DNA of 64,000 nucleotides, taken from the NCBI GenBank assembly GCA_025056455.1, contig JANWVY010000008.1, forward strand, positions 62,001 through 126,000. The letters are read 5' to 3'. The first letter of the stretch is position 1. Every line of letters begins with the position of its first letter. This stretch comes from Bryobacteraceae bacterium (GTDB lineage: Bacteria; Acidobacteriota; Terriglobia; Bryobacterales; Bryobacteraceae). Positions 1-64,000 of the stretch are shown one piece after another. The translations under genes and the position numbers were made by a program. A model generated the notes under the pieces. It had not been told where the DNA came from. It was given only the letters and a program-made list of their open reading frames with translations, and ran no database searches.

Positions 1-779
1 CCCTCGTTCTCCGCTGCCTGGCTGCCGGCATAGGGACTTGAGCCCAATCGCGGCGGTCGCCACCCGCTGGCTGGCAGGTGGAGACTCTCGTCCGGAATCA
101 ACCGTGCCCCCTCGAGCCGCATCGCGACTTGCTCATAGGGTTCGGCGAACTTGTTTTTGGTGGATGAAATCCAGATTCGAGAGCTCTCACGGCGCAGGTG
201 CAAACGAATCGAGGAGTGTAGCCCAAGGATCCGGCCTGCCGACGAGGTTTCGGGCGTGCCCGGCTGGGGGCGGCATCGCAATTGATTCACAGCCACGAGT
301 GCCACACCCCCACGCCCGGCCAGATGCCTCAGCTTACGCAGCATCCGCGAGACCAGCTCCTCGTGCGGATCAAGTTCCGGACTTGCTTCCGTTTCTGACC
401 CAAAAATAAGCGTTCCGGGAGGCGAAAGCGCGGCGATGGTATCAATCACCAGAAGATCAACGCTGAAGCTCCGAAGCAATGCCTCGGCGATTGCGAGTGC
501 CTGACCCCCATGGTCCGGTCGCGCCAGAACCAGCCCGTCGAGACAAACGCCGCAGCGTGCGGCCCAGCTTGCATCGAACTTGTGTTCTGCGTCGATGTAG
601 ACCGCTGAGCAGCTTTGCTTCTGAGCCGCGGCAATCCAATGAAGTGCAAGCGTCGTCTTGGCGCAATCGGGAGGGCCGAAGACTTCGATGAGATGGCAGC
701 GGGGAATCCCTTCGCCGAGTAGGCGGTCCAACGCCACAAACCCGGTTGAAATGACCGCAGGCGCCCCTGGCAAAGGCAT
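1..779 (-). CDS. RecA-family recombinase paralogue (C-terminus beyond window)
   Basis: The minus frame from ATG 779 stays open to the window edge (about 259 residues), so the C-terminus is missing. It follows the RecA core: Walker A GPPDCAKTT (residues 35-43; housekeeping RecA has GPESSGKTT), the catalytic-glutamate motif IDAEH, the Walker B-like VIDTIAAL, the gamma-phosphate sensor VNQLR and an L2-like TPETSSAG. The N-terminal polymerisation helix of normal RecA is nearly absent: Walker A lies at residue 35 rather than about 66. A TAA at 792-794 closes the frame upstream and AGGGGAG precedes the ATG. Because catalytic residues remain but the P-loop is unusual, this is probably a second RecA-like protein rather than the housekeeping copy. 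A role in an ImuA-type mutasome cassette is possible, but the next gene is outside the window. Confidence 0.8.
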   Translation of the reverse strand, partial: MPLPGAPAVISTGFVALDRLLGEGIPRCHLIEVFGPPDCAKTTLALHWIAAAQKQSCSAVYIDAEHKFDASWAARCGVCLDGLVLARPDHGGQALAIAEALLRSFSVDLLVIDTIAALSPPGTLIFGSETEASPELDPHEELVSRMLRKLRHLAGRGGVALVAVNQLRCRPQPGTPETSSAGRILGLHSSIRLHLRRESSRIWISSTKNKFAEPYEQVAMRLEGARLIPDESLHLPASGWRPPRLGSSPYAGSQAAENE

Positions 780-925
780 GCTCCCCTGCCATTAGTGGTC
801 CGCGGCGCCGAGGAATCTCAAAGTTTTGTCGCCGCATTCGGAAACGCGGCAATTGGGATGCGGGTCGAGTGCTACTCTTCTCTGATCACCAGGCGAATTT
901 GCGGCTCTGGTTTGGGGATGGGTCC

Positions 926-1969
<1,044 letters not shown>

Positions 1970-2003
1970 TCACGCGCAAGCGCCTGAGGAGACACCCGCG
2001 GGA

Positions 2004-2028
2004 GGTTCGGCTGCTGATTCGCCGAACC
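2004..2028 (-). promoter_or_regulatory. Hairpin in the predicted gap leader
   Basis: Perfect 8-bp inverted repeat GGTTCGGC / GCCGAACC with a 9-nt loop, about 70 nt upstream of the gap start and downstream of the predicted promoter. There is no U-run, so it is not an intrinsic terminator. It could be an mRNA-stabilising or protein-binding hairpin. Confidence 0.45.
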
Positions 2029-2087
2029 GATCAATGACGTCCAACGCGACCCACCAAGGTGAGCCGATCTCTTGGAGGAGACCTTTT

Positions 2088-2096
2088 ATTCTATCA
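2088..2096 (-). promoter_or_regulatory. Extended -10 promoter for gap
   Basis: On the minus strand this reads TGATAGAAT, an extended -10 (TGn plus TAGAAT). No good -35 is visible, which fits an extended -10 promoter. It predicts a transcript start near 2081 and a long leader carrying the 2004-2028 hairpin. Confidence 0.5.
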
Positions 2097-2228
2097 GAGG
2101 GGTTGCTTCCGGCAGGCTGATCGAAGAGCCCGCCAGCCGGAGCAACAGACTGGGATTGGTGGGCAAGCATCGGCGCGTATGGCGCGTGCAAAAAATTTCG
2201 CGACCAGCGAAAGCGACCTTCTCAGCGC

Positions 2229-2924
2229 TCACAGCTTGAAGATGGGACCTGAGAACTCCTCCATGCGGCGTTTCCGTCCTGCTTGGAGGAACAACCCGCC
2301 CAGAATCGCCAACCCAAGACTGACGGGCAGCGCCAGCGTATGAATTCTTTGCGGGTTTAGCCGGTCGATGAGTTCGCCTTTGGCCCCGGCTGGACCTAGG
2401 CGGAGCCAGAGCATTACTCCGGCGAGAATGAGCAGGAAAATCTGGCGGGCCTGTTTTTTGGCGCTGGCGAGAGTTTTGCTGTTGAGCGTGATCCAGCCGG
2501 CTAGCGAGCAAGCCAGAAACGTGGCGGCAAGACCGAGTAAGGTGGTGTGCAGCAAGAGTTGCCAGGGGGGAAGCAGCAATCTCGGCGCCTCGCCGCGGAA
2601 GCTGACCACAGAAAAGCCCAGGGCGAGGATTAACCAGTGGGTGGCTACTCCCGCGGCCATCGGCGCTAAGATCTGCGCCACGTAGCCGGGGCCTGGCGGC
2701 TGGGGGTGACGGGAACTCACGAGCGTGGCTACGGCTTGAGGCGCGAATAAACAGGGCAAGAGGATGTAAGCAAGAAGGAAGCCAACGTCTAGAAAGGAAA
2801 AGCCGAGCTGCCAGGGTACGACGACACCGAACAAGAGAATGGCGCCCAGATAAATCAAGCGATCCAATATCTGCTGACCCTTGAACCAGGCCACCAACTC
2901 TGCCCGCATGGCTTCTGCCAGCAT
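2229..2924 (-). CDS. Polytopic membrane protein of unknown function
   Basis: 231 residues with about six hydrophobic segments (roughly 24-42, 48-66, 80-104, 118-142, 160-178 and 198-214) and a basic C-terminal tail (AGRKRRM). It resembles small ABC-2-type permease or CPBP-like proteins only in general topology, and no catalytic motif was recognised. The start ATG 2924 gives an amphipathic N-terminus (MLAEAMRAELVAWF). The gene stands alone between the gap promoter and tRNA-Ser. A longer frame over the same DNA runs through the tRNA and is spurious. Confidence 0.7.
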   Translation of the reverse strand: MLAEAMRAELVAWFKGQQILDRLIYLGAILLFGVVVPWQLGFSFLDVGFLLAYILLPCLFAPQAVATLVSSRHPQPPGPGYVAQILAPMAAGVATHWLILALGFSVVSFRGEAPRLLLPPWQLLLHTTLLGLAATFLACSLAGWITLNSKTLASAKKQARQIFLLILAGVMLWLRLGPAGAKGELIDRLNPQRIHTLALPVSLGLAILGGLFLQAGRKRRMEEFSGPIFKL

Positions 2925-3032
2925 TCTTTTCCAAGCCTACCACTGGGGTGCAAAAGGCCGTTGCGGTGGGGAAGCTCTGACAGGATCGCTTCTGCCTGTT
3001 ATCATGATCAAGGGGCGTTGCCTGAACCTTGC

Positions 3033-3122
<90 letters not shown>

Positions 3123-3220
3123 GCACGCACGAGCGGATGGACCATCAGAGCCTGCCCTAGGGACTCGTCCCACTCCCCTTTTGTCCTGTTTCAAAAAGTG
3201 GAAGCCCCGCTTGCATGGAA

Positions 3221-3229
3221 TGTTATACT
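3221..3229 (+). promoter_or_regulatory. Extended -10 box before the 94-aa protein gene
   Basis: TGTTATACT (TGn plus TATACT) ends 13 nt before the ATG at 3243. No Shine-Dalgarno sequence lies between, so the mRNA would have a leader of about 6 nt. Confidence 0.5.
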
Positions 3230-3242
3230 TCCCGATACTGCT

Positions 3243-3527
3243 ATGTCGGACTGGACTTTCGCGCAACGGGACCCGGAAGACCATCTCGCAAGGCTTCACT
3301 ATTTCTCTTTGATCCGAAAACAAGGCGATCGCGAGATTGAGTTTCTGATCACCGTGAAGGAGTATGCGAGCCCGCCTGATCCAGCCTTGCCGTTCTATGC
3401 CTTTGCCGATAAGCAAACCAACCAGAAGACGGTCGCCTATACGCCCAATGGCTGGGGAAAGACCCTGCTGGAGGCTCTGTCGCGCTGCCGCGATGCGGTC
3501 ATGCGTTTCCCTTACGAGGGAGAGTGA
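3243..3527 (+). CDS. Small conserved-looking protein, function unknown
   Basis: 94 residues beginning MSDWTFAQRDPEDHLARLHYF and ending RCRDAVMRFPYEGE: soluble, mixed charge, no signal peptide or membrane segment. The open frame continues upstream through the tRNA, so this start is chosen because it follows an extended -10 box and is the first ATG outside the tRNA. The NGWGKTLLEALSRC segment suggests an amphipathic C-terminal helix. The family was not recognised. Confidence 0.65.
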   Translation: MSDWTFAQRDPEDHLARLHYFSLIRKQGDREIEFLITVKEYASPPDPALPFYAFADKQTNQKTVAYTPNGWGKTLLEALSRCRDAVMRFPYEGE

Positions 3528-3644
3528 TTTGCTCTTGACGGTTGGAAGGCTCTCTCCGGATTGGGCTCGCCACTGGGATGGGAACAGGGTTGATCGCCGG
3601 ATCCATCCGGCGTGGCCCGTTTTCAGACTGAGAAGATTCTAGAC

Positions 3645-3653
3645 TGTTATAAT
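3645..3653 (+). promoter_or_regulatory. Extended -10 promoter of the PPIase gene
   Basis: TGTTATAAT is a perfect extended -10, 31 nt before the ATG at 3685. The predicted transcript start is near 3660, leaving a normal leader that carries AGGAG. Confidence 0.65.
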
Positions 3654-3684
3654 TTGGGTTTACCCTCCGTAGGAGATTCCACAG

Positions 3685-5622
3685 ATGTTTGATCTGTTCC
3701 GCAGCAGGGAGAAAAGTACGCGCATCCTGCTGGGCACCTTGTTGATGCTGATTGCGATTTCCATGGTGGTGACGCTCATTCCAGGCGTCGGGACGGGCGA
3801 TCTAGGCCAGTCTGATCAGGTTGTCGCGACGATTGGTGATGAAGAAGTGAGTATGCGGGAGATTTCCATGAGTTTGCAGGAGACGCTCAAAGGCCGAGAC
3901 ATCCCGCCAGACCTCATCTCCATCTACGCGCCGCAGATCGTCAATCAGCTCATTACCGAACGCGCCGTCGCCTACTACGCCAAAAACGTCGGATACCAAA
4001 CCACCGATGAGGACGTGGCACATGTCATCCGCATGCAGGTGCCTCAACTTTTTGAGAATGGGAAATTCATCGGCAAGGAAGCCTACGCGCAATTCCTAGC
4101 CTCGAACAACACGACCATCGCCGAATATGAGCGGAGAGCCCGCATGCTAGCTGGGTTGCGGCGCCTCCAGGGCATGGTGCTTGAGGGTATGGTGGTGACG
4201 CCCCAGGAGATTGAGGCGGAATATCGAGCGCGGAACGACAAGGTGGTCCTCGATTACGTGAAGATCGATCCGAACGTGATCCGGAACCAAATTAAGGTTT
4301 CGCAGGAGGAGATCAACGCCCACTGGGCCTCTTCCCGCGCCATGTACAAAATTCCCGAAAAGCGAGCCTTCCGTATGCTCGTCGCCGACGAGGCCAAGGT
4401 TGGCGAATCCATCAAGATGAGCGATGCGCAACTGCTCAGCTTCTATAACTCCAACAAAGATTCTTTCCGCACGCCGGAACGTGTTCGTGCCCGCCACATT
4501 CTGATTAAAACCATGGACAAGCCCAAAGAGGAGCATGACAAGCTCAAAAAGAAGGCGGAGGACTTGCTTAAGCAGGTGAAGGCGGGGGCCGATTTCGCGG
4601 AGCTCGCCAAAAAACACTCCGAAGATACGGTTTCGGCCGCAAAGGGAGGTGACCTGGATTGGTTTGGCCGGGGGCAGATGGTGCCCGAGTTTGAGAAGGC
4701 GGCCTTTGCGCTGAAGCCCAACGAAATCAGTGACATCGTGACGTCTTCCTTCGGCTACCACATCATTCAGACCACGGCCAAGGAGGAAGCTCGCCTCAAA
4801 CCCTTCGAGGAAGTGAAGGAGCAGATCCAGAAGGAACAAACCAAACAACAGGTCTACGACCGGATGCAGGAAAACATCGAGCAGGCGCGTCGCGAACTAC
4901 TCAAGAACCCAGCTGCGGCGGAGTCCCTCGCCGCAAAGTATAGCTTGCACTTCGTGAAAGTGGAGCGAGCGGCGCGGGGTGAGGCGCTTCCCCAAGTAGG
5001 TCAATCGGTGGAACTGGACGACGCCGTTTTCGGTCTGCGCAAAAAAGGCGACGTTACAGATGTGGTTCAAGTTCCAGGCAGCAAGCTTGTCGTTGCCGTC
5101 CTAGACGATGTGATTCCGGAACGGCCCGCCGAGCTGTCCGAAGTGGAAAACCAGGTCCGCAGCGCCATTCAAAATGAACGCTCGCAAAGGATTTTCCAGG
5201 AACGCTCGAATCAGTTGATGGATGAGGTGCGCCGCAACAATGGCGATCTGCGCAAAGCAGCCGCAGCTTTAAAACTCGAAGTCAAGACCACGAATGAGTT
5301 TAGCCGCGAAAGCAACGCCGATGGAATCGGACCGGGCAATAATCTCGAGGAAGCCTTCCGCCGTGATGTTGGCGCCGTGTTTGGACCTGTGAATCTCGGT
5401 GGCACAAATTACATTTGCAAGGTGGTCAAAAAAGTGCCTGCCGATATGGCTAACTTCGAGCAGCAGAAGTTTGACATTTTGCTTCGCTTGAAGGGGCGCA
5501 AAGCTCAGGAGCGCAAAGATCTCTTTGAGGACGGGTTATTACAATTCCTCCAAAAGAAAGGGGTCGTCAAGATTAACAAAGACGCTGTGAAGCGTTTGGT
5601 AGACACCTACAAAAACTCCTAG
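3685..5622 (+). CDS. Membrane-anchored peptidyl-prolyl isomerase, PpiD/SurA type
   Basis: 645 residues. One N-terminal transmembrane anchor (about residues 14-34) places the rest in the periplasm. A SurA-like N-terminal chaperone domain follows (about 36-165), then a parvulin domain (about 265-370) with RARHILIKT, GGDLDWFGRGQMVPEFEKAAF and SSFGYHII, then a long charged C-terminal region with a second PPIase-like segment. The architecture matches PpiD, which helps fold proteins leaving the Sec translocon. Start supported by AGGAG with suitable spacing. The following DedA gene begins 3 nt after the stop, so the two are probably co-transcribed. Confidence 0.93.
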   Translation: MFDLFRSREKSTRILLGTLLMLIAISMVVTLIPGVGTGDLGQSDQVVATIGDEEVSMREISMSLQETLKGRDIPPDLISIYAPQIVNQLITERAVAYYAKNVGYQTTDEDVAHVIRMQVPQLFENGKFIGKEAYAQFLASNNTTIAEYERRARMLAGLRRLQGMVLEGMVVTPQEIEAEYRARNDKVVLDYVKIDPNVIRNQIKVSQEEINAHWASSRAMYKIPEKRAFRMLVADEAKVGESIKMSDAQLLSFYNSNKDSFRTPERVRARHILIKTMDKPKEEHDKLKKKAEDLLKQVKAGADFAELAKKHSEDTVSAAKGGDLDWFGRGQMVPEFEKAAFALKPNEISDIVTSSFGYHIIQTTAKEEARLKPFEEVKEQIQKEQTKQQVYDRMQENIEQARRELLKNPAAAESLAAKYSLHFVKVERAARGEALPQVGQSVELDDAVFGLRKKGDVTDVVQVPGSKLVVAVLDDVIPERPAELSEVENQVRSAIQNERSQRIFQERSNQLMDEVRRNNGDLRKAAAALKLEVKTTNEFSRESNADGIGPGNNLEEAFRRDVGAVFGPVNLGGTNYICKVVKKVPADMANFEQQKFDILLRLKGRKAQERKDLFEDGLLQFLQKKGVVKINKDAVKRLVDTYKNS

Positions 5623-5625
5623 CGA

Positions 5626-6264
5626 ATGATTCACGCACTGCTGGAGTTTCTTCACACCCTTACGAATCCCGACAAGCTCATCCATTTGCTGTCCACCGTT
5701 CTTGGAGGGCCTCTGGGCTACCTGATGCTGTTTGCTGTGGTCTTCGCCGAAACCGGACTCCTGATGGGATTCTTTCTTCCTGGGGATTCGCTCTTGTTCA
5801 CGGTCGGCGTGGTGGCGGGCGCTGGCCACCTCAACATCATCACGATTAATATTCTCCTCATGATTGCTGCGATTGTCGGCGATGGCTTTGGCTACTATTT
5901 GGGCCGGCGAACCGGGCCAGCAATTTTTAGCCGGCCAAATTCCCGCTTCTTCAGGCAAGAACACCTACAACGAACGCGAGAGTTTTACGAAAAGCACGGG
6001 GGAAAGACCATCATCTATGCCCGCTTCATCCCGATTATCCGCACCTTTGCTCCATTTGTCGCCGGCGTTGGCCAGATGAGCTATCCTCGCTTTGTCTCCT
6101 TTAACGTATTTGGCGGCATCGGTTGGGTGCTGAGCATGACCATGCTAGGCTATTTCCTGGGCAGCGTGCCCGTTGTACAGCGTCACTTTGAAAAGGTAAT
6201 CCTGGGAATTATCTTCATCTCGGTGATGCCGATCTTCATCCAATACGCTCGGGGCCGGAACTAG
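5626..6264 (+). CDS. DedA-family membrane protein
   Basis: 212 residues with the DedA (SNARE-associated/VTT) signature: FAETGLLMGFFLPGDSLLF, GDGFGYYLGRRTG, FYEKHGGKTIIYARFIPIIRTFAPFVAGVGQMSY and a GGIGWV segment. Several hydrophobic segments plus re-entrant loops are expected. Members act as half-transporters or flippases for undecaprenyl phosphate or phosphatidylethanolamine and affect envelope homeostasis. It starts 3 nt after the PPIase stop. Which lipid it moves cannot be told from sequence. Confidence 0.93.
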   Translation: MIHALLEFLHTLTNPDKLIHLLSTVLGGPLGYLMLFAVVFAETGLLMGFFLPGDSLLFTVGVVAGAGHLNIITINILLMIAAIVGDGFGYYLGRRTGPAIFSRPNSRFFRQEHLQRTREFYEKHGGKTIIYARFIPIIRTFAPFVAGVGQMSYPRFVSFNVFGGIGWVLSMTMLGYFLGSVPVVQRHFEKVILGIIFISVMPIFIQYARGRN

Positions 6265-6296
6265 GCTTCGATAACGGGGAGTTCGGGAGAGTGGCT

Positions 6297-7154
6297 ATGC
6301 GCTGGCTGGGATTCTTACTGCTTCCAGCTCTGATGTGGTCTCACTCCGAGACGCTGGAAAAAAACCGCGCCGTGATCCGCCGGGCCGCGGAATTGCTACA
6401 GAAAGATGACGCCAATCTGGATAAGTTCTACTTTCTCCAGCGAAAGGAAACCAAACAACTGGACTCGGAGGGCCAGGTGAAGGCACGCACGGTCGTCACG
6501 ACGCGGCGAGAGGCCTTTGACGGCGTCCCCGTCGTGCGTGTTGTGGCGCGGGACGACCGGCCGATCTCAGCCGAAGAGCAAAAACGTCAAGAAGAAGTCC
6601 TTCGTCAGAAGGTGCTTCAATACCGCACGAGGGAAGCACAAGAAAAATTAAATCCAACCGGCTCTTCAGCGCGAAAGCGTCAGGATTGGGAAGGGGAAGC
6701 CATGATTCGCGAGTTCCCCGAGGCTCTTGATTACCATTTCGTTGGCAACCAGGTCCGGCGCTCGCGAGAAACTCTGGTTTTCGACTTCTCGCCGCGGCCC
6801 GGTTACAAACCAAAGAGCGTGAAGATGAAATTCTTCGAAAAGATGCAGGGCCGGGTCTGGATCGACAAGCTCTCCAACGAATTGCTGGCGGCTGAGGCGG
6901 AAATCTTCGAAACCGTGAACATTGGTTTTGGCGTTGTGGCCACGATGCGCAAAGGCACCCGTTTCCGCCTAGAACGGCAAGAGGCGGCCCCCGGATTGTG
7001 GGTCACTGACAACTTTTATGTTCGCTTCGCGGCGCGCTTCATGCTAGTGAAGTCTTTTTTCCAAGAGATCGAAAGCAAGCTTACCAACTTTGAACTTCGA
7101 CCTCAGGCGGTTGCGACAGCTTCCCGAGCCACGCTTTCTTCCACTGAAAGATGA
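6297..7154 (+). CDS. Secreted LolA-like protein of unknown function
   Basis: 285 residues with a cleavable signal peptide (MRWLGFLLLPALMWSHSET). The mature part is rich in beta-prone segments with long charged helices and no cysteine pair. The pattern (FVGNQVRRSRETLVFDFSPRPGYKP, FFEKMQGRVWIDKLSNELLAAEAEIFE) resembles outer-membrane lipoprotein-carrier-like folds that acidobacteria encode in many copies. ATG 6297 is preferred over GTG 6291 because GGGAGAG sits at better spacing. It is 32 nt downstream of dedA and may share its transcript. Ligand unknown. Confidence 0.75.
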   Translation: MRWLGFLLLPALMWSHSETLEKNRAVIRRAAELLQKDDANLDKFYFLQRKETKQLDSEGQVKARTVVTTRREAFDGVPVVRVVARDDRPISAEEQKRQEEVLRQKVLQYRTREAQEKLNPTGSSARKRQDWEGEAMIREFPEALDYHFVGNQVRRSRETLVFDFSPRPGYKPKSVKMKFFEKMQGRVWIDKLSNELLAAEAEIFETVNIGFGVVATMRKGTRFRLERQEAAPGLWVTDNFYVRFAARFMLVKSFFQEIESKLTNFELRPQAVATASRATLSSTER

Positions 7155-7563
7155 GCCCCGAGAGCCTAATTTCCCAGCCCTGTGGCGATTCACGCTCGAG
7201 TTGAAGCTTGGATCTCGAATGGGAGCCAACATTTAGCGGCGTGCCATGCGGTCGGTGTCCTGCTCTCGGAAGCGTTGACAGAAAGCGGGGGCGAGAAGGA
7301 AGACTGCGCCGACAGCGTTACGAAGAAGAATGGCAGAAGTGTCTGTGGGGCTGAGCGAGGCGACGGATAGCATGACGCCAATTCCGCACGCGATGGAGAA
7401 GAAACAAGCAGCGGGACTGTTTGCGAGTCTTCCTAGTACCTTTTGCACTTTGGTTCCCTCCCACCACCATCTTCACCAAGTGCTCGCGCTCGATTCATCC
7501 CGCGTTTCCCCTTAATTGGAGCCAGGATTTCGCCTCAGCGATTGCGCTGACCGCTCGGAAGCC
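7155..7563. other. Intergenic stretch with one weak candidate gene
   Basis: 409 nt between convergent genes. Apart from the weak minus-strand candidate at 7233-7448, nothing is recognisable: no terminator hairpin with a U-run and no repeat. Confidence 0.5.
7233..7448 (-). CDS. Possible small two-helix membrane protein
   Basis: 71-residue frame with two hydrophobic segments (about 14-32 and 40-57) and a basic tail (QRFREQDTDRMARR), consistent with a hairpin inner-membrane microprotein. It lies downstream of the M20 peptidase on the same strand. No family recognised and no clear Shine-Dalgarno sequence, so it may be a chance frame. Confidence 0.35.
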   Translation of the reverse strand: MQKVLGRLANSPAACFFSIACGIGVMLSVASLSPTDTSAILLRNAVGAVFLLAPAFCQRFREQDTDRMARR

Positions 7564-8703
7564 CTAAAGCTCGGCCACCAATTTCGCGAGCAAGGCGGTG
7601 CGGTCGGCCATTCGCTCGATCAGAATACATTCGTTCCAAGCATGGGCCCCTTCCCCCACCGCACCCAGGCCGTCCAAGGTCGGTACTCCGAGCGCCGCCG
7701 TGAAGTTTCCGTCCGAGCCGCCGCCTGTGCTTGATTGCTCCAACTTCACTCCCAGTTCCGCGGCAAGCCGCTTTGCAATCGCAAACAACTTCCGACTGCC
7801 AGGGTTTGGCTCCATCGGAGGACGGTTCAAGCCGCCCTGCACTTGGATGGCGCACCGGCGGTCCGTAGGTCTTAAAGAGCGGAATTTCTTGTCGAGGGCG
7901 ATGAAATCCCGCAACTTTGCGACGCGGACGTCAATTTCGGCGCCGGCCCGCTCGGCGATGACATTCGAGCGGGTGCCGCCATAAACGACGCCCGGGTTGA
8001 CGGTGATACCCTTTTTCAGATTCGTAAAAGAGGCGATCCTTTCGATCTGGCGGGCGAGTTCAACAATGGCGCTCGCGCCTGCCTGGAAATCCACACCGGC
8101 GTGCGCTGCGATGCCCCGCACTGTCACTTCATAGCGGCCAACGCCTTTGCGCGCGGTCTTCAGTTTTCCGGCCAATCCTGTCCCGGGTTCGAGGACCAGA
8201 ACGGCTAAACTCCGGCGCGCCTCTTTTTCCGTCAGCGGACGCGAGGACTCGCTTCCGGTCTCTTCATCCGAATTCACTTGGAGGACTACTTTTCGTTTTA
8301 CGGGAATGTCTAACTCGCGCAGAGCTCGCATGGCGTAAAGGAAAAACGCTAAGCCCGCTTTCATGTCCAGCACTCCTGGACCCCACAACCTCCCATCTGC
8401 CTGCCGGAACGGCATATTCTTCAGGGTTCCAAGCGGCCACACCGTATCGGAGTGACCGAGAACAAGCACTTGCCCGGATTTCTTGCGCCCGGGGAGCGCG
8501 AAATCGATCTGAAGGTGGCGGGCAAAGCGGCCGCCAGGAAAGGTTTTTATCTTGCCAAGATCGCTCGCTTGCGCCGCCAGTAAGTCCACAAAGCGGTTAA
8601 CTGCGCCGACGTCATCTGAGGGCGACTCGCATTCCACCATTTCTTTCAAAGTTGAGATCAAAGCTGTTTGTTGGGATTGAACATAAGAAAGAATGGCGTC
8701 CAT
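7564..8703 (-). CDS. M20-family metallopeptidase, carboxypeptidase G2-like
   Basis: 379 residues, two-zinc hydrolase of the glutamate carboxypeptidase/ArgE/DapE superfamily. Metal-ligand and catalytic motifs are intact: GHSDTVWP, WGPGVLDMKAG, NSDEETGS with the general-base Glu, LVLEPG, and the C-terminal GEGAHAWNE. The central dimerisation domain carries GIAAHAGVDFQAGASAI. There is no signal peptide, so it should be cytoplasmic. Natural substrate unknown (N-acyl amino acids or gamma-glutamyl compounds are usual). Its ATG lies 24 bp from the divergent fabZ start, so both are probably driven by back-to-back -10 boxes. Confidence 0.9.
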   Translation of the reverse strand: MDAILSYVQSQQTALISTLKEMVECESPSDDVGAVNRFVDLLAAQASDLGKIKTFPGGRFARHLQIDFALPGRKKSGQVLVLGHSDTVWPLGTLKNMPFRQADGRLWGPGVLDMKAGLAFFLYAMRALRELDIPVKRKVVLQVNSDEETGSESSRPLTEKEARRSLAVLVLEPGTGLAGKLKTARKGVGRYEVTVRGIAAHAGVDFQAGASAIVELARQIERIASFTNLKKGITVNPGVVYGGTRSNVIAERAGAEIDVRVAKLRDFIALDKKFRSLRPTDRRCAIQVQGGLNRPPMEPNPGSRKLFAIAKRLAAELGVKLEQSSTGGGSDGNFTAALGVPTLDGLGAVGEGAHAWNECILIERMADRTALLAKLVAEL

Positions 8704-8707
8704 TGCC

Positions 8708-8717
8708 TGTTATAATA
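8708..8717. promoter_or_regulatory. Compact divergent promoter, M20 peptidase / fabZ
   Basis: The 24-bp gap between divergent start codons holds TGTTATAAT (plus; 11 nt before fabZ) overlapping TATTAT on the minus strand (8717-8712; 8 nt before the peptidase ATG). Neither gene has room for a Shine-Dalgarno leader, so near-leaderless transcripts are predicted both ways. Confidence 0.6.
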
Positions 8718-8727
8718 GCGGCTTTAC

Positions 8728-9183
8728 ATGCCTAGCCTGGACCTCTTGGCGATTCGCGACATTCTGCCCCATCGCTACCCGATGTTGCTGGTCGATCGAA
8801 TCGTCGAGCTCGAAGAAGAACGCGTTGTTGGAATTAAAAACGTTTCGGCGAATGAGCCTTTCTTTAGCGGACACTTTCCCGCTTTTCCTGTCATGCCCGG
8901 AGTGCTGATTGTGGAGGCCATGGCGCAGGTGGCTGGCGTTTTAGTGTTGCAGAACATTCCCGACCGGCAAAATAAGCTTGTGCTTTTGATTGGCATCGAA
9001 GAAGCCAAATTCCGCCGGCCGGTCGTGCCCGGCGACCAGCTCCGCATCGAGATGAAAGTGGAGCGGAGGAAAGCAACCGTGGCGAAAATGTCTGGCAAGG
9101 CGGTCGTGGACGGCAACGTTGTAGCCGAAGCGACCGTGATGTGCAAACTCGCCGACCGGGAAGCTGGCTTGCCCCCGACCTAG
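8728..9183 (+). CDS. fabZ: (3R)-hydroxyacyl-ACP dehydratase FabZ
   Basis: 151 residues, hot-dog fold dehydratase of type II fatty acid synthesis. It converts 3-hydroxyacyl-ACP to trans-2-enoyl-ACP and competes with LpxA for 3-hydroxyacyl-ACP. Catalytic His49 (FSGHFPAFPVMPG) and Glu63 (VLIVEAMAQVAG) are present, with the family start ILPHRYPMLLVDR. It heads a five-gene plus-strand operon (fabZ, lpxA, lpxI, Gfo/Idh, tonB); the fabZ-lpxA linkage is conserved across Gram-negatives. Confidence 0.97.
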   Translation: MPSLDLLAIRDILPHRYPMLLVDRIVELEEERVVGIKNVSANEPFFSGHFPAFPVMPGVLIVEAMAQVAGVLVLQNIPDRQNKLVLLIGIEEAKFRRPVVPGDQLRIEMKVERRKATVAKMSGKAVVDGNVVAEATVMCKLADREAGLPPT

Positions 9184-9194
9184 ACCTGCAAACC

Positions 9195-9971
9195 ATGGCG
9201 ATTCATCCGACCGCGATCATTGACCCCACGGCGCGAATCGCAACGACAGCAGAGATTGGCCCTTACTGCATCATCGGCGCAGAGGTGGAGATTGGGGAGC
9301 GGACCCGCCTCATGGCCCATGTGTACGCCGAAGGCCCCACACGGATCGGCGAGGACAATCTTTTCTATCCCTACTCCACGATCGGTGTTGCCAGTCAAGA
9401 TTTGAAGTACCGAGGAGAACGTGCAGAAACCCTCATCGGTCACCGCAACCGCATCCGGGAATTCGTGACCATCCATCGCGGTACGGAAGGAGGAGGACGG
9501 CTCACCTACATCGGCGACGACAACTTGATCATGGCCTATTCGCACATTGCTCACGACGTCCGGATTGGAAACCACTGCGTGCTGGCCAATGGAACGACTT
9601 GTGGCGGGCACGTAACGATTGGCGATTGGGCAGTGATCGGAGCCTTTACCGGATTACACCAGTTCTGCCGGGTCGGCCGGCATGCCATCATCGGGGGCTA
9701 TAGCGTCATCACTCAAGACGTGATGCCGTTTTCCAACACCACTACCCCGCGGGAGGCGAAGAGTTACGGCGCAAATAAAGTCGGTCTCGAGCGGCGGGGT
9801 TTTCCGCCGGAAACCATCGATGCGCTTCAGAAAGCTTTGCGCTTGCTCACCCGCGCTCAGCTCAATACTTCTCAGGCTATTGAGCGGATTCGAGCGGAAG
9901 TGCCAGCATGCGCCGAAATCGACGAGCTTATCGCTTTCATTGAATCCTCCGAACGCGGTGTCATTAAGTGA
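9195..9971 (+). CDS. lpxA: UDP-N-acetylglucosamine acyltransferase LpxA
   Basis: 258 residues; first lipid A enzyme, moving a 3-hydroxyacyl chain from ACP to UDP-GlcNAc (or its 3-amino analogue). The N-terminal left-handed beta helix is visible as hexapeptide repeats (HPTAIIDPTARIA and on), the catalytic histidine is in SHIAHD, and the C-terminal helical domain has GLERRGF. The upstream frame extension overlaps fabZ, so ATG 9195 (11 nt after the fabZ stop) is chosen. The next gene overlaps by 4 nt, implying translational coupling. Confidence 0.96.
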   Translation: MAIHPTAIIDPTARIATTAEIGPYCIIGAEVEIGERTRLMAHVYAEGPTRIGEDNLFYPYSTIGVASQDLKYRGERAETLIGHRNRIREFVTIHRGTEGGGRLTYIGDDNLIMAYSHIAHDVRIGNHCVLANGTTCGGHVTIGDWAVIGAFTGLHQFCRVGRHAIIGGYSVITQDVMPFSNTTTPREAKSYGANKVGLERRGFPPETIDALQKALRLLTRAQLNTSQAIERIRAEVPACAEIDELIAFIESSERGVIK

Positions 9972-10783
9972 AGTACGGACTCCTTGCCGGCAACGGACGC
10001 TTCCCGGTCCTGGCGCTCGAAGAAGCCCGTAAGCTGGGGCACGAAGTCGTCGCGATTGGGATTCGCGAAGAAGCTTCCCCCGAAATCGAGTCACTTGCCC
10101 GCCGCACTTACTGGATTTCGCTCGGGCAGCTGTCCAAACTCATCGAGGTGCTGAAACAAGAGGGGGTTACCGAGCTGGTCATGGCGGGTCAAGTCAAGCA
10201 CGTTCAAATCTTTTCCAACATCCGCCCGGACTGGCGGCTGGCGAAGCTGCTGTTGTCGCTAGAGGCCAAAAACACCGACGCGCTAATTGGAGGTGTGGCG
10301 AAGGTTCTCGAGCAGGAGGGTATCCAGTTGCGCGACTCGACTTTCTTGCTCAAGCCGCTGCTGGCGGACGAGGGTGTCATGACGCGCCGTAGACTGAACG
10401 CGCGCGAGGAAGCAGATGTGCGCTACGGGCGCCAAATCGCGAATGCGTTGGCCAGCTTCGATGTCGGCCAAAGCGTGGCCATTTGCGAGCGAGCTTGCCT
10501 GGCCGTGGAGGCCATGGAAGGTACCGACGCCATGTTGCGCCGCGCTGCGACGCTCGCCAATGGCCGGCCCATTACGCTGATTAAAGTGTCTCGGCGCCGG
10601 CGTCACTTGCTGTTTGATGTACCCGTCGCGGGGCCGCAAACCATCCTAACCATGAAGGAAGCCGGCGCTACGGCACTCGCTGTTGACGCGGGTCGCACGC
10701 TGCTGCTTGACCGGGCCGAACTTTTAAAGCTGGCCAACGAGGCAGAGATTGCGGTGGCGGGTTTCCAGCCGGAGGAAGAATGA
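9968..10783 (+). CDS. lpxI: UDP-2,3-diacylglucosamine pyrophosphatase LpxI
   Basis: 271 residues of the DUF1009/LpxI family, which hydrolyses UDP-2,3-diacylglucosamine to lipid X and UMP, replacing LpxH. Family landmarks: LLAGNGRFPVLALEEARK near the N-terminus, VMAGQVKH, and the C-terminal domain with AICERACLAVEAMEGTDAML. It starts with GTG overlapping the lpxA TGA by 4 nt. The next gene again overlaps by 4 nt, so the three are tightly coupled. Confidence 0.94.
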   Translation: MKYGLLAGNGRFPVLALEEARKLGHEVVAIGIREEASPEIESLARRTYWISLGQLSKLIEVLKQEGVTELVMAGQVKHVQIFSNIRPDWRLAKLLLSLEAKNTDALIGGVAKVLEQEGIQLRDSTFLLKPLLADEGVMTRRRLNAREEADVRYGRQIANALASFDVGQSVAICERACLAVEAMEGTDAMLRRAATLANGRPITLIKVSRRRRHLLFDVPVAGPQTILTMKEAGATALAVDAGRTLLLDRAELLKLANEAEIAVAGFQPEEE

Positions 10784-11724
10784 GAATTGCCGTGGTAGGT
10801 GTGGGCGCATTTGGCCGCCATCACTTGCGAGTGATCCGGGACTGCCCGCGCGCGCAGCTTGTCGCCGTTTTCGATCGCGATCCTGCCCGCGCCCAATCCG
10901 CTGCCGAGGAATTCGGCTGTGCCGCGGTATCCTCGCTCGAAGAACTCTTCGGGCGAGTCGACGCGGCGGTTGTGGCAACCCCCACGGAAACCCACGCCGA
11001 GGTCGGATGCGCGCTCCTGGCAGCAGGCATTGACGTCTTAATCGAAAAACCCGTGGCCTCTCGCTTAGAGGAAGCGCGCCGGCTGCAACAAGCTTGTAGT
11101 TCAGACCGGATCCTCCAGGTTGGGCATCTCGAGCGCTTCAATCCGGCCGTGCTCGCCCTTCGCGAAATCGTCACGACTCCCTTGTTTTTCGAGATTCACC
11201 GCTTGAGCGTTTTCACTCCCCGCAGTCTAGATGTGGATGTGGTGCTGGATCTCATGATCCACGACATCGACCTCGTGCTCGATCTGGTGGGCCAGATCCC
11301 CGCAGAGATTCGCGCCGCGGGAATTTCGATTCTTTCAAGCAAAGTCGACATCGCAAACAGTCGGCTGGCGTTTCCCGGTGGCTGCATCGCCAATCTCACG
11401 GCTAGCCGTGTGTCGACCGAAAAAGTGCGCAAGCTGCGACTCTTCCAGCCGCATCAATATGTCTCGATTGACTACACTCGTCAAGACGGCGTTGTGATCC
11501 GGGTTTCTCACGGCCATCAAATTGCGTTCGAACAGCTTTCGGTGTCGAAAGCCGAGCCCTTGAAGCTCCAGTTTGAGTCCTTTGTCGATTGCATCCAAAG
11601 CCGAAAAAAACCCATCGTAGGGATTGAGGAGGCCATGCGCGCCCTCCGAGTGGCCCACGAGATTCTTGATAAGATCGAAGAGCACGCAGCGCTGGTCAAG
11701 AGGTCTCTGGCCCTCAAAGAGTAG
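10780..11724 (+). CDS. Gfo/Idh/MocA oxidoreductase in the lipid A operon (GnnA candidate)
   Basis: 314 residues. N-terminal Rossmann domain (VVGVGAFGRHHLRV), the hallmark EKPVA, VGHLERFNP, and the active-site-like LMIHDIDLVLDL. NAD-dependent sugar oxidoreductases of this type include GnnA, which oxidises the 3-OH of UDP-GlcNAc so that GnnB can aminate it for amide-linked lipid A. Position directly after lpxI with a 4-nt overlap supports a lipid A role. No DegT-type aminotransferase (GnnB) lies in this window, so the assignment is inference. Confidence 0.8.
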   Translation: MRIAVVGVGAFGRHHLRVIRDCPRAQLVAVFDRDPARAQSAAEEFGCAAVSSLEELFGRVDAAVVATPTETHAEVGCALLAAGIDVLIEKPVASRLEEARRLQQACSSDRILQVGHLERFNPAVLALREIVTTPLFFEIHRLSVFTPRSLDVDVVLDLMIHDIDLVLDLVGQIPAEIRAAGISILSSKVDIANSRLAFPGGCIANLTASRVSTEKVRKLRLFQPHQYVSIDYTRQDGVVIRVSHGHQIAFEQLSVSKAEPLKLQFESFVDCIQSRKKPIVGIEEAMRALRVAHEILDKIEEHAALVKRSLALKE

Positions 11725-11730
11725 ACGCCG

Positions 11731-12798
11731 ATGAATTCCTTGGCCAATCGGTTCGACTCCCCAGCTCGGGAGCCCCAGTTTTTGCTCCAAATTCCGTCCG
11801 ATCCCAAGCGGACGCGAGCTTCGGCAGTGGTCTCGGTGTTGCTCCATGCGGTTGGTCTACTTGGGTTAACCCAGGTGGAATTTCGTCCCCCAGCCCGGCG
11901 TGCGGTTGAGTTTCCTCAAATTGTCGTTCGGCAGGTGACGCCGCTTGCGGCGCCGCCTCGCGAAGTTCTCGAGCGGCTGACGCAGAAAGCCCCGAACATC
12001 AACCGCCCTAGTCCAGAACTGGATCTTCCGGGATTGATTGCCAGGCCCGAGCGGAAGGCGCCGCCGCCGGTTGCAGCGCTTTCTCCGAAGCCCTCTTCTG
12101 CGATTCCCGCGGCGCTACCCCCTTTGCCGGCAGCGCCCAAGATTGAAGCCGAGCTGCCGCAGGTGGCCCAGCTTCCGCCGGCGGGCCCCGGCCTTTCCCC
12201 GCTTGCGCCGCCGGCCGTTGAACGGCCCCCGGAAAAGCCGAAGCTCTCCTTTGAAAGCGTCTCGAGTGGAGCCTTCGGAACGGGGAACGTTTCGGGCGGT
12301 CCCCGTCCCTCAGAAGTGAAGCTCGATACACCCAAGCCTGGCGTGGAGCAGGCAGTGGCCCGGGTTATCCAACGTCCTGGGGGGCGGTTGGTGGTCGGCG
12401 ACGACCTGGAAGGTCCTTTCACTGGCGCCGAAAGTTTCAGCCAGCAAGCTGCGCCAGGCCGGATGGGCAGCCAGCTCGAATTGCTGAGCGACCCTCAAGG
12501 CGCAGATTTCCGCGGATATCTGATCACGGTACTTTCCACCGTGCGCCGCAACTGGTTTGCCGTGATTCCGGAAAGTGCGCGGATGGGACGGAGGGGCCGA
12601 ACCGTCATTCAGTTTGCGATCGCGAAGAACGGGAGCGTGCCGAAGTTAGTGATTTCTTCACCCTCTGGAGCCGAACCGCTGGATCGCGCGGCCGTGGCGG
12701 GAATTAGCGCGTCCAATCCCTTTCCCCCGCTCCCAGCGGAATTCCGTGGAGATCACATCCGCCTGCAGCTTTCCTTCAGCTACAACATGCCTCGCTAG
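11731..12798 (+). CDS. TonB-family energy transducer
   Basis: 355 residues: a short cytoplasmic N-terminus, one signal-anchor helix (about 30-45, ASAVVSVLLHAVGLLGL), a long Pro/Ala/Lys-rich periplasm-spanning linker (about 60-200), and a C-terminal TonB-like domain with RNWFAVIPESARMGRRGRTVIQFAIAKNG and SSPSGAEPLDRAAVAGI. It should transmit proton-motive force to TonB-dependent receptors, two of which are encoded at 43-53 kb. Last gene of the fabZ operon; its end overlaps the convergent desaturase-like gene by 4 nt. Confidence 0.88.
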   Translation: MNSLANRFDSPAREPQFLLQIPSDPKRTRASAVVSVLLHAVGLLGLTQVEFRPPARRAVEFPQIVVRQVTPLAAPPREVLERLTQKAPNINRPSPELDLPGLIARPERKAPPPVAALSPKPSSAIPAALPPLPAAPKIEAELPQVAQLPPAGPGLSPLAPPAVERPPEKPKLSFESVSSGAFGTGNVSGGPRPSEVKLDTPKPGVEQAVARVIQRPGGRLVVGDDLEGPFTGAESFSQQAAPGRMGSQLELLSDPQGADFRGYLITVLSTVRRNWFAVIPESARMGRRGRTVIQFAIAKNGSVPKLVISSPSGAEPLDRAAVAGISASNPFPPLPAEFRGDHIRLQLSFSYNMPR

Positions 12799-13556
12799 TG
12801 GCCGAATCGCCGCCAGGGAGCGATCATTTGCTGAAAGAAATTCTGAGGGTACTGTTCGATGCCCGCAAAGCCCAGTTTGGGCGGCTGCTGGCTCGGCAAG
12901 TACGCAGTACCGAAAATCCAGTCCCAAAGGCTCAGAGAGATCCCGAAATTCTTGTTGGTGGGCCCGCAATCCGGATGCGCGTGATGCCAGATATGCATCT
13001 GAGGAGAATTGAAGACATATCGCAGTGGCCCGAGCCCGAGGCGGACATTGGCATGGGCATAGTGTCCAAAAAACGTGGCCAGCACGCCGTTCCAGAACAT
13101 CGCCTGCTGGCTGAACCCCAAAAACGCCAGCGGAACATAGAGCAAGCTGTCGTAAACCACTTGTTCGACCCAGTGATACCGCCAGTTGCCAATCCAATCC
13201 ATCTCCACGACGCTGTGATGGACCTTGTGGAAGCGCCAAAGCCAGGGCACGCGGTGGAGGAGGTTGTGGATGCAATATTTTAGGAAATCAAAGACCACGA
13301 ACAGGACCACCAGCTGAAGCCAAAACGGCTTTGCTTCCATGAGATGGAGTGCAACGGGCGCGTAAGAAGGGAACGATCGAAGCCAGCCCGCCGTCGCGAT
13401 CCCGACGAGCATGCCGAAAAAGTGGGCGTTAAAAACGATATAGAAGACATCCTGGAGCAAGCCCGCACGAAAAAGTTTTTGCTTGCGCCAGGGCCGGACG
13501 CGCTCTGCAATCCAAAACAAGAGGGCAAAACCAGCTAGCCAGACAGGATAAACCAA
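12795..13556 (-). CDS. Sterol desaturase / fatty acid hydroxylase family protein
   Basis: 253 residues, integral membrane di-iron oxygenase. Histidine boxes are HNLLH, then HKVHH, and near the C-terminus HIWHHAHPD, the expected ligand set. Four or so membrane segments surround them. Substrate not predictable (sterols, carotenoids, fatty acyl or ether lipids). Start is TTG 13556; GGAGGG sits 6 nt upstream inside the end of moaA, so the gene is probably translated from the moaA mRNA. Confidence 0.9.
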   Translation of the reverse strand: MVYPVWLAGFALLFWIAERVRPWRKQKLFRAGLLQDVFYIVFNAHFFGMLVGIATAGWLRSFPSYAPVALHLMEAKPFWLQLVVLFVVFDFLKYCIHNLLHRVPWLWRFHKVHHSVVEMDWIGNWRYHWVEQVVYDSLLYVPLAFLGFSQQAMFWNGVLATFFGHYAHANVRLGLGPLRYVFNSPQMHIWHHAHPDCGPTNKNFGISLSLWDWIFGTAYLPSQQPPKLGFAGIEQYPQNFFQQMIAPWRRFGH

Positions 13557-13559
13557 GGG

Positions 13560-14552
13560 TCACCCTCCGATCGCGTACATCGGGCGGGGCGGCGGAACGA
13601 AGCGGCTGGTGTTAATTTCGTGCCCCAGCCACTTTGCTTGGACTGTTTCTTGAATCAGCCTGGCGATGTCCTCGTCGCTGGAGCCATCGCGCAACAGCGT
13701 TTTCACGTTCCGCTCCTCGAGGGCGAACAAACAGTATCGAAGATGCCCGTCCGCTGTGAGCCGGATCCGGTTGCAGTTGAGACAGAAGGGTTTGCTCACG
13801 CTAGCGATGAAGCCAACGCGGCCGACGCCATCGCGGAAACGAAATTCGGTGGCTGGGGCCCGGGGGTCCTGATCTGGGATGGGGTCCAGAGGGCCAATTT
13901 CTCGGCGCAGGACTTCCAGGATGTCATCCATCAGCAATACTTTGTCGCGGTCCCATAGCCCCTGGCTATCGAGCGGCATAAACTCGATGTAACGAATTTC
14001 CACCCCGCGCTGGCGGCCGAAGCGGGCAAGCGGGGCAAGATCGGGCTCAACCAAGTTCTTCACCGCAACCGCATTGATCTTCACGGGGTGAAAGCCCAGC
14101 GCTAGGCAGCGCTCGATGCCTTCTAGCACCCGGTCTAAGTCGTCGCGGCGCGTGATTTGCCGGTAGCGTTCGCGATCTAGGGTGTCTAAATGGATGTTGA
14201 TGCGGCGCAACCCCGCCTCGTAAAGGGCGGGTGCAGATTCGGCCAGCAACACTCCGTTGGTGGTCATGGCCAGGTCACGGATCCCCGGTATGGCCGCCAG
14301 TTTGCGGATCAGCACGGGGAGATCCTTGCGGAGCAGCGGTTCGCCACCCGTGATGCGAAGTTTGTCCACGCCCAAACGGGCAGCCACCTGGACGAAGCGT
14401 TCAATCTCTTCAAAGGTCAGGATCTCGGAGCGCGGCTGAAAATTCTTCGCATCTTCCGGCATGCAATAAAAGCAGCGGATGTTGCAGCGGTCAGTGACAC
14501 TGATGCGGAGATTGTGATGCAAGCGGCCAAAACTGTCGACCAGTGGCGGCAT
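13560..14552 (-). CDS. moaA: GTP 3',8-cyclase MoaA
   Basis: 330 residues, radical SAM enzyme for the first step of molybdenum cofactor synthesis. N-terminal cluster motif CNIRCFYC, the SAM-binding GGEPLLR, and a C-terminal second 4Fe-4S site with CLNCNRIRLTADGHLRYC. The protein ends with GG, the tail conserved in MoaA and needed for activity. It starts 3 nt after the nadA stop, an unusual but plausible coupling of two Fe-S enzymes. Other Moco genes are not in the window. Confidence 0.96.
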   Translation of the reverse strand: MPPLVDSFGRLHHNLRISVTDRCNIRCFYCMPEDAKNFQPRSEILTFEEIERFVQVAARLGVDKLRITGGEPLLRKDLPVLIRKLAAIPGIRDLAMTTNGVLLAESAPALYEAGLRRINIHLDTLDRERYRQITRRDDLDRVLEGIERCLALGFHPVKINAVAVKNLVEPDLAPLARFGRQRGVEIRYIEFMPLDSQGLWDRDKVLLMDDILEVLRREIGPLDPIPDQDPRAPATEFRFRDGVGRVGFIASVSKPFCLNCNRIRLTADGHLRYCLFALEERNVKTLLRDGSSDEDIARLIQETVQAKWLGHEINTSRFVPPPRPMYAIGG

Positions 14553-14555
14553 AGC

Positions 14556-15485
14556 TTATCGCAGCGCGAGCATGCGTTCGATTGGTTTGCGGGCGCGATC
14601 CATCAATTCTGCTGGCAGTTCCACTCGCGGAGCAAGGTCGCGCAGACAATCACGCAGTTTCTCAAGCGTGTTCATTTTCATGTAAGGGCACTCGCTGCAG
14701 TTGCACTGCTCGTTGGCCACAAAGTGATAGAGCTTCTCGGGAGCCCGCTTGCGCAAGGTGTGCTGAACTCCGCTTTCGGTCACGATAATAAATTCTTTCG
14801 CCGGGTGATTCACGCACCAGTCTATAATGGCTGAAGTCGAGCCAACGAAATCAGCCATGGCGAGCACATCGGCTGGGCATTCGGGGTGAGCTGCCACGAG
14901 CGCATTGGGGAATTCACTGCGGGCCTTCACGAGTCGCCGGGCAGGAAACGTCGCGTGGACAAAACAAGCCCCCTGCCAGATGCGCATGTTCGCGCGCCCG
15001 GTTTTTTGTTTCACATAGTTGCCCAAATTGAGGTCCGGCAGAAACAGCACCGGCTGCTCAGCAGGAATCGAGTTGACGACATCCACGGCGTTTCTGGACG
15101 TGCAAATCACGTCGCTTTCGGCTTTGACCGCCGCGGAGGTGTTGATGTAACTCACCAAAACGTAATCAGGATAGCGCTGTTTAAAGGCGCGGACCTTCTC
15201 CACAGGGCAATTGTCCACCAGGCTACAACCGGCGTCTTTATCCGGAACGACCACAATTCGGGTAGGGTTTAAGATTTTGGCAGTTTCCGCCATGAACCAG
15301 ACGCCGCAAAAGGCGATCACTTCGCCCTCGACTTGCTGGGCCTTACGGGCCAGTTCTAGGCTGTCGCCTACAACATCGGCTAATTCCTGGATCTCTGGCT
15401 CTTGATAGTGGTGGGCGAGTAAGATCGCTTTTCGTTGCTGCTTCAGTTCTAGAATTTCCTCTGTCAAGGTGGTGGTTACTGCCAT
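14556..15485 (-). CDS. nadA: Quinolinate synthase NadA
   Basis: 309 residues, 4Fe-4S dehydratase condensing iminoaspartate with dihydroxyacetone phosphate to quinolinate in NAD synthesis. Motifs: LLAHHYQEPEIQELADVVGDSLELA, FCGVWFMAETAKILNP, and the cluster cysteines in CGVWF, HPECPAD and CNCSECPYM. Starts at ATG 15485 behind an extended -10 box (15516-15524). NadB and NadC are not in the window. Confidence 0.96.
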   Translation of the reverse strand: MAVTTTLTEEILELKQQRKAILLAHHYQEPEIQELADVVGDSLELARKAQQVEGEVIAFCGVWFMAETAKILNPTRIVVVPDKDAGCSLVDNCPVEKVRAFKQRYPDYVLVSYINTSAAVKAESDVICTSRNAVDVVNSIPAEQPVLFLPDLNLGNYVKQKTGRANMRIWQGACFVHATFPARRLVKARSEFPNALVAAHPECPADVLAMADFVGSTSAIIDWCVNHPAKEFIIVTESGVQHTLRKRAPEKLYHFVANEQCNCSECPYMKMNTLEKLRDCLRDLAPRVELPAELMDRARKPIERMLALR

Positions 15486-15515
15486 GCCTCGCCCGATCCT
15501 CTTGGGTTCCCTTTC

Positions 15516-15524
15516 ATTCTAACA
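15516..15524 (-). promoter_or_regulatory. Extended -10 promoter for nadA-moaA
   Basis: Reads TGTTAGAAT on the minus strand, 30 nt before the nadA ATG. The rest of the 211-nt gap to the LytTR gene shows no other structure. Confidence 0.55.
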
Positions 15525-15696
15525 ATCAGATGACGGAAGCACGCTCGCAAGCCGCCCGCCGTGCGAAGGCTGAATGCTCTTGTAGACAGGTCGAACATCC
15601 CGGAGGGTGAAAGGATGGGAAGCCCCTTCATCTTGTTGGATGCGGCTTTACTCAGCGAGGATTCGCGGCTTGCCGGGCCAACGAGCTTGTGTCGAG

Positions 15697-16476
15697 CTAC
15701 AGCTTGAGGAGGGCCCGCAGTCGTTTGGTCTGTACCCGGCTCACGGGGATCTCGGTCTGGCGTTTGTCGTCCATGCGGAGTTGATAGCTCGATTTAAACC
15801 AAGGCACGACCTCGCGGATGCGGTTGATGTTCACCAAATAAGACCGGTGAGCACGCCAGAAAATCTCAGGATCGAGGTTCGATTGCAATTCTTCGATCGT
15901 CCGGTAGTTGGACTGGCCTTCCAGATTGGAAGCCACGACGGTGATGAGACCATCCTCGATCGTGGCGTAAATGATGTCCTGGGCGTCGACAATAAAGTTG
16001 CGGGAGCCACTCTTGACCAAAACTTTATTCCGTTGTAGTGCGGGTTTGGGCGTAGGGGGCTCGCTCTGGGCTGGGGCTTGTCGTTCAGAGAGATATCGCC
16101 GGACCCGTTCAATCGTGTGCTCCAACCTTTCCTTGTCAACTGGCTTCAGCAGATAATCCATGGCCTCCACTTCGAAGGCTTCGATAGCATAGCTATCAAA
16201 GGCCGTGACCAGCACGAAGTAAGGACAGTTGGCGGGATGCTTTTCGCGCACGCGGCGGATGGTGGCCAGTCCGTCCAGTCCGGGCATTTGAACGTCTAAA
16301 AACACCAGCTCTGGCTCTAACTCCTCAACCATTTCGAGGGTTTCTAGCCCGTTGGAGGCGGCGCCGAGCACTTCAATGTCCGGGAACTGCTTCAACAGGA
16401 ACGTAAGTTCTTCACGGGCTAAGGGTTCGTCGTCAGCAAGGAGAGTCGGAATAGTGTGACCCGCGCGAGAAGCCAT
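15697..16476 (-). CDS. LytTR-family response regulator
   Basis: 259 residues. N-terminal receiver with acidic pocket (LLADDEPLAREEL), phospho-acceptor Asp in LVFLDVQMPG and Lys in YLLKPVD; C-terminal LytTR DNA-binding domain (about 155-255) with FWRAHRSYLVNINRI. The longer upstream frame is discarded because TGTTATACT ends 11 nt before ATG 16476. No sensor kinase is adjacent, so its partner is elsewhere. Such regulators commonly control envelope or virulence functions. Confidence 0.93.
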   Translation of the reverse strand: MASRAGHTIPTLLADDEPLAREELTFLLKQFPDIEVLGAASNGLETLEMVEELEPELVFLDVQMPGLDGLATIRRVREKHPANCPYFVLVTAFDSYAIEAFEVEAMDYLLKPVDKERLEHTIERVRRYLSERQAPAQSEPPTPKPALQRNKVLVKSGSRNFIVDAQDIIYATIEDGLITVVASNLEGQSNYRTIEELQSNLDPEIFWRAHRSYLVNINRIREVVPWFKSSYQLRMDDKRQTEIPVSRVQTKRLRALLKL

Positions 16477-16487
16477 CGCAAGGTGAT

Positions 16488-16496
16488 AGTATAACA
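16488..16496 (-). promoter_or_regulatory. Extended -10 box of the LytTR gene
   Basis: Minus-strand TGTTATACT ends 11 nt before the ATG, predicting a leader of about 5 nt and no ribosome binding site. Confidence 0.55.
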
Positions 16497-16559
16497 CTTG
16501 AAGCATGTTGCACATCCAAGCTTCATAGCGCGCCACCATCCGAAGGAGCCATACGTCGT

Positions 16560-17879
16560 TTGCCAGTTAACAGCCCTGTCAACATCGCTCCGGCCCAAGG
16601 CAAGCTCGGAGTTCTAATTCCCGGTCTGGGAGCCGTCGCGACAACCTTTATTGCAGGAGTGGAGGCCATTAAGCGCGGCCTTGGGCGCCCAATTGGTTCC
16701 TTAACCCAGTTGGCTACGATTCGTCTGGGAAAGCGGACCGAAGGTCGCACGCCCCTCATTCGCGATTTCGTGCCTCTGGCCAACCTGGAAGATCTTGTGT
16801 TTGGAGGCTGGGATATCTATCCGGATACGGCTTACGAATCGGCGCTCCATGCGAAGGTTCTCGAGCCGGCTCTGCTCGAACAGGTCAAGGAGCCCTTGCA
16901 GGCGATCAAGCCCATGCCCGCCGTCTTCGAACAAGAGTATGTCCGGCGTCTGAACGGCCCAAATGTCAAGACGCAAGGTTCGAAGATGGACAAAGCGCAA
17001 GCCCTGATTGCCGACATTGAGAACTTTCGCAAGACTCACAACTGTGACCGGTTAGTGATGATCTGGTGTGGCTCGACAGAGGTTTACCATACGCCCACCT
17101 CCGTTCATCAGACCTTGGCGAACTTCGAAGCGGGCTTGGCGAAGAATGATCCCGACATCGCTCCGAGCCAGATCTATGCCTACGCTGCGCTAATGACCGG
17201 CACTCCTTTTGCGAACGGTGCGCCGAATCTGACCTCTGATATTCCGGCTCTCATCGATTTAGCGCGAGAACGTCAGATCCCGATTTGTGGCAAGGATTTC
17301 AAAACCGGGCAGACGTTCATGAAGACGCTGGTTGCTCCGGGTCTAAAAGCGCGGATGTTGGGCCTGAGCGGTTGGTTTTCCACCAACATTTTGGGCAACC
17401 GGGACGGCGAAGTGCTGGAAGATCCCGGTTCGTTTAAGTCGAAAGAGGAAACCAAACTTTCTGTACTCGAGCAGATCCTCCAACCTCATCTTTATCCAGA
17501 GCTTTACAAGGATCTCTACCACGCAGTGCGGATCAATTACTACCCGCCGCGCGGTGACGCCAAGGAAGGTTGGGATAACATCGACATCTTCGGGTGGCTC
17601 GGCTACCCGATGCAGATCAAGATCGACTTTTTATGCCGCGATTCGATCCTCGCGGCTCCGCTCGTACTCGATTTGGTGCTCTTTCTGGATCTGGCGCAGC
17701 GGGCGGGAATGAAGGGCATTCAGGAATGGCTCTCATTCTACTTCAAAGCGCCCATGACGGCGCCGGGTCTTTATCCCGAGCACGACATTTTTATCCAGTT
17801 GATGAAACTCAAGAATACGCTGCGATGGATGCGTGGCGAAGATCTCATCACGCACCTCGGCCTTGAGTACTACGATTAA
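16560..17879 (+). CDS. Inositol-3-phosphate synthase (Ino1 family)
   Basis: 439 residues, NAD-dependent conversion of glucose-6-phosphate to inositol-3-phosphate. N-terminal nucleotide site GVLIPGLGAVATTFIAGV, WCGSTEVY, and the catalytic core GKDFKTGQTFMKT plus LGLSGWFSTNILGNRDGEVL and GWDNIDIFGWLG. Start is TTG 16560, since no ATG/GTG is suitable and GAAGGAG lies 11 nt upstream. The product would feed phosphatidylinositol-type lipids or compatible solutes. The epimerase 33 nt downstream may be co-transcribed. Confidence 0.93.
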   Translation: MPVNSPVNIAPAQGKLGVLIPGLGAVATTFIAGVEAIKRGLGRPIGSLTQLATIRLGKRTEGRTPLIRDFVPLANLEDLVFGGWDIYPDTAYESALHAKVLEPALLEQVKEPLQAIKPMPAVFEQEYVRRLNGPNVKTQGSKMDKAQALIADIENFRKTHNCDRLVMIWCGSTEVYHTPTSVHQTLANFEAGLAKNDPDIAPSQIYAYAALMTGTPFANGAPNLTSDIPALIDLARERQIPICGKDFKTGQTFMKTLVAPGLKARMLGLSGWFSTNILGNRDGEVLEDPGSFKSKEETKLSVLEQILQPHLYPELYKDLYHAVRINYYPPRGDAKEGWDNIDIFGWLGYPMQIKIDFLCRDSILAAPLVLDLVLFLDLAQRAGMKGIQEWLSFYFKAPMTAPGLYPEHDIFIQLMKLKNTLRWMRGEDLITHLGLEYYD

Positions 17880-17912
17880 GAACATCGAAAGAAGGCAAGC
17901 TGTAGATTCTCT

Positions 17913-18905
17913 ATGAAAGTCCTGGTGATTGGAGGCACGCTCTTCATCGGCCGTCCTTTGGTTCAATCCTTGGTGAAGGCTGGTCATGAGGTCTGGATTC
18001 TCCACCGGAAATCCGAGCACGACTTCGGCAAAAAAGTGGGCAACTTAAGGGCGGATCGCAATGACCCCGCAGCTGTGAAACAGGCCATTGGAGAGCATAG
18101 GTTTGAGGTGGTCTTTGACAATGTTTACGACTGGCAGCGGGGTACGACGGCAGCGCACATCGAGGCTACCGTTAAGGCTTGCGGCGATCATTTGAAACGG
18201 TACATCTTCATGTCCTCGGTGGCGGCCTACGGCGACGGCTTGAATCACCATGAAGGGGATGCTCTAGCGCCGGACGATCACCCCGATCCCTATGTTCGGA
18301 ACAAGGCGCAATCCGAGCGGCTGCTGTTCCGCATGCACCAGCGCTACGGGACCCCAGTTGTGACGCTCCGGCCGCCCTATATCTACGGCCCGGGTAATCC
18401 GTTCTATCGCGAAGCCTTTTTCTGGGACCGTTTGCGAGATGGCCGCCCCATCATCATCCCCGGCGACGGGCGCCGCCTGATGCAATTTGTCTATGTCAAG
18501 GATCTTGTGTGGGCTTGCCTGCGCGCGATGGAGGAGCCCAACGCCGTTGGCCACGCCTTCAATATCGCCAACTCGCGCCCACTCACGCAGGTGGAGGTTG
18601 TGCAGGCCATCGGCGAGGCTGCCAACAAGAAACCCTCGCTTGTGCGCATCCCGCGCGAGAGGATTCTCGCCTTGGGCGGGGACCCAATGAAGGCTCCGCT
18701 CTATTTTGGCGTGTATTTCGACATGCCCGCCATCACGCAGGTTATTAGCAAGGCGCAGCGTGTTTTGAAATTTAAGCCTACGCCCTTTGCGGAGGGTCTC
18801 AAGGAGACCTACCGCTGGTACCTGCGTAACAAAACACGGATGCTAATCGATTACAGTTTCGAGGACCGCTTGCTGGCCCAGTACCAAGTTGCCGCACATG
18901 CTTGA
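17913..18905 (+). CDS. NAD-dependent epimerase/dehydratase (extended SDR)
   Basis: 330 residues. N-terminal cofactor motif GGTLFIGRPL, SSVAAYGD and the catalytic YVRNK (YxxxK) with a C-terminal substrate-binding region (RPPYIYGPGNPFYREAFFW, VYVKDL, FNIANSRPLTQVE). It resembles nucleoside-diphosphate-sugar epimerases and the SDR branch related to chloroplast RNA-binding proteins. Actual sugar unknown. Location behind inositol-phosphate synthase suggests the pair work on related polyols or sugars, but this is inference. Confidence 0.88.
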   Translation: MKVLVIGGTLFIGRPLVQSLVKAGHEVWILHRKSEHDFGKKVGNLRADRNDPAAVKQAIGEHRFEVVFDNVYDWQRGTTAAHIEATVKACGDHLKRYIFMSSVAAYGDGLNHHEGDALAPDDHPDPYVRNKAQSERLLFRMHQRYGTPVVTLRPPYIYGPGNPFYREAFFWDRLRDGRPIIIPGDGRRLMQFVYVKDLVWACLRAMEEPNAVGHAFNIANSRPLTQVEVVQAIGEAANKKPSLVRIPRERILALGGDPMKAPLYFGVYFDMPAITQVISKAQRVLKFKPTPFAEGLKETYRWYLRNKTRMLIDYSFEDRLLAQYQVAAHA

Positions 18906-19086
18906 GGCAGTCAGCCGCAGGCTTGAACGCAGGAACGAGACGACGCCGCCCAGGGCCGGGGAGTACGAGATAGGTGGGAAGGGGAGGGGTGAGAGAGTGC
19001 CCTCCCGACCCCCGCTATTAAACGAAAAAAACGCATTTCTCCCTTAATTTTCCGTTGCTTTTATCTTTCCCATTCGCTAAGAGCTG

Positions 19087-19095
19087 TGATACGAT
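19087..19095 (+). promoter_or_regulatory. Extended -10 box upstream of the RRM leader peptide
   Basis: TGATACGAT ends 12 nt before the leader-peptide ATG at 19108. The same box type occurs before many genes in this window. The 180 nt upstream to the epimerase stop shows a purine-rich stretch but no recognised element. Confidence 0.45.
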
Positions 19096-19107
19096 GAAGG
19101 TGCTTCG

Positions 19108-19173
19108 ATGGACTGCGTCCATGGACGAGCCCACCAAAGAATCCCCGACGGAGTGATTTACATCACCGAATGA
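19108..19173 (+). CDS. 21-residue leader peptide coupled to the RRM gene
   Basis: Short frame beginning MDCVHGRAHQRIPDG; its TGA overlaps the RRM ATG in ATGA (19170-19173), the classical arrangement for translational coupling. AAGG with 7-nt spacing precedes its ATG. The start codon lies inside a perfect ATGGAC-TGC-GTCCAT hairpin (19108-19122), so opening of that hairpin could control translation of both frames. No homologue known to me. Confidence 0.5.
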   Translation: MDCVHGRAHQRIPDGVIYITE

Positions 19174-19568
19174 GTTTCACGGTTTTTCTTGGCAACCTGC
19201 CTACATGGGTTACCAAAGACGACATCCTTGCGTGGCTAAGGGCGGAAAGCTTGGTCGCGGATGAAGTCAAGGTAATCCGGAACCCCGAGACCCAGGAGTC
19301 AAAAGGCTTCGCCTTTATTGAGGCGCCCAACGCGGAGGAAATGGAATCGATCATTCGCCGTTTTGACCGCGCGCCGCTGGAAGATCGCATCTTGCGCGCC
19401 AATCCCGCGCAGCCCCCTCGGTCGAAGGCGGCAAAGGGGCAGTCTCCCAACCTGCCCGCAGCCTCGGCCAGCGTAGAGCGGCCAAAGCGCGGCGGTAAAA
19501 AGCACAAAAAGCACAAAACTCCTCAACCGCAGAGTGCTTTTGCCCAGGAACTGGCCAAGGCGCTCTAG
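19170..19568 (+). CDS. RRM-domain RNA-binding protein
   Basis: 132 residues. A single RNA-recognition motif (about 3-78) with RNP2 VFLGNL and RNP1 KGFAFIEA; the C-terminal tail (85-132) is Lys/Pro/Ala-rich with GGKKHKKHK, typical of disordered RNA-binding tails. Bacterial single-RRM proteins are often cold-inducible RNA chaperones. Directly preceded by an overlapping leader peptide. Confidence 0.9.
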   Translation: MSFTVFLGNLPTWVTKDDILAWLRAESLVADEVKVIRNPETQESKGFAFIEAPNAEEMESIIRRFDRAPLEDRILRANPAQPPRSKAAKGQSPNLPAASASVERPKRGGKKHKKHKTPQPQSAFAQELAKAL

Positions 19569-19801
19569 GCAACGCCTTTCGGGCAACCCCAGGGGCGGCG
19601 GCCGTTGAAGCGGCCGTGTTGAGGGGTAGCGCTTCTTATGCTTTTTGGGCGCGCGGAAGCCTTCCCCCGCGGTGCACCCCCATTTCCCATCTCCCATTTC
19701 GCACTTCGTAACTCAGTGATATAGTGATAGCCAGAGTTGGTAGGCCGCAACCGACGAGCTCATCCAAATCATCCGTCGTCATCCAGAAGGGAAATGCGAA
19801 T

Positions 19802-20878
19802 GTGATCGATCTCTTGTTCATCCGGCTGTTCTTCATTCTCGTGACCTCACTCTGCGCATTCTTCCTCCAACCGTTTTCTCTCTCCCCTCTTTCTTCAGGC
19901 CTGGTGGGGCTACTCTTAGGGGTCGGCATTGTCCTCTTTGAGATCCGGATCCGGCAAATTACGCTCAAGCGTCTCATTGGAGCAGCGATTGGCAGCATCC
20001 TGGGTATCATCGGAGCCTATTTCATCTCGCTCGTCCTCCGCCAAGCGCTTCCCCAGAATTCGAGCACGATCCCGTTCTTGCAGCTGCTCATCCTTTTGCT
20101 GATGACTTATGTGGGTTTGATTCTCGGCGCCAATAAAGGGGATTTACTCAATCTTTCGGCTCTGGGTGGTGTTTTTGGTGGAGAAAAAATTCAGAAGCAT
20201 TCCTTTAAAATCCTCGATACAAGCGTCATTATTGATGGTCGGATTGCCGACGTCGTGGAAACCGGCTTCCTCGATGGTGCTCTGGTGATCCCGCAATTTG
20301 TGTTGCGCGAGCTCCAACTGGTGGCCGATTCTCCAGACTCAATTAAGCGCAACCGCGGACGCCGGGGGTTGGATATTTTGCAGCGCATCCAGAAAATTCC
20401 AGATCTCAACGTGCAGATCGTGGAGGACGACTTCCCCCAAATCCGCGACGTGGACATGAAGCTTATCGAGCTGGCCAAGTTATACAACTGCAAAATCGTC
20501 ACCAACGACTTCAACTTGAACAAAGTGGCGCAACTGCACGGCGTCGATGTCCTTAATATTAATGAATTGGCCAATGCGCTAAAGCCCGTCGTGCTGCCTG
20601 GCGAAACCATGCGGGTTTTCATTCTCAAGGAAGGGAAAGAGTACAACCAAGGCGTGGCCTATTTGGATGACGGAACCATGGTCGTTGTGGACAACGCGAA
20701 GCGTCTCATCTCCAAGACGATCGACATCTCGGTCACGAGCGTTTTGCAAACCACGGCCGGCAAAATGATCTTCGGCAAGTACGACGAACGAGTTCACGCC
20801 GTCCACGACAAGCATTTAGGCTCGGAGAAACCCTCGCGCGAGCACCATCCTGCGGCGTCGGCTCCGCCAAACTCCTAA
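19802..20878 (+). CDS. PIN/TRAM-domain membrane protein (YacL-like)
   Basis: 358 residues from GTG 19802: an N-terminal block of about four transmembrane helices (1-120), a PIN domain (about 140-265) with conserved acidic residues in [27 protein letters not shown] and TNDFNLNK, and a C-terminal TRAM domain (about 270-335). The longer upstream frame lacks hydrophobic character; GTG 19802 has AAGGG 10 nt upstream and starts right at the first helix. Family members are predicted membrane-tethered ribonucleases. In many bacteria this gene neighbours ispD, as here. Confidence 0.92.
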
Positions 20879-20904
20879 ACCATTTCTTTTCTTGTCGCGT
20901 ACCG

Positions 20905-20932
20905 TTGGAGCGCGGAGGCCTCGCGTTACAAT
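20905..20932 (+). promoter_or_regulatory. Promoter of ispD
   Basis: TTGGAG (20905-20910), 16-bp spacer, TACAAT (20927-20932); the ispD ATG follows 13 nt later, giving a leader of roughly 6 nt. Confidence 0.5.
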
Positions 20933-20945
20933 GGGGACACTCGCC

Positions 20946-21659
20946 ATGAAGGTTTCGGTGATCATTCCCGCCGCCGGCTTGGGAACGCGCATGGCCAGGC
21001 TGGAACCAGACAAGGCTCTCGGGGGCCGCAAGCAGTTTCTCTTGCTAGATGGAGCTCCCATCCTCGTTCACACACTCCGCAAATTCGTGGCCTGCGCGAG
21101 CGTGCAAGAAATTGTGGTGGCCCTGCCGGCTGACAATATCGAATGGGCCCGCCAGTGGGTAGAAAAGGAACAGTACACTAAGACGGTTCGCTTTGTCGAG
21201 GGTGGCGAGACTCGCCAGCGTTCCGTAGAAAACGCGCTCGCCACGCTATCGCCGGACACGGCGCTCGTCGCAGTGCACGACGCGGTCAGACCGTTTATTG
21301 ACGTAGCGACGATTGAAAAGGTCATTGCTCAGGCTGCCGAAACGGGAGCTGCCATCGTGGGCATCGTACCCGTCGACACGGTCAAGCAAGTGCATTTAAA
21401 TAAGGTCCGGGCCACCATTCCGAGGGATCGCTTAATCCTGGCGCAAACGCCACAGGTTTTTCGCTTTGACCTCATCAAGCTCGCCTTTGAACGCGCGCGG
21501 GAAGACAACTTCACGGGAACGGATGAGGCGAGTTTGGTTGAGCGCCTGGACCTAGTTGAAGTGAGTGTGGTTCCCGGTTCGGACCGCAACATTAAGATCA
21601 CCAAGCCCTCGGACCTCGATCTCGCCCACCTGTTTCTGAAACAAGAAAGGGCTTGCTAA
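20946..21659 (+). CDS. ispD: 2-C-methyl-D-erythritol 4-phosphate cytidylyltransferase
   Basis: 237 residues; MEP-pathway enzyme transferring CMP from CTP to MEP. CTP-binding IIPAAGLGTRM, then GGRKQFLLLDG, VHDAVRPF, QTPQVFRFD and TDEASLVERLD are all present. ATG 20946 is chosen over in-frame 20931, which overlaps the predicted -10 box. ispF follows on the same strand after 56 nt, the usual IspD-IspF order. Confidence 0.96.
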   Translation: MKVSVIIPAAGLGTRMARLEPDKALGGRKQFLLLDGAPILVHTLRKFVACASVQEIVVALPADNIEWARQWVEKEQYTKTVRFVEGGETRQRSVENALATLSPDTALVAVHDAVRPFIDVATIEKVIAQAAETGAAIVGIVPVDTVKQVHLNKVRATIPRDRLILAQTPQVFRFDLIKLAFERAREDNFTGTDEASLVERLDLVEVSVVPGSDRNIKITKPSDLDLAHLFLKQERAC

Positions 21660-21715
21660 CGGTCTTCCTCAGCATTTGAGAATTCAGCTCAAACCAACGC
21701 ACCAGACCAACAAAC

Positions 21716-22240
21716 ATGACCAACCAAACCAACGTTGAATACCGCATGGGTCTCGGCTGGGACGTTCACCGCCTCGTCACTGGCCGGCCGTTGATTCTCG
21801 GCGGCGTCCGTATTGCATCTGACTTTGGGCTCGACGGACATTCGGATGCGGATGTGCTCGCCCATGCGATTACCGACGCCATTCTCGGCGCGGCTTGTCT
21901 TGGCGACATCGGCGTTCATTTTCCCGATACAGACCCTAAATGGAGGAACGCCGATAGCATGAAGCTCTTGGCCCAAGCTTATGAACTGGCGCGCCAAGCT
22001 GGCTTTGTCCTGGTGAACCTCGATGCGACGGTGATTTTAGAACGCCCGAAGCTCAAAGACTACCGTCTGCCGATTCGCGAAAGCCTAGCGTCTTGCCTTG
22101 GCTTGGGACTTGACCGCGTATCTGTGAAATTCAAAACGGCGGAAGGGGTAGGCCCGGTGGGTGAGGGACGTTCGGCGGAAGCACAAGCCATGGTCACCCT
22201 TGCCAAGCTGGCTCCCCGTGGGAACGACGCCCTGCGATAA
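21716..22240 (+). CDS. ispF: 2-C-methyl-D-erythritol 2,4-cyclodiphosphate synthase
   Basis: 174 residues; makes the cyclic diphosphate in the MEP isoprenoid pathway. Metal ligands in GWDVHRL (Asp16, His18), LDGHSDADVLAHAITDAILGA, GDIGVHFPDTDPKW and the C-terminal KFKTAEGVGPVGEGRSAEAQA. Slightly longer than usual at the C-terminus. Ends 89 nt before a bidirectional terminator. Confidence 0.96.
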   Translation: MTNQTNVEYRMGLGWDVHRLVTGRPLILGGVRIASDFGLDGHSDADVLAHAITDAILGAACLGDIGVHFPDTDPKWRNADSMKLLAQAYELARQAGFVLVNLDATVILERPKLKDYRLPIRESLASCLGLGLDRVSVKFKTAEGVGPVGEGRSAEAQAMVTLAKLAPRGNDALR

Positions 22241-22328
22241 GGATTGTTCGGCGGAGTGACTCCGCACTCGCTTCCAAGACGATCATCGAAGCTTGAACGA
22301 CTGCCGAGAGAAAGGCTGCAGGCGCCGC

Positions 22329-22367
22329 AAAAAAGAAAGGGGCTCCGGACAACCGGAGCCCCTTTTT
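22329..22367. terminator. Bidirectional intrinsic terminator
   Basis: Ten-bp GC stem GGGGCTCCGG / CCGGAGCCCC with an ACAA loop (22339-22362). TTTTT follows on the plus strand and TTTCTTTTTT on the minus strand, so it ends both ispF and the convergent microprotein transcript. Confidence 0.93.
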
Positions 22368-22391
22368 GTGACGAACCTGAATCCGCCTGGC

Positions 22392-22463
22392 TTACTTCTT
22401 CTTCTTCGCAGCAGCCTTCTTGGCGGGCGCCTTCTTGGCAGCTTTCTTGGTTGCGTTCTTCAT
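22392..22463 (-). CDS. 23-residue Lys/Ala-rich histone H1-tail-like microprotein
   Basis: Reads MKNATKKAAKKAPAKK followed by a short Ala/Lys end: 12 Lys and 7 Ala in 23 residues, with the KKAAKKAPAKKA pattern of histone H1 and bacterial H1-like tails (AlgP, Hc). It has a full gene apparatus: a near-consensus promoter, AGGGAG 9 nt before ATG 22463, and a strong terminator 25 nt after the stop. This makes a chance frame unlikely. Probable role: abundant nucleoid or ribosome/RNA-binding polycation (inference). Confidence 0.8.
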   Translation of the reverse strand: MKNATKKAAKKAPAKKAAAKKKK

Positions 22464-22520
22464 CGATTGATTCTCCCTACGTCAAATTCGGCGATCTTGC
22501 ACAGACCGCAGTGTGATTCA

Positions 22521-22549
22521 TATATAAGGTTCTTCGGAAGGAAAGTCAA
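22521..22549 (-). promoter_or_regulatory. Strong promoter of the microprotein gene
   Basis: Minus strand TTGACT (22549-22544), exactly 17 bp, TATATA (22526-22521). This is one of the two best sigma-70-like promoters in the window and predicts a leader of about 50 nt with a good Shine-Dalgarno sequence. Confidence 0.8.
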
Positions 22550-22616
22550 GGAAAAAATGCAGTAGAGACCCATCGGAACCTCTAAAGTTTGGTTCTAAGG
22601 CAAAAACGTTTCTGCG

Positions 22617-22622
22617 TAGAAT
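22617..22622 (+). promoter_or_regulatory. -10 box of rlpA (leaderless)
   Basis: TAGAAT is followed after only 8 nt by the GTG start at 22631. The expected transcription start coincides with the start codon. Confidence 0.5.
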
Positions 22623-22630
22623 TGTTTTAG

Positions 22631-23305
22631 GTGGTTCACAGGCAAATTTCCTTGTCTCGATGGCTTGTTGTCGCCGCTGTGATGTGTTTGATCATTTCGT
22701 GTGGAAGACGTGCGCGTGTGTCTCTTCCTTCTGTGCCGCGAGTGGGTCAGGTTGAAGAAGGGCTCGCCAGTTGGTATGGGGAACCCTACCATGGAAGGCC
22801 CGCTGCAAACGGCGAGATCTATGACATGAACAAACTCACAGCGGCCCACCGCACGCTTCCCTTCGAGACCAAAGTTCGCGTGACGAATCTCGTGAACCGC
22901 CGCCGCGTTGATGTTCGCATCACAGACCGCGGTCCCTTTGTGGAGGGAAGGATCATCGATCTTTCGCGGGAAGCGGCGCGGCGGCTGGACATCATCAGAC
23001 CCGGCACTACACGTGTTCAGATACGCGTGCTGAAAGTCCCTCCGAATGCGCGATTGGATCAAGGTCCATTTGCCGTTCAGGTAGGGGCCTTCCGCGAGCG
23101 CGACCGGGCAGAACGTCTTCAAAGAGAACTCGCTTCTCGCTTTCCGCTAGTCCGTATCGCTGCTGCCCCCGGCAACCGTGGCCTATGGCGGGTTCTGGTG
23201 GGACAGGAAGACTCCATCGATTCGGCCCATCAACTTCTTTTCCGCGTGCGCACCATCATCAGCGAGGCCATCGTTGTCCGGGAGGAGAAAGGGAATTCGC
23301 CATGA
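22631..23305 (+). CDS. rlpA: RlpA-like septal lipoprotein with SPOR domain
   Basis: 224 residues. Lipoprotein signal with lipobox IISC (about residue 24), double-psi beta-barrel RlpA domain (about 42-140; GLASWYGEPYHGRPAANGE, AAHRTLPF, VRITDRGPF, IDLSREAA) and C-terminal SPOR domain (about 148-220) binding denuded septal peptidoglycan. RlpA proteins are septum-located lytic transglycosylases in some bacteria. Start is GTG 22631, with no ribosome binding site but a -10 box just upstream. Confidence 0.92.
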   Translation: MVHRQISLSRWLVVAAVMCLIISCGRRARVSLPSVPRVGQVEEGLASWYGEPYHGRPAANGEIYDMNKLTAAHRTLPFETKVRVTNLVNRRRVDVRITDRGPFVEGRIIDLSREAARRLDIIRPGTTRVQIRVLKVPPNARLDQGPFAVQVGAFRERDRAERLQRELASRFPLVRIAAAPGNRGLWRVLVGQEDSIDSAHQLLFRVRTIISEAIVVREEKGNSP

Positions 23306-23625
23306 ATCCTTCGAGGGAAGGCTGTTGCGGCGGCGCGAGGCCTGCCCCCATCCCTTTCCACCTTCCACCCTCCCGCCTCTACCCTCCGCTCCGCCCCCTC
23401 TCCCCTCCGCCTCCCCTCCCCCGTGTGGCTCCCACCCCCGCCTTTGGAGTTCTTCCCACCCCATCTGCGGGGATCCCGAATCACCCTCTGCGGATACCTT
23501 CACACGCCTTTGCTGGTATTGCTGTACTAGGAACAAAAGGTTAGATTTTACTTTCGCTCGCCGCACTAGTTTTAGAAGAGCCGCCGGCAAGCCGGGCGGT
23601 TGAGGGGACAGGTAAAACAAGCCTT
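23306..23625. other. Intergenic region with a pyrimidine-rich tract
   Basis: 320 nt without a convincing gene. From about 23340 to 23465 the plus strand is very largely C and T (CCCTCC/CCTCCC runs). A CCGCC...GGCGG inverted repeat lies at about 23582-23600. No clear -10 box precedes the sigma-54 activator gene. Confidence 0.6.
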
Positions 23626-24684
23626 ATGTTTTCGCCAACTCCGGTAATCGAGACCAAGCTCATCGGCAGTTCTCCCAGAACCCGTCAGTTGCAGAGGACC
23701 ATCGAAAAAATGGGTCAGACGCGCTGGCCTGTACTCATCCTCGGAGAAACCGGAACAGGCAAAGAAGTCGTCGCACGCTCAATTCACATGCAGAATCCTG
23801 TTGGCCCGTTTGTCACCATCGACTGCTCTGCGCTGGTTGGAACCCTAATGGAGAGCGAGTTGTTTGGTTACACGAAAGGGGCGTTTACGGGCGCTGTCAG
23901 CAACAAGATGGGTTTAATCGAGGCCGCCAACGGTGGGACGGCCTTTCTGGATGAGGTGGGTGAGTTACCCCTCGATCTTCAAGCGAAACTTCTCCGAGTT
24001 TTGCAAGAGAAGGAATTCCGACCGGTGGGCTCGCTACAATCCCGGCGCTCAGAATTCCGGGTGATTGCTGCCACGAACCGCGATCTTGCCAAAGAAGTGG
24101 AACGGGGCGCCTTCCGGCGGGACCTCTATTACCGGCTGAATGTCGTCTCCATTCGGCTTGCGCCACTGCGGGAACGCAAAGAAGATATTCCCGTGTTAGC
24201 GAAACATTTTCTTCAACTTTACGGCAACGGTCACCAGCTAGCTCCCGAAACACTGGACGTCATGCTGGCCTACGAGTGGCCGGGTAATGTGCGAGAACTC
24301 GAAAACTGCATTCAACATATGGTGGCGATCAACTCCGGCCCGCTGCTCACCGTGAACACGCTGCCCTCCGCTATCCAGAACTACGTTCTGGCGAAGAAAC
24401 AGTCATTTCTTTCGATGGCTGCCGGCAAGTCGGTAGCTTCGGGGCATGTGACGGCGGCTGTTGCGAGCGAAAACTTTCGAACCGAATCTCTCCGGAGTAG
24501 CCCGCCGGGCGACGCTTTCAACCTGCCACTCGTTCCTTTAGTGGAACTTGAGAAACGGGCGATTCTCCAAGCCTTGCAGCACACGAAAGGAGACCGGGGC
24601 GTGGCGGCAACCTTACTCGGCATTGGACGCACGACGCTTTACCGTAAGCTCAAGGAGTATCAGCTCGCCACTGATGTCTGCTGA
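23626..24684 (+). CDS. Sigma-54-dependent activator without a receiver domain
   Basis: 352 residues. AAA+ domain occupies about 10-240: Walker A GETGTGKE, the sigma-54-contacting GAFTGA loop, Walker B GGTAFLDEVGELP, and arginine finger region FRRDLYYRLNV. A Fis-type helix-turn-helix closes the protein (GVAATLLGIGRTTLYRKLKEY). There is no N-terminal sensory domain, so activity may be controlled by partners or level, as in PspF. The next gene, a receiver-like protein 42 nt downstream, is a candidate partner. Confidence 0.94.
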   Translation: MFSPTPVIETKLIGSSPRTRQLQRTIEKMGQTRWPVLILGETGTGKEVVARSIHMQNPVGPFVTIDCSALVGTLMESELFGYTKGAFTGAVSNKMGLIEAANGGTAFLDEVGELPLDLQAKLLRVLQEKEFRPVGSLQSRRSEFRVIAATNRDLAKEVERGAFRRDLYYRLNVVSIRLAPLRERKEDIPVLAKHFLQLYGNGHQLAPETLDVMLAYEWPGNVRELENCIQHMVAINSGPLLTVNTLPSAIQNYVLAKKQSFLSMAAGKSVASGHVTAAVASENFRTESLRSSPPGDAFNLPLVPLVELEKRAILQALQHTKGDRGVAATLLGIGRTTLYRKLKEYQLATDVC

Positions 24685-24726
24685 GAATCTTTTTGCCCTT
24701 GCGCCACTAGTCGTAAGGGTAGAGGG

Positions 24727-25809
24727 ATGACCAAACACGGTCTCCGGGTCCTGTTGATCGACGGTCATGCTGGCGACTCGGGTTGGATTCAAGAGCTCGT
24801 GGCGGATTTTGAAGAAAGCCGCTTCGGTGGCGGCTGGATGCACGGTGTTGAGATCGTTCCTGTGGAACGGCTCAGCGACGCCATCACGGTTTTGGAGGAC
24901 GCCACCGACGGCCAAAACTTCGATGTCGTGCTCTTGAATCCGACGCTCGCAGACAGTAACGGTCTTCATTCTTATCTTCGCCTTCGCCAACGTGCGCCTT
25001 CGCTTCCGGTGGTAATTCTCGCTGACGAAGATGATCCTGACCTAGCAGTCAGTTTGGTGCGGGAGGGCGCACAGGACTTTCTCCCCAAGACGACACTCGA
25101 AAGTGCTTCGCTGGCGCACGCCCTCCGCTTGGCGGTGGAGCGCTGGCGCCTTTTCACCGATGTGCAGGCCCTGACCTGGGTCGATGAAGCCACTGGTCTG
25201 TTGAACTGGCGTGGTTTCCATCTGGTTGCGGGCCACGATTTGATGTTGGCGCAGAAGTTAGAGAAGTGGTTTGCCTTAGTCCTTATCGAAGTGGGCGGCC
25301 TCCAGACCGTTGGTCAGCTCTACGGCGCCGAGGAAGAACAACTGGCCCTTGCCGACGTAGCCGACCTACTCCGTACCGTGGCCAAAGAGCCAGTGGTCCG
25401 GGCTCGAATGGGTCAATCGTCTTTTGTGCTCTCGTTCGTGACCGGCCAGCAGTGCGAATCCGCCATCCTGCTCGGCGCTTTGCGGCGCGGCCTTCAGCGC
25501 TGGTTCGGGATTAAAGCCAACCGCCAGCTCACGCTCCGCGTTGCCACGGCGTGGCGCCAGCCGGGTGAAGAACTGACTCTGGCGGATCTTCTAGCGCAGG
25601 CGGAAGTCAACCTCGAACCTCTGCTGCATGCGGTGCGGAACGGGCCCACCCACGGATCTCCAAATTCCGCAGTTTCCATCAAACCGAGCTCCTTGGGTGC
25701 CTTGCAAACGCCCAAGGGCCAGCCTGTGATGTCCGAACCGGAGGGGCAGCTGTGCGACAATAAGCGGGAGGCAAAACGTCACGCTCACGTCGCAACCGCT
25801 TTCCCTTGA
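24727..25809 (+). CDS. Pseudo-receiver / degenerate GGDEF protein
   Basis: 360 residues. An N-terminal receiver fold (about 5-135) keeps Lys121 (FLPK) but has Asn71 (VVLLNPTLADSNG) where the phospho-acceptor Asp should be, and Ala at the conserved Thr position (VILAD). The second domain (about 150-290) starts like a GGDEF domain (DEATGLLNWRGF) but its signature is GQSSF and the metal-binding Asp is gone. About 70 C-terminal residues look disordered. It is therefore probably a non-catalytic scaffold or regulator, possibly of the adjacent sigma-54 activator. Good Shine-Dalgarno sequence before ATG. Confidence 0.85.
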   Translation: MTKHGLRVLLIDGHAGDSGWIQELVADFEESRFGGGWMHGVEIVPVERLSDAITVLEDATDGQNFDVVLLNPTLADSNGLHSYLRLRQRAPSLPVVILADEDDPDLAVSLVREGAQDFLPKTTLESASLAHALRLAVERWRLFTDVQALTWVDEATGLLNWRGFHLVAGHDLMLAQKLEKWFALVLIEVGGLQTVGQLYGAEEEQLALADVADLLRTVAKEPVVRARMGQSSFVLSFVTGQQCESAILLGALRRGLQRWFGIKANRQLTLRVATAWRQPGEELTLADLLAQAEVNLEPLLHAVRNGPTHGSPNSAVSIKPSSLGALQTPKGQPVMSEPEGQLCDNKREAKRHAHVATAFP

Positions 25810-25822
25810 TGCAACTTACAGC

Positions 25823-26821
25823 TTGGGCGATCAGTTGAGTGGCGTGGGGGTTTACTCGCGCGAGATCCTGCGCGCGCTAGCCGGCCTCCATCCTGGCCAA
25901 CGCTTTCTGTGGTATTACCGCCCGCACCGGGTCTGGAGGGCTCTGCAAGAGCGCCTGCCTGAGAATTGCTCCCGGCGCATTCTATGGGATGCGTGGGTTC
26001 CCAGCGGTTGCTTGTTCCACGGACTCAACCAGCGTATGCCAAAGCGGGTTCCCCGGCGAAGTGTCGTAACCTTCCATGATCTGTTTGTGCTGACAGGGGA
26101 CTATTCGACTCCGGAATTCCGGCGCCGTTTCGCTGCCCAAGCCCGCGAGGCGGCCTTGCGCGCCGACCTCATCATCTGCGTCTCACAGTTCACCGCGGGT
26201 CAAGTGCGCGATTTGTTGCATGTCGACCCAAGCCGGCTGCGCGTCGTTTGGCACGGGGTCCATCCGGTGCGAGAGCTCGGAACGGTCGCTCGCGACCCGG
26301 TTGTGCTGCACGTGGGAGCTCTCCAGAAAAGGAAGAATATCAACCGTTTGGTAGACGCCTTCGAGCAGATGTCGAGCGATTGGACTCTGGTGCTCGCCGG
26401 TGCGTATGGCTACGGCGCAGAAGAGATTTTGAGCCACATTCGGCAAAGCCGCGCGCGGAACCGCATTCGCCTGCTGGGCTACGTCGACGACCAGCGGCTT
26501 CAAAAGCTCTACCAAACCGCTGGGATGCTCGTCTTCCCATCCCTTGATGAAGGCTTCGGGATTCCAGTTCTGGAGGCGATGGCGCACGGATTGCCGGTGA
26601 TTACATCGAACGGCTCGGCGTTACGTGAGGTTGGAGAGGGGGCGGCGCTCCTCGTCGATCCGGAGAACACGGATGAGATTGCGGGTGCGATGCGCCGGCT
26701 GGCCGAGGATGAGGGGCTGCGGAGAGACCTGGTTCGCAAAGGGCTGTCGCGGGCAGCAGCACATAGCTGGGTTGAGGCAGCAAGTCAAACCTGGCGTGTG
26801 TATGAGCAGCTGTGGAACTAG
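25823..26821 (+). CDS. Glycosyltransferase family 4 (GT-B)
   Basis: 332 residues from TTG 25823. Donor-binding half has VLHVGALQKRKNINRLVDAF, LLGYVDDQRLQKLYQTAGMLVFPSLDEGFGIPVLEAMAHGLPVITSNGSALREVGEGAALLVDPE, the EX7E-type GT4 signature. The conserved N-terminal strand (SLDATYS) is encoded at 25802-25822, upstream of this TTG, but no ATG/GTG/TTG occurs in that frame back to the TGA at 25727. The true start may be a rare codon (ATA 25760) or overlap the end of the preceding gene. Likely exopolysaccharide or glycan synthesis. Confidence 0.85.
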   Translation: MGDQLSGVGVYSREILRALAGLHPGQRFLWYYRPHRVWRALQERLPENCSRRILWDAWVPSGCLFHGLNQRMPKRVPRRSVVTFHDLFVLTGDYSTPEFRRRFAAQAREAALRADLIICVSQFTAGQVRDLLHVDPSRLRVVWHGVHPVRELGTVARDPVVLHVGALQKRKNINRLVDAFEQMSSDWTLVLAGAYGYGAEEILSHIRQSRARNRIRLLGYVDDQRLQKLYQTAGMLVFPSLDEGFGIPVLEAMAHGLPVITSNGSALREVGEGAALLVDPENTDEIAGAMRRLAEDEGLRRDLVRKGLSRAAAHSWVEAASQTWRVYEQLWN

Positions 26822-27108
26822 GATTCGTCGTCGGTAGAAATTTTCAGAGCTCGCAAGAATTTATGGTCCTGGGAAGTCCACTTGAGTTTGGCTCCCGCGT
26901 CAAAATCTCGCCCCCGGTGGATTTCTTCGGCAGGCTGGGGCGCGTCTTCGCGCTTGTTAAAACCGATCGTGGCTTCCAGAACGAGGAAGACATCGTAACC
27001 GGAGCGCTTGATTTCCCCGATGGCTTCGGCGATTCGTTCGGATTCGGAAAGCGACTCGTTGATCGCGTTGCCGAGTTCTTGCATTAGCTCTTTGAGTCGA
27101 TCGTCCAA
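26818..27108 (-). CDS. Conserved-looking small acidic protein
   Basis: 96 residues from TTG 27108 with GAGG 6-7 nt upstream: MDDRLKELMQELGNAINESL, a helical N-terminus, then GYDVFLVLEATIGFNKRE and a charged C-terminus ending TDDES. Soluble, no cysteine. Convergent with the glycosyltransferase, sharing 4 nt at the ends. The pattern is of a real, evenly composed protein, but no function is known to me. Confidence 0.7.
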   Translation of the reverse strand: MDDRLKELMQELGNAINESLSESERIAEAIGEIKRSGYDVFLVLEATIGFNKREDAPQPAEEIHRGRDFDAGAKLKWTSQDHKFLRALKISTDDES

Positions 27109-27288
27109 GTGCCGCCTCTTTCAGGACCTACCCAGGATAGCACCCTTTTTGCTTCTATCGCAGGTTACTTTCCTCGCACTCTTACCAGCGAGAACCTGCG
27201 TCACCCCCCTCCCCCCACACATATGTCTCATCGACGGTTTGGTTCGAAATCTACATGCGATTTGCTAGGATGAGGAGCAGAAACGGGA

Positions 27289-27552
27289 ATGATTTCGCAG
27301 GTCAAGCAGTTGCTCCGCCATGTGGTCCCGAGCGTCATCAAGCCAGTTCGCGTCCTGTGGAACGAGATGATTGGGTTCATCTTCCTCCTGCTCGGCCTGG
27401 TTCCCCTTCCCTCTGCTTATAAAGCGTATCGCGATTTTGAAGGCGGCAAGGAGGGTGTTTTCCGCTTGGTTTTGACTGCCTGCTTCTGCGGCGTCATGCT
27501 TTATTTCGGCATCGCCTCGTTTCTCCGCGCGCGCAAAATCTCGCGCACCTAA
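27289..27552 (+). CDS. Small two-helix membrane protein
   Basis: 87 residues: basic amphipathic N-terminus (QVKQLLRHVVPSVIKPVR), two transmembrane helices (about 27-44 and 58-78), basic C-terminus (RARKISRT). GAGGAG precedes the ATG at good spacing. TAGGAT at about 27266 could be its -10. Function unknown. Confidence 0.7.
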   Translation: MISQVKQLLRHVVPSVIKPVRVLWNEMIGFIFLLLGLVPLPSAYKAYRDFEGGKEGVFRLVLTACFCGVMLYFGIASFLRARKISRT

Positions 27553-27581
27553 AGTGACATACTCGTCGGCGTCCTTGCGCC

Positions 27582-28793
27582 TTAGAGCGGAAGAATTTCT
27601 TCACGTTGGGGATCAAACTTTATCCGCCTTTTTTGAAGATAGGCGAGGTTGGCAAGGTGCGATGCTTGAGCAGAGCGGTGGCCAATCCACACATCGCCGT
27701 TTGGCAACTTTCGCGATCTCACGCAGTCCAAAAAATTCTGCACGTGCTCGATGGTTTGATCGACTTCGGCCTTGACGACCACGGGCTGGGCCCCTTTTTC
27801 CGCGGATAAAAACTCATACATGCTGCGTGTGATCAGCAACTTCCCTTCAGTACCGCACATCTCCACGGCCGCGCCCTTGATGCCGGGGGCCAAGGTCGCT
27901 TCAAAGGTAGCATTCCACCCTCCTGGGTATTCGAGCACCGCGTTTATGGTGTCGGGCGCTGTTCGCCCATCCTTGTAGTGATAAATGCCGCCAGCGGCGA
28001 CGGCGGACACTGGATCGTCCTGATCCATGAACATGTGCACGACATCGATCCAGTGCGTGAAGAGGTCGGTTACTTGACCACCGCCAAAATCCAGATAGGC
28101 TCGGAAGTTCCAATACTGTTGCGGGTCATAATCGCGCCATTTTACCGGGCCAAGAAACCGCGCCCAGTCGAGATTCGAAGGTTTCTGCCGCATGGAATCG
28201 GGCGCTTTTTGCAGGTGTGCCCCGTTGCCGTGCCACCACGTACGGGCGAGGGTGATTTTTCCGAGTTTGCCGGTTTTGAAGTATTCTTCCTTCGCTCGCA
28301 AGTAATGGGATCCGGAGCGCTGCTGCATGCCAACTTGACAAATGCGCTGGTTTACGCGCGCAGCCTTCACAATCTGCGGCCCTTCTTCGATGGTCAGCGT
28401 CAGGGGCTTTTCCACATAAACGTCTTTGCCGGCGTTCAGAGCGTCGATGGTGATTGTTGCGTGCCAGTGATCCGGCGTGGCGATCAACACGGCATCGAGC
28501 GGCTTCGATTCAAGCAGCTGGCGGTGGTCGGCGAACCCCTTCGCTAGGGGTGCCTTTTGCAAAGCTCGATCTACTCGCTGCGCGTAGACATCGCATACAG
28601 CGCTCACGTTCACCTGATTTGTCTTCTGAAAGACTTCCATCACGTGAACCCCGCGCCCGCCACAGCCAATCACGCCAAGCTGAATTTGATTGTTGGCGCC
28701 GAGAATCCGGCTGTAGGAGGCGGCGGTGAATCCGATCGCCGTAACGCCAGTCGATTGAAGGAAACGACGGCGGCCAAATTCGCATTTCGACAT
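27582..28793 (-). CDS. Tat-exported Gfo/Idh/MocA oxidoreductase
   Basis: 403 residues. Twin-arginine signal FGRRRFLQSTGVTAIGFTAA, Rossmann motif VIGCGGRGVHV, the family EKPLT motif (VYVEKPLTLTIEEG), and GGGQVTDLFTHWIDVVHMF. Exported oxidoreductases of this class are thought to carry a folded NAD(P) cofactor across the membrane through Tat and act on sugars or sugar-like substrates, including glycosidase roles in some relatives. An extended -10 (TGATAGAAT) ends 7 nt before the ATG, predicting a leaderless mRNA. Confidence 0.92.
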   Translation of the reverse strand: MSKCEFGRRRFLQSTGVTAIGFTAASYSRILGANNQIQLGVIGCGGRGVHVMEVFQKTNQVNVSAVCDVYAQRVDRALQKAPLAKGFADHRQLLESKPLDAVLIATPDHWHATITIDALNAGKDVYVEKPLTLTIEEGPQIVKAARVNQRICQVGMQQRSGSHYLRAKEEYFKTGKLGKITLARTWWHGNGAHLQKAPDSMRQKPSNLDWARFLGPVKWRDYDPQQYWNFRAYLDFGGGQVTDLFTHWIDVVHMFMDQDDPVSAVAAGGIYHYKDGRTAPDTINAVLEYPGGWNATFEATLAPGIKGAAVEMCGTEGKLLITRSMYEFLSAEKGAQPVVVKAEVDQTIEHVQNFLDCVRSRKLPNGDVWIGHRSAQASHLANLAYLQKRRIKFDPQREEILPL

Positions 28794-28800
28794 AACCCGA

Positions 28801-28809
28801 ATTCTATCA
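28801..28809 (-). promoter_or_regulatory. Leaderless extended -10 promoter of the Tat oxidoreductase
   Basis: Minus strand TGATAGAAT, 7 nt (TCGGGTT) before ATG 28793; the predicted transcript start falls on the start codon. Confidence 0.6.
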
Positions 28810-28892
28810 CTCCAGCAGAGCGAAACCCTGTCTCTTCAGCGACAAACAACACCTGGTACGTTTGTGCTGGCAAGGGCTCGTTGCGGCCCCTA

Positions 28893-28920
28893 TTGACACC
28901 CAATACATTTTCGGTAGAAT
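28893..28920 (+). promoter_or_regulatory. Promoter of the MerR-type gene
   Basis: Perfect TTGACA (28893-28898), 16-bp spacer, TAGAAT (28915-28920). Conventional leader of about 33 nt with GAGGTG before ATG 28960. Confidence 0.7.
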
Positions 28921-28959
28921 TTGTTAGGCTCAATTTCGCTCAAACGGCAGAGGTGTCGA

Positions 28960-29478
28960 ATGTTCAAAACAAAAAATGTAAAAAGTGATCCAAACCTTGC
29001 TGCCCGTGTTTATTCCAGTAGCGAAGTCGCTAGGCTCGGAGGAGTTAGCCTGCGGCAGTTGCAATGGTGGGATGAGCGTAAGGTGGTTTCGCCCCGCCAT
29101 GAAGGCCACAAACGGATCTACACCAGTGAAGAAGTGGTTGAGATCACGGTCATCGCTGAGCTGCGCCGGAAAGGTTTTTCTTTACAAAAGATTCGTCGCG
29201 TGTTGAGATTCTTGCAACGAGAGTTAGGCAAGCGGCTGAGTGACGTTCTGGCCCATGATTCTGACCTTCACTTAGTGACGGACGGCAAATCCATCTATTT
29301 GGAGGAGCACAGCGACCGGGTGATCGATATTCTGAAGAACGCCCGCCAGCCCATGTTCTTGGTTTGCGTCACCGACCAGGTCCGTCGCATCAACGCGTCG
29401 CTCAAACCGGCAGCGCCGAAAAAACCGGTCCGCGCCGAGGGAGCTCTGGCAGCGGCCCGCCGCAGCCGGATGGGATAG
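28960..29478 (+). CDS. MerR-family transcriptional regulator
   Basis: 172 residues. MerR winged helix-turn-helix (about 14-85): YSSSEVARLGGVSLRQLQWWDERKVVSP, then RIYTSEEVVEITVIAELRRKGFSLQKIRRVLRFL. The C-terminal half lacks the cysteine metal site and looks like a small ligand or oligomerisation domain, with an Ala/Lys-rich tail. ATG 28960 is preferred to the longer frame because GAGGTG lies 5 nt upstream. It reads toward the S41 protease gene, a possible target. Confidence 0.87.
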   Translation: MFKTKNVKSDPNLAARVYSSSEVARLGGVSLRQLQWWDERKVVSPRHEGHKRIYTSEEVVEITVIAELRRKGFSLQKIRRVLRFLQRELGKRLSDVLAHDSDLHLVTDGKSIYLEEHSDRVIDILKNARQPMFLVCVTDQVRRINASLKPAAPKKPVRAEGALAAARRSRMG

Positions 29479-29657
29479 GCGTTCCCTTCTGTTCCGAAGC
29501 TTCAGGGGTTTCGGTGGCTTTCGGCGAGCGGGAGCCAGATTCACACGCCAGTTTTGAACGTCTGGCCGGGAAAGCAGCGGTTTGCGCGCAAGAGCTGGTT
29601 ACAGAAAGTGTCTCCGTAGGCGGTGAGATATACTGAAGTCGGGGGAGGGAGGAGGAT

Positions 29658-31256
29658 GTGGAGGGCTGTCCGTTGAGCGATAACCGTCGTTTTTCATTTC
29701 TTTTTTTGTGCCTGATTCTGTGTGGCTCGATCCTTGGCGGAATCTTCGGGCCTGGTGTGACGGGTGTGGCCGCCGCCAGTGGAGATGAGGATGAAATTAG
29801 CGCCAACGTAAAATCCTTCACTAAGCTTCTCCATCTGGTGGAGGAGAATTTCGCTGAGAAGGTGGCTCCCGAGAAGGCGATTTACAAAGGCGCGATTCCG
29901 GGCATGCTGCGCACGCTCGACCCACACTCCTCCTTCTTTGATCCGAGAGACTTCCAACTTCTTCGCGAAGATCAGCGGGGAGCCTACTTTGGAGTGGGAA
30001 TGTCGGTCTCCGAACGCAACCGACGCACCATCGTGATTGCTCCCTTCCCGGGCTCGCCCGCCTACAAAGCCGGCATCCGCCCCGGCGACGTGATCATGGA
30101 AGTCAATGGCAAGCGCACGGATAATCTGTCTAGCTCCGAGGTCGCCGATCTGCTCAAGGGGCAGCGGGGCACGCTTGTGCGAGTAACCATTAGCCGCGAA
30201 GGGGTGGACAAGCCCCTGGTCTTCGAAATTATTCGTGACGAAATCTCCCGCAAAAGCGTCGAGACGGCCTTCTGGCTCAAGCCTGGCATCGCCCATCTAG
30301 ACATCCGGTCCTTTAACGAAAACACGAGCCGCGAAGTAGAGGAGAATCTCAAGCGGCTGGGAGAAGAGAACATCAAAGGCCTCATCATTGACTTGAGGGA
30401 TAACCCAGGCGGCCTGCTCAGCGAAGGGGTTGCCGTTGCGGGCCGCTTCCTTCGCAAGGGGCAATTAGTGGTTTCCCACAAAGGCAGGGCTTCGGCTGAA
30501 AAGCCGTATTATGCGGTTCGTGGCAACTCCGGCTTTGAATATCCCATTGTCGTCGTGGTGAACCGTTTCTCGGCTTCGGCCGCAGAGATTGTCGCCGGCG
30601 CTCTCCAGGATCATGATCGAGCGATCGTTCTGGGAGAAAACACTTTCGGCAAGGGTCTGGTACAAACGGTGTTTCCTTTAGTGGAGAACACGGGCCTCGC
30701 GCTGACAACCGCTAAATACTACACACCGAGCGGCCGTTTGATTCAGCGCGATTATTCGAGTGGCTCTTTCCTGGACTACTACTATAAGAAGGACACAGCA
30801 ACACAGAACCCAGCGGACGTCCGATTGACCGACAGCGGGCGGCCTGTCTACGGCGGTGGCGGCATTGCCCCAGATGAAAAATTCTCGTCTCCGAAGCTTA
30901 ACGCCTTTCAATCAGAATTGATCCGGCGTTTTGCTTTCTTTGGTTTTTCTTCCAGATTTTTCTCCAAGCATGACGTCAAATTGTCCAAAGATTGGGTTCC
31001 TGATGAAGGCACTCTCGCTGAATTCCGCCAGTATCTCGCCAAGGAGAACATTCCTTTCACCGAAGCGGACATTGCGGAAAATAAAGAGTGGTTGAAGTTG
31101 CAGATCCGGCGGGAACTCTTCATCACCGCTTTCAGTCAGGAAGAAGCGCGCCGGATCGCGATTGAAACGGACCCGGTGATTCACAAAGCGATCGAGACGC
31201 TGCCAAAGGCTAAAGCTCTCCTCGAATCTGCAAAAAAGTTAATGGTTCGCCGGTAG
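29658..31256 (+). CDS. S41-family C-terminal processing protease
   Basis: 532 residues. N-terminal signal or anchor (about 12-38), a helical N-domain, PDZ domain (about 100-190; GVGMSVSERN, PAYKAGIRPGDVIMEVNG), then the tail-specific protease core: the Ser in VVNRFSASAAEIVAGALQDHDRA and the Lys in GENTFGKGLVQ form the Ser-Lys dyad. A C-terminal extension of about 130 residues follows. It should act in the periplasm on damaged or maturing proteins. Start GTG 29658 or TTG 29673; both have purine-rich sites upstream. Confidence 0.94.
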   Translation: MEGCPLSDNRRFSFLFLCLILCGSILGGIFGPGVTGVAAASGDEDEISANVKSFTKLLHLVEENFAEKVAPEKAIYKGAIPGMLRTLDPHSSFFDPRDFQLLREDQRGAYFGVGMSVSERNRRTIVIAPFPGSPAYKAGIRPGDVIMEVNGKRTDNLSSSEVADLLKGQRGTLVRVTISREGVDKPLVFEIIRDEISRKSVETAFWLKPGIAHLDIRSFNENTSREVEENLKRLGEENIKGLIIDLRDNPGGLLSEGVAVAGRFLRKGQLVVSHKGRASAEKPYYAVRGNSGFEYPIVVVVNRFSASAAEIVAGALQDHDRAIVLGENTFGKGLVQTVFPLVENTGLALTTAKYYTPSGRLIQRDYSSGSFLDYYYKKDTATQNPADVRLTDSGRPVYGGGGIAPDEKFSSPKLNAFQSELIRRFAFFGFSSRFFSKHDVKLSKDWVPDEGTLAEFRQYLAKENIPFTEADIAENKEWLKLQIRRELFITAFSQEEARRIAIETDPVIHKAIETLPKAKALLESAKKLMVRR

Positions 31257-31422
31257 CTCGCTGAGGCGCCGACGGTAAAAGTGTCTGGAACCCTGCCAGT
31301 GCGGCGCTCCGTCTCTAGCTTTGAGGAAAAAAGTTGCTGGCCGTTGCCATGGTCATCTGGCGGAAGCTAACCGCGTTTGCCCCCTTTTCATCAAACTGTT
31401 AGAGTAGAAGCGGAGAACTGCT

Positions 31423-32175
31423 GTGTCGAGGTTTTGCGTGAGCTTGTGCCTGCGCGTGGTGTCCCTATCGTTCGCTTTTTCCGTGCTCGCGCACAGCCAA
31501 GCCGCCAAGCTTTCTCATCGGGAAACACTCCCAGAATCCGAAGCCGTTCTTGATCAGTACGTGCAAGCGCTGGCCCGCCAGCAGCAGGAGATGAAGGGAG
31601 TTTCGATGGAGGTCGACATCCATGCCGAACTGCCTAAGCTAAAGAAGAAAGGCCACATGTCTGCTCTCCGCTTCATTTCCCGCCTGGGGCGCATCACCTA
31701 CGACGCCATCAAGTTTGAGGGAGACCAAACCATCAAGCGCGAAGTGATCGCGCGCTATCTTGCGGCAGAAACGGAATCGGACGCGAAGACTGCTCCGCCT
31801 ATCACGCCGGCCTTCTACAAGTTTCGCTACAAGGGTCTGACCAGCCGGGATGGGCGGAGTGTCTATGTTTTCGAGGTGAGTCCCAAGAAAAAGCAAGTTG
31901 GCACCTTTAAGGGCGAATTGTGGCTGGATAAAGAAACGTGTCTCCCGGTGCGGGAGGCGGGTCGGTTTTCCAAAAATCCTTCTGTCTTTGTCCGACGCTT
32001 CGAATTCGTGCGCCAGTATGAGATCCAAAACGGCCTCGCCATTCCCCGCAAGACCCTCGGAATGGTAGACACTCGCTTGTGGGGAAAAGCGGAAGTCGAA
32101 GTGGCCTATTCGAATTTCCAGCGCCTGCCGGAGGGTTCCTCTTACGGTTTTGGATTTGAAGCGAAGCCCAATTAA
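31423..32175 (+). CDS. Secreted LolA-like protein
   Basis: 250 residues from GTG 31423 (GGAGAA upstream). Signal peptide (about 1-27, ending AHSQA). The mature protein looks like an outer-membrane lipoprotein-sorting fold (VSMEVDIHAELPKLKKKG, GELWLDKETCLPVREAG, VEVAYSNFQRL). Function unknown. The same general class as the protein at 6297-7154. The 166 nt upstream show no recognised element. Confidence 0.75.
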   Translation: MSRFCVSLCLRVVSLSFAFSVLAHSQAAKLSHRETLPESEAVLDQYVQALARQQQEMKGVSMEVDIHAELPKLKKKGHMSALRFISRLGRITYDAIKFEGDQTIKREVIARYLAAETESDAKTAPPITPAFYKFRYKGLTSRDGRSVYVFEVSPKKKQVGTFKGELWLDKETCLPVREAGRFSKNPSVFVRRFEFVRQYEIQNGLAIPRKTLGMVDTRLWGKAEVEVAYSNFQRLPEGSSYGFGFEAKPN

Positions 32176-32264
32176 ATTCACGGCTGCTCAGGCGGTGAAC
32201 TTCTCGCCAGTGCACAAAACTTGATGGTCGTTGCAACCGTTTCGGAAAGCTCGAGCCTCCCAGG

Positions 32265-33491
32265 GTGTGCTCCCCCGCCTGGTTGCGAAATGAGATCGAC
32301 GCGTTCATCCTCGCGCAGCTAGGAGCCAAAGGCCTGCGGCCGAATCGGCCAGTAGACAAGGTGCCTCTGCTTCGGCGAGAACCATGGGCGCGGCACTGGC
32401 TCGACCTGGCCCGTTCCGCTGATAGCGAAGGTTTTAAGAGCGATGAGACTCGGCCTAACATCTGGCGGTACTGCAACTACGTCATCCGTTCGCTCAACGC
32501 TGACAACCCGTATGACCGCTTCGTCAAGGAGCAGCTCGCGGGCGATGAGCTTTACCCGGACGATGCGGACGCGCTTACCGCGACCGCTTTCAACCGTCAT
32601 TTCCCAGATGAAGGCAATGCGCGGAACCTCATGTACCGTCGCCAGGGGTTGTTGTTCGACATCACCGACGTTGTAGGTTCCACGTTTCTCGGCTTGACGT
32701 TTGCCTGTGCAAAGTGTCACGACCACAAGTCCGATCCCATCCTCCAGAAAGACTACTACCGGCTCCAGGCCTTCTTTACGAATTTGCGCATTGGCGACCA
32801 TCTGGTGCTGGCAAAGGCCGAGATCCAGGAGGAGTACAAGCGGATACGCCTGATGGGAAGAGAAGACTCGGGCGATTCGGCTGGAAATCGCCAAGTTCGT
32901 AGAGCCCACCAAGAAAGCCATGTGGCTGGGTGGATTTGAGAAGTTTCCAGCGGAAATTCAGGAGGCGATCCTTACGCCAGCCGAAAAGCGCACTCTCTTT
33001 CAAAGGCACACGTACTATAAAGCTCGCCCGCAACTTGAATTTAGCGACGAGGATGCAGCCAAGCGGCTGAAAGCCGAGGCCGCTAAACGCTATCAAGAGC
33101 TGGACGCGAACTTGAGCGCCTACGATGGGCTAAAGACAGACGCTCTCCCCCTGGCCCAGGGAATGGTCGATCACAGCAGTGAATCCCCTAAGACCTATAT
33201 TCTGGTTCTTGGGAATTACAATTCGGCTGTTGAGGAAGGCGGCGGCGCGAAGGTGAAGTAGTGCGCGACGCTCTCCTTGCTGTGAGCGGGCTTCTGAACC
33301 CGGAAATGTATGGTCCGGGAGTTTTCCCGCGCTTCCGCCACGAGTGGTGACGCGCGGGGGCTGGACGGTAGAAACGCAGGAATCCGAAGCCAACCGTCGC
33401 TCCGTATACGTGTTTGTCAAACGAAATATGCGGTATCCCATGTTTGGGGCGCGCCAGCCGACCCTGAAAGCCGCGCTCGCTTTCCCCGAGC
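32265..33491 (+). pseudogene. Decayed PSD1/DUF1549-DUF1553 cytochrome-like gene
   Basis: Three frames are needed to follow one protein. Frame 32265 gives LRNEIDAFILAQLGAKGLRP, then jumps to WARHWLDLARSADSEGF (the usual LTGLPP-containing stretch is missing), YDRFVKEQLAGDEL and a CAKCHDHKSDPI heme-like motif. Near 32890 the reading shifts (KKAMWLGGFEKFPAE... to SYVL-like [13 protein letters not shown]), then [18 protein letters not shown], and finally RRSVYVFVKRNMRYPMF of DUF1553 in a third frame. Large central parts are deleted. This is the remnant of a planctomycete/acidobacteria-type paired gene. Confidence 0.88.
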
Positions 33492-33590
33492 GCTAGGCCA
33501 AGATTACGGGTAATCGTCAGGCCAGCTTGGCCGATTTCTGTCATATGCCTCTGAACTCGAACCAGTTTCTCTATGTGAACTGAGGGAAGA

Positions 33591-34385
33591 ATGAGATTGA
33601 GCCAGATCGGACATCGCTGGCAAGTACGCACGCGGCAAGAATTTTTTTCCCGAGCGGGAAGCGGTTTGGCGTCGGTTGCGCTTGGCGCCTGGGTCACCTA
33701 CGGTTTAGGAGCCGCCAGCGAGAATCTCCCCACTTTTGTTGTCCTGCTGGATGACCGTGAACCCGTAGGTGGACCCAAAAACTGGAGCTCTGGTTTTCTT
33801 CCGGCGACCTATCAGGAAACGCAATTTCGCAACGGCGATACGCCCATCCCCCATTTGAGAAACCCGAACCAGGTTTCCGCGGTTCAACAGCGCAGCAAGC
33901 TGGACTTTCTGCGAGAACTCAATGAGCGGTCGGGTGCGGATAAGCAGGATGATACGGAGCTAGAAGTGCGGATCCGAGCCTACGGGCTCGCCTTCCAGAT
34001 GCGGGCAGCCGGGTCAGAGGCCGTGGATCTCAGCAGGGAGAGCGACGCTACCAAGTCCAGGGGCATGCTCGAAGAAACGCTAGTTGTTTGGGGCGGCGAA
34101 TTCGGCGGTACTCCCTTCAACGAGAAGGGCGACGGTCGCGACCACAAACCTTGGGGCTCCTCCATCAGGATGGCCGGCGGCGGGGTCAAAGGCGGCCGAA
34201 CCAGCGGAAGTATCGATGAGAACGGGCTGCGGGCTGTGGTACACTCGGGGCACGTACACGACATTCACGTATCCATCCTTGATGCGCTTGGCTTGGATCA
34301 TGAAATGGTCACCGACCTGCACAACGGGCGCCCAGAACGTCCCACCGTAACCGCTGGAAAAATCATTCAGGAACTCTTCGCTTGA
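33591..34385 (+). pseudogene. Internally deleted DUF1501 gene
   Basis: 264-residue frame. It retains TRQEFFSRAGSGLASVALGA (Tat-like signal region), NFVVLLDDREPVGG-like text and the C-terminal LVVWGGEFGGTPFNEKGDGRDHKPWG, GGGVKGGRTSGS and VHDIHVSILDALGLDHE. Intact DUF1501 proteins are about 460 residues; here a segment after the signal and one before EETLVVWGG are missing. DUF1501 genes normally follow PSD1 genes, as this one does, so both decayed together. The frame is still open and could make a truncated protein. Confidence 0.8.
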
Positions 34386-34978
34386 ACTTCTTGCTCGGTT
34401 TTCTTTGGGCGGCGTTTGATACGCGCAATGAACAAGATGTAGTCTGCAGACTAAAGCGCCATGAGCCGCAAGCCATGGCAGACCTCTATGACCAATACGG
34501 CAAGCTAGTTTTCTCAGTGATCTTCCGAATCGTGAAGGAAGGGGGCGTGGCCGAAGATCTCACTCAGGAAACCTTCCTCCGAATCTGGAACCGCGCCCAG
34601 TTCTTCGACCATGAAAAAGGGGCTTTGGGCCCGTGGATCCTCGCGGTTGCCCGCAATCGAGCCATTGATTACCTCCGTTCTGTGGAAGGGCGGCTCGCGC
34701 AACGAACGACGGATTTCGGGCCAGCGCGCGAACACCCTTCGGATTTCGTCAATCTCGAGCGGGACGTGATACAGTCCGACCGCGCGCGGCTGCTGCGCGA
34801 AGCTTTTGCCAAGCTAAGTCCGAATCAGCGCCTCGTGATCGAAATGGCCTACTATGAAGGACTGTCCCAGACGGAAATGGCCCAGCGAATGAAGCAGCCG
34901 CTCGGCACTGTGAAGACTTGGGTGCGAACAGCGCTCAAGATTCTGCGCCAAGAATTGGATGAGGTGGCTCCCGTATGA
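34382..34978 (+). CDS. ECF-type RNA polymerase sigma factor
   Basis: 198 residues. Sigma region 2 (about 25-95: MADLYDQYGKLVFSVIFRIV, EDLTQETFLRIWNRA, WILAVARNRAIDYLRS) and region 4 (about 130-190: LSPNQRLVIEMAYYEGLSQTEMAQRMKQPLGTVKTWVRTAL). Start TTG 34382 or 34391; TTG 34382 overlaps the stop of the decayed DUF1501 gene, so its original promoter may lie inside the pseudogene. The anti-sigma gene overlaps by 4 nt, a standard SigK-RskA-like pair. Confidence 0.93.
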   Translation: MNFLLGFLWAAFDTRNEQDVVCRLKRHEPQAMADLYDQYGKLVFSVIFRIVKEGGVAEDLTQETFLRIWNRAQFFDHEKGALGPWILAVARNRAIDYLRSVEGRLAQRTTDFGPAREHPSDFVNLERDVIQSDRARLLREAFAKLSPNQRLVIEMAYYEGLSQTEMAQRMKQPLGTVKTWVRTALKILRQELDEVAPV

Positions 34979-35718
34979 ACTCGCGAGACGAACTCTCCGA
35001 TCTGTTGGAGCTGTACGCACTCGGTTTGCTTGAAGAGCCGGAACGCTCACGTGTGGAGGAACTTTTGCAGTCGGCTTCTCCGGAGTTGCTGGCGCGATGG
35101 AAGGAGGCGTTAGAGACCAACGCCATTCTAACCGCTGCAGTTCCCCTTGTGGAACCACCTCCTAGTTTGCGACAACGAATTCTGGCTTCTGTGGGTGCGA
35201 CTCAACGTGCGGTTTGGAAATGGGCATGGGCCGCACTCGTGGCCGCTTCCCTGAGCTTGTGCGTCTATTGGGGTGAGCAGGCGCGCCAGCGTGGGCAGCA
35301 ACTGGCCCGGCTCAGAGCGGACTTGGAGTCGACACTTGCTCAAGCGGCGCGGAGCAACGCGGATTTAGAGCAGTTGCGTAAGCTGCTAGGTTTCTTAAAC
35401 GCGGCGGAGACTCGCGTGGTGAGCTTTGGCCCCCAGCAGCGAATGCCCCAAGGCCGCGTCTTACTGCACCCGTCGCGGGGCGTTGCGTTGATCGCCTCGA
35501 ACCTGCCCCCAGCGCCCGCGGGACGGATTTATGAAATGTGGCTCCTCAAAAAAGGACAGGCCGTCCCAGCCGGACTTTTCCAGTCCTCTTCAGATGGGAC
35601 CGCCATTCACATTCATCTGACTCCCGTACCCCTAGATGTAAAGATCGCCGTAACGGTGGAACCGGAGTCGGGTTCCCCCGAGCCCACTTCAACACCCTTG
35701 TTTATAGCAGGCCTCTAG
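34975..35718 (+). CDS. Membrane anti-sigma factor (RskA-like)
   Basis: 247 residues: N-terminal cytoplasmic sigma-binding domain (LSDLLELYALGLLEEPERSRVEELL), one transmembrane helix (about 82-98), a coiled segment and a C-terminal periplasmic anti-sigma-K domain (YEMWLLKKGQAVPAGLF, VTVEPESGSPEPTSTP). It should hold the upstream ECF factor at the membrane until released. ATGA overlap couples translation. No zinc-binding HxxxCxxC motif is present. Confidence 0.92.
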   Translation: MNSRDELSDLLELYALGLLEEPERSRVEELLQSASPELLARWKEALETNAILTAAVPLVEPPPSLRQRILASVGATQRAVWKWAWAALVAASLSLCVYWGEQARQRGQQLARLRADLESTLAQAARSNADLEQLRKLLGFLNAAETRVVSFGPQQRMPQGRVLLHPSRGVALIASNLPPAPAGRIYEMWLLKKGQAVPAGLFQSSSDGTAIHIHLTPVPLDVKIAVTVEPESGSPEPTSTPLFIAGL

Positions 35719-35809
35719 CGCCCCTTACCTCTGCGTGAAGCGGAGAACCACGGCAAATACTCGTGGTGACGCAACTGAGGCGTGGCGGCGGCGGAACAGG
35801 CGCCCGGAT

Positions 35810-36154
35810 TTAAATCGAGGCCAGGGCTGCCTCAACCGTATCGAAAAACTGAAACACGGTGTCGAGCTTCGTGACGCGAAAGGCTGATCGCACTGCGCCC
35901 GTGGCGGCCGCCATAGCCAGCGAGGCTCCTTCCGTCGCCATCACCTTGTTATAAATGGCGATGAAACGTCCAATCCCGGTGCTGTCGATGTGAGTAAGCA
36001 GAGTAAGATCGAACACCAAGCGTTTATAGCCCGAGGCAAGGAGCGTATTCACGAGCGAATCCAATTGTGCCGTATCCTCTCCTAACATGAGCCTACCTTG
36101 GAGGCGGACGAGGACCGTGTCAGGACTGACTTCGTTGTGAGTAACAACTAACAT
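35810..36154 (-). CDS. STAS-domain anti-anti-sigma factor
   Basis: 114 residues beginning MLVVTHNEVSPDTVLVRLQG; SpoIIAA/RsbV-like fold with the phospho-acceptor serine in THIDSTGIGRFIAIYNK. It would bind an anti-sigma serine kinase when dephosphorylated. The longer frame to 36259 overlaps the ridA end and is not needed. No RsbW-type kinase lies nearby; the ECF anti-sigma factor upstream is a different type. Confidence 0.88.
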   Translation of the reverse strand: MLVVTHNEVSPDTVLVRLQGRLMLGEDTAQLDSLVNTLLASGYKRLVFDLTLLTHIDSTGIGRFIAIYNKVMATEGASLAMAAATGAVRSAFRVTKLDTVFQFFDTVEAALASI

Positions 36155-36233
36155 CGAGCCTGCACCCGCAGAAAAATTGACCGCAAACCGATCGGGGGCT
36201 TGAAAGGGAGAGATGCACTCTGCGAGCGGGCCT

Positions 36234-36614
36234 TCATTTGACAAACCCCACGGCTTCAATTTCCACCTTGACGTCGCGGGGCAGGCGCCTCACTTCCACC
36301 GTGGCCCGGGCAGGGGGATGAGCCGGGAAGTACTCCGCATACACTTCGTTCATGGCGGCAAATTCGTTCAGGTCTTGCAGGAACACAGTGGTCTTCAACA
36401 CCTGTTCCAGCGAACTGCCCGCAGCTTCCAGGATGGCCTTTAAGTTGCGCAGAACGCGGTGAGTTTGCGCTGCGATGTCGCCCCCCACCAGCTGGCCAGT
36501 CTCCGGATCCAGGGGAATTTGCCCGCTCACATAAACCAAGCCGTTATAGACGACTGCCTGGGAGTAGGGGCCGATGGCCTTTGGCGCTCCCGAGCAAGAA
36601 ATTATTTCTTTCAT
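36234..36614 (-). CDS. ridA: RidA family enamine/imine deaminase
   Basis: 126 residues, cytoplasmic trimeric Rid[27 protein letters not shown], the catalytic Arg in PPARATVEV and C-terminal VEIEAVGFV. It hydrolyses 2-aminoacrylate-type enamines released by PLP enzymes. It lies just downstream of pyrD on the same strand. A second, exported RidA-like protein is encoded at 39194. Confidence 0.95.
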
Positions 36615-36624
36615 GCAATCCTGC

Positions 36625-37572
36625 CTAATTTTCTATCTTCGCGCAATCATTCAAGCGTAGCGTTCCAACCAATTCGCGGACGTTTTCAACGTTTTGTTCT
36701 TGCAAAAAACGGTCGAGTTCTCGAGCGATTCGGATCGGGGACTGAGGATCCCAAAAGGTAGCCGTTCCAACCTGCACGGCCGAGGCGCCGGCTATCAAAA
36801 ATTCCGCGGCGTCTTCCCCCGTAGCGATTCCTCCCATACCAAGGACCGGGATCCGAACCGTCTGAGCAACTTCATAGACCAGGCGGAGAGCAATGGGTTT
36901 GATGGCGGGGCCGGAAAGTCCGCCGAAGTTCGCGCCGAGGCGAGGACGCCTCGTGGTCGCATCAATGGCCAGCGAAACGAAGGTATTGACTAAGGAGATG
37001 GCATCCGCCCCAGAGTCTTCAGCGGCCTTGGCCAAGGGCTCGATTCGAGCCACATTTGGCGAGAGCTTGACAATCAGCGGCCGCTTTAAACCGAGGCGGC
37101 AGATGGAAGCAATCAAGGCGGCGAGGATGCTTGGGTCACTTGAGAAGAAAATGCCGCCGTGCTTCGTGTTGGGGCAAGAGACGTTGATCTCATAGCCGGC
37201 GATTCCCTCTGCGTCTTCAAGCACCCGCACCACCTCCAGATAATCTTCTGGGGCGTAGCCAAAAACATTCGCGAAGACCGGGGTCTCAAGTCCGCGCAAC
37301 TGGGGCAGCTTTTCTTCGACAAAGGCGCGTACTCCGATGTTTTGGAGACCAATACTGTTGATCATGCCGCTGTGGGTTTCCCAGATGCGCGGGGCGGGAT
37401 TGCCCGGCATGGGCTTCACCGAGAGCCCTTTGACTACAATGCCGCCGAGGGCATGAAGATCGACGACGCTCGCAAATTCAACGCCGTAGGCGAACGTGCC
37501 CGAAGCGGCAAGTACAGGGTTTTTTAAGGGGATCCCGCAGATCGATGTCGCTAGACGCGGGCAGGCAGACAT
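36625..37572 (-). CDS. pyrD: Dihydroorotate dehydrogenase, class 1B
   Basis: 315 residues, FMN-dependent TIM barrel of pyrimidine synthesis. [76 protein letters not shown] and [15 protein letters not shown] are class 1B features. ATG 37572 is preferred; the longer frame overlaps the divergent gene. The electron-transfer subunit PyrK is not in the window. Confidence 0.94.
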
Positions 37573-37632
37573 CTGTTGCTTGCTGAGCTGTCCGGACTGA
37601 GGCACGTGATTCCGATTCAGTCTAGCATGGGA

Positions 37633-37638
37633 TATCAT
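37633..37638 (+). promoter_or_regulatory. -10 box of the exported PLP enzyme gene
   Basis: TATCAT followed after 7 nt by ATG 37646; no ribosome binding site, so a leaderless transcript is predicted. Confidence 0.45.
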
Positions 37639-37645
37639 CAGTCCC

Positions 37646-39178
37646 ATGGCAGAGAACCGATTGAACAGGCGGCAAGTTTTTCGCTCGGGCGCAGTGCTAG
37701 CCTGGGCGCCAGCTCAAAGGATGGCCGCATTCGCCCCAGCCGCTCCGGCAGAGGTCTACACGCGCCTTGGCGTCAAACCGTTCATCAACATGACAGCCAC
37801 CTATACGATTAACGGGGGCGCGCCTATGCTCCCCGAAGTCAAGCTGGCGATGGATGCTGCTTCGCAATGGGCGGTGAATCTGGATGAACTGATGGAGAAG
37901 GCCGGCGCCCGCGTCGCCGAATGGATGGGAGCGGAATCGGCTATTATCACCAGCGGGTGTGCAGCGGCTCTGGTGCTTGCGACCGCGGCGGCCATGACTG
38001 GCGGGGACCCGGAGAAGATGAAGCAGCTGCCGGATTCGCGCGGCCTGCCGAACGAAGTGTTGATCGCCAAACAGTCAAGAAATGATTATGACCACGCCTT
38101 CCGAGCAGCCGGGGCCAAACTGGTCGAGTTCGATCGCCGAGAAGATTTTTACCATGCGCTGAGCCGGCGTACGGCTATGGTGGCTGTTCTTGGCACCGCG
38201 GAGAGCAGGCAGCAGGTACGGCTAGAAGAACTTGCTGAAGCCGCGCACCGCCGTGGAGTGCCCGTCATCGTGGATGCGGCGGCGGAACTGCCGGTCAAGC
38301 CCAATCCGTTTCTTGCTCGCGGCGCTGATCTAGTGGCTTATAGCGGCGGCAAAATTCTGCGGGGCCCACAAAGCGCCGGTGTGCTGGCTGGCAGGAAGGA
38401 TCTTGTGGCGGCCGCCTGGTGGAACAGCTCGCCGCATCATGCACTCGGACGGGCCATGAAAGTCAGTAAAGAAGAGATCGTGGGAATGGTTACGGCTTTA
38501 GAGCTGTTCTATGGCAAGCGAAACTTAGAAGCCGAGTATGAGACGTGGCGAAGCTGGTACCGGGCGATTGCTGACGAACTGGCCAAGATTCCCGGTGTTG
38601 TAACGAAGATCAATCCGCCAGCAGGGGCGAGCCCCTTTCCCACGATGGAGGTCTCTTGGAACCCAGAGCAGCTGCCCATCACTGGCTCCGAAGTTTATGA
38701 ACAGTTGCTGAACGGAGAGCCTCGCATCATGTCCCATGCCGGTGGAGACTCAACTAGCTTTTTGATCCGGGCGGTCGCCATGCAGCCAGAACATCCAGCC
38801 ATCGTTGCCCGCAGGCTTACGGAAATTTTTCAAGCTTGCGGGAAGAAGCCCCAGCCCGCAGCGGCTCCAGCTGTCACCAACCTCACGGGAAGCTGGGAGG
38901 TGGAGTTGAAGTTCACCGCTGGTCAGGCGCAACACACTTTCCTCATCGAGCAGGATCAACAGGGAAGGATTCAAGGCCTCCACGTGGGCCTGCATGCCAA
39001 ATCACGGTTGCATGGCAAAACGGAGGGCCACCGTGTGGACTTCACCAGCATGCTCGTCGTGGAAGGGATGCGGATCCCCTACCGGTTTCATGGTTCGGTC
39101 GAGCGGGACCGCATGAGCGGGGAAGTAGAGCTCGGCGAATTTGGCAAGGCAAGATGGTTTGCAACACGGATGTTGTGA
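37646..39178 (+). CDS. Exported PLP-dependent enzyme, SelA/DgaE-like, with C-terminal beta domain
   Basis: 510 residues. A twin-arginine-like signal (NRRQVFRSGAVLAWAPA) is followed by a fold-type I PLP domain (about 35-400) with PFINMTATYTINGGA, TSGCAAAL, VIVDAAAE (Asp210) and the Schiff-base Lys236 in YSGGKILRGPQSAG. This matches the SelA-like branch that includes D-glucosaminate-6-phosphate ammonia-lyase. The last 100 residues (LTGSWEVELKF onward) form a separate, probably beta-barrel domain. Export of a PLP enzyme would need folded Tat transport. An exported RidA follows 15 nt later. Confidence 0.88.
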   Translation: MAENRLNRRQVFRSGAVLAWAPAQRMAAFAPAAPAEVYTRLGVKPFINMTATYTINGGAPMLPEVKLAMDAASQWAVNLDELMEKAGARVAEWMGAESAIITSGCAAALVLATAAAMTGGDPEKMKQLPDSRGLPNEVLIAKQSRNDYDHAFRAAGAKLVEFDRREDFYHALSRRTAMVAVLGTAESRQQVRLEELAEAAHRRGVPVIVDAAAELPVKPNPFLARGADLVAYSGGKILRGPQSAGVLAGRKDLVAAAWWNSSPHHALGRAMKVSKEEIVGMVTALELFYGKRNLEAEYETWRSWYRAIADELAKIPGVVTKINPPAGASPFPTMEVSWNPEQLPITGSEVYEQLLNGEPRIMSHAGGDSTSFLIRAVAMQPEHPAIVARRLTEIFQACGKKPQPAAAPAVTNLTGSWEVELKFTAGQAQHTFLIEQDQQGRIQGLHVGLHAKSRLHGKTEGHRVDFTSMLVVEGMRIPYRFHGSVERDRMSGEVELGEFGKARWFATRML

Positions 39179-39193
39179 GGGAAGGAGACGCAC

Positions 39194-39640
39194 TTGAGCA
39201 AGTCGAAGTCACGACGCCGCGCGCTGAGCGCTGCCGCTTTGATGCTCGCTGGATTCGCTCCGGCCGGAGCCCAATCGCCTCCACAGATCAAAAAGAAGGT
39301 GATGCCCGGGGGCGCCATCCGGTCGGGCAATTTCTTGTTTTTGAGTGGCATTGGAGGCTGGTACCCTGAACGTCGTCCGGTGCCGGGCGATATCCGTCAA
39401 CAGACGGCTGACGCCTTGGAAATTATGAAAGAAACTTTAGCCAAGGCAGGCAGCTCGCTGGACCTGGTGCTGAAAGTGCAAGTTTCCCTTGTAGATCCGG
39501 AAACCAACTGGGAGCCCATGAACGAGGTTTATAACACTTACTTCCCTAAGGACCGGCCTGTACGCTCGTATTTTGGGACAACGGGTTTCCGCCGCAAAGG
39601 CCAACTGCTTCAGATCGATTGTATTGCCTATGTCGACTGA
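39194..39640 (+). CDS. Exported RidA-family protein
   Basis: 148 residues from TTG 39194 (AAGGAG upstream). Signal peptide KSRRRALSAAALMLAGFAPAGAQS, then a RidA fold: AIRSGNFLFLSGIGGWYPE, DIRQQTADALEIMKETLAKAGSSLDLVLKVQVSL, RPVRSYFGTTGF and IDCIAYVD. The Arg in RPVRS sits where RidA has its catalytic arginine. It forms an operon with the exported PLP enzyme, and RidA's known job is clearing enamines made by PLP enzymes, so a joint periplasmic reaction is likely. Confidence 0.87.
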   Translation: MSKSKSRRRALSAAALMLAGFAPAGAQSPPQIKKKVMPGGAIRSGNFLFLSGIGGWYPERRPVPGDIRQQTADALEIMKETLAKAGSSLDLVLKVQVSLVDPETNWEPMNEVYNTYFPKDRPVRSYFGTTGFRRKGQLLQIDCIAYVD

Positions 39641-39793
39641 ATCGGGGAGGGGCCCCAGGTGTTCTGTTTAGCCGCGAAGTACTAACCCTCGGTTCTCGAA
39701 TCACCTGAATACTAAACCAGAAAACTAGAGTTCATAGGGTGTCTCGCGAATGGGACTGGTGGCCCTCCCAGCGCATGATAGATCTAACGAATC

Positions 39794-41716
39794 ATGAGCA
39801 GGCCGAAGGACTCGACTGTCCCATATCGTTCGCTCGCCACCAAGTTCTTTGTGTTCACGGCTGGTCTGCTGGTGTGGGTGGTGATGGTCCTCTTTGGGTT
39901 AGACTTCCGGCCGGAAACCGTGAACATTCCGAAAGTGCTCGGAATGACCGTTTTGGTCTTGGCGGTGGCGGCGGCGTTGTCAAAGTTCACCACGCGACTG
40001 CTGGCCCGGCCGCTCAAACTGCTGCAGGAAGGTATCACTTCGGTGATCGAGGGTCGGCCCGAGCGCATCCAGGTCAGCCGCACGGGGGATGAAATTGAGT
40101 TTCTCGGCCATAGTTTCAACAAGATGATTGACCGGCTGATCGCCAGCCAAAATGAAGTCCGGCAACATCAAGAACTTTTGGAAGAGCGCATCCGCCAGCG
40201 CACGCAGCAGCTGGAGCTAGCCATGCAACGCGCGCAGGCGGCCAATCAGGCGAAGAGCGAGTTTTTGGCGAATATGTCCCACGAGTTGCGCACGCCAATG
40301 AATGGCGTGCTGGGGATGATCGACATGGTGCTGGATAGTCCGCTCACTGCCGAACAGCGTGACCAGTTGGAAACGGCGCAGCGGTGCGCCCATTCGCTTT
40401 TGGCTTTACTCAATGACGTATTAGATTTGTCAAAGATCGAAGCTGGCAAGATGGTGCTGGAGCGGGTTCCCTTCGATCTGCGGGCGTTGCTTGACGATGT
40501 AGTCCGAGCGCAGCGGCCAAAAGCAAGCAAGAAAAACATTACACTGACGCTGGAGGTCGCCCCGGAAGCGCCGCAGCGGATTTCGGCCGATCCGCTGCGT
40601 TTGCGGCAAATTCTTTCCAACCTTCTCGACAATGCGGTCAAGTTTACCGAGTATGGTGGGGTGCGTGTCCACGTGTCGCGACGCGCCAAAGCCCACGGTG
40701 GTGACCTGGTCATTGAGGTTGCGGACACCGGTGTGGGCATCCCCGAAGACAAATTGAGCTATATCTTCGAAAAGTTCACTCAAGCGGATGGAAGCATCAG
40801 CCGCAAGTATGGCGGTACTGGTCTGGGTTTAGCGATTACCAAAAAACTGGTCGAAATGCACGGGGGCGTCGTTACGGTGGAGAGCAAAGTTGGTGCAGGC
40901 AGCACCTTCCGCGTCACTCTGCCTTCTCAGGTCTGTCTGGCGGATCAGCCGGTCGAGGCTCAGACCAGCTCGGCCACTTCCAGTAAGGCGGGAGGGGTCG
41001 TCGGTTCGCGCGCCCCGTCCATCTTGGTCGTGGAAGACAATCACGTCAATCAAAAAGTTGTGACCGCGATTTTACGCAAGAAAGGCTATCACGTCGATGT
41101 AGCCAACCACGGCCGTGAGGCCCTCGAGCTGCTTGAGTTTGTCTCCTATGGATTGGTTCTGATGGACGTACAAATGCCGGTGCTAGATGGCCTCGAAACG
41201 ACCAGACTCATCCGCCGGGACAGCCGGTTCCAGTCCTTACCAATTGTCGCCATGACGGCGCACGCCATGAGCGGAGACCGGGAACGCTGCCTGGCCGCGG
41301 GCATGAATGGTTATATTGCGAAGCCGCTTCACCCAGCTTCGCTGCTGCGCGTAGTCGAAGAGCATTTGCAGGGCAAAGAAAAACTCGAAGCCGGCGAAGG
41401 GAACCAAGCTGCGTGCGCCGAGCTGGGAGGCGACCTCCGTCGGGCGTTCTTGCAAGGCTCTCTAGAACGCGTCGAACGGTTGCAGCGCCTCGTGAAGAAG
41501 GTGGATTTTCAAAGCGTCTCGGAAGAAGCCGGTCGGATTTGTGCCTCTGCCGAAACCGTAGCGGCGACGAATGTGGCCTCCGCTGCGAAAAAGCTGGAAG
41601 CCAGCGCCAAGTGCGGAGACGCCGATGGCGTACGCGAGAATCTCCTAGCCGTAGAACAGGAACTCGAACACATTAGCAATCAGATTCAGCGCTTCTGCCA
41701 GGCGACCCGCAACTGA
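39794..41716 (+). CDS. Hybrid sensor histidine kinase with receiver and decayed Hpt
   Basis: 640 residues: two membrane helices (about 16-36, 46-66) with only a 10-residue loop, HAMP (66-120), coiled coil (120-155), HisKA with His163 ([11 protein letters not shown]), HATPase ([16 protein letters not shown]), and receiver (408-525) with Asp458 (LVLMDVQMP) and Lys510. A C-terminal helical segment (about 545-635) aligns with Hpt domains, but the histidine position holds Gly/Arg ([13 protein letters not shown]). With almost no periplasmic part it probably senses a membrane or cytoplasmic signal. Confidence 0.93.
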
Positions 41717-41752
41717 TCTCCTCTTGCCTGACCGCCTTCGTTCTCTGCCCGA

Positions 41753-41920
41753 TCAATTGGTTGAGGGCAGAGTGCCGTGCGAAACGATGTTAGCAACCTC
41801 CGCGTGGCGTACTCCGTACAACTTCTTAAGGTTGCGACAGAGTTCATCGGCTAGCTTCTCGGCCGATTCCTCTTCCTCGTGCTCGACCACAATCTTCAAG
41901 AAGATGTCACTTCGCCACAT
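41753..41920 (-). CDS. 55-residue small protein, divergent from the Cys-rich gene
   Basis: MWRSDIFLKIVVEHEEEESA is followed by EKLADELCRNLKKLYGVRHAEVANIVSHG: an alternating beta-helix-beta pattern with a balanced, protein-like composition. TATCAT lies 7 nt before the ATG, with TCGACA 16 bp further upstream, so it has its own promoter but no ribosome binding site. Its start is 23 bp from the start of the Cys-rich gene. Function unknown; possibly a small regulatory or ACT-like fold. Confidence 0.72.
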   Translation of the reverse strand: MWRSDIFLKIVVEHEEEESAEKLADELCRNLKKLYGVRHAEVANIVSHGTLPSTN

Positions 41921-41927
41921 GCCCCTA

Positions 41928-41937
41928 ATGATACGAT
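41928..41937. promoter_or_regulatory. Bidirectional leaderless promoter (ATGATACGAT)
   Basis: The decamer ATGATACGAT reads TGATACGAT on the plus strand (6 nt before GTG 41944) and TATCAT on the minus strand (7 nt before ATG 41920), the two hexamers sharing the bases TA. The entire intergenic space is 23 bp, so -35 contacts must lie in coding DNA (TCGACA at 41955-41950 for the minus gene). Confidence 0.65.
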
Positions 41938-41943
41938 ACGGAA

Positions 41944-42576
41944 GTGAAATGTCGATTGTGCGACGTGCGCAAGCCTCGCCGTTTTTGTCCTGCCATCAGA
42001 AGTGAAATTTGCGCTCTCTGTTGCGGAACGCAACGGGAAGTATCCATTTCTTGTCCGCTTGATTGTGAGTTTTTACTGGAGTCTCGGACGCGAGAAAAAC
42101 TCAGTGAGATCGAGCCAGACAAACTTCCGCACCGCGATATTCAGCTAAGCGATGAGTTCCTAGAGCGCATTGACGCACTCTTGGGCGCTGTATCGCAGAT
42201 GCTACTCTCGGCTGCCCTGTTGACTCCTGGCGCGGTTGACCGCGACATCCAAAAAGCGCTGGATGCCATGATTCAGACCTACCGCACCAAGCAAAGCGGA
42301 CTGATCTACGAAACCCGTCCCGACGATTTGGTCGCAGCAAGCCTTCAGCAGCGGTTACAAGCGGAAATCGACCGCTACGCTCAAGCTCTCACCCAGGAGC
42401 GCGGCATGACCGCCGTACGTGATGCTGATGTGCTGGGAGCCTTGGTGTTTCTCCGGCGTCTGGCGCTTTATCTGGACAATTCACGACCTCGCGGTCGAGC
42501 TTTTGTCTCTTACTTACTTCAACGGTTTCCGCCAGACCCATCAAGCGCGCGATCCACACCTGTCCTAACGGCCTAA
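41944..42576 (+). CDS. Cys-rich N-terminal zinc-binding-like protein, function unknown
   Basis: 210 residues from GTG 41944. Eight cysteines in the first 41 residues (positions 3, 6, 15, 23, 26, 27, 37 and 41; KCRLCDVRK, ICALCCGTQR, CPLDC) suggest one or two zinc sites. The rest is helical with FLERIDALLGAVSQML and DADVLGALVFLRRLALYLDN. It starts 23 bp from the divergent 55-residue gene and is predicted leaderless. No family recognised. Confidence 0.78.
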   Translation: MKCRLCDVRKPRRFCPAIRSEICALCCGTQREVSISCPLDCEFLLESRTREKLSEIEPDKLPHRDIQLSDEFLERIDALLGAVSQMLLSAALLTPGAVDRDIQKALDAMIQTYRTKQSGLIYETRPDDLVAASLQQRLQAEIDRYAQALTQERGMTAVRDADVLGALVFLRRLALYLDNSRPRGRAFVSYLLQRFPPDPSSARSTPVLTA

Positions 42577-42624
42577 GAGCCGTAGACTAGAAGTAATCTG
42601 TCTGGCAACAGCGTTTTTTGACGG

Positions 42625-43203
42625 ATGCCCGTTGAGATGCCCACCGTGAGCCATGCCGCGCCTTGGTCCCAGGACGGTTCGGCGGCGCCCGCAGCCGCGG
42701 TGGCCGTTGTCCACGCGCAAGGCCCAGAGGAGAGCGTGCTTCTGATCCAGCGAGCCCGCCGGCGGAATGATCCCTGGTCTGGGCAGTGGTCGTTTCCGGG
42801 AGGCAAACGCGATCCTCAGGACCGGGATCTCCTCGAAACCGCGCTTCGGGAATTGCAGGAGGAGTGCGAGCTCCGGCTCCTGCGAGATCAATGTGTGGCC
42901 ACGCTCGAGGTCATGTACGCAGGACGGTCTGCGGGAAGGCTGGTTGCCGTCGAGCCTTACCTGTTCCGCCTTCCGAAAGCGGTTTCGATCCAAGTCAACC
43001 CGGCTGAAGCGACCCAGGCCTTATGGCTACCCTTGTCTATCCTGCGTGATCCTTCGCGCCATCAGTTGCTGGAAGGGCCGGGAATTCCGTCTGGATGGCG
43101 GGTTCCAGGAATCCCTCTAGGAGAAGTTCCTCTATGGGGATTTACCTACCGGGTTCTCTGCGCATGGCTCGGAATCCCCATCCTGAACCAGGTTTCCTCT
43201 TAA
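42625..43203 (+). CDS. NUDIX hydrolase, CoA pyrophosphatase-like
   Basis: 192 residues. The NUDIX box is a slightly non-standard GGKRDPQDRDLLETALRELQEECEL, with the FPGGKRDPxDxDLLxTALRE layout of the CoA diphosphatase (NudL) branch, but the signature Gly near the end is Cys. LIQRARRRNDPWSGQWSFPG precedes it. Substrate uncertain. ATG 42625 chosen; 48 nt downstream of the Cys-rich gene. Confidence 0.88.
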   Translation: MPVEMPTVSHAAPWSQDGSAAPAAAVAVVHAQGPEESVLLIQRARRRNDPWSGQWSFPGGKRDPQDRDLLETALRELQEECELRLLRDQCVATLEVMYAGRSAGRLVAVEPYLFRLPKAVSIQVNPAEATQALWLPLSILRDPSRHQLLEGPGIPSGWRVPGIPLGEVPLWGFTYRVLCAWLGIPILNQVSS

Positions 43204-43241
43204 TCCCAACAAGTTCAGCTGAGCAAAGTGTGGACCTGGGC

Positions 43242-43286
43242 AAAAAAAGCCGGAGCCCGGCCCTACGGGCGGACTCCGGCGAGTTT
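43242..43286. terminator. Bidirectional terminator
   Basis: GCCGGAG (43249-43255) pairs with CTCCGGC (43274-43280), with CCCG/CGGG-type pairing inside. Seven Ts flank it on the minus strand and GAGTTTTT on the plus. It separates convergent NUDIX and TonB receptor genes. Confidence 0.88.
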
Positions 43287-43297
43287 TTGAGAGGATC

Positions 43298-46200
43298 TTA
43301 GAAGCTGTAACGCAGAGACAGTTGAACGTTTCGTTCACTACTCTTGCTGGTGACCTTGCCAAATGCCGCCGAGAGTGGATCTGTGTTCACACCACCCCAG
43401 TTCGGGTGATTGGGGAAGTTGAAGAATTCAGCTCGGAACTGAATGCGATGCCGCTCGGCGAACTGGAAGTTCTTAAATAGGGCGGCATTCCAGTTCTGGA
43501 AGCCAACGTTATTGAAAGTGATCGAGTTGCGGTTTTGATTTCCGTACGTACCGTTGTCTGGCCGCCGGGCCCAAGGTTGGCCACCGGGCCGGGGATTGAA
43601 CCAGAAATTGTTATCGGCAACCGAATCACTAAACTGCTTGGGCCGGTCCGTGGTGAGAGAGGTCAGGCTCCACGGCACGAAGTTGGGAGAACCGATGCCG
43701 TAGATGTCCTGAGCGGTTCCAACCGTGATCGGGGTGCCGGTTTGGAACTGCGCGACGCCGTTAATTTGCCATCCACCGAGTACGTTGCGGGCAACGGCGT
43801 TCCCCGTTCGGAAGAAGGGCAGGTCCCAGATAAAGTTGGCAACTGCCACGTGACGCGTGTCAAAGCTTGACTTGCCCCACACATTGAAGTCGTTATAGGA
43901 GTCATACAAGCGGTCTCGTGGGCCGGAAGCGTGGTCCATGGACTTCGAATAGGTGTAGGCGAAGCTAAAGCTGAAGCCTTTGGTGAAGCGGCGGTTCACC
44001 TCCATCTGAAGCCCGTTGTATTCGCTGCGCCCGGCATGCTCCAGCATCGGGATGAAGGCGAAACCTTTATAGGGCCGCAAGAAGTTTACGTTGGCTCCCT
44101 GGTTTTCGGGACGGAAAGTTGTGCCGAGTGGCAACTGATTCAGATCCCGCTCCCGGGCCAGGTGGTTGCCCACCGTCCCCACGTAGGCCACTTCGACGGT
44201 CGTCTCAAAGCCCAGCTGGCGCTGGTAGGTGACGTTCCAGTTATACGCCTTGGGCAGTTTCAAGACCGGATCGATCGTCATAAAGAATTGGGGGAAGGCG
44301 ACACGGACGGCGCCACCTGGATTATCAGCTAGGCCGTTGGCCACAGAGGCCATGGGTTGGAAGGGCGGATTTCCACCAAGGAAGACGGAGTCATAGACAC
44401 CGTACCTTGAAATGAATCCACCAAAGCCCGTCCGCAGGACATCTTTCGAGCTCAGCTGATAGGCCAGACCGATGCGAGGCACCACGTTGAGGTGCGCTTG
44501 AGCTGGGTAGGGGCCGCCGCGCAGCAAACGGTCAAACTGGCCGGAGTCGATGGCAGGCACACGGCCGCGGCCGGCTTTCGGGAATTCCTTCCCAGGAATA
44601 TAGACACCGTTGAAGCGGTCGCCGGAAATGACGTTTCCCGTGGCGCGGTCAAGAACTGCCGCCCGGCTGGGGTCATACAACTTGGGGTCAAATACGGCCA
44701 TGTTGCCCCAGAGCGACTTGAAGTAGCCAGTTATCCAAGTCCCGCGGAATCCCAACTCGAGCTTTAACTTCTGCGTCACCCGCCAGGCGTCTTGGCCAAA
44801 AAATTCAAACATGTGTCCGCGGTAGGGAGTGAAGGATCGGGGACCAATTTCCGCGTAAGTGGAGAACAGTCCCATGGCCGCGTTCCCGATGGCCACGCCC
44901 GTGCTTGTGGCACCGGAGCGAGTGTCGGCAAATACGAACCGGCCATTCTGGTTGTTGGTGCCGCCTGGAACTCCGGTCACGTTGATTTGGTCGAAGTCAT
45001 TCTGCCCGGCTTTTTCGTAATAAACGCCAAACTTGAATTGATGGTTGCCTTGAATCTTGGTGAAGTTGTTGGAGAACTGATAGATGGGACCCGTGGACCG
45101 GGCTGGATAGGGCCCTCCATCGATCGAGGCGAAGTTTTGGATCTCAATGGTGGGAACTTTGTCCTGAATTTCTTTCGGCTCGCTGAACAAATAGGGATAA
45201 TTGATTCCCCTCGTGGAGCGAAGATAACGCTCGCCGCGCCGGTCAATATCAATGTATACGCGGTCCACCGAGGCAGCTACTAGCACTTCATTGATCATCG
45301 TCGGGCTGATCGTCCAGACGTGGTTCAAAGAGGCCGTCTTGTTGGGGCGGTTCCAGTCGGTGACGGCGAAATCGAAGCCACCGCGGAAGGCGTCAATCGC
45401 TGTCCAGTTGTAGTTGGCGTGGCGGAAGCGCAACACTTGCTTCTGCGTCAGGTTGTAATCGATGGCTACGGTGTCTTTACGCTGATTCTGCGGATTCGGG
45501 CGAATCTGGAAAAAGTTGGCGGTTCCCTGGCGGAAGCCGGGCGTCGGGTTCGGATACGTGCGAATGAAGGCGATTCCGTTCGGGCTGAGCCGGCTGGCCG
45601 GGATAATGTTGTTGGGGAACGGCTGCCCCGTGGTCGGGTCGTTAATGACCCGCGGAGTAGCAAAGAAGCCGGTGGCTGGATTTAGAAGTTCACTGAAGTT
45701 GCCTTGGCGCATCAGTTCGCTGGGGACAGTTTGGATCGAACTGCTAAACTGCCGGAAGCGAACCCACTCCTGGCTCCAGAGGAAGAAGGCTTTGTTGCGA
45801 TCGGTATTGAAAACTTTGGGGATCGTGATCGGACCGTCAACCACATAGCCAAACTGATTGAAGCGCCGCGCAGGTCTGGCCACTCCCGCGCGGTTTTGAG
45901 CCCAAGTGTTGGCGTCGAGCTTGTCGTTGCGGAAATATTCGTAGGCGGCAAAGTGAAGGTCGCGTCCGCCAGAGCGGGTTACGATCCGGATCTGACCGTT
46001 GTTGGACCGGCCATACTCTGCTGCGTAGTTTGCCGTCAGAACCTGCACTTCTTGCACGGTTTCCAAATCGGCCGTGCCGATAGAAGTCCCGTTGGCGCGC
46101 GTGCGGATGGCCACCGCGCCGTCAAACGTAATCACGGAATCCTGCGAGCGTCCGCCGTTGATAGCAAAGCCGCCCGAGGTTAAGCCGAAGTTAAAAGCAT

Positions 46201-46702
46201 TCAGCGCGCCGCCCCGGACACCGGGCTTGAGCAGAGCTAAAAATAGCGGATTTCGCCCGTTCAAAGACAGGTTGGCAATCTGGGACCGTTCGACGGTTTT
46301 TCCAACTGTTGCGGATTCGGTTTGCAGCGTCGCCACGCTAGCTTCAACAGTCACGGATTCGGTAAGCTGGCCGACTGCAAGCTCCACCGACACGTTTAAG
46401 GGAACTCCCGCGTCCATCTTGTTGCGGGTTTTTTCGAATTTCTTAAACCCTTGCGCTTCAACAGTGATGGTGTAGTAACCAGGCGGGAGATTCGTTGCCA
46501 AATAAATTCCAGCCTCATTGGTGACGACTTCTCTCGAAACCGCCGTGGACTCGTTTTTCACCACAACCTTCGCGCCCGATACAACAGCGCCTGTGGGATC
46601 TTTGACAATCCCTGTAATATACGAATTGTCCGATTGGCCAAAAACGGATGCTACCACCCAAGCAAGTCCTAACGCTACGAATACTAAGCGTCTGTGATGC
46701 AT
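43298..46702 (-). CDS. Oar-like TonB-dependent receptor with CarboxypepD_reg domain
   Basis: 1134 residues from ATG 46702 (AGGGAGG 6 nt upstream; longer frame rejected). Signal peptide (about 1-24, ending SVFGQ), carboxypeptidase regulatory-like domain (GIVKDPTGAVVSGAKVVVKN, about 30-110), plug (LSLNGRNPLFLALLKPGV, FAINGGRSQDSVITFDG) and a 22-strand barrel ending with aromatic LSLRYSF. Proteins of this type are expanded in acidobacteria and are thought to import oligosaccharides or other large nutrients. Substrate unknown. The 290-nt region upstream holds its promoter (weak TTGATT/TACAGT). Confidence 0.93.
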   Translation of the reverse strand: MHHRRLVFVALGLAWVVASVFGQSDNSYITGIVKDPTGAVVSGAKVVVKNESTAVSREVVTNEAGIYLATNLPPGYYTITVEAQGFKKFEKTRNKMDAGVPLNVSVELAVGQLTESVTVEASVATLQTESATVGKTVERSQIANLSLNGRNPLFLALLKPGVRGGALNAFNFGLTSGGFAINGGRSQDSVITFDGAVAIRTRANGTSIGTADLETVQEVQVLTANYAAEYGRSNNGQIRIVTRSGGRDLHFAAYEYFRNDKLDANTWAQNRAGVARPARRFNQFGYVVDGPITIPKVFNTDRNKAFFLWSQEWVRFRQFSSSIQTVPSELMRQGNFSELLNPATGFFATPRVINDPTTGQPFPNNIIPASRLSPNGIAFIRTYPNPTPGFRQGTANFFQIRPNPQNQRKDTVAIDYNLTQKQVLRFRHANYNWTAIDAFRGGFDFAVTDWNRPNKTASLNHVWTISPTMINEVLVAASVDRVYIDIDRRGERYLRSTRGINYPYLFSEPKEIQDKVPTIEIQNFASIDGGPYPARSTGPIYQFSNNFTKIQGNHQFKFGVYYEKAGQNDFDQINVTGVPGGTNNQNGRFVFADTRSGATSTGVAIGNAAMGLFSTYAEIGPRSFTPYRGHMFEFFGQDAWRVTQKLKLELGFRGTWITGYFKSLWGNMAVFDPKLYDPSRAAVLDRATGNVISGDRFNGVYIPGKEFPKAGRGRVPAIDSGQFDRLLRGGPYPAQAHLNVVPRIGLAYQLSSKDVLRTGFGGFISRYGVYDSVFLGGNPPFQPMASVANGLADNPGGAVRVAFPQFFMTIDPVLKLPKAYNWNVTYQRQLGFETTVEVAYVGTVGNHLARERDLNQLPLGTTFRPENQGANVNFLRPYKGFAFIPMLEHAGRSEYNGLQMEVNRRFTKGFSFSFAYTYSKSMDHASGPRDRLYDSYNDFNVWGKSSFDTRHVAVANFIWDLPFFRTGNAVARNVLGGWQINGVAQFQTGTPITVGTAQDIYGIGSPNFVPWSLTSLTTDRPKQFSDSVADNNFWFNPRPGGQPWARRPDNGTYGNQNRNSITFNNVGFQNWNAALFKNFQFAERHRIQFRAEFFNFPNHPNWGGVNTDPLSAAFGKVTSKSSERNVQLSLRYSF

Positions 46703-46992
46703 GAGAAACCTCCCTGAAGTTCTGCGGACTGCGTTGCCGCGCTCCCGCAAGGGTCAATGCCTGACGCGCTAGGCGTACACAAGCTTTCGAAGCAATTTCT
46801 TCGCTTACTGTATCAAGTGTGTGTGAGAGAATCAATTGAGGCGTGTCACATTTTAGTTACGGCGTGGAGAGACGCGAGCCCGCTCGAAAGTCTTGCTAGT
46901 GCGTCTCCGTAGGTCGACCTGGTTCCTGCACATAGGTGAGTTTCTGGTGGATCGAGGCGCGAGGCTTGATCTACAGGCATGAGGCCGGCCGC

Positions 46993-48438
46993 CTAACCGG
47001 CAAGCCTCGCCGTCTTGGCGCGGACAACCGTTTCGCACATTGGCCGGCGAGCAATGGCAATCAACGAAGTGGGTGGCCACGGGAGGATGGGATCGATTTT
47101 TCTCCAAAGCCAGACAAGACGGTCAAATACTTTCAGTTGAAAGGGGCTTAACTGGGGGCGCCGCAAGATCTTTCCATTGAAATACCAGCCAGGCAGGGCA
47201 ATGCGGTTGAATGGCAGGATCCTTTCTAGTTCAAAGCCTGCTTGGAGGATGCTCTCTTGAAGCTGGCCCCTGGAGTAGCGCAGCCGATGGCCGAGCATTT
47301 CGTCCATTTTTCCGTAGGCAAACTGGCCGTGGGGTACCAGGAGGACGGCCCGTCCCCCGGGCTTTAAAGCGGTAAAGAGGTTTTTCAGGGCGCGCTCGCG
47401 GTCCTCGACGTGCTCGAGAACGTTGAGGCAAACTACCGTATCGACAGACCGTTGTAAGTCAGCGAAATCGGCGGCACTGGCTACATCCAGCTTCCGCACC
47501 TCGAGACAAGGGCGCTCTTGAAACCGGGACCGCAGGCGCGCCAGATGCTGCTCGTCGACGTCACTGGCGATGTAGCGCTTCCGTCCCCCTATCAAGTGGC
47601 GACTCAAATTTCCGATGCCAGCTCCGATTTCCAAGACAGATTGACCAAGATAGGGGCGGATGGTATCCGCCATCCAACGGTTGAAAGCGACGGCGGGCGA
47701 GAAGGCCTCTAGAGTTTTGGGTCCGACTTCGGTGTAAATGTCGTTGGTCAACGCATATCGCAGAATCACGGCCAAAGCCGAAACGGCATCCCGCCACCCG
47801 ATCTTCTTGCCTTCGGCGTAGGTCCGGCCATGATAGCTTACAGGCACTTCGTAGATGCGGGCCTCACGCTTGGCCAGCTTGATCGTTAATTCTGGTTCGA
47901 TTCCAAAACGGTTGGAGCGCAGTGGAATGCTCTTCACGAGCGAGGTCCGGAAGGCTTTGTAACAGGTCTCCATGTCGGTGAGATTGAGATCGGAGACGAC
48001 GTTGCAGATTGTCGTTAGGATCCAGTTTGCAAGCGCGTGCCAGAAATACAACACGCGCCGCTCGCCGGCCACCAGAAACCGCGAGCCGTACACGGCGTCA
48101 GCCCGGCCTTCCATCAAGGGTGCAAGAATACGCGAGTAATCGGAGGGATCATACTCGAGGTCAGCGTCTTGAATGATGCTAAACTCCCCCCGCGCATGTT
48201 GAAGCGCGGTCCGGATGGCGGCGCCTTTGCCTTGGTTCTTCGGCTGACGGATGAGCCGAATTTCGGGATAGCGGGCGGTGAGGCTCTCCACGATTTCAGC
48301 CGAGGCGTCGCTTGAGCCGTCATCGACGACAATCACCTCGCGTTCCATTCCTGCCGGGAGCGGAGCCCGCATCACCCGTTCCAAGATGACGCCGACAAAC
48401 TCTTCCTCGTTGTAAACCGGCATGAGAATCGACAACAT
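46993..48438 (-). CDS. Glycosyltransferase family 2 - SAM methyltransferase fusion
   Basis: 481 residues in two enzymes. Residues about 1-235 are a dolichol-phosphate-mannose-synthase-like GT2 (LMPVYNEEEFVGVIL, VIVVDDGSSDASAEIV, KNQGKGAAIRTAL, IIQDADLEYDPSDY), lacking C-terminal membrane helices. Residues about 245-440 are a class I methyltransferase (VLEIGAGIGNLSRHL, VVCLNVLEHVEDRERAL, LKPGGRAVLLVP). The fusion suggests a polyprenyl-linked or surface glycan that is transferred and methylated. It begins 15 nt after the RmlC-like stop, so the two are one operon. Confidence 0.92.
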   Translation of the reverse strand: MLSILMPVYNEEEFVGVILERVMRAPLPAGMEREVIVVDDGSSDASAEIVESLTARYPEIRLIRQPKNQGKGAAIRTALQHARGEFSIIQDADLEYDPSDYSRILAPLMEGRADAVYGSRFLVAGERRVLYFWHALANWILTTICNVVSDLNLTDMETCYKAFRTSLVKSIPLRSNRFGIEPELTIKLAKREARIYEVPVSYHGRTYAEGKKIGWRDAVSALAVILRYALTNDIYTEVGPKTLEAFSPAVAFNRWMADTIRPYLGQSVLEIGAGIGNLSRHLIGGRKRYIASDVDEQHLARLRSRFQERPCLEVRKLDVASAADFADLQRSVDTVVCLNVLEHVEDRERALKNLFTALKPGGRAVLLVPHGQFAYGKMDEMLGHRLRYSRGQLQESILQAGFELERILPFNRIALPGWYFNGKILRRPQLSPFQLKVFDRLVWLWRKIDPILPWPPTSLIAIARRPMCETVVRAKTARLAG

Positions 48439-48453
48439 GTCGGCTCGCGGTGA

Positions 48454-49008
48454 CTATTTGTGCTGCGTTTCCCAGTCGTAGTTAATGCGCGGGTCGTTAT
48501 ACGGAATGCGGCCCTCGTCCTGTGGGTCATAGAGCCGGTCCGTCACGTAAATCAGCATGGAGGGTTGTATGCCAATCACTTTGTATCCGTGGGCGACCCC
48601 CGGTGGAATGAGAATCTGCCAGGGGCGCATCTGTCCCACATAGAGTGTGTTGCGCAGGCCAAAGGTGGGCGAGCCGTGCCGCAAATCGACCAGCGCCACC
48701 TGGATCATGCCTTGCGCCGGCACCCAAAAATCGGTTTGCCGTACATGGTAATGGAAGGCCTTGATCGCGCCAGGATAGTTAAAAGCACAGGAAACTTGTG
48801 TGGTTTCGAGAGGGAACTGCGAAACTAAGCCCTGGCGCAGTCGGGCGATTTCGAGAAAATAGCCGCGGTCATCAGGCCACAGGGCATAAGGCGCCACTTG
48901 CACCCCGTCGATGAGATCGGCGGAACCGGCCTGTAGGATCACTTTCCCGATGCCGCGCTCGCAACTTGGAATGACGAGGCTCAGGGCGTCCATAGAGGCG
49001 ACTGTCAT
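48454..49008 (-). CDS. dTDP-4-dehydrorhamnose 3,5-epimerase-like cupin (RmlC family)
   Basis: 184 residues. RmlC-like jelly roll: DDRGYFLEIARL, GAIKAFHYHVRQTDFWVPAQGMIQVALVDLR, PPGVAHGYKV and a Tyr-containing end (YVTDRLYDPQDEGRIPYND). The RmlC active-site His is seen in AFHYH, though the preceding Arg is Lys, so reaction details may differ. Operon with the GT2-methyltransferase fusion, consistent with deoxysugar glycan synthesis. Divergent from the cupin gene by 30 bp. Confidence 0.85.
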   Translation of the reverse strand: MTVASMDALSLVIPSCERGIGKVILQAGSADLIDGVQVAPYALWPDDRGYFLEIARLRQGLVSQFPLETTQVSCAFNYPGAIKAFHYHVRQTDFWVPAQGMIQVALVDLRHGSPTFGLRNTLYVGQMRPWQILIPPGVAHGYKVIGIQPSMLIYVTDRLYDPQDEGRIPYNDPRINYDWETQHK

Positions 49009-49019
49009 GACAATCCCTC

Positions 49020-49029
49020 ATGATACAAT
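49020..49029. promoter_or_regulatory. Bidirectional near-leaderless promoter (ATGATACAAT)
   Basis: Same decamer design as at 41928: TGATACAAT on plus (9 nt before ATG 49039) and TATCAT on minus (11 nt before ATG 49008), overlapping by two bases in a 30-bp intergenic space. Confidence 0.65.
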
Positions 49030-49038
49030 CAGCCAGCA

Positions 49039-49386
49039 ATGCAGGTCCAACACTGGAATGAACTCGAAATCGAGCAGATGAACCCGCTCGTTCAACGGCA
49101 AGTGCTTCATACCCAAAACATGACTATGGCCCGGCTCATGCTGAAGAAAGGCGCAGTCGTGCCCGAACACCAGCACATCAATGAGCAGATCTCTACCGTG
49201 CTCGAGGGGAGTCTGATCTTTCAAATTGCAGGTCAAGAATTTTTGGTTCAAGCGGGGGATTCGATGGTAATTCCGCCAAACGTTCCGCACAGCGTTTCGG
49301 CGTCTGAAGATTCACTCGTGATTGACTTGTTTTCACCACGGCGTGAGGACTGGCTCCGGGGTGAAGATGCTTATCTCCGGCGCTAG
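49039..49386 (+). CDS. Cupin-domain protein
   Basis: 115 residues, single cupin barrel: motif 1 PEHQHINEQISTVLEGSL (His, His, Glu metal ligands) and motif 2 GDSMVIPPNVPHSVSA (His). It could be a small dioxygenase, isomerase or sugar-binding protein; substrate unknown. It starts 30 bp from the divergent epimerase gene and is followed 29 nt later by the exported isomerase-like gene, probably one operon. Confidence 0.88.
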   Translation: MQVQHWNELEIEQMNPLVQRQVLHTQNMTMARLMLKKGAVVPEHQHINEQISTVLEGSLIFQIAGQEFLVQAGDSMVIPPNVPHSVSASEDSLVIDLFSPRREDWLRGEDAYLRR

Positions 49387-49415
49387 CGCGCCCAAATCCT
49401 CGGCAAGGAAAGCGG

Positions 49416-50258
49416 ATGAGACGCAACGAATTTCTAAAAAGCCTCGCGGTTTTGGCCGCCGGGCCGGCCCCAGCGAAAAAGCTCCAACGGCTCGGTGTCC
49501 AGCTCTACACCGTACGTTCGATCTTGAGTGAGAAGCCACTTGAGACCTTGCGAGCGATTGAGCAAATGGGTTTTCAGGAAGCGGAAGTGGTCCGGGCTTC
49601 GCTCGATAAGATTTGGGAGAGTTTCAAGCAAACCAAGCTCCAACCGGTTAGCCTGCATATGGACACGTCCTTGTTCACCACGAGGATGGCCGATTTACCG
49701 GGAGCCGTGGATGACGCTGCGCGGCGTGGGTTTCAATACGTGGTGTGCCCCTACATCGCGCCCCAAGATCGGGGCGGCGTTGCCGTTATCGAAAAACTTG
49801 CGGCCAACTTAAATCAGGCTGGAGAAAAGTGTAAATCCGCCGGACTCAAGCTGGCCTATCACAATCACGCCTTTGAGTTTGAAATGACTCCGTCGGGCAC
49901 GTTACTAGACATTCTGCTCGCGAAGACAGATCCGCAGCTGGTTTTCCTAGAGCTCGACATCTTCTGGGCGGCCGTCGCTGGCGCTGACCCTGTAGCGCTC
50001 TTCCAGAAGTATGCAGGCCGCATCCCTCTGGTCCACGTTAAAGATGTCAAACCAGGCGTTGAAAAGCGTCTGGATGAGCGCGTGCCTCGCGATGCATTTC
50101 GAGAGGTTGGCCGAGGGTCACTTCCGATGGCGCAGATTCTCCGGGCTGGATCGAACGCCGGAGTCCGGCACTTCTTCGTGGAGCAAGATCAAACACCTGG
50201 TAATCCTCTAGACAGTTTGCGAATCAGTGCCCAGTATCTGAAGGACCTAGATTTCTGA
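49416..50258 (+). CDS. Exported sugar phosphate isomerase/epimerase-like TIM barrel
   Basis: 280 residues. A short N-terminal signal-like segment (MRRNEFLKSLAVLAAGPAPA; twin Arg, moderate hydrophobicity) is followed by an AP-endonuclease-2/xylose isomerase-like barrel: GVQLYTVRSILSEKPLETL, YHNHAFEF (metal His), LELDIFWAAVAGADP (Glu/Asp), PLVHVKDV (His) and HFFVEQDQ. The metal site is complete. Such proteins are numerous in acidobacteria and act on sugars or polyols. Confidence 0.87.
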   Translation: MRRNEFLKSLAVLAAGPAPAKKLQRLGVQLYTVRSILSEKPLETLRAIEQMGFQEAEVVRASLDKIWESFKQTKLQPVSLHMDTSLFTTRMADLPGAVDDAARRGFQYVVCPYIAPQDRGGVAVIEKLAANLNQAGEKCKSAGLKLAYHNHAFEFEMTPSGTLLDILLAKTDPQLVFLELDIFWAAVAGADPVALFQKYAGRIPLVHVKDVKPGVEKRLDERVPRDAFREVGRGSLPMAQILRAGSNAGVRHFFVEQDQTPGNPLDSLRISAQYLKDLDF

Positions 50259-50408
50259 ACCTCTTCCCATTCGAACTGGGCGTATTCCAATCAAAAACGG
50301 CACCTCGCCAGGGCCATCAGACCTGCTGAGTAAGCGCAAGAGGCTTACCACACTCCTGCAGCCACCGCCCGCTAGTCGTCTGGGCCAGAAGAAGTTTGCA
50401 CCCATCCG

Positions 50409-52676
50409 TTAGAAAAAGCGCATGGTATAGGAGAACAGTACGCCCCGGCCGATTTCGGGCGCGAAGGCTTTAATAAAGGAGAGATGGTTGCGGTAGAGGC
50501 GGTCCGAGGCGTTAAAGAGATGAAAGCCAAACAAGTGCAGAAAATGTTTGGACGTCTTCGAATACAAAGCCTTGAGATTCATTACGGCGTAGCCTGCGGT
50601 CGGATCCTCCAGCGTGTAGACTCTGGCCTGTTTATTGGCGAGGAGAAGTTCTGGCATCACACTTAGGCTTCGCCAGCGGCCCTCGAGTCCTAGCCGCCCG
50701 CGAATTGGCGGAATGCGAGGAAGTGGAAGGTTGGGATTTCGCAGCTCTGCATTGACCGCGTCCATGCCGAGATGCAACCAAAGATTCGGCTGTAGTCCTG
50801 CGCTAAGACGCGCCTCGCTGCCCCGGTAGCGTGCCCCGCCTTGCCGGTAATCGGCCACCGGAAAACCGTCTTCAAATTTTCCTGTTGGAGCCAAAAATAC
50901 GAAATTGCTCATCCGGTAGTAAAAGAAATTCCATTCTCCACGCCAGCGCCCCGCACGTTGCCGCAGCGAGAGATCCACTCCGTTGCCGCGTTCACGACGC
51001 AGGTTTGGATTCCCGATTTCGAAGGTCAAATTTCCGGCATGAGGTCCGAAAGAGTAAAGTTCCTCGAGCGCTGGCGCGCGGAAAGAGCTGGCGAAGCTAC
51101 CAGCCAAGGCTCCCCCTTCCCACAACGGGATATGCACCCCGGTGGAGGCTGCAATTCCCGTAAAACTCCGTTTGCGCCCTTGTTCCGGATCGTACCGGTT
51201 ATGTTCCAAGCGAGCGCCAAACTGGATGCGGAACCGGGACATGCGCAACTGCTCCACAGCAAAGACAGCAATCGCGTTTTGATCGACTGGCGGCGTGATT
51301 GCTTCTTCGCCTTGGGCCTTGTAGTCGCGGGTTAGACCCCAAAAACCAAAAGTTCCCGACAGCGCCCCGCGAGGTTGCTGGTCAAAGACACCGCGATAAA
51401 TAAACTGCTTATTGTAAAAGCGGTTAGCGACCTTATCCGCTTCCTGTTCGCGGTGCTTCCAATCGCTGTAATTCAGGATCAGTTGAAACTGTTCAATCGC
51501 TGTGGCTAAGTTCTTAAAGCCACCATTCAGGCGCACGTTGTGGCGTCGGAAAGGAAGAAACACATTCTCGTGATGGTGATCTTCCTCCTTTCCAGCCGCT
51601 TTTTGCTGGCCCGCCTTTTCCTCGTGCTTTTCATCATGCTCCTGTTCGAAAGGAATGCCGTAGCGGCCATCTTGAAGGCTGTACGAGAAGTTGAAATAGA
51701 CTTTTTCTCCATAGCGGCCGAAGCCGGAGCTCGCGTCTTTGATATTGCTGAACGAGTTTGGGACGGTTCCGGCTGGAGTTTTGTAGTCGTCTAAGTAGAT
51801 GGCGCCGCCGTTGCCGAAAAACAACCAGCGTTTCACGCCATACTCAAACCCTCCGCTTCCACCGCGGCGGTTATTGTTGGTGCCCCCCAAGCTAGTGAGG
51901 AATCCGCGAAGTCCGGTATGAGGTTCTTTGTGGATTTGGTGGTGACCGCTGACCATATTCACCACCCCCCCGATGGCGCTTCCCTCGTACAGCAGGGTGG
52001 AAGGACCCCGAACGACTTCTACGCGTTCAATCGAATTCGGATCGAGAGGTTCGCCGTGATCGCCCGACTGCGACGAAAGCGTGCCAGTGCGGACGCCGTC
52101 CTGCATAATGAGCACCCGGTCTCCGTCAAAGCCGCGAATGACAGGCCGCGACGTTCCGGGCCCGAAGCTTCGTTTGGCAACACCGGCTTGGTTTTCTAAA
52201 ACTTCGCCAAGGGACGTAGCGGTCTGCTGCGTCAGCTCAACGGTGTCGATGGACGTCGTTGAGAGATAGGTCTCGAGGGTGGTTTCCTCTCGGCCCGACG
52301 CGGTCACTGTGAGTTGTTCCCGCACTGGTGCCAAACGCAAGCGAAAATCGGCAGTTACGGATGAGCCTGGGGCTATCTCGACGGTGCGGCGCTCATCCGC
52401 TAGGGAATGCAGGTGGGCAACTAGCTCATATTTGCCTGGCGGGATGTTCTCCAGCCGGTATTCTCCCTGGTCGTTGGTTTGAACGCTTCGCCCCAAGGGA
52501 ATCACCAAAACCACAGCGTGATGAAGTGGATCGCCCGTTGCGTCTAAGACCACCCTGCCCGTGATGGCGCCTCGCTGTTGACCTGAGGCCGGGGCGCCAA
52601 GGACCATCCATAAGAGCCCCATGGCCATCCCTCGCCTAGGGACCATCCACAAGAGCCCCATCGCTATCTCTCGCAT
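50409..52676 (-). CDS. TonB-dependent receptor with His/Glu-rich loop (zinc-type candidate)
   Basis: 755 residues from ATG 52676. CarboxypepD_reg-like domain (GRVVLDATGDPLHHAVV), plug with RSFGPGTSRPVIRGFDGDRVLIMQDGVRTG and ERVEVVRGPSTLLYEGSAIGGVVN, and a barrel ending TMRFF. Extracellular loop near residue 370 is packed with His/Glu (EQEHDEKHEEKAGQQ, then EEDHHHEN), as in ZnuD zinc receptors. The signal peptide is duplicated by a 39-bp tandem repeat (52601-52677), so several Met codons could be the true start. No TonB box could be fixed. Confidence 0.9.
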   Translation of the reverse strand: MREIAMGLLWMVPRRGMAMGLLWMVLGAPASGQQRGAITGRVVLDATGDPLHHAVVLVIPLGRSVQTNDQGEYRLENIPPGKYELVAHLHSLADERRTVEIAPGSSVTADFRLRLAPVREQLTVTASGREETTLETYLSTTSIDTVELTQQTATSLGEVLENQAGVAKRSFGPGTSRPVIRGFDGDRVLIMQDGVRTGTLSSQSGDHGEPLDPNSIERVEVVRGPSTLLYEGSAIGGVVNMVSGHHQIHKEPHTGLRGFLTSLGGTNNNRRGGSGGFEYGVKRWLFFGNGGAIYLDDYKTPAGTVPNSFSNIKDASSGFGRYGEKVYFNFSYSLQDGRYGIPFEQEHDEKHEEKAGQQKAAGKEEDHHHENVFLPFRRHNVRLNGGFKNLATAIEQFQLILNYSDWKHREQEADKVANRFYNKQFIYRGVFDQQPRGALSGTFGFWGLTRDYKAQGEEAITPPVDQNAIAVFAVEQLRMSRFRIQFGARLEHNRYDPEQGRKRSFTGIAASTGVHIPLWEGGALAGSFASSFRAPALEELYSFGPHAGNLTFEIGNPNLRRERGNGVDLSLRQRAGRWRGEWNFFYYRMSNFVFLAPTGKFEDGFPVADYRQGGARYRGSEARLSAGLQPNLWLHLGMDAVNAELRNPNLPLPRIPPIRGRLGLEGRWRSLSVMPELLLANKQARVYTLEDPTAGYAVMNLKALYSKTSKHFLHLFGFHLFNASDRLYRNHLSFIKAFAPEIGRGVLFSYTMRFF

Positions 52677-52677
52677 G
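52601..52677. repeat. 39-bp tandem duplication in a signal peptide
   Basis: GGACCATCC begins at 52601 and again at 52640, with the flanking 38 nt nearly identical. In protein terms MGLLWMV appears twice, 13 residues apart, at the N-terminus of the TonB receptor. Confidence 0.85.
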
Positions 52678-52900
52678 TTGATTAGGTTCCCACAGCCGCG
52701 GTGCACAACCGACATTCAATCCTTGAGCGGGTCAAATTTTGGGCATAAAAGGGCCCAAATCAACGACTAGCGGGCAGCAGCCAGGACGTCTCGCGGCCCA
52801 ACTGGAGCTTGTGGACCGTAGGGGAGCCTCTCCGAAATCTCGAACTGAGCTTTCCGAAACCCCCCTTTTTCACCTTCCTAGCGGTCCCACCCTAGGCCGT

Positions 52901-52909
52901 TGCTATAAT
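52901..52909 (+). promoter_or_regulatory. Extended -10 promoter of yjbQ
   Basis: TGCTATAAT (TGn plus perfect TATAAT). Transcript start near 52916, leader about 65 nt with GAGGGGG before ATG 52981. Confidence 0.65.
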
Positions 52910-52980
52910 CGGAAAAGAATCCTCAATTAAGTTGGATCGAAGTGGCGGGTTTGTGTATCAACCATTCTTAGAGGGGGACA

Positions 52981-53481
52981 ATGAGTCCTGTGAACACGAC
53001 ACACGAGTCCGTCGATACCCTACAGCAGGGCAGCCTAGCGCAGCCTGCCACCTTTAAGGTGTACAACCGGGTGATCGACTGGATCTCAAGCGAACGTTTG
53101 CAATTAATGAACATCACGGACCGCATTAACGAGATTGTTCGCAAGAGTGGCGTTAAGGACGGTCTGGTTCACTTGCAGACCCTTCATACCACCACGGCCA
53201 TTTTCATCAACGAGTGGCAAGACGCGCTGCTGCACGATGTTCGCCAGTTCTTAGAGAAGTTGGTGGATCGCAACGAATACTACCGCCATAACGATCCCCT
53301 GTTTTCCGACTGTGAACGGCGCAACGCGGATTCTCACATGCGCGGCATGCTGATGGGGCAAACACTTTGCTTGCAGGTGCGGAACGCTTCTGTGTTGTTA
53401 GGAACGTGGCAAAGCATTGTGTTTGCAGAATTCGACGGGCCTCGCAGTCGAGCCCTCGCGGTCCAGGTCCAAGGCATTTAA
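52981..53481 (+). CDS. yjbQ: YjbQ family protein (UPF0047)
   Basis: 166 residues. Family motifs LQTLHTTTAIFINEWQDALLHD, NADSHMRGMLMG and GTWQSIVFAEFDGPRSR are intact; the N-terminus is about 25 residues longer than usual. YjbQ proteins form trimers and show weak thiamine-phosphate synthase activity in vitro; their physiological role is unsettled. The DUF2203 gene follows after 3 nt, so they form an operon. Confidence 0.93.
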   Translation: MSPVNTTHESVDTLQQGSLAQPATFKVYNRVIDWISSERLQLMNITDRINEIVRKSGVKDGLVHLQTLHTTTAIFINEWQDALLHDVRQFLEKLVDRNEYYRHNDPLFSDCERRNADSHMRGMLMGQTLCLQVRNASVLLGTWQSIVFAEFDGPRSRALAVQVQGI

Positions 53482-53484
53482 GCG

Positions 53485-53937
53485 ATGCAGTCCCGAATGG
53501 CCACTTACTTCCGAATTGAGCAGGCCGAGGCGCTGTTGAAGGAAGTCGAAGAGGCGGTTCGGCAGGCGATCCAGCTGAAACAGTTTTACGTTGAAGCCGA
53601 GGCGATTCTACGCCAGGAGACCCAGCGAATTTTGGTTTCTGGGGGCGCACTGGTCGACGTTGGCCGGTTGCAAGCCGAGCGGTCACGCCGGGATACGTGC
53701 GCCCGAAAGCTGAACGAAGCGATCGAACGGATTCACTCATTTGGTTGTGAATTGAAAGATCTCGATCTCGGGTTAATTGACTTTCGCACCCTGTACCAGG
53801 GCCGGGAAGTATACCTTTGTTGGAAACTTGGAGAGCCGAAGATCGAGTACTGGCACGGCTTGGAGGAAGGCTTCCGGGGCCGCAAGAAGATCGATGAGAA
53901 GTTCTTGAAGGAACATCGCGGCAGCCTCCCCATGTAG
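53485..53937 (+). CDS. DUF2203 family protein
   Basis: 150 residues. Long helical N-terminus (QAEALLKEVEEAVRQAIQLKQF) and the conserved C-terminal block GLIDFRTLYQGREVYLCWKLGEPKIEYWHGLEEGF typical of DUF2203. Function of the family is unknown. Close coupling to yjbQ suggests a shared process. Confidence 0.9.
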   Translation: MQSRMATYFRIEQAEALLKEVEEAVRQAIQLKQFYVEAEAILRQETQRILVSGGALVDVGRLQAERSRRDTCARKLNEAIERIHSFGCELKDLDLGLIDFRTLYQGREVYLCWKLGEPKIEYWHGLEEGFRGRKKIDEKFLKEHRGSLPM

Positions 53938-54201
53938 AGAGTTGGCCTGCTTGGTGCCGGTCTTACCTGGACTACCTGTCGAACCCAAGCGCGCAGCATT
54001 TTTGGAGTGAGCCCGACCGGCGACGATTTGGTACCCTTTGCGAGAGCTTGGAAGAGCAAAGTGGGTCGTACGCTCAACCAAGTGTCGCACCAAGTTAAAA
54101 GGGGAACTTCTCCTAAGAAAAACAACCGCGCCGCGGCAAGGAAGGGGGCCCTAGAAAACAGCTTCCTAAGGTCCCCCGGCTGGATACGCGCAAGCTGCCG
54201 A
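53938..54201. other. Intergenic stretch without a convincing gene
   Basis: 264 nt. A GTG-started frame from 54007 is Lys/Arg-rich and unlike a folded protein. No terminator with a U-run, tRNA or repeat seen. Confidence 0.5.
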
Positions 54202-54405
54202 TTAGCCCGTCATGCGAGTCGCCTCGCCTGCCGCCAGCTCATCCAATAATTGAAACAGCGCCGATCGTTCATCTGATGACAGGCGCCGTAGAATGAGCTG
54301 GAACTCATCCGCAGAAAATTGGTTCTGCGTCAGAGCCCGGACCAGCGTTTCGACACGCCCTAGGGGCGGTGCAGGTTGCCGTGGTGGCACACCATATACC
54401 GGCAT
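54202..54405 (-). CDS. Possible 67-residue small protein
   Basis: MPVYGVPPRQPAPPLGRVET is followed by LVRALTQNQFSADEFQLILRRLSSDERSALFQLLDELAAG, an amphipathic helical pattern with balanced charge. Same strand and just downstream of the transglutaminase-like gene, whose N-terminus has a similar FSPDELRILLKLNSP helix. Plausible real gene, family unknown. Confidence 0.5.
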   Translation of the reverse strand: MPVYGVPPRQPAPPLGRVETLVRALTQNQFSADEFQLILRRLSSDERSALFQLLDELAAGEATRMTG

Positions 54406-54457
54406 ATCTAGATGATTCGGTCTAGATTGCGTCTTGCTTTAGCCGAAATGTTACAAA

Positions 54458-55090
54458 TTACGGTACGAGGCCAAAAATCTCGGATTGGCGGAGACGGTTG
54501 TCCACCAGGTTCAGCCGTTTCTCCATCGATGGCCTTAGAAGGGGAGTATGGTGAATCACTGCTAGGTGTTCGGGTATTGCCCAGACGTCCTCTTCCGCGG
54601 TCCGCCAGTTTGCAAAACGCAGCAGCGAGACAGGACGGGAATAGGCGCGCAAGGATTTTTCCCCCTTCAAATTGTGATAGTGCTCAAAATAAGACATAAC
54701 GAGCTCCCGCACGGTTCGATAAACGGGCTCTCGAAAGCGTAAGCTCGCGTACTTCGACTTCGCGATGGCGCCCCAAAATCCATGCACCTGATAGACGGCC
54801 AACACGTGGTCGTCGTCGCGGACGGCCTCCAAGTCCAGAAGCGTGGGTGGATGGCCATGTACCTCTAGCGCAGCAGCGGCAAACAAGGCTCCTTCCATGC
54901 AATGAGCGAGGCGGTCACGCAGAACGCGCCGCGGAGACCGACAAGTCGGGCCGTTTAGTTCTAAGTTGTAGCTCACGTCCTCATCGAGAAACCTTTGGAT
55001 CTTTGCTGGACTGTTCAGTTTCAGGAGGATACGGAGTTCGTCGGGAGAGAATCGATCGCTTTTCGTCTCAGAAGAAGCGGATTTTCTCAT
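54458..55090 (-). CDS. Transglutaminase-like protein, function unknown
   Basis: 210 residues. The segment CRSPRRVLRDRLAHCMEGALFAAAALEVHG looks like the nucleophile helix of the transglutaminase-like fold (Cys in AHCMEGA), followed by a His in RDDDHVLAVYQVHGFWGAIAKSKYASLRF. The Asp of the triad was not located. No signal peptide. Its start overlaps the ABC transporter end by 23 nt, so it is the last gene of that operon. Confidence 0.7.
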   Translation of the reverse strand: MRKSASSETKSDRFSPDELRILLKLNSPAKIQRFLDEDVSYNLELNGPTCRSPRRVLRDRLAHCMEGALFAAAALEVHGHPPTLLDLEAVRDDDHVLAVYQVHGFWGAIAKSKYASLRFREPVYRTVRELVMSYFEHYHNLKGEKSLRAYSRPVSLLRFANWRTAEEDVWAIPEHLAVIHHTPLLRPSMEKRLNLVDNRLRQSEIFGLVP

Positions 55091-56996
55091 TTGGATTGCT
55101 CGGCTCCTCTAATAGTGGAAGTTCGGCTGAGTCCTTTTCCACAGCGTCGCCCTCCCCCGGGGCCAGGAAAAGATTCGTTTCTAGCCCGTGCTGTCGTGTG
55201 TACAAATCGTAGTATCGCCCACGCGCGGCAAATAGGGATTCGTGCGTACCTTGTTCAAGAATCTTGCCATCTTCGAGCACGAGAATTTGATCAGCCCGGC
55301 GGATGGTGGACAGCCGGTGCGCAATGACGAACGTGGTGCGTCCCTGCATGAGATGGGATAGTCCTTGCTGAATCATAGCTTCCGATTCGGAGTCCAGACT
55401 TGAGGTGGCCTCGTCGAGGATCAAAATCCGGGGATTGGCCAAAATCGCCCGCGCAATGGAGAGTCGCTGGCGTTGCCCACCAGATAGTTTCACGCCGCGT
55501 TCTCCAACGATCGTCTCATACTTTTCGGGGAGCCTTTCGGCGAACTCGTCCACTCGAGCGATCCGACAGGCTTGTAGAATCTCCTCCTCGCTTGCGTCGG
55601 GTCTTGCGAATGCGACGTTTTCGCGAATTGTTCCGTCAAACAGAAATGTATCTTGAAGAACGACCCCCAGCTGCGTACGGAAGCTGTCTAATCTGACTTG
55701 GGAAAGATCCACGCCATCCACCGTCACGGTTCCCCCGGTCGGAGCATAAAAAGCAGCAATCAGGCCGATAGTGGTGGATTTTCCTGATCCTGACGAGCCG
55801 ACCAGCGCTGTAACCGTTCCCGGCCGGGCAAGAAACGAAACCCCTTGTAGGACGGGCTTACCCTCCTCATAGGCAAAACTTACGTTGTCGAATCGCACCT
55901 CGCCGCGAATTGTAGGGAGTACGATGGTGCGATTTGGGGCTTCGTCTTCTCTGCTCTCGAGAAGAATCTCTCGCGTCCGCTCCAGTCCTGCTAGGGCTTC
56001 TGTCAATTGCGTACCGATGCCGACCACCTGGAAAACGGGGGCTACAAGAAACGCCAAAAAAGCTGTGAAGGTTGCAAAGCCGCCAAGAGTCAAGGAGCCT
56101 GCAAAAATCTGTTTGGCCCCTACATACATGACGAGCGCCCCCACAATGCCGAGCAAGAGCGTCGCGGAGAGGCTCATCAGCGACACTCCTGTTAACGATC
56201 GGAGGACGTTGTCCAGCAAGCGCTGCACGCCCTGTGCGAATACTTGCTCCTCGCGCGATTCGGCGTGATAACCCTTGATTACTCGAATGCCTCCCAGTGA
56301 TTCGGTCAACCGGCCGGTGACTTCACTATGAATCTTGCTACGCTCTCGAAAAATTGGCCTTAACGTGGAAAACGCCCGTTTGAGAATCACTGCGAAGACG
56401 AAAATCACGCCAATCGCCACAGCCGTCATGACGGGACTGATTTTCAAAAGAATCACCAGCGAAAAAATCGCCGTCAACAGTCCGCCCAAAAACTCCACCA
56501 AACCAGTCCCAACCAAATTCCGCACACCCTCCACGTCGGTCATGATCCGGCTCGCCAAGACGCCCGTCTTTTGGGAGTCAAAATAAGCCAGCGGTAGGCG
56601 TCCCACATGCGCTTGAACTCGCAGCCGCATTTCCGCAATGAGCTTCTGGGCCGACTTAGAAAGCAATTGGGTTAGAGCGAAGGAGGATATTGCCTGAATC
56701 GCCGTTGCCGCTAGCACAGTGGAAAACAAAGGAGCCAACAGCTCGGGACGTTGTTTGCCAATCACGTCATCGATGAGGAACTTGGTAGAGGCAGGCAGTA
56801 CAAGCCCCGCCAAGCGACTCAGGACAATGAGTGCCAATCCAACTAGCAGCAGGCCTCGCCGCGGGCGAACAAGTTCCCAAACAAAAGGTAGAACCGCGCT
56901 AAGCTTCGCTGTCGTCTTCTGCTCAGTTTGGCCCGTTCGTCGCGATGGCCGTGTCCGTTCAGGGAATCTGGTAGATATAGAGTGAATGGCCCGCAT
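55068..56996 (-). CDS. ABC exporter, fused permease-ATPase (MsbA-like)
   Basis: 642 residues: six-helix permease domain (about 40-335) and ATPase domain (about 365-600) with Walker A GSSGSGKST, signature LSGGQRQRL, Walker B ILILDEATSSLD and switch His in IAHRLSTIR. The C-terminal 40 residues are acidic. Homodimeric exporters of this class move lipids, lipid-linked glycans or drugs. The gene overlaps the upstream GT39-like gene by 38 nt and the downstream gene by 23 nt. Confidence 0.93.
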   Translation of the reverse strand: MRAIHSISTRFPERTRPSRRTGQTEQKTTAKLSAVLPFVWELVRPRRGLLLVGLALIVLSRLAGLVLPASTKFLIDDVIGKQRPELLAPLFSTVLAATAIQAISSFALTQLLSKSAQKLIAEMRLRVQAHVGRLPLAYFDSQKTGVLASRIMTDVEGVRNLVGTGLVEFLGGLLTAIFSLVILLKISPVMTAVAIGVIFVFAVILKRAFSTLRPIFRERSKIHSEVTGRLTESLGGIRVIKGYHAESREEQVFAQGVQRLLDNVLRSLTGVSLMSLSATLLLGIVGALVMYVGAKQIFAGSLTLGGFATFTAFLAFLVAPVFQVVGIGTQLTEALAGLERTREILLESREDEAPNRTIVLPTIRGEVRFDNVSFAYEEGKPVLQGVSFLARPGTVTALVGSSGSGKSTTIGLIAAFYAPTGGTVTVDGVDLSQVRLDSFRTQLGVVLQDTFLFDGTIRENVAFARPDASEEEILQACRIARVDEFAERLPEKYETIVGERGVKLSGGQRQRLSIARAILANPRILILDEATSSLDSESEAMIQQGLSHLMQGRTTFVIAHRLSTIRRADQILVLEDGKILEQGTHESLFAARGRYYDLYTRQHGLETNLFLAPGEGDAVEKDSAELPLLEEPSNPNEKIRFF

Positions 56997-58641
56997 AGCC
57001 GATGGGCTGCTTCTGTCGGAACGCCGCGTAGTAGTCGCGATATGCGGGGTCCGCGAACTGCCCTGTTAATAGGGTCGCACTAATTGCATAGATTCCGGGG
57101 CCTGGCTCTAGCTTCGCGGTTTGAGGCCGGAATCCTCCGTAGGGCGGTTCGATCCACTTCACCTGATCTTCCCGGAAATAAGCATAAACGTTATCACTGC
57201 CAAAGTAGGATAAGAAGAACTGGGGGACTTGGGCCTGCTGGACCCAGCGGCGAAGTTCTCTTAGGTCTTGACCCCAGTCAACATTACTGTCAGATAAATA
57301 ACGCAGGGCGTTTTTCGGCCCTCCCGAAGCAACATTGAAGTATGACAGCAGATGAGGATACTGCGGCGCGACAGCGCAAAACATACTGAGCACGAGCATG
57401 GCAGGGCTCCAGGCCGGCAACCTGGCCAACCAGCGACCAACCATGAACAAGGCAAAGGGAAGGCAGGGCAAAATCAACCGAAATCCGAGCTGAAGGTTCG
57501 AGCTGGATGCGAGGACAAAGTACCAGGGGGCTGGCATGATCCAGAGCAAGTCCGAAAAAGTCAGCTTTCTTTGCCAGGCCTCCCGAATGATCCAAATGCT
57601 GCCCAGCCCCACAGCAAGCAGCAAGGGTTCGGGGGACTTGACCAAAGTCGCTACCAAGAAATAGCTCCAGTGACCCCAGGGATGCCGTTGCCCGAGCAGA
57701 TACACCGCACTTTCTTGTCCGAGATTAAATAAAATCCCCGAAATGCCATGCCACAAACGAATGGGAATTGGAAACCAGTCTAAGGCCATGAACAAGTTCG
57801 CGAACAATCCCGGTAAGAACCGCCTCTCCGCTAGGGCTTGAAGTTCGTTTTCTGGAATCGCTTGCAGCTGGAATCCGAAGGCCACGGCGGAAAGTGCGTA
57901 AGGAATTAGAGCCACCAGCAGTAGACCTCCCAGCAAACTCCTCCCTCGTAGCCGTAAGACTGCCAGCAAAAGTGGCAAAGGCGACAAAAACAGCATCGAG
58001 AGCTTCCCAAGCCAGGCCAGCGTAGTGGCCACCGCTACCCACAAGAGGTGGATGAGTGTTGGCTGTCGCCAAAACCGCCACGCGCAATACCAAGACACCA
58101 GGTAACCAAACGTGGCCGCATGATCGTTTTTGAAAAGAGCGGCATGGCCTAGGGCTGTTGGTTCCAGGGCGAAACAGGCCGCCAAGGCCAAGGCAATCGC
58201 CGGTGGGAAGAGCTGGCGAGCCCACCACCACAACAGAACAACCGTTGCGAGGGGAAAAATCACCACCCCGAGCCGAGCCCGAAACATGCTCTCGCGAATC
58301 TGGCGCTCGGTCATGCGCCGAATCATATCGAGGCCCACGGGCCATTCGTGCCGCTTACTCCAGACTGGGTGGGACTCCTCCACGATTCGAAAATCGGCGC
58401 TGGCGGCCAGAGCTCCCCCCGTAATCTTGATTAACGGGGGCAGGTCGCCAGGATATAAACTGTCATTCCCCTCCCAGTACAGGATGGAGGAAACAATGTG
58501 ACTCGGCTCATCAACCGTAACCCCGGTCTTTGCGGCAAGATCGAGAATCACGCCCAGATAGCCCGCTACTAGCATGGCCAGCAACAGGACTTCGGCCATG
58601 GTTCTGGCTCTTCGACGAGGGAGCTTCAAAGCAAACAACAT
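56959..58641 (-). CDS. GT39/PMT-like integral membrane glycosyltransferase
   Basis: 560 residues from ATG 58641. About 10-11 membrane helices with a first extracytoplasmic loop containing VTVDEPSHIVSSILYW, where Asp-Glu matches the catalytic acidic pair of PMT/ArnT-type glycosyltransferases, and a soluble C-terminal domain (SNVDWGQDLRELRRWV). It likely uses a polyprenyl-phosphate sugar donor. Co-transcribed with the ABC exporter, suggesting cell-envelope glycan export and transfer. The frame can extend to 58728 but would then overlap the divergent gene. Confidence 0.85.
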   Translation of the reverse strand: MLFALKLPRRRARTMAEVLLLAMLVAGYLGVILDLAAKTGVTVDEPSHIVSSILYWEGNDSLYPGDLPPLIKITGGALAASADFRIVEESHPVWSKRHEWPVGLDMIRRMTERQIRESMFRARLGVVIFPLATVVLLWWWARQLFPPAIALALAACFALEPTALGHAALFKNDHAATFGYLVSWYCAWRFWRQPTLIHLLWVAVATTLAWLGKLSMLFLSPLPLLLAVLRLRGRSLLGGLLLVALIPYALSAVAFGFQLQAIPENELQALAERRFLPGLFANLFMALDWFPIPIRLWHGISGILFNLGQESAVYLLGQRHPWGHWSYFLVATLVKSPEPLLLAVGLGSIWIIREAWQRKLTFSDLLWIMPAPWYFVLASSSNLQLGFRLILPCLPFALFMVGRWLARLPAWSPAMLVLSMFCAVAPQYPHLLSYFNVASGGPKNALRYLSDSNVDWGQDLRELRRWVQQAQVPQFFLSYFGSDNVYAYFREDQVKWIEPPYGGFRPQTAKLEPGPGIYAISATLLTGQFADPAYRDYYAAFRQKQPIGYAGHSLYIYQIP

Positions 58642-58728
58642 GGAGATGCAGCCTCTCGATTCTGAGCCGTCGCAGGCGGAGCGTGTAAGGCCATCTGCTA
58701 CACTGAAACTTTGGGAGGCTATCTTCAT

Positions 58729-59127
58729 TTGAGCAAATCGTCCACCTCGGTTTCCGTGTGGTTGCCGGTGCTGGCGCTCGCTTGGCTAGTGCCTGGCGGC
58801 GGCCATCTCATGCTCCGGCGCACCACGCGTGGTCTCCTGCTCGCCGCGTCCATCACCCTCACCTTTCTATTTGGCATCCTGATGCGCGGAGCAATGTTTA
58901 CTCCGATGACGGGGGATCTTTTGACAACAATCATCTACTGTGGTGGCTTTCTTGGTGATCTGGCAAGCGGCATCCTGTATTTGTTCACCATCTGGATGGG
59001 CTATTCTCAACCAGAGGTCGCTGGTCACGTGCATGACTACGGCACAAAGTTTCTGGTCGCAGCGGGTCTGATGAACGTACTGGCCATGGTGGACGCTTAC
59101 GAAATCGCCGTTGGCAAAAAGAGCTGA
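58729..59127 (+). CDS. Small polytopic membrane protein
   Basis: 132 residues from TTG 58729 with GGGAGG 10 nt upstream. About four hydrophobic segments (WLPVLALAWLVPGGGHLML; LLLAASITLTFLFGILM; LASGILYLFTIWMGY; FLVAAGLMNVLAMVDAY). The WxxPGxGHxxLRRxxRG pattern is common to small acidobacterial and planctomycete membrane proteins. Function unknown. The next gene starts 5 nt after its stop. Confidence 0.8.
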   Translation: MSKSSTSVSVWLPVLALAWLVPGGGHLMLRRTTRGLLLAASITLTFLFGILMRGAMFTPMTGDLLTTIIYCGGFLGDLASGILYLFTIWMGYSQPEVAGHVHDYGTKFLVAAGLMNVLAMVDAYEIAVGKKS

Positions 59128-59132
59128 TCACG

Positions 59133-59318
59133 ATGCCGAAGATGAATTTGAGCCATTTTGAAGCTGCCCTCCTCTTTGCGCTGTTTACCTCGGTCGTGCT
59201 GGGCATCGTCACGAAGAAGACCGACGCAGAACGAATTCGTTATGGACTCCGCAGCTTCGCTTATTTCATCCTAGTGCTCTTTGGCTTAGGCTGGCTCATG
59301 TATTTCGGCCACGGTTAA
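59133..59318 (+). CDS. 61-residue membrane protein
   Basis: Two transmembrane helices (about 8-25 and 40-57) joined by a basic loop (KKTDAERIRYGLRSF). In operon with the preceding membrane protein (5 nt spacing). Function unknown. Confidence 0.75.
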   Translation: MPKMNLSHFEAALLFALFTSVVLGIVTKKTDAERIRYGLRSFAYFILVLFGLGWLMYFGHG

Positions 59319-59438
59319 CTCTGTTGCGCCAAGTGCAGCCGATGAGAACTTGGCGAGTTTAAATAGGCCATCCCTCGGGTGAAAAGCCCTGGGAGGGTCA
59401 CCCCTGAACCACCGGTTCCGGATCTCCTTGCACGGCGC

Positions 59439-61088
59439 TTACTTTCCCGCTCCCCGAACCAAAAACAACCCCTTGGTTGTTTCGTTCTGGGTTGCGACCC
59501 GGGATTCGCAGTAAGGCAAAAAGATTCGGATACTGGTGCCGCTACCAGGAACGCTCTGCAAGACCACGTTTCCCCCAACTTGCTTGACCACGCCGTACAC
59601 CGTTGACAGTCCAAGCCCCATTCCCTGAGAACGGCCACTGCGGAAAAAAGGCTCGAATGCACGCGCTTGCGTTGCAGCGTCCATACCCCAACCGCTGTCT
59701 GTCACTGTTAACAAAACATACTTTCCCGGAGGCAGTTTCGCCATGCGGCGCGCTGTGGGAGCGTCGAGGTCTTGGATGCAGGTCTCAAGGGTCAATTTGC
59801 CCCCTCCGGGCATGGCATCCCGCGCGTTCACTGCGAGATTGAGAATCACCTGCTCCAACCAGCGCGGATCTGCCTCTACCGTCGGCCCGCTTGGCGAGCT
59901 AAGATCCAAAATGCTGCTGAGTTGGATCTGATCCCCGAGCAGCATCTTCAACCCCGGAGTCATCTGCGAAATCAATTCGTTTAGGTTAAAGACTGTTGGA
60001 TTCATCGGCTGTTTGCCGCTAAAGACCAGCAATTGCTGGGTCAGCGCTGCGGCACGATCGCCCGCCCGCTTGATTTCCTGCACATCCTTGCGCGCCTGCT
60101 CAGGCAGCTGCGATGAACCCAGCAGCAGCTCGCTGTAACCGTTGATCGAAGTGAGTAGATCGTTGAACTGGCGGGCGATTCCCCCTGCCAGTTGTTCTAC
60201 AGCTTGCATGTTCGGTGAACTCGTCGCTTCAGTTGGCGTCAGTTCTGAAAGCGCGAAGGCGACCATCACCGCATATTGCGGGGGAGGATTTTTCGCCCGT
60301 ATTGCCGTCATGACAACTGCCATGGGGATCTGCTCGCCTTCTCGCGTGCGCCAGAGTAGTTGAGATCGCTCGGTTTCTCCGGTGGCAATCACCTGCGCCA
60401 CGGAAAGCTTTGCTCGCCCCCACTCGCTCGGATTCAGCAACACCTCCCAGTAAAAACGCCCTTCAATCTCTGAGGCCCGGTGCTGAACTAAACTCGTTAG
60501 GGCAGCGTTACAGCGAACGAATTTCCCTTCCCGGTCAAGGACTGCTAAGGGAACACCCACGCTCTCAAGCAGCCCCTCAAGCACTTGATTCTCACCCGTG
60601 CGTCGCCCCGCCCACCGGCGCTCGGACAAGTCTCGCACCATCGCGCGAAACACACGCTTGTCTTCGATTCGCTGCTCCTTCAAAACCAGCTCTAGCAAGG
60701 CCGACGTGCCATCTTTTCGCAAGGCCGCGACTTCCACCCCAACTCCGTTTTCTACCCTCGGCGCGGCATGCAGCCGGTTCAAACCTAAGCCGCCACCTGC
60801 GTTTTCGCCAGCGGTGGGGAGAAGCAAAGAAACATGCTCGCCAATCACTTCCGAGGAAGCGTAGCCAAATAGCTGCTCGGCCGCCCGGTTGAAAGAAACG
60901 ATTCTCCCATCCTCGCCGATGGTGAACCTTGCTTCAGGAGAATCCGCCTCGAGCTTCTCAATCCGTGCTCGAAAATCCGCCCGCTCTTCTTTCAGCCTTT
61001 CGTCACAAAGGATTTTGATCACCATGGCCGGCAAAAACGCAGCCAAAGCGAGCAAAAGTCCCACTCCGAGGATTACTGTCAGCTCCAT
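59439..61088 (-). CDS. PAS-containing histidine kinase lacking the phospho-acceptor His
   Basis: 549 residues: one N-terminal membrane helix (about 4-26), coiled segment, two PAS domains (about 50-155 and 165-285), dimerisation region and HATPase domain (NLAVNARDAM N-box, DSGWGMD, GMGLGLSTVYGVV). The H-box reads LAGGIARQFNDLL where this subfamily has LAGGIAHDFNNLL: Arg306 (codon CGC) replaces His (CAC would be one base away). ATP-binding motifs look intact, so it may trans-phosphorylate or act as a regulator. No response regulator adjacent. Confidence 0.9.
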   Translation of the reverse strand: MELTVILGVGLLLALAAFLPAMVIKILCDERLKEERADFRARIEKLEADSPEARFTIGEDGRIVSFNRAAEQLFGYASSEVIGEHVSLLLPTAGENAGGGLGLNRLHAAPRVENGVGVEVAALRKDGTSALLELVLKEQRIEDKRVFRAMVRDLSERRWAGRRTGENQVLEGLLESVGVPLAVLDREGKFVRCNAALTSLVQHRASEIEGRFYWEVLLNPSEWGRAKLSVAQVIATGETERSQLLWRTREGEQIPMAVVMTAIRAKNPPPQYAVMVAFALSELTPTEATSSPNMQAVEQLAGGIARQFNDLLTSINGYSELLLGSSQLPEQARKDVQEIKRAGDRAAALTQQLLVFSGKQPMNPTVFNLNELISQMTPGLKMLLGDQIQLSSILDLSSPSGPTVEADPRWLEQVILNLAVNARDAMPGGGKLTLETCIQDLDAPTARRMAKLPPGKYVLLTVTDSGWGMDAATQARAFEPFFRSGRSQGMGLGLSTVYGVVKQVGGNVVLQSVPGSGTSIRIFLPYCESRVATQNETTKGLFLVRGAGK

Positions 61089-61210
61089 GGGTATAGGAAC
61101 AAGGTATCAAGGACCAGGGGATTAAGCTAGACCTCTTAGTGGGTAAAAAGTACTATGACCGCTAGTCGGTTACATGAACGCCTGAGGACTTCTGCGAATC
61201 CGCCTGAGGG

Positions 61211-61489
61211 TCATTTCGGGTTGGCGTCGGCGGCGGATTTTTTGCGCTGGATTTCCTCCATCACGCTAAAGACCAGATCCTTTGCTCCGGTAATTGCGTG
61301 TTGAATTAACTGAATGTCCATGGCTGGCTTGCCGGCCTGGCGGGCGCTTTGACAATAAACTCCGTGCTGTCCGACGAGCACGAGCGCGTCAGTAAGGAGA
61401 TCGAGTGTTACAGCCAGCCGGCCGCGTTCTAGACCCATCTGGAATTCAAATCGTTCTAGTTCGTCTCGTTTCTGCTCGAAAACGTTCAT
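61211..61489 (-). CDS. Small helical protein, function unknown
   Basis: 92 residues from ATG 61489: MNVFEQKRDELERFEFQMGL, then LAVTLDLLTDALVLVGQHGV and MDIQLIQHAITGAKDLVFSVMEEI. Slight resemblance to DUF1844 small proteins but not convincing. Soluble, helical. TTG 61495 is an alternative start. Confidence 0.6.
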   Translation of the reverse strand: MNVFEQKRDELERFEFQMGLERGRLAVTLDLLTDALVLVGQHGVYCQSARQAGKPAMDIQLIQHAITGAKDLVFSVMEEIQRKKSAADANPK

Positions 61490-61654
61490 GGGCAACCTGG
61501 CGCTCTCCTCACCATTCTAGGCCAATGGTAAGGTGCACCTGAGAGTTACATATAGTGGATCGACATTTGCCGGCTCTGGGAGCCGCCTCTAACCCCAAGT
61601 CTGCCGCTCTTTCATCACTTGGCTCTCGCTCATACCTCCCTCGCCTTTCCCGAT

Positions 61655-61988
61655 ATGAACGCTTGGGGGGCTGGCAACCCAAGGGCACCCGGCACTTGGG
61701 GGGACCGGGCAAGCCGGGGGAGCCGGGCAAGCTGGGGGGCCGGGCAAGTCGAGGCGACCGGGCAAGCCCGCGGGAGCCGGGCAAGTCAAGGGTCGAGGCT
61801 AAGCGAGGGAAATCCGCAACCCAAGCAAACCCCCAGCGGAGCGGGAAATGCGTCCTGATCAGGGCGGACCTTTGAAGCTAGGACAGCCCGGCTCGCCAGG
61901 GGAGAAAGGGGCAGGAGAGCAGGGCGGACCATCCAAGTCGGGCGAGTCAGTGAGGCCGGGTGAGGCAGTGAGTTGGGGCGAGGAGTGA
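61655..61988 (+). pseudogene. Frame-broken collagen-like (Gly-X-Y) sequence
   Basis: Collagen-like triplets are scattered over several frames: GGPGKPGEPGKLGG in one, GGPGKSRRPGKPAGAG in another, and GPLKLGQPGSPGEKGAGEQGG near 61870-61920 in a third. The DNA unit is roughly GGGCAAGCCGGGGGAGCC, repeated about five times at 61688-61790 with 17, 18 and 19-nt lengths, so the frame drifts. It looks like an eroded collagen-like surface protein gene. Confidence 0.6.
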
Positions 61989-62092
61989 GGTCGGGCGAGG
62001 CAGTGAGTTGGGGCAGGGCAGTGAGGTAGGGCAAGGCAGTGAGGTCGGGCAGGCCAGTAAAGTACGCTGGGCCAGTAACCTTCGGTAGAGCA
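61935..62092 (+). repeat. About seven degenerate 18-bp direct repeats
   Basis: Units like GAGGCAGTGAGTTGGGGC, AGGGCAGTGAGGTAGGGC and AAGGCAGTGAGGTCGGGC follow each other without spacers. TAG/TGA stops occur in plus frames. It is a tandem repeat, not CRISPR, because units are short, variable and unspaced. Confidence 0.7.
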
Positions 62093-62222
62093 AGAAAATC
62101 CTTTCCAGGCTCAAGGGCGGCTGGCAGAAAGTCCAGCCCAAGATCTGGGATTTGCCTTCCAGGCAGCTACACGGAGGAGGCCGCGGCCTAGCACGGAAAG
62201 TTGGCGATTCGATTCAAAGGTT

Positions 62223-63080
62223 ATGTTTTCCATCATCGGAATTCTCGTAGTTATCGGCGCAGTGATCGGGGGGTATCTTTTCGAACACGGCCACCTAGCC
62301 GTACTCTGGCAACCGGCCGAAGTGATCATTATCGGCGGTGCAGCCCTCGGAACCCTCTTCATAGCCAATCCACTCCCCACCATCATCGCCATCTTCAAGG
62401 GACTGATTGGCGTTCTCAAAGGCAGCCGCTGCAACAAAGCCTTCTACCTAGAGACACTCAAAATGCTCAACGACGTCTTTGCTTACGCCCGCAAAAATAG
62501 TCTCGCCAAGCTTGAAGCTGACGTCGAAGAGCCCGACAAAAGTCAGCTGTTTTCGAAATACCCCAAGTTCGTCAAGGACCACCATGCGACGCACTTCGTT
62601 TGCGACACATTGCGCATGTTAATTGCCGGCGGCGTTGCCAATCATGATCTCAACGAGATGATGGAGCAGGACATCGAAGTCCATCACCACGAAACGACTC
62701 AACCCATTTCGGCCCTGACTAGCGTCGCGGACTCACTTCCCGGCTTGGGAATCGTTGCGGCCGTTCTTGGCGTTGTCATTACCATGGGATCGCTCGGCGG
62801 CCCGCCCGAGGAAATCGGCCACAAAGTGGCCGCCGCGCTCGTGGGTACATTTCTGGGCATCTTGCTCTGCTACGGGTTCCTGGGCCCGCTAGCTTCCCAA
62901 ATGTCAAAAATCGCTGAAGCCGAAGGCCAGTACTATCACGTGCTTCGCACCGGACTCATGGCCTTTGCGAAAGGCTGTCCCCCGATCATCGCCGTCGAGT
63001 TTGCTCGGCGCATGGTGCCCCATCACGTCCGGCCTACCTTCAAAGAAATGGAGAAAGCCTGTAAAGGAGGCGGGGCCTGA
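62223..63080 (+). CDS. motA: Flagellar motor stator protein MotA
   Basis: 285 residues, four transmembrane helices. Cytoplasmic loop carries the conserved Arg/Glu pair in CDTLRMLIAGGVANHDLNEMMEQDIE that contacts FliG, and the ADSLPGLGIVAAVLGVV proline for torque. With MotB it forms the proton-driven stator. The motB ATG overlaps the TGA by 1 nt (TGATG). Confidence 0.95.
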   Translation: MFSIIGILVVIGAVIGGYLFEHGHLAVLWQPAEVIIIGGAALGTLFIANPLPTIIAIFKGLIGVLKGSRCNKAFYLETLKMLNDVFAYARKNSLAKLEADVEEPDKSQLFSKYPKFVKDHHATHFVCDTLRMLIAGGVANHDLNEMMEQDIEVHHHETTQPISALTSVADSLPGLGIVAAVLGVVITMGSLGGPPEEIGHKVAAALVGTFLGILLCYGFLGPLASQMSKIAEAEGQYYHVLRTGLMAFAKGCPPIIAVEFARRMVPHHVRPTFKEMEKACKGGGA

Positions 63081-63970
63081 TGGCCGGTCAGGATGATCAA
63101 ATCATCATCATCAAAAAGAAAAAGGGCGGCCACGGAGGGCATCACGGCGGAGCTTGGAAAGTCGCCTATGCCGACTTCGTTACCGCTATGATGGCTCTCT
63201 TCATTGTGCTGTGGTTGCTATCCAGCTCCGAAGAAGTGCAAAAAGCCGTGGGCGGTTACTTTCAAGATCCCACCGGCAGTGGCAAATTAATGGGATCCAC
63301 AATGAGCGGTTCCGGCGAAGGACTTCCTATCAAAGAAACCGACATGGATCAGCTCAAAGAGAAAATCGAAAAAGCTCTCCAAGAAAAACCCGAATTCCAA
63401 GCCCTGCGCAAAAACGTGCAGATTTTCGTCACCGGCGAAGGGCTCCGCATCGAACTGCTGGAAAACGACAAAGGCATGTTTTTCCAGAGTGGCAGCGCCC
63501 TTCCTACCGAGGCCGGAGCCAATCTGGTCGCCATGCTCGCGCAGGAACTTGGCAAACTTCCAAATAACGTATTCCTCGAAGGCCACACCGACGCGAAGCC
63601 CTTTTCTTCGGAAAACGGCTACTCGAACTGGGAGCTATCCGCAGACCGCGCCAATGCAGCACGCCGCATCATGATGGACAACGGACTACGCAGAGATCAA
63701 GTCACTCAAGTCCGCGGATTCGCCGACCAGCGTCTGAGAGACCCCAAGGATCCCTATAGCCCGCTCAACCGTCGCATTTCTCTCATCGTGGCTTATCTTC
63801 AACCTTCCCCCAGATCGACTGACTCTCAAACCAAAACAAACCACGTCTCAAGCGCCGGCGACAAAGATCATGGTTCACACAGCACGCCTCAAAACACCAC
63901 CCAAAATGCCGCGCCGAACAACCAAAATTCCCCCCAACCGCCCCCTCACAACCCACAGAACAGCCACTAG
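63080..63970 (+). CDS. motB: Flagellar motor stator protein MotB
   Basis: 296 residues. Short N-terminal Lys/His/Gly-rich cytoplasmic part, one helix containing the proton-carrying Asp32 (WKVAYADFVTAMMALFIVLW), plug and linker, and the OmpA-like peptidoglycan-binding domain (about 130-245; LEGHTDAKPF, LSADRANAARRIM, NRRISLIV). The last 50 residues are an unusual Asn/Gln/Pro/His-rich disordered tail. Only 30 nt follow before the window ends. Confidence 0.95.
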   Translation: MAGQDDQIIIIKKKKGGHGGHHGGAWKVAYADFVTAMMALFIVLWLLSSSEEVQKAVGGYFQDPTGSGKLMGSTMSGSGEGLPIKETDMDQLKEKIEKALQEKPEFQALRKNVQIFVTGEGLRIELLENDKGMFFQSGSALPTEAGANLVAMLAQELGKLPNNVFLEGHTDAKPFSSENGYSNWELSADRANAARRIMMDNGLRRDQVTQVRGFADQRLRDPKDPYSPLNRRISLIVAYLQPSPRSTDSQTKTNHVSSAGDKDHGSHSTPQNTTQNAAPNNQNSPQPPPHNPQNSH

Positions 63971-64000
63971 GCCGCTGAATGCTGGCGGCGCCGAGTCGGA

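Follow-up and report, generated by a model that had tools for sequence, protein, structure and literature searches.

A candidate bidirectional promoter with one shared -10 core between two predicted leaderless genes of a Bryobacteraceae bacterium

Near-symmetric -10 regions can be used in both directions. Warman, Grainger and colleagues describe divergent start sites that are most often 18 bp apart, distances of 10 and 23 bp being common as well (PMC12825309, PMC10268837), and define a bidirectional promoter as two starts on opposite strands at a distance of 7-25 bp (PMC10268837). A bidirectional promoter of E. coli cannot be occupied in both orientations simultaneously, yet none of the five tested had enough basal transcription for the two directions to compete (PMC12825309). 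Leaderless genes carry TANNNT close before the start codon, with no room for a Shine-Dalgarno leader (Zheng 2011, PMC3160421; Zhong 2025, PMC12340547); for Acidobacteria, 13.3% leaderless genes are listed (Zheng 2011, PMC3160421). Both papers appear to deal with genes singly, and a term search finds neither 'bidirectional' nor 'divergent' in their main texts; the same kind of search finds no 'leaderless' in PMC10268837 and no 'start codon' in PMC12825309. In Mycobacterium tuberculosis, the divergent genes prpD and Rv1129c each have starts mapped to the start codon (PMC3898074), in a passage that is silent on one shared -10.

Here we describe two divergent gene pairs in a 64,000-nucleotide stretch of a Bryobacteraceae genome (the window). 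They resemble the bidirectional promoters in having a shared near-symmetric -10 element; pair 1, however, differs in that both of its start codons lie at the predicted start sites. The resemblance to leaderless genes lies in the short distance between box and start codon, here in divergent pairs rather than in single genes. What was mapped for prpD / Rv1129c from RNA ends is predicted for pair 1 from sequence. Bidirectional -10 promoters (which an earlier, sequence-only reading of this DNA had noted for other bacteria), leaderless genes in Acidobacteria and, in Mycobacterium, a divergent leaderless pair are thus already published; the arrangement predicted for pair 1 is the most compact conserved combination of a bidirectional -10 and leaderless genes found in this analysis.

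Two divergent gene pairs around a decamer

The sequence-only reading had placed a decamer, ATGATACRAT, in divergent gaps of 23 bp (pair 1) and 30 bp (pair 2), and both its letters and its coordinates proved exact (Table 1). It had also held that each strand carries a -10 box 6-11 nt before a start codon and that the boxes share two bases, which the sequence bears out, the shared bases being the palindromic TA. In both pairs TATCAT on the minus strand overlaps a plus-strand hexamer, TACGAT or TACAAT, as expected of a bidirectional sigma-70 promoter; in pair 1, where the decamer takes up much of the gap, the common TA is at 41932-41933. The plus-strand boxes of both pairs are extended by a TG one base before the hexamer, an extension absent from both minus boxes. 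A promoter scan of 7.4 kb returned 3 promoter-like sites, against 2.8 in shuffles, each of them located at one of the two decamers. This layout is read directly from the letters, as are the leaderless signature and the conservation described below. Neither pair-1 protein has a family above the curated cut-off in Pfam or NCBIfam; P0002 scores above the Pfam cut-off and below the NCBIfam rmlC cut-off.

Table 1. Genes and promoter-like elements of the two divergent pairs (window coordinates)
Feature	Position	Strand	Remarks
Pair 1, 55-aa small gene	41753..41920	-	ATG start; found in 89/121 family genomes
Pair 1, 210-aa Cys-rich protein P0001	41944..42576	+	GTG start; found in 42/61 genomes
Pair 1, decamer ATGATACGAT, layout ANNNTANNNT	41928..41937	.	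proposed shared core of bidirectional promoter
Pair 1, plus -10 box TACGAT	41932..41937	+	preceded by extended -10 TG (41929-41930); 6 nt from box end to GTG 41944
Pair 1, minus -10 box TATCAT	41928..41933	-	ends 7 nt before ATG 41920; distance kept in relatives
Pair 1, -35-like hexamer TCGACA	41950..41955	-	weak; 16 nt from TATCAT, within coding start of plus gene
Pair 2, dTDP-4-dehydrorhamnose 3,5-epimerase-like gene P0002	48454..49008	-	start 49008 or 48993
Pair 2, 115-aa cupin P0003	49039..49386	+	ATG start
Pair 2, decamer ATGATACAAT	49020..49029	.	from sequence; kept before plus gene
Pair 2, plus -10 box TACAAT	49024..49029	+	preceded by extended -10 TG (49021-49022); 9 nt from box end to ATG 49039; -35-like CTGTCA 49002-49007
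Pair 2, minus -10 box TATCAT	49020..49025	-	ends 11 nt before ATG 49008; -35-like TGGACC 49049-49044; spacing not conserved

As a candidate, pair 2 is weaker than pair 1. Its boxes stand 11 and 9 nt from the starts, outside the 6-7 nt or so of leaderless genes, and we do not class it as leaderless because short leaders are more likely. The minus start at 49008 is uncertain, the gene caller having favoured 48993. In relatives the cupin-side decamer is conserved and very uniform (identical in 17 of 38 loci), while the minus partner changes and the distance on the minus side can be anything between 7 and 60 nt.

Decamer, layout and leaderless spacing in the genome

ATGATACRAT has two matches in the window against 0.06 expected, and none of 100 shuffles contains two. 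The whole genome (4.98 Mb) has 7 (reversed-pattern control, 0), with about 4 to 5 expected by chance when the window shuffles are scaled up; of the six that were placed (the seventh, on C24, was left out), four are intergenic and two lie within called genes. The exact decamer is thus not clearly enriched genome-wide and, because its copy number is near chance, its enrichment is not used as a basis for our claim. Enrichment is seen for the layout ANNNTANNNT: among the 249 divergent gene pairs in 1.985 Mb, four have it 6-8 nt from both starts, against an average of 0.31 in shuffles, none of which (2000 in all) gets as high as four. These four include pair 1; pair 2 falls outside the 6-8 nt test. 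The shuffles, like those for the small-gene copies below, were mono-nucleotide and take no account of relatedness or of dinucleotides. Scanning the raw sequence with no gene calls gave a weaker signal, 24 vs 9 in reversed controls when all combinations of 6-8 nt on the two sides are added up. Genes were called by a simple codon-usage script with imprecise starts (P0001, for example, was started at C28:104199 instead of 103944), and the gap and divergent-layout tests also tried starts upstream of the called ones.

The genome carries a clear leaderless signature. The count of TANNNT is highest at 6 and 7 nt upstream of in-frame starts (81 and 95 of 4859), compared with 35 and 30 of 5064 out-of-frame control triplets. 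At another place in the genome, C11:814187, TATCAT occurs alone at 7 nt from a called ATG. Both pair-1 genes fall on this 6-7 nt peak, their boxes ending 6 and 7 nt before the starts, which puts the predicted 5' ends of both mRNAs on the start codons or next to them. Leaderless initiation would explain this spacing, and also why a gap of 23 bp suffices; absent from the sequence-only reading, it is probably the key to pair 1. That reading had traced the minus box to an A before TGATA, which is correct as geometry, but the A does not belong to the general extended -10 consensus of the genome: it precedes TG in 11 of 59 extended -10s at leaderless positions, compared with 167 of 948 in the background.

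Conservation in relatives and across the phylum

Pair 1 recurs across the family, many related bacteria having kept its tiny arrangement. Among 41 P0001 loci the decamer lies 7 nt (once 6 nt) from the start of the small gene in 16, over 8 genera, with differing spacer letters; a further locus, L034, keeps the minus box at that distance of 7 nt without the full decamer. Of 87 scored copies of the small gene, 21, from 13 genera and again with varying spacers, have the layout ANNNTANNNT exactly 7 nt before the start, and 66 do not; shuffles gave a mean of 0.33 and a maximum of 3 (2000 shuffles). The 64 copies outside the P0001-locus set contribute 11 decamers at 7 nt and 20 at 6-9 nt. Boxes at 6-9 nt are full decamers in 27 of 31 copies with a divergent partner vs 5 of 13 without (p 0.002, relatedness ignored). 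Neither overlap class fits 28 of the 87 copies. As the sequences are related by descent, none of these counts are independent events.

It is the minus distance of pair 1 that relatives keep, while the plus distance varies; within the genus, TACGAT is unchanged in position and spacing. Nor is the decamer of the sequence-only reading invariant: at related loci ANNNTANNNT persists while the bases in its middle differ (for example ATGTTACGAT and ATGGTACGAT), the -10 letters A, T, A and T being retained at positions 1, 5, 6 and 10.

The layout recurs at other genes. A methyltransferase / thymidine-kinase pair has it in the exact 7-10-7 form in 8 genomes of the genus, with both frames at least 50 aa in 7, and in the variants ATGTTAAGCT, ATGTTAAGAT and ATGTTAAACT. 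Across 61 relatives, the 7-10-6 and 7-10-7 layouts gave 17 and 30 matches vs 1 and 6 in reversed controls (spacing controls, 3 and 3); 8 of the 17 are pair 1 itself. The other two of the four genome pairs were dropped as conserved cases: relatives show the ICMT / FAD-oxidoreductase gap in a different and less distinct form, and a comparison of four relative loci revealed no minus-strand partner for the C22 pair. Of 18 new pattern loci in other classes of the phylum, 11 are one-sided and 4 have frames of at least 50 aa on both sides; phylum-wide generality of the layout is weakly supported.

A proposed two-way promoter and its alternatives

The two decamers are probably the cores of bidirectional sigma-70-type promoters, leaderless both ways at pair 1 and with short leaders at pair 2. 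Two opposite-strand -10 hexamers would share the palindromic TA, and RNA polymerase bound at pair 1, whichever way it faces, would begin transcription on a start codon or one base away. That would make both mRNAs leaderless and the gap little more than promoter, with start sites 24 bp apart, a distance near the 23-bp class of E. coli and to be set against the 7-25 bp of the published definition (PMC10268837). At pair 2 the common core would give leaders of about 2-3 nt on the plus side and, provided that the minus gene begins at 49008, of 4-5 nt on the minus side. We infer the two-way transcription, the start sites and the blocking of one direction by the other at the shared core. For the two-way use of the boxes proposed earlier, evolutionary support extends to both directions of pair 1 but only to the plus direction of pair 2.

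The decamer might instead be a one-way extended -10 for the plus gene, with the reverse TATCAT a by-product of A-TG-N-TA and the minus gene transcribed from elsewhere. This suits much of pair 2, where the cupin decamer is kept while the minus spacing drifts, as well as L042, in which the cupin decamer has no minus frame that we found, L202, in which the thymidine-kinase decamer has no minus match, and the one-sided loci of other classes. It is unlikely as the general explanation: in pair 1 it is the minus distance that is conserved, 13 of 25 small genes that lack the divergent partner still carry TANNNT 6-9 nt upstream of the start, and the genome has no general preference for A before TG.

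Identical ten letters before functionally different genes, and the uniformity of the cupin copies, could also point to a binding site of a regulator whose -10-like letters are incidental. We regard such a site as highly improbable, given that the variants change in the middle and keep the -10 letters, at a fixed distance from the start codon such as a leaderless -10 predicts. Equally hard to credit is a chance, unselected overlap of two ordinary -10 boxes, even with 13 divergent gaps of at most 35 bp in the genome sample, single -10 boxes common in short gaps and a promoter scan that yields no more sites than shuffles; shuffles of these same gaps, conservation over 13 genera, and the reversed and spacing controls all argue against it.

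Beyond the two pairs, the bidirectional promoter proposed here may be an instance of something recurrent, a broader reading that we offer tentatively and would not rely on. In the Acidobacteriota of this family, promoter-only gaps of 22-24 bp, with one shared -10, two leaderless mRNAs and polymerase in one orientation at a time, might form a recurrent class under selection, with a locus shifting over evolution between the 23-bp form (ANNNTANNNT) and an 18-bp form (TANNNTA), and with one-sided gains or losses of leaders. Joining -10 symmetry to leaderless initiation may give the smallest head-to-head control region that the two allow, and the comparative evidence speaks for conservation of the distance as such. 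Loci of this kind would be natural test objects for exclusion between divergent polymerases, since the space separating the genes contains little apart from the shared box. The layout may also help gene finding, as it predicts both start codons, including that of the easily missed 55-aa gene.

Two decamers between divergent start codons

Re-reading of the sequence gave the same positions for both decamers and all four start codons as the sequence-only reading. In each gene pair an extended -10 on the plus strand overlaps TATCAT on the minus strand, the two sharing TA, within gaps of 23 bp (pair 1) and 30 bp (pair 2).

Genes and decamers of the two divergent pairs, with nearby genes (window coordinates)
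Feature	Position	Strand
55-aa gene (pair 1)	41920 down to 41753	minus
Decamer, pair 1	41928-41937	
P0001, 210-aa Cys-rich protein (pair 1)	GTG 41944	plus
1150-aa outer-membrane beta-barrel protein with carboxypeptidase-regulatory-like domain (Pfam OMP_b-brl_4)	43298-46750	
481-aa protein, family-2 glycosyltransferase domain then methyltransferase domain	46993-48438	
dTDP-sugar-epimerase-like gene (pair 2)	start 49008, possibly 48993	minus
Decamer, pair 2	49020-49029	
Small cupin (pair 2)	start 49039	plus
Xylose-isomerase-like TIM-barrel protein, directly downstream of the cupin	49416-50258	

A consensus scan of 41800-49200 returned three promoter-like sites, every one at the two decamers, a count equal to that of shuffled sequence (mean 2.8). 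Their -35-like hexamers fall within the partner genes: TCGACA and TGGACC go with the two minus boxes, and CTGTCA goes with the pair-2 plus box.

The exact decamer occurs twice in the window, against 0.06 expected. The whole genome, 4.98 Mb, holds seven copies, near the roughly 4 to 5 that scaled chance would give, so what stands out is the decamer's placement and not its exact sequence. A simple script called 1514 genes over 1.985 Mb, and candidate starts were then tested at 249 divergent gene pairs, of which 76 have candidate gaps between 18 and 40 bp. In 4 of the 249, ANNNTANNNT is placed 6-8 nt away from each start (shuffle mean 0.31; 0 of 2000 shuffles reach 4); pair 1 is among the four, and pair 2, at 11 and 9 nt, is not. 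A raw scan without gene calls was weaker, with 24 matches versus 9 in reversed controls, summed over spacings of 6-8 by 6-8 nt. A third decamer copy (G000:C11:814174-814187, in locus L118 of the window's genome), read in the TATCAT direction, is followed after 7 nt by a called ATG, and the divergent neighbour of that start is some 170 nt off; this copy is apparently a one-way leaderless promoter.

The genome carries a leaderless signature. TANNNT peaks 6 nt (81/4859 in-frame starts versus 35/5064 out-of-frame triplets) and 7 nt (95/4859 versus 30/5064) before the start, and we estimate from the position table that the excess at 6-9 nt amounts to roughly a tenth of called genes; the figure given for leaderless genes in Acidobacteria is 13.3% (Zheng et al. 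2011, PMC3160421). Of the boxes at leaderless positions, 55% carry G two bases upstream; TG stands upstream of the box in 59/280, versus 17/121 in the control.

Pair 1 across relatives

P0001 is present in 42 of 61 genomes, and 41 of these loci were compared (the match in genome G018, at a contig end, was left out). The small gene has a match within 25 of the 41, and in 16, from 8 genera, the decamer's minus box lies 7 nt (once 6 nt) from its start; the spacer letters vary among these 16. In locus L034 the minus box also stands at 7 nt, but the decamer is incomplete. In L009, from genome G007 of the same genus, the gap is 41 bp long and the two -10 boxes no longer overlap, each remaining within 6-8 nt of its own start.

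By a profile search, 89 of the 121 family genomes contain the small gene. Every copy was located, and scoring covered 87 of them, L398 and L409 being dropped as no start codon lies near the model start. The decamer stands exactly 7 nt upstream in 21/87 copies from 13 genera (shuffle mean 0.33). Among the 64 loci new since the 41-locus comparison, 11 have it at 7 nt and 20 have it somewhere between 6 and 9 nt. P0001 is divergent close by in 62/87 copies. At 5-12 nt, the decamer is found in 37/87 (24 genera), 32 of them with P0001 divergent. TANNNTA within 35 nt accounts for a further 22 copies (18 genera), all with P0001 divergent, and 28 have neither.

Of the 22 TANNNTA copies, 17 have TAGTATA, the reverse of TATACTA; some of the other five may be chance. 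TATACTA is a different way of overlapping two -10 boxes, and fits the 18-bp class of known bidirectional promoters. With decamer and TAGTATA copies at one locus, two known classes of -10 overlap thus appear to be in use at pair 1. Leaders exceed 8 nt in 15 TAGTATA copies, and a loose test finds a Shine-Dalgarno-like tetramer in 14 of them. TATACTA was seen at pair 1 in other genera (L352, L354, L356, L364, L366, L367, L369, L373, L374, L375, L384, L386, L390 and L391), the small-gene side mostly having a Shine-Dalgarno leader.

Pair 2 and other gene pairs

By our own count ATGATACAAT occurs in 17 of 38 cupin loci, 16 times at 7-9 nt before the start and in L185 at 14 nt. L053 and L057 carry ATGATAGCCT and ATGATACACT, six loci have TGNTANNNT without the leading A, and the remaining 13 lack TGNTANNNT out to 40 nt. 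A plus promoter at pair 2 is well supported. The divergent neighbour, judged by its first residues, is an epimerase-like or nucleotidyltransferase-like gene, whose start lies 7 nt from the decamer in L039, L044 and L052, 8 nt in L045, 11-12 nt in L038, L040 and L048, and 23-60 nt in ten others (L047 is ambiguous); eight of these ten have a Shine-Dalgarno-like sequence by eye. A minus promoter is plausible. Against a simple rule tying the leading A to a divergent frame, the A is absent despite such a frame in L054, L055, L064 and L182, and present without one in L042; L186 and L187 have no divergent frame and G in place of the A.

The exact layout of 7 nt, decamer and 7 nt between start codons (7-10-7) separates a methyltransferase gene from thymidine kinase in 8 of 22 thymidine-kinase loci, all within the genus, and both frames reach at least 50 aa in seven of the eight (L295 has a short minus frame). 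L191 and L196 are similar, at 7 and 6 nt by eye; L202 has the decamer, with the minus match absent.

A pattern search of the 61 relatives gave 17 matches versus 1 reversed control, 8 of the 17 being pair 1, and a further search gave 30 versus 6, with one of its 29 sites matching on both strands. Controls with spacings of 10/10 and 4/4 gave three matches each (two sites for 4/4), and their reversed controls none. Frames of at least 50 aa flank both sides in 13/17 and 17/29 loci, which by eye represent about 15 different gene pairs. Phylum-wide, 297 genomes yielded 19 matches versus 1 control. Setting aside the window's own locus leaves 18, of which just 4 are two-sided; 11 are one-sided and 3 are neither.

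A putative shared -10 and its partner genes

Layout, spacing and conservation are observed directly, and we infer transcription from the decamer. RNA polymerase could bind it in either orientation, and because the start codons are only 6 and 7 nt away, each RNA would have its first base at its start codon or next to it. Exclusion of one direction by the other is physically expected; an E. coli study reports it once one direction was strengthened, and its absence at basal activity (PMC12825309). Published work already covers bidirectional -10 promoters as well as leaderless genes of acidobacteria, and a figure legend describes a divergent M. tuberculosis pair with two leaderless mRNAs (PMC3898074). 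In what we saw of the open-licence literature searched, we found no description of a single -10 common to two leaderless genes.

Where a box stands 6-9 nt before the small gene, the full decamer is found in 27/31 copies with the divergent partner versus 5/13 without (p 0.002, relatedness ignored); partnerless copies therefore often retain the leaderless box but not the rest of the decamer. Of those five, L401 at least faces a different gene. In genome G015 (L180/L298/L401) the small gene stands head-to-head with this different gene, which has a signal-peptide-like start by eye, again in the 7-10-7 layout, which looks as though the small gene had carried its half of the promoter along.
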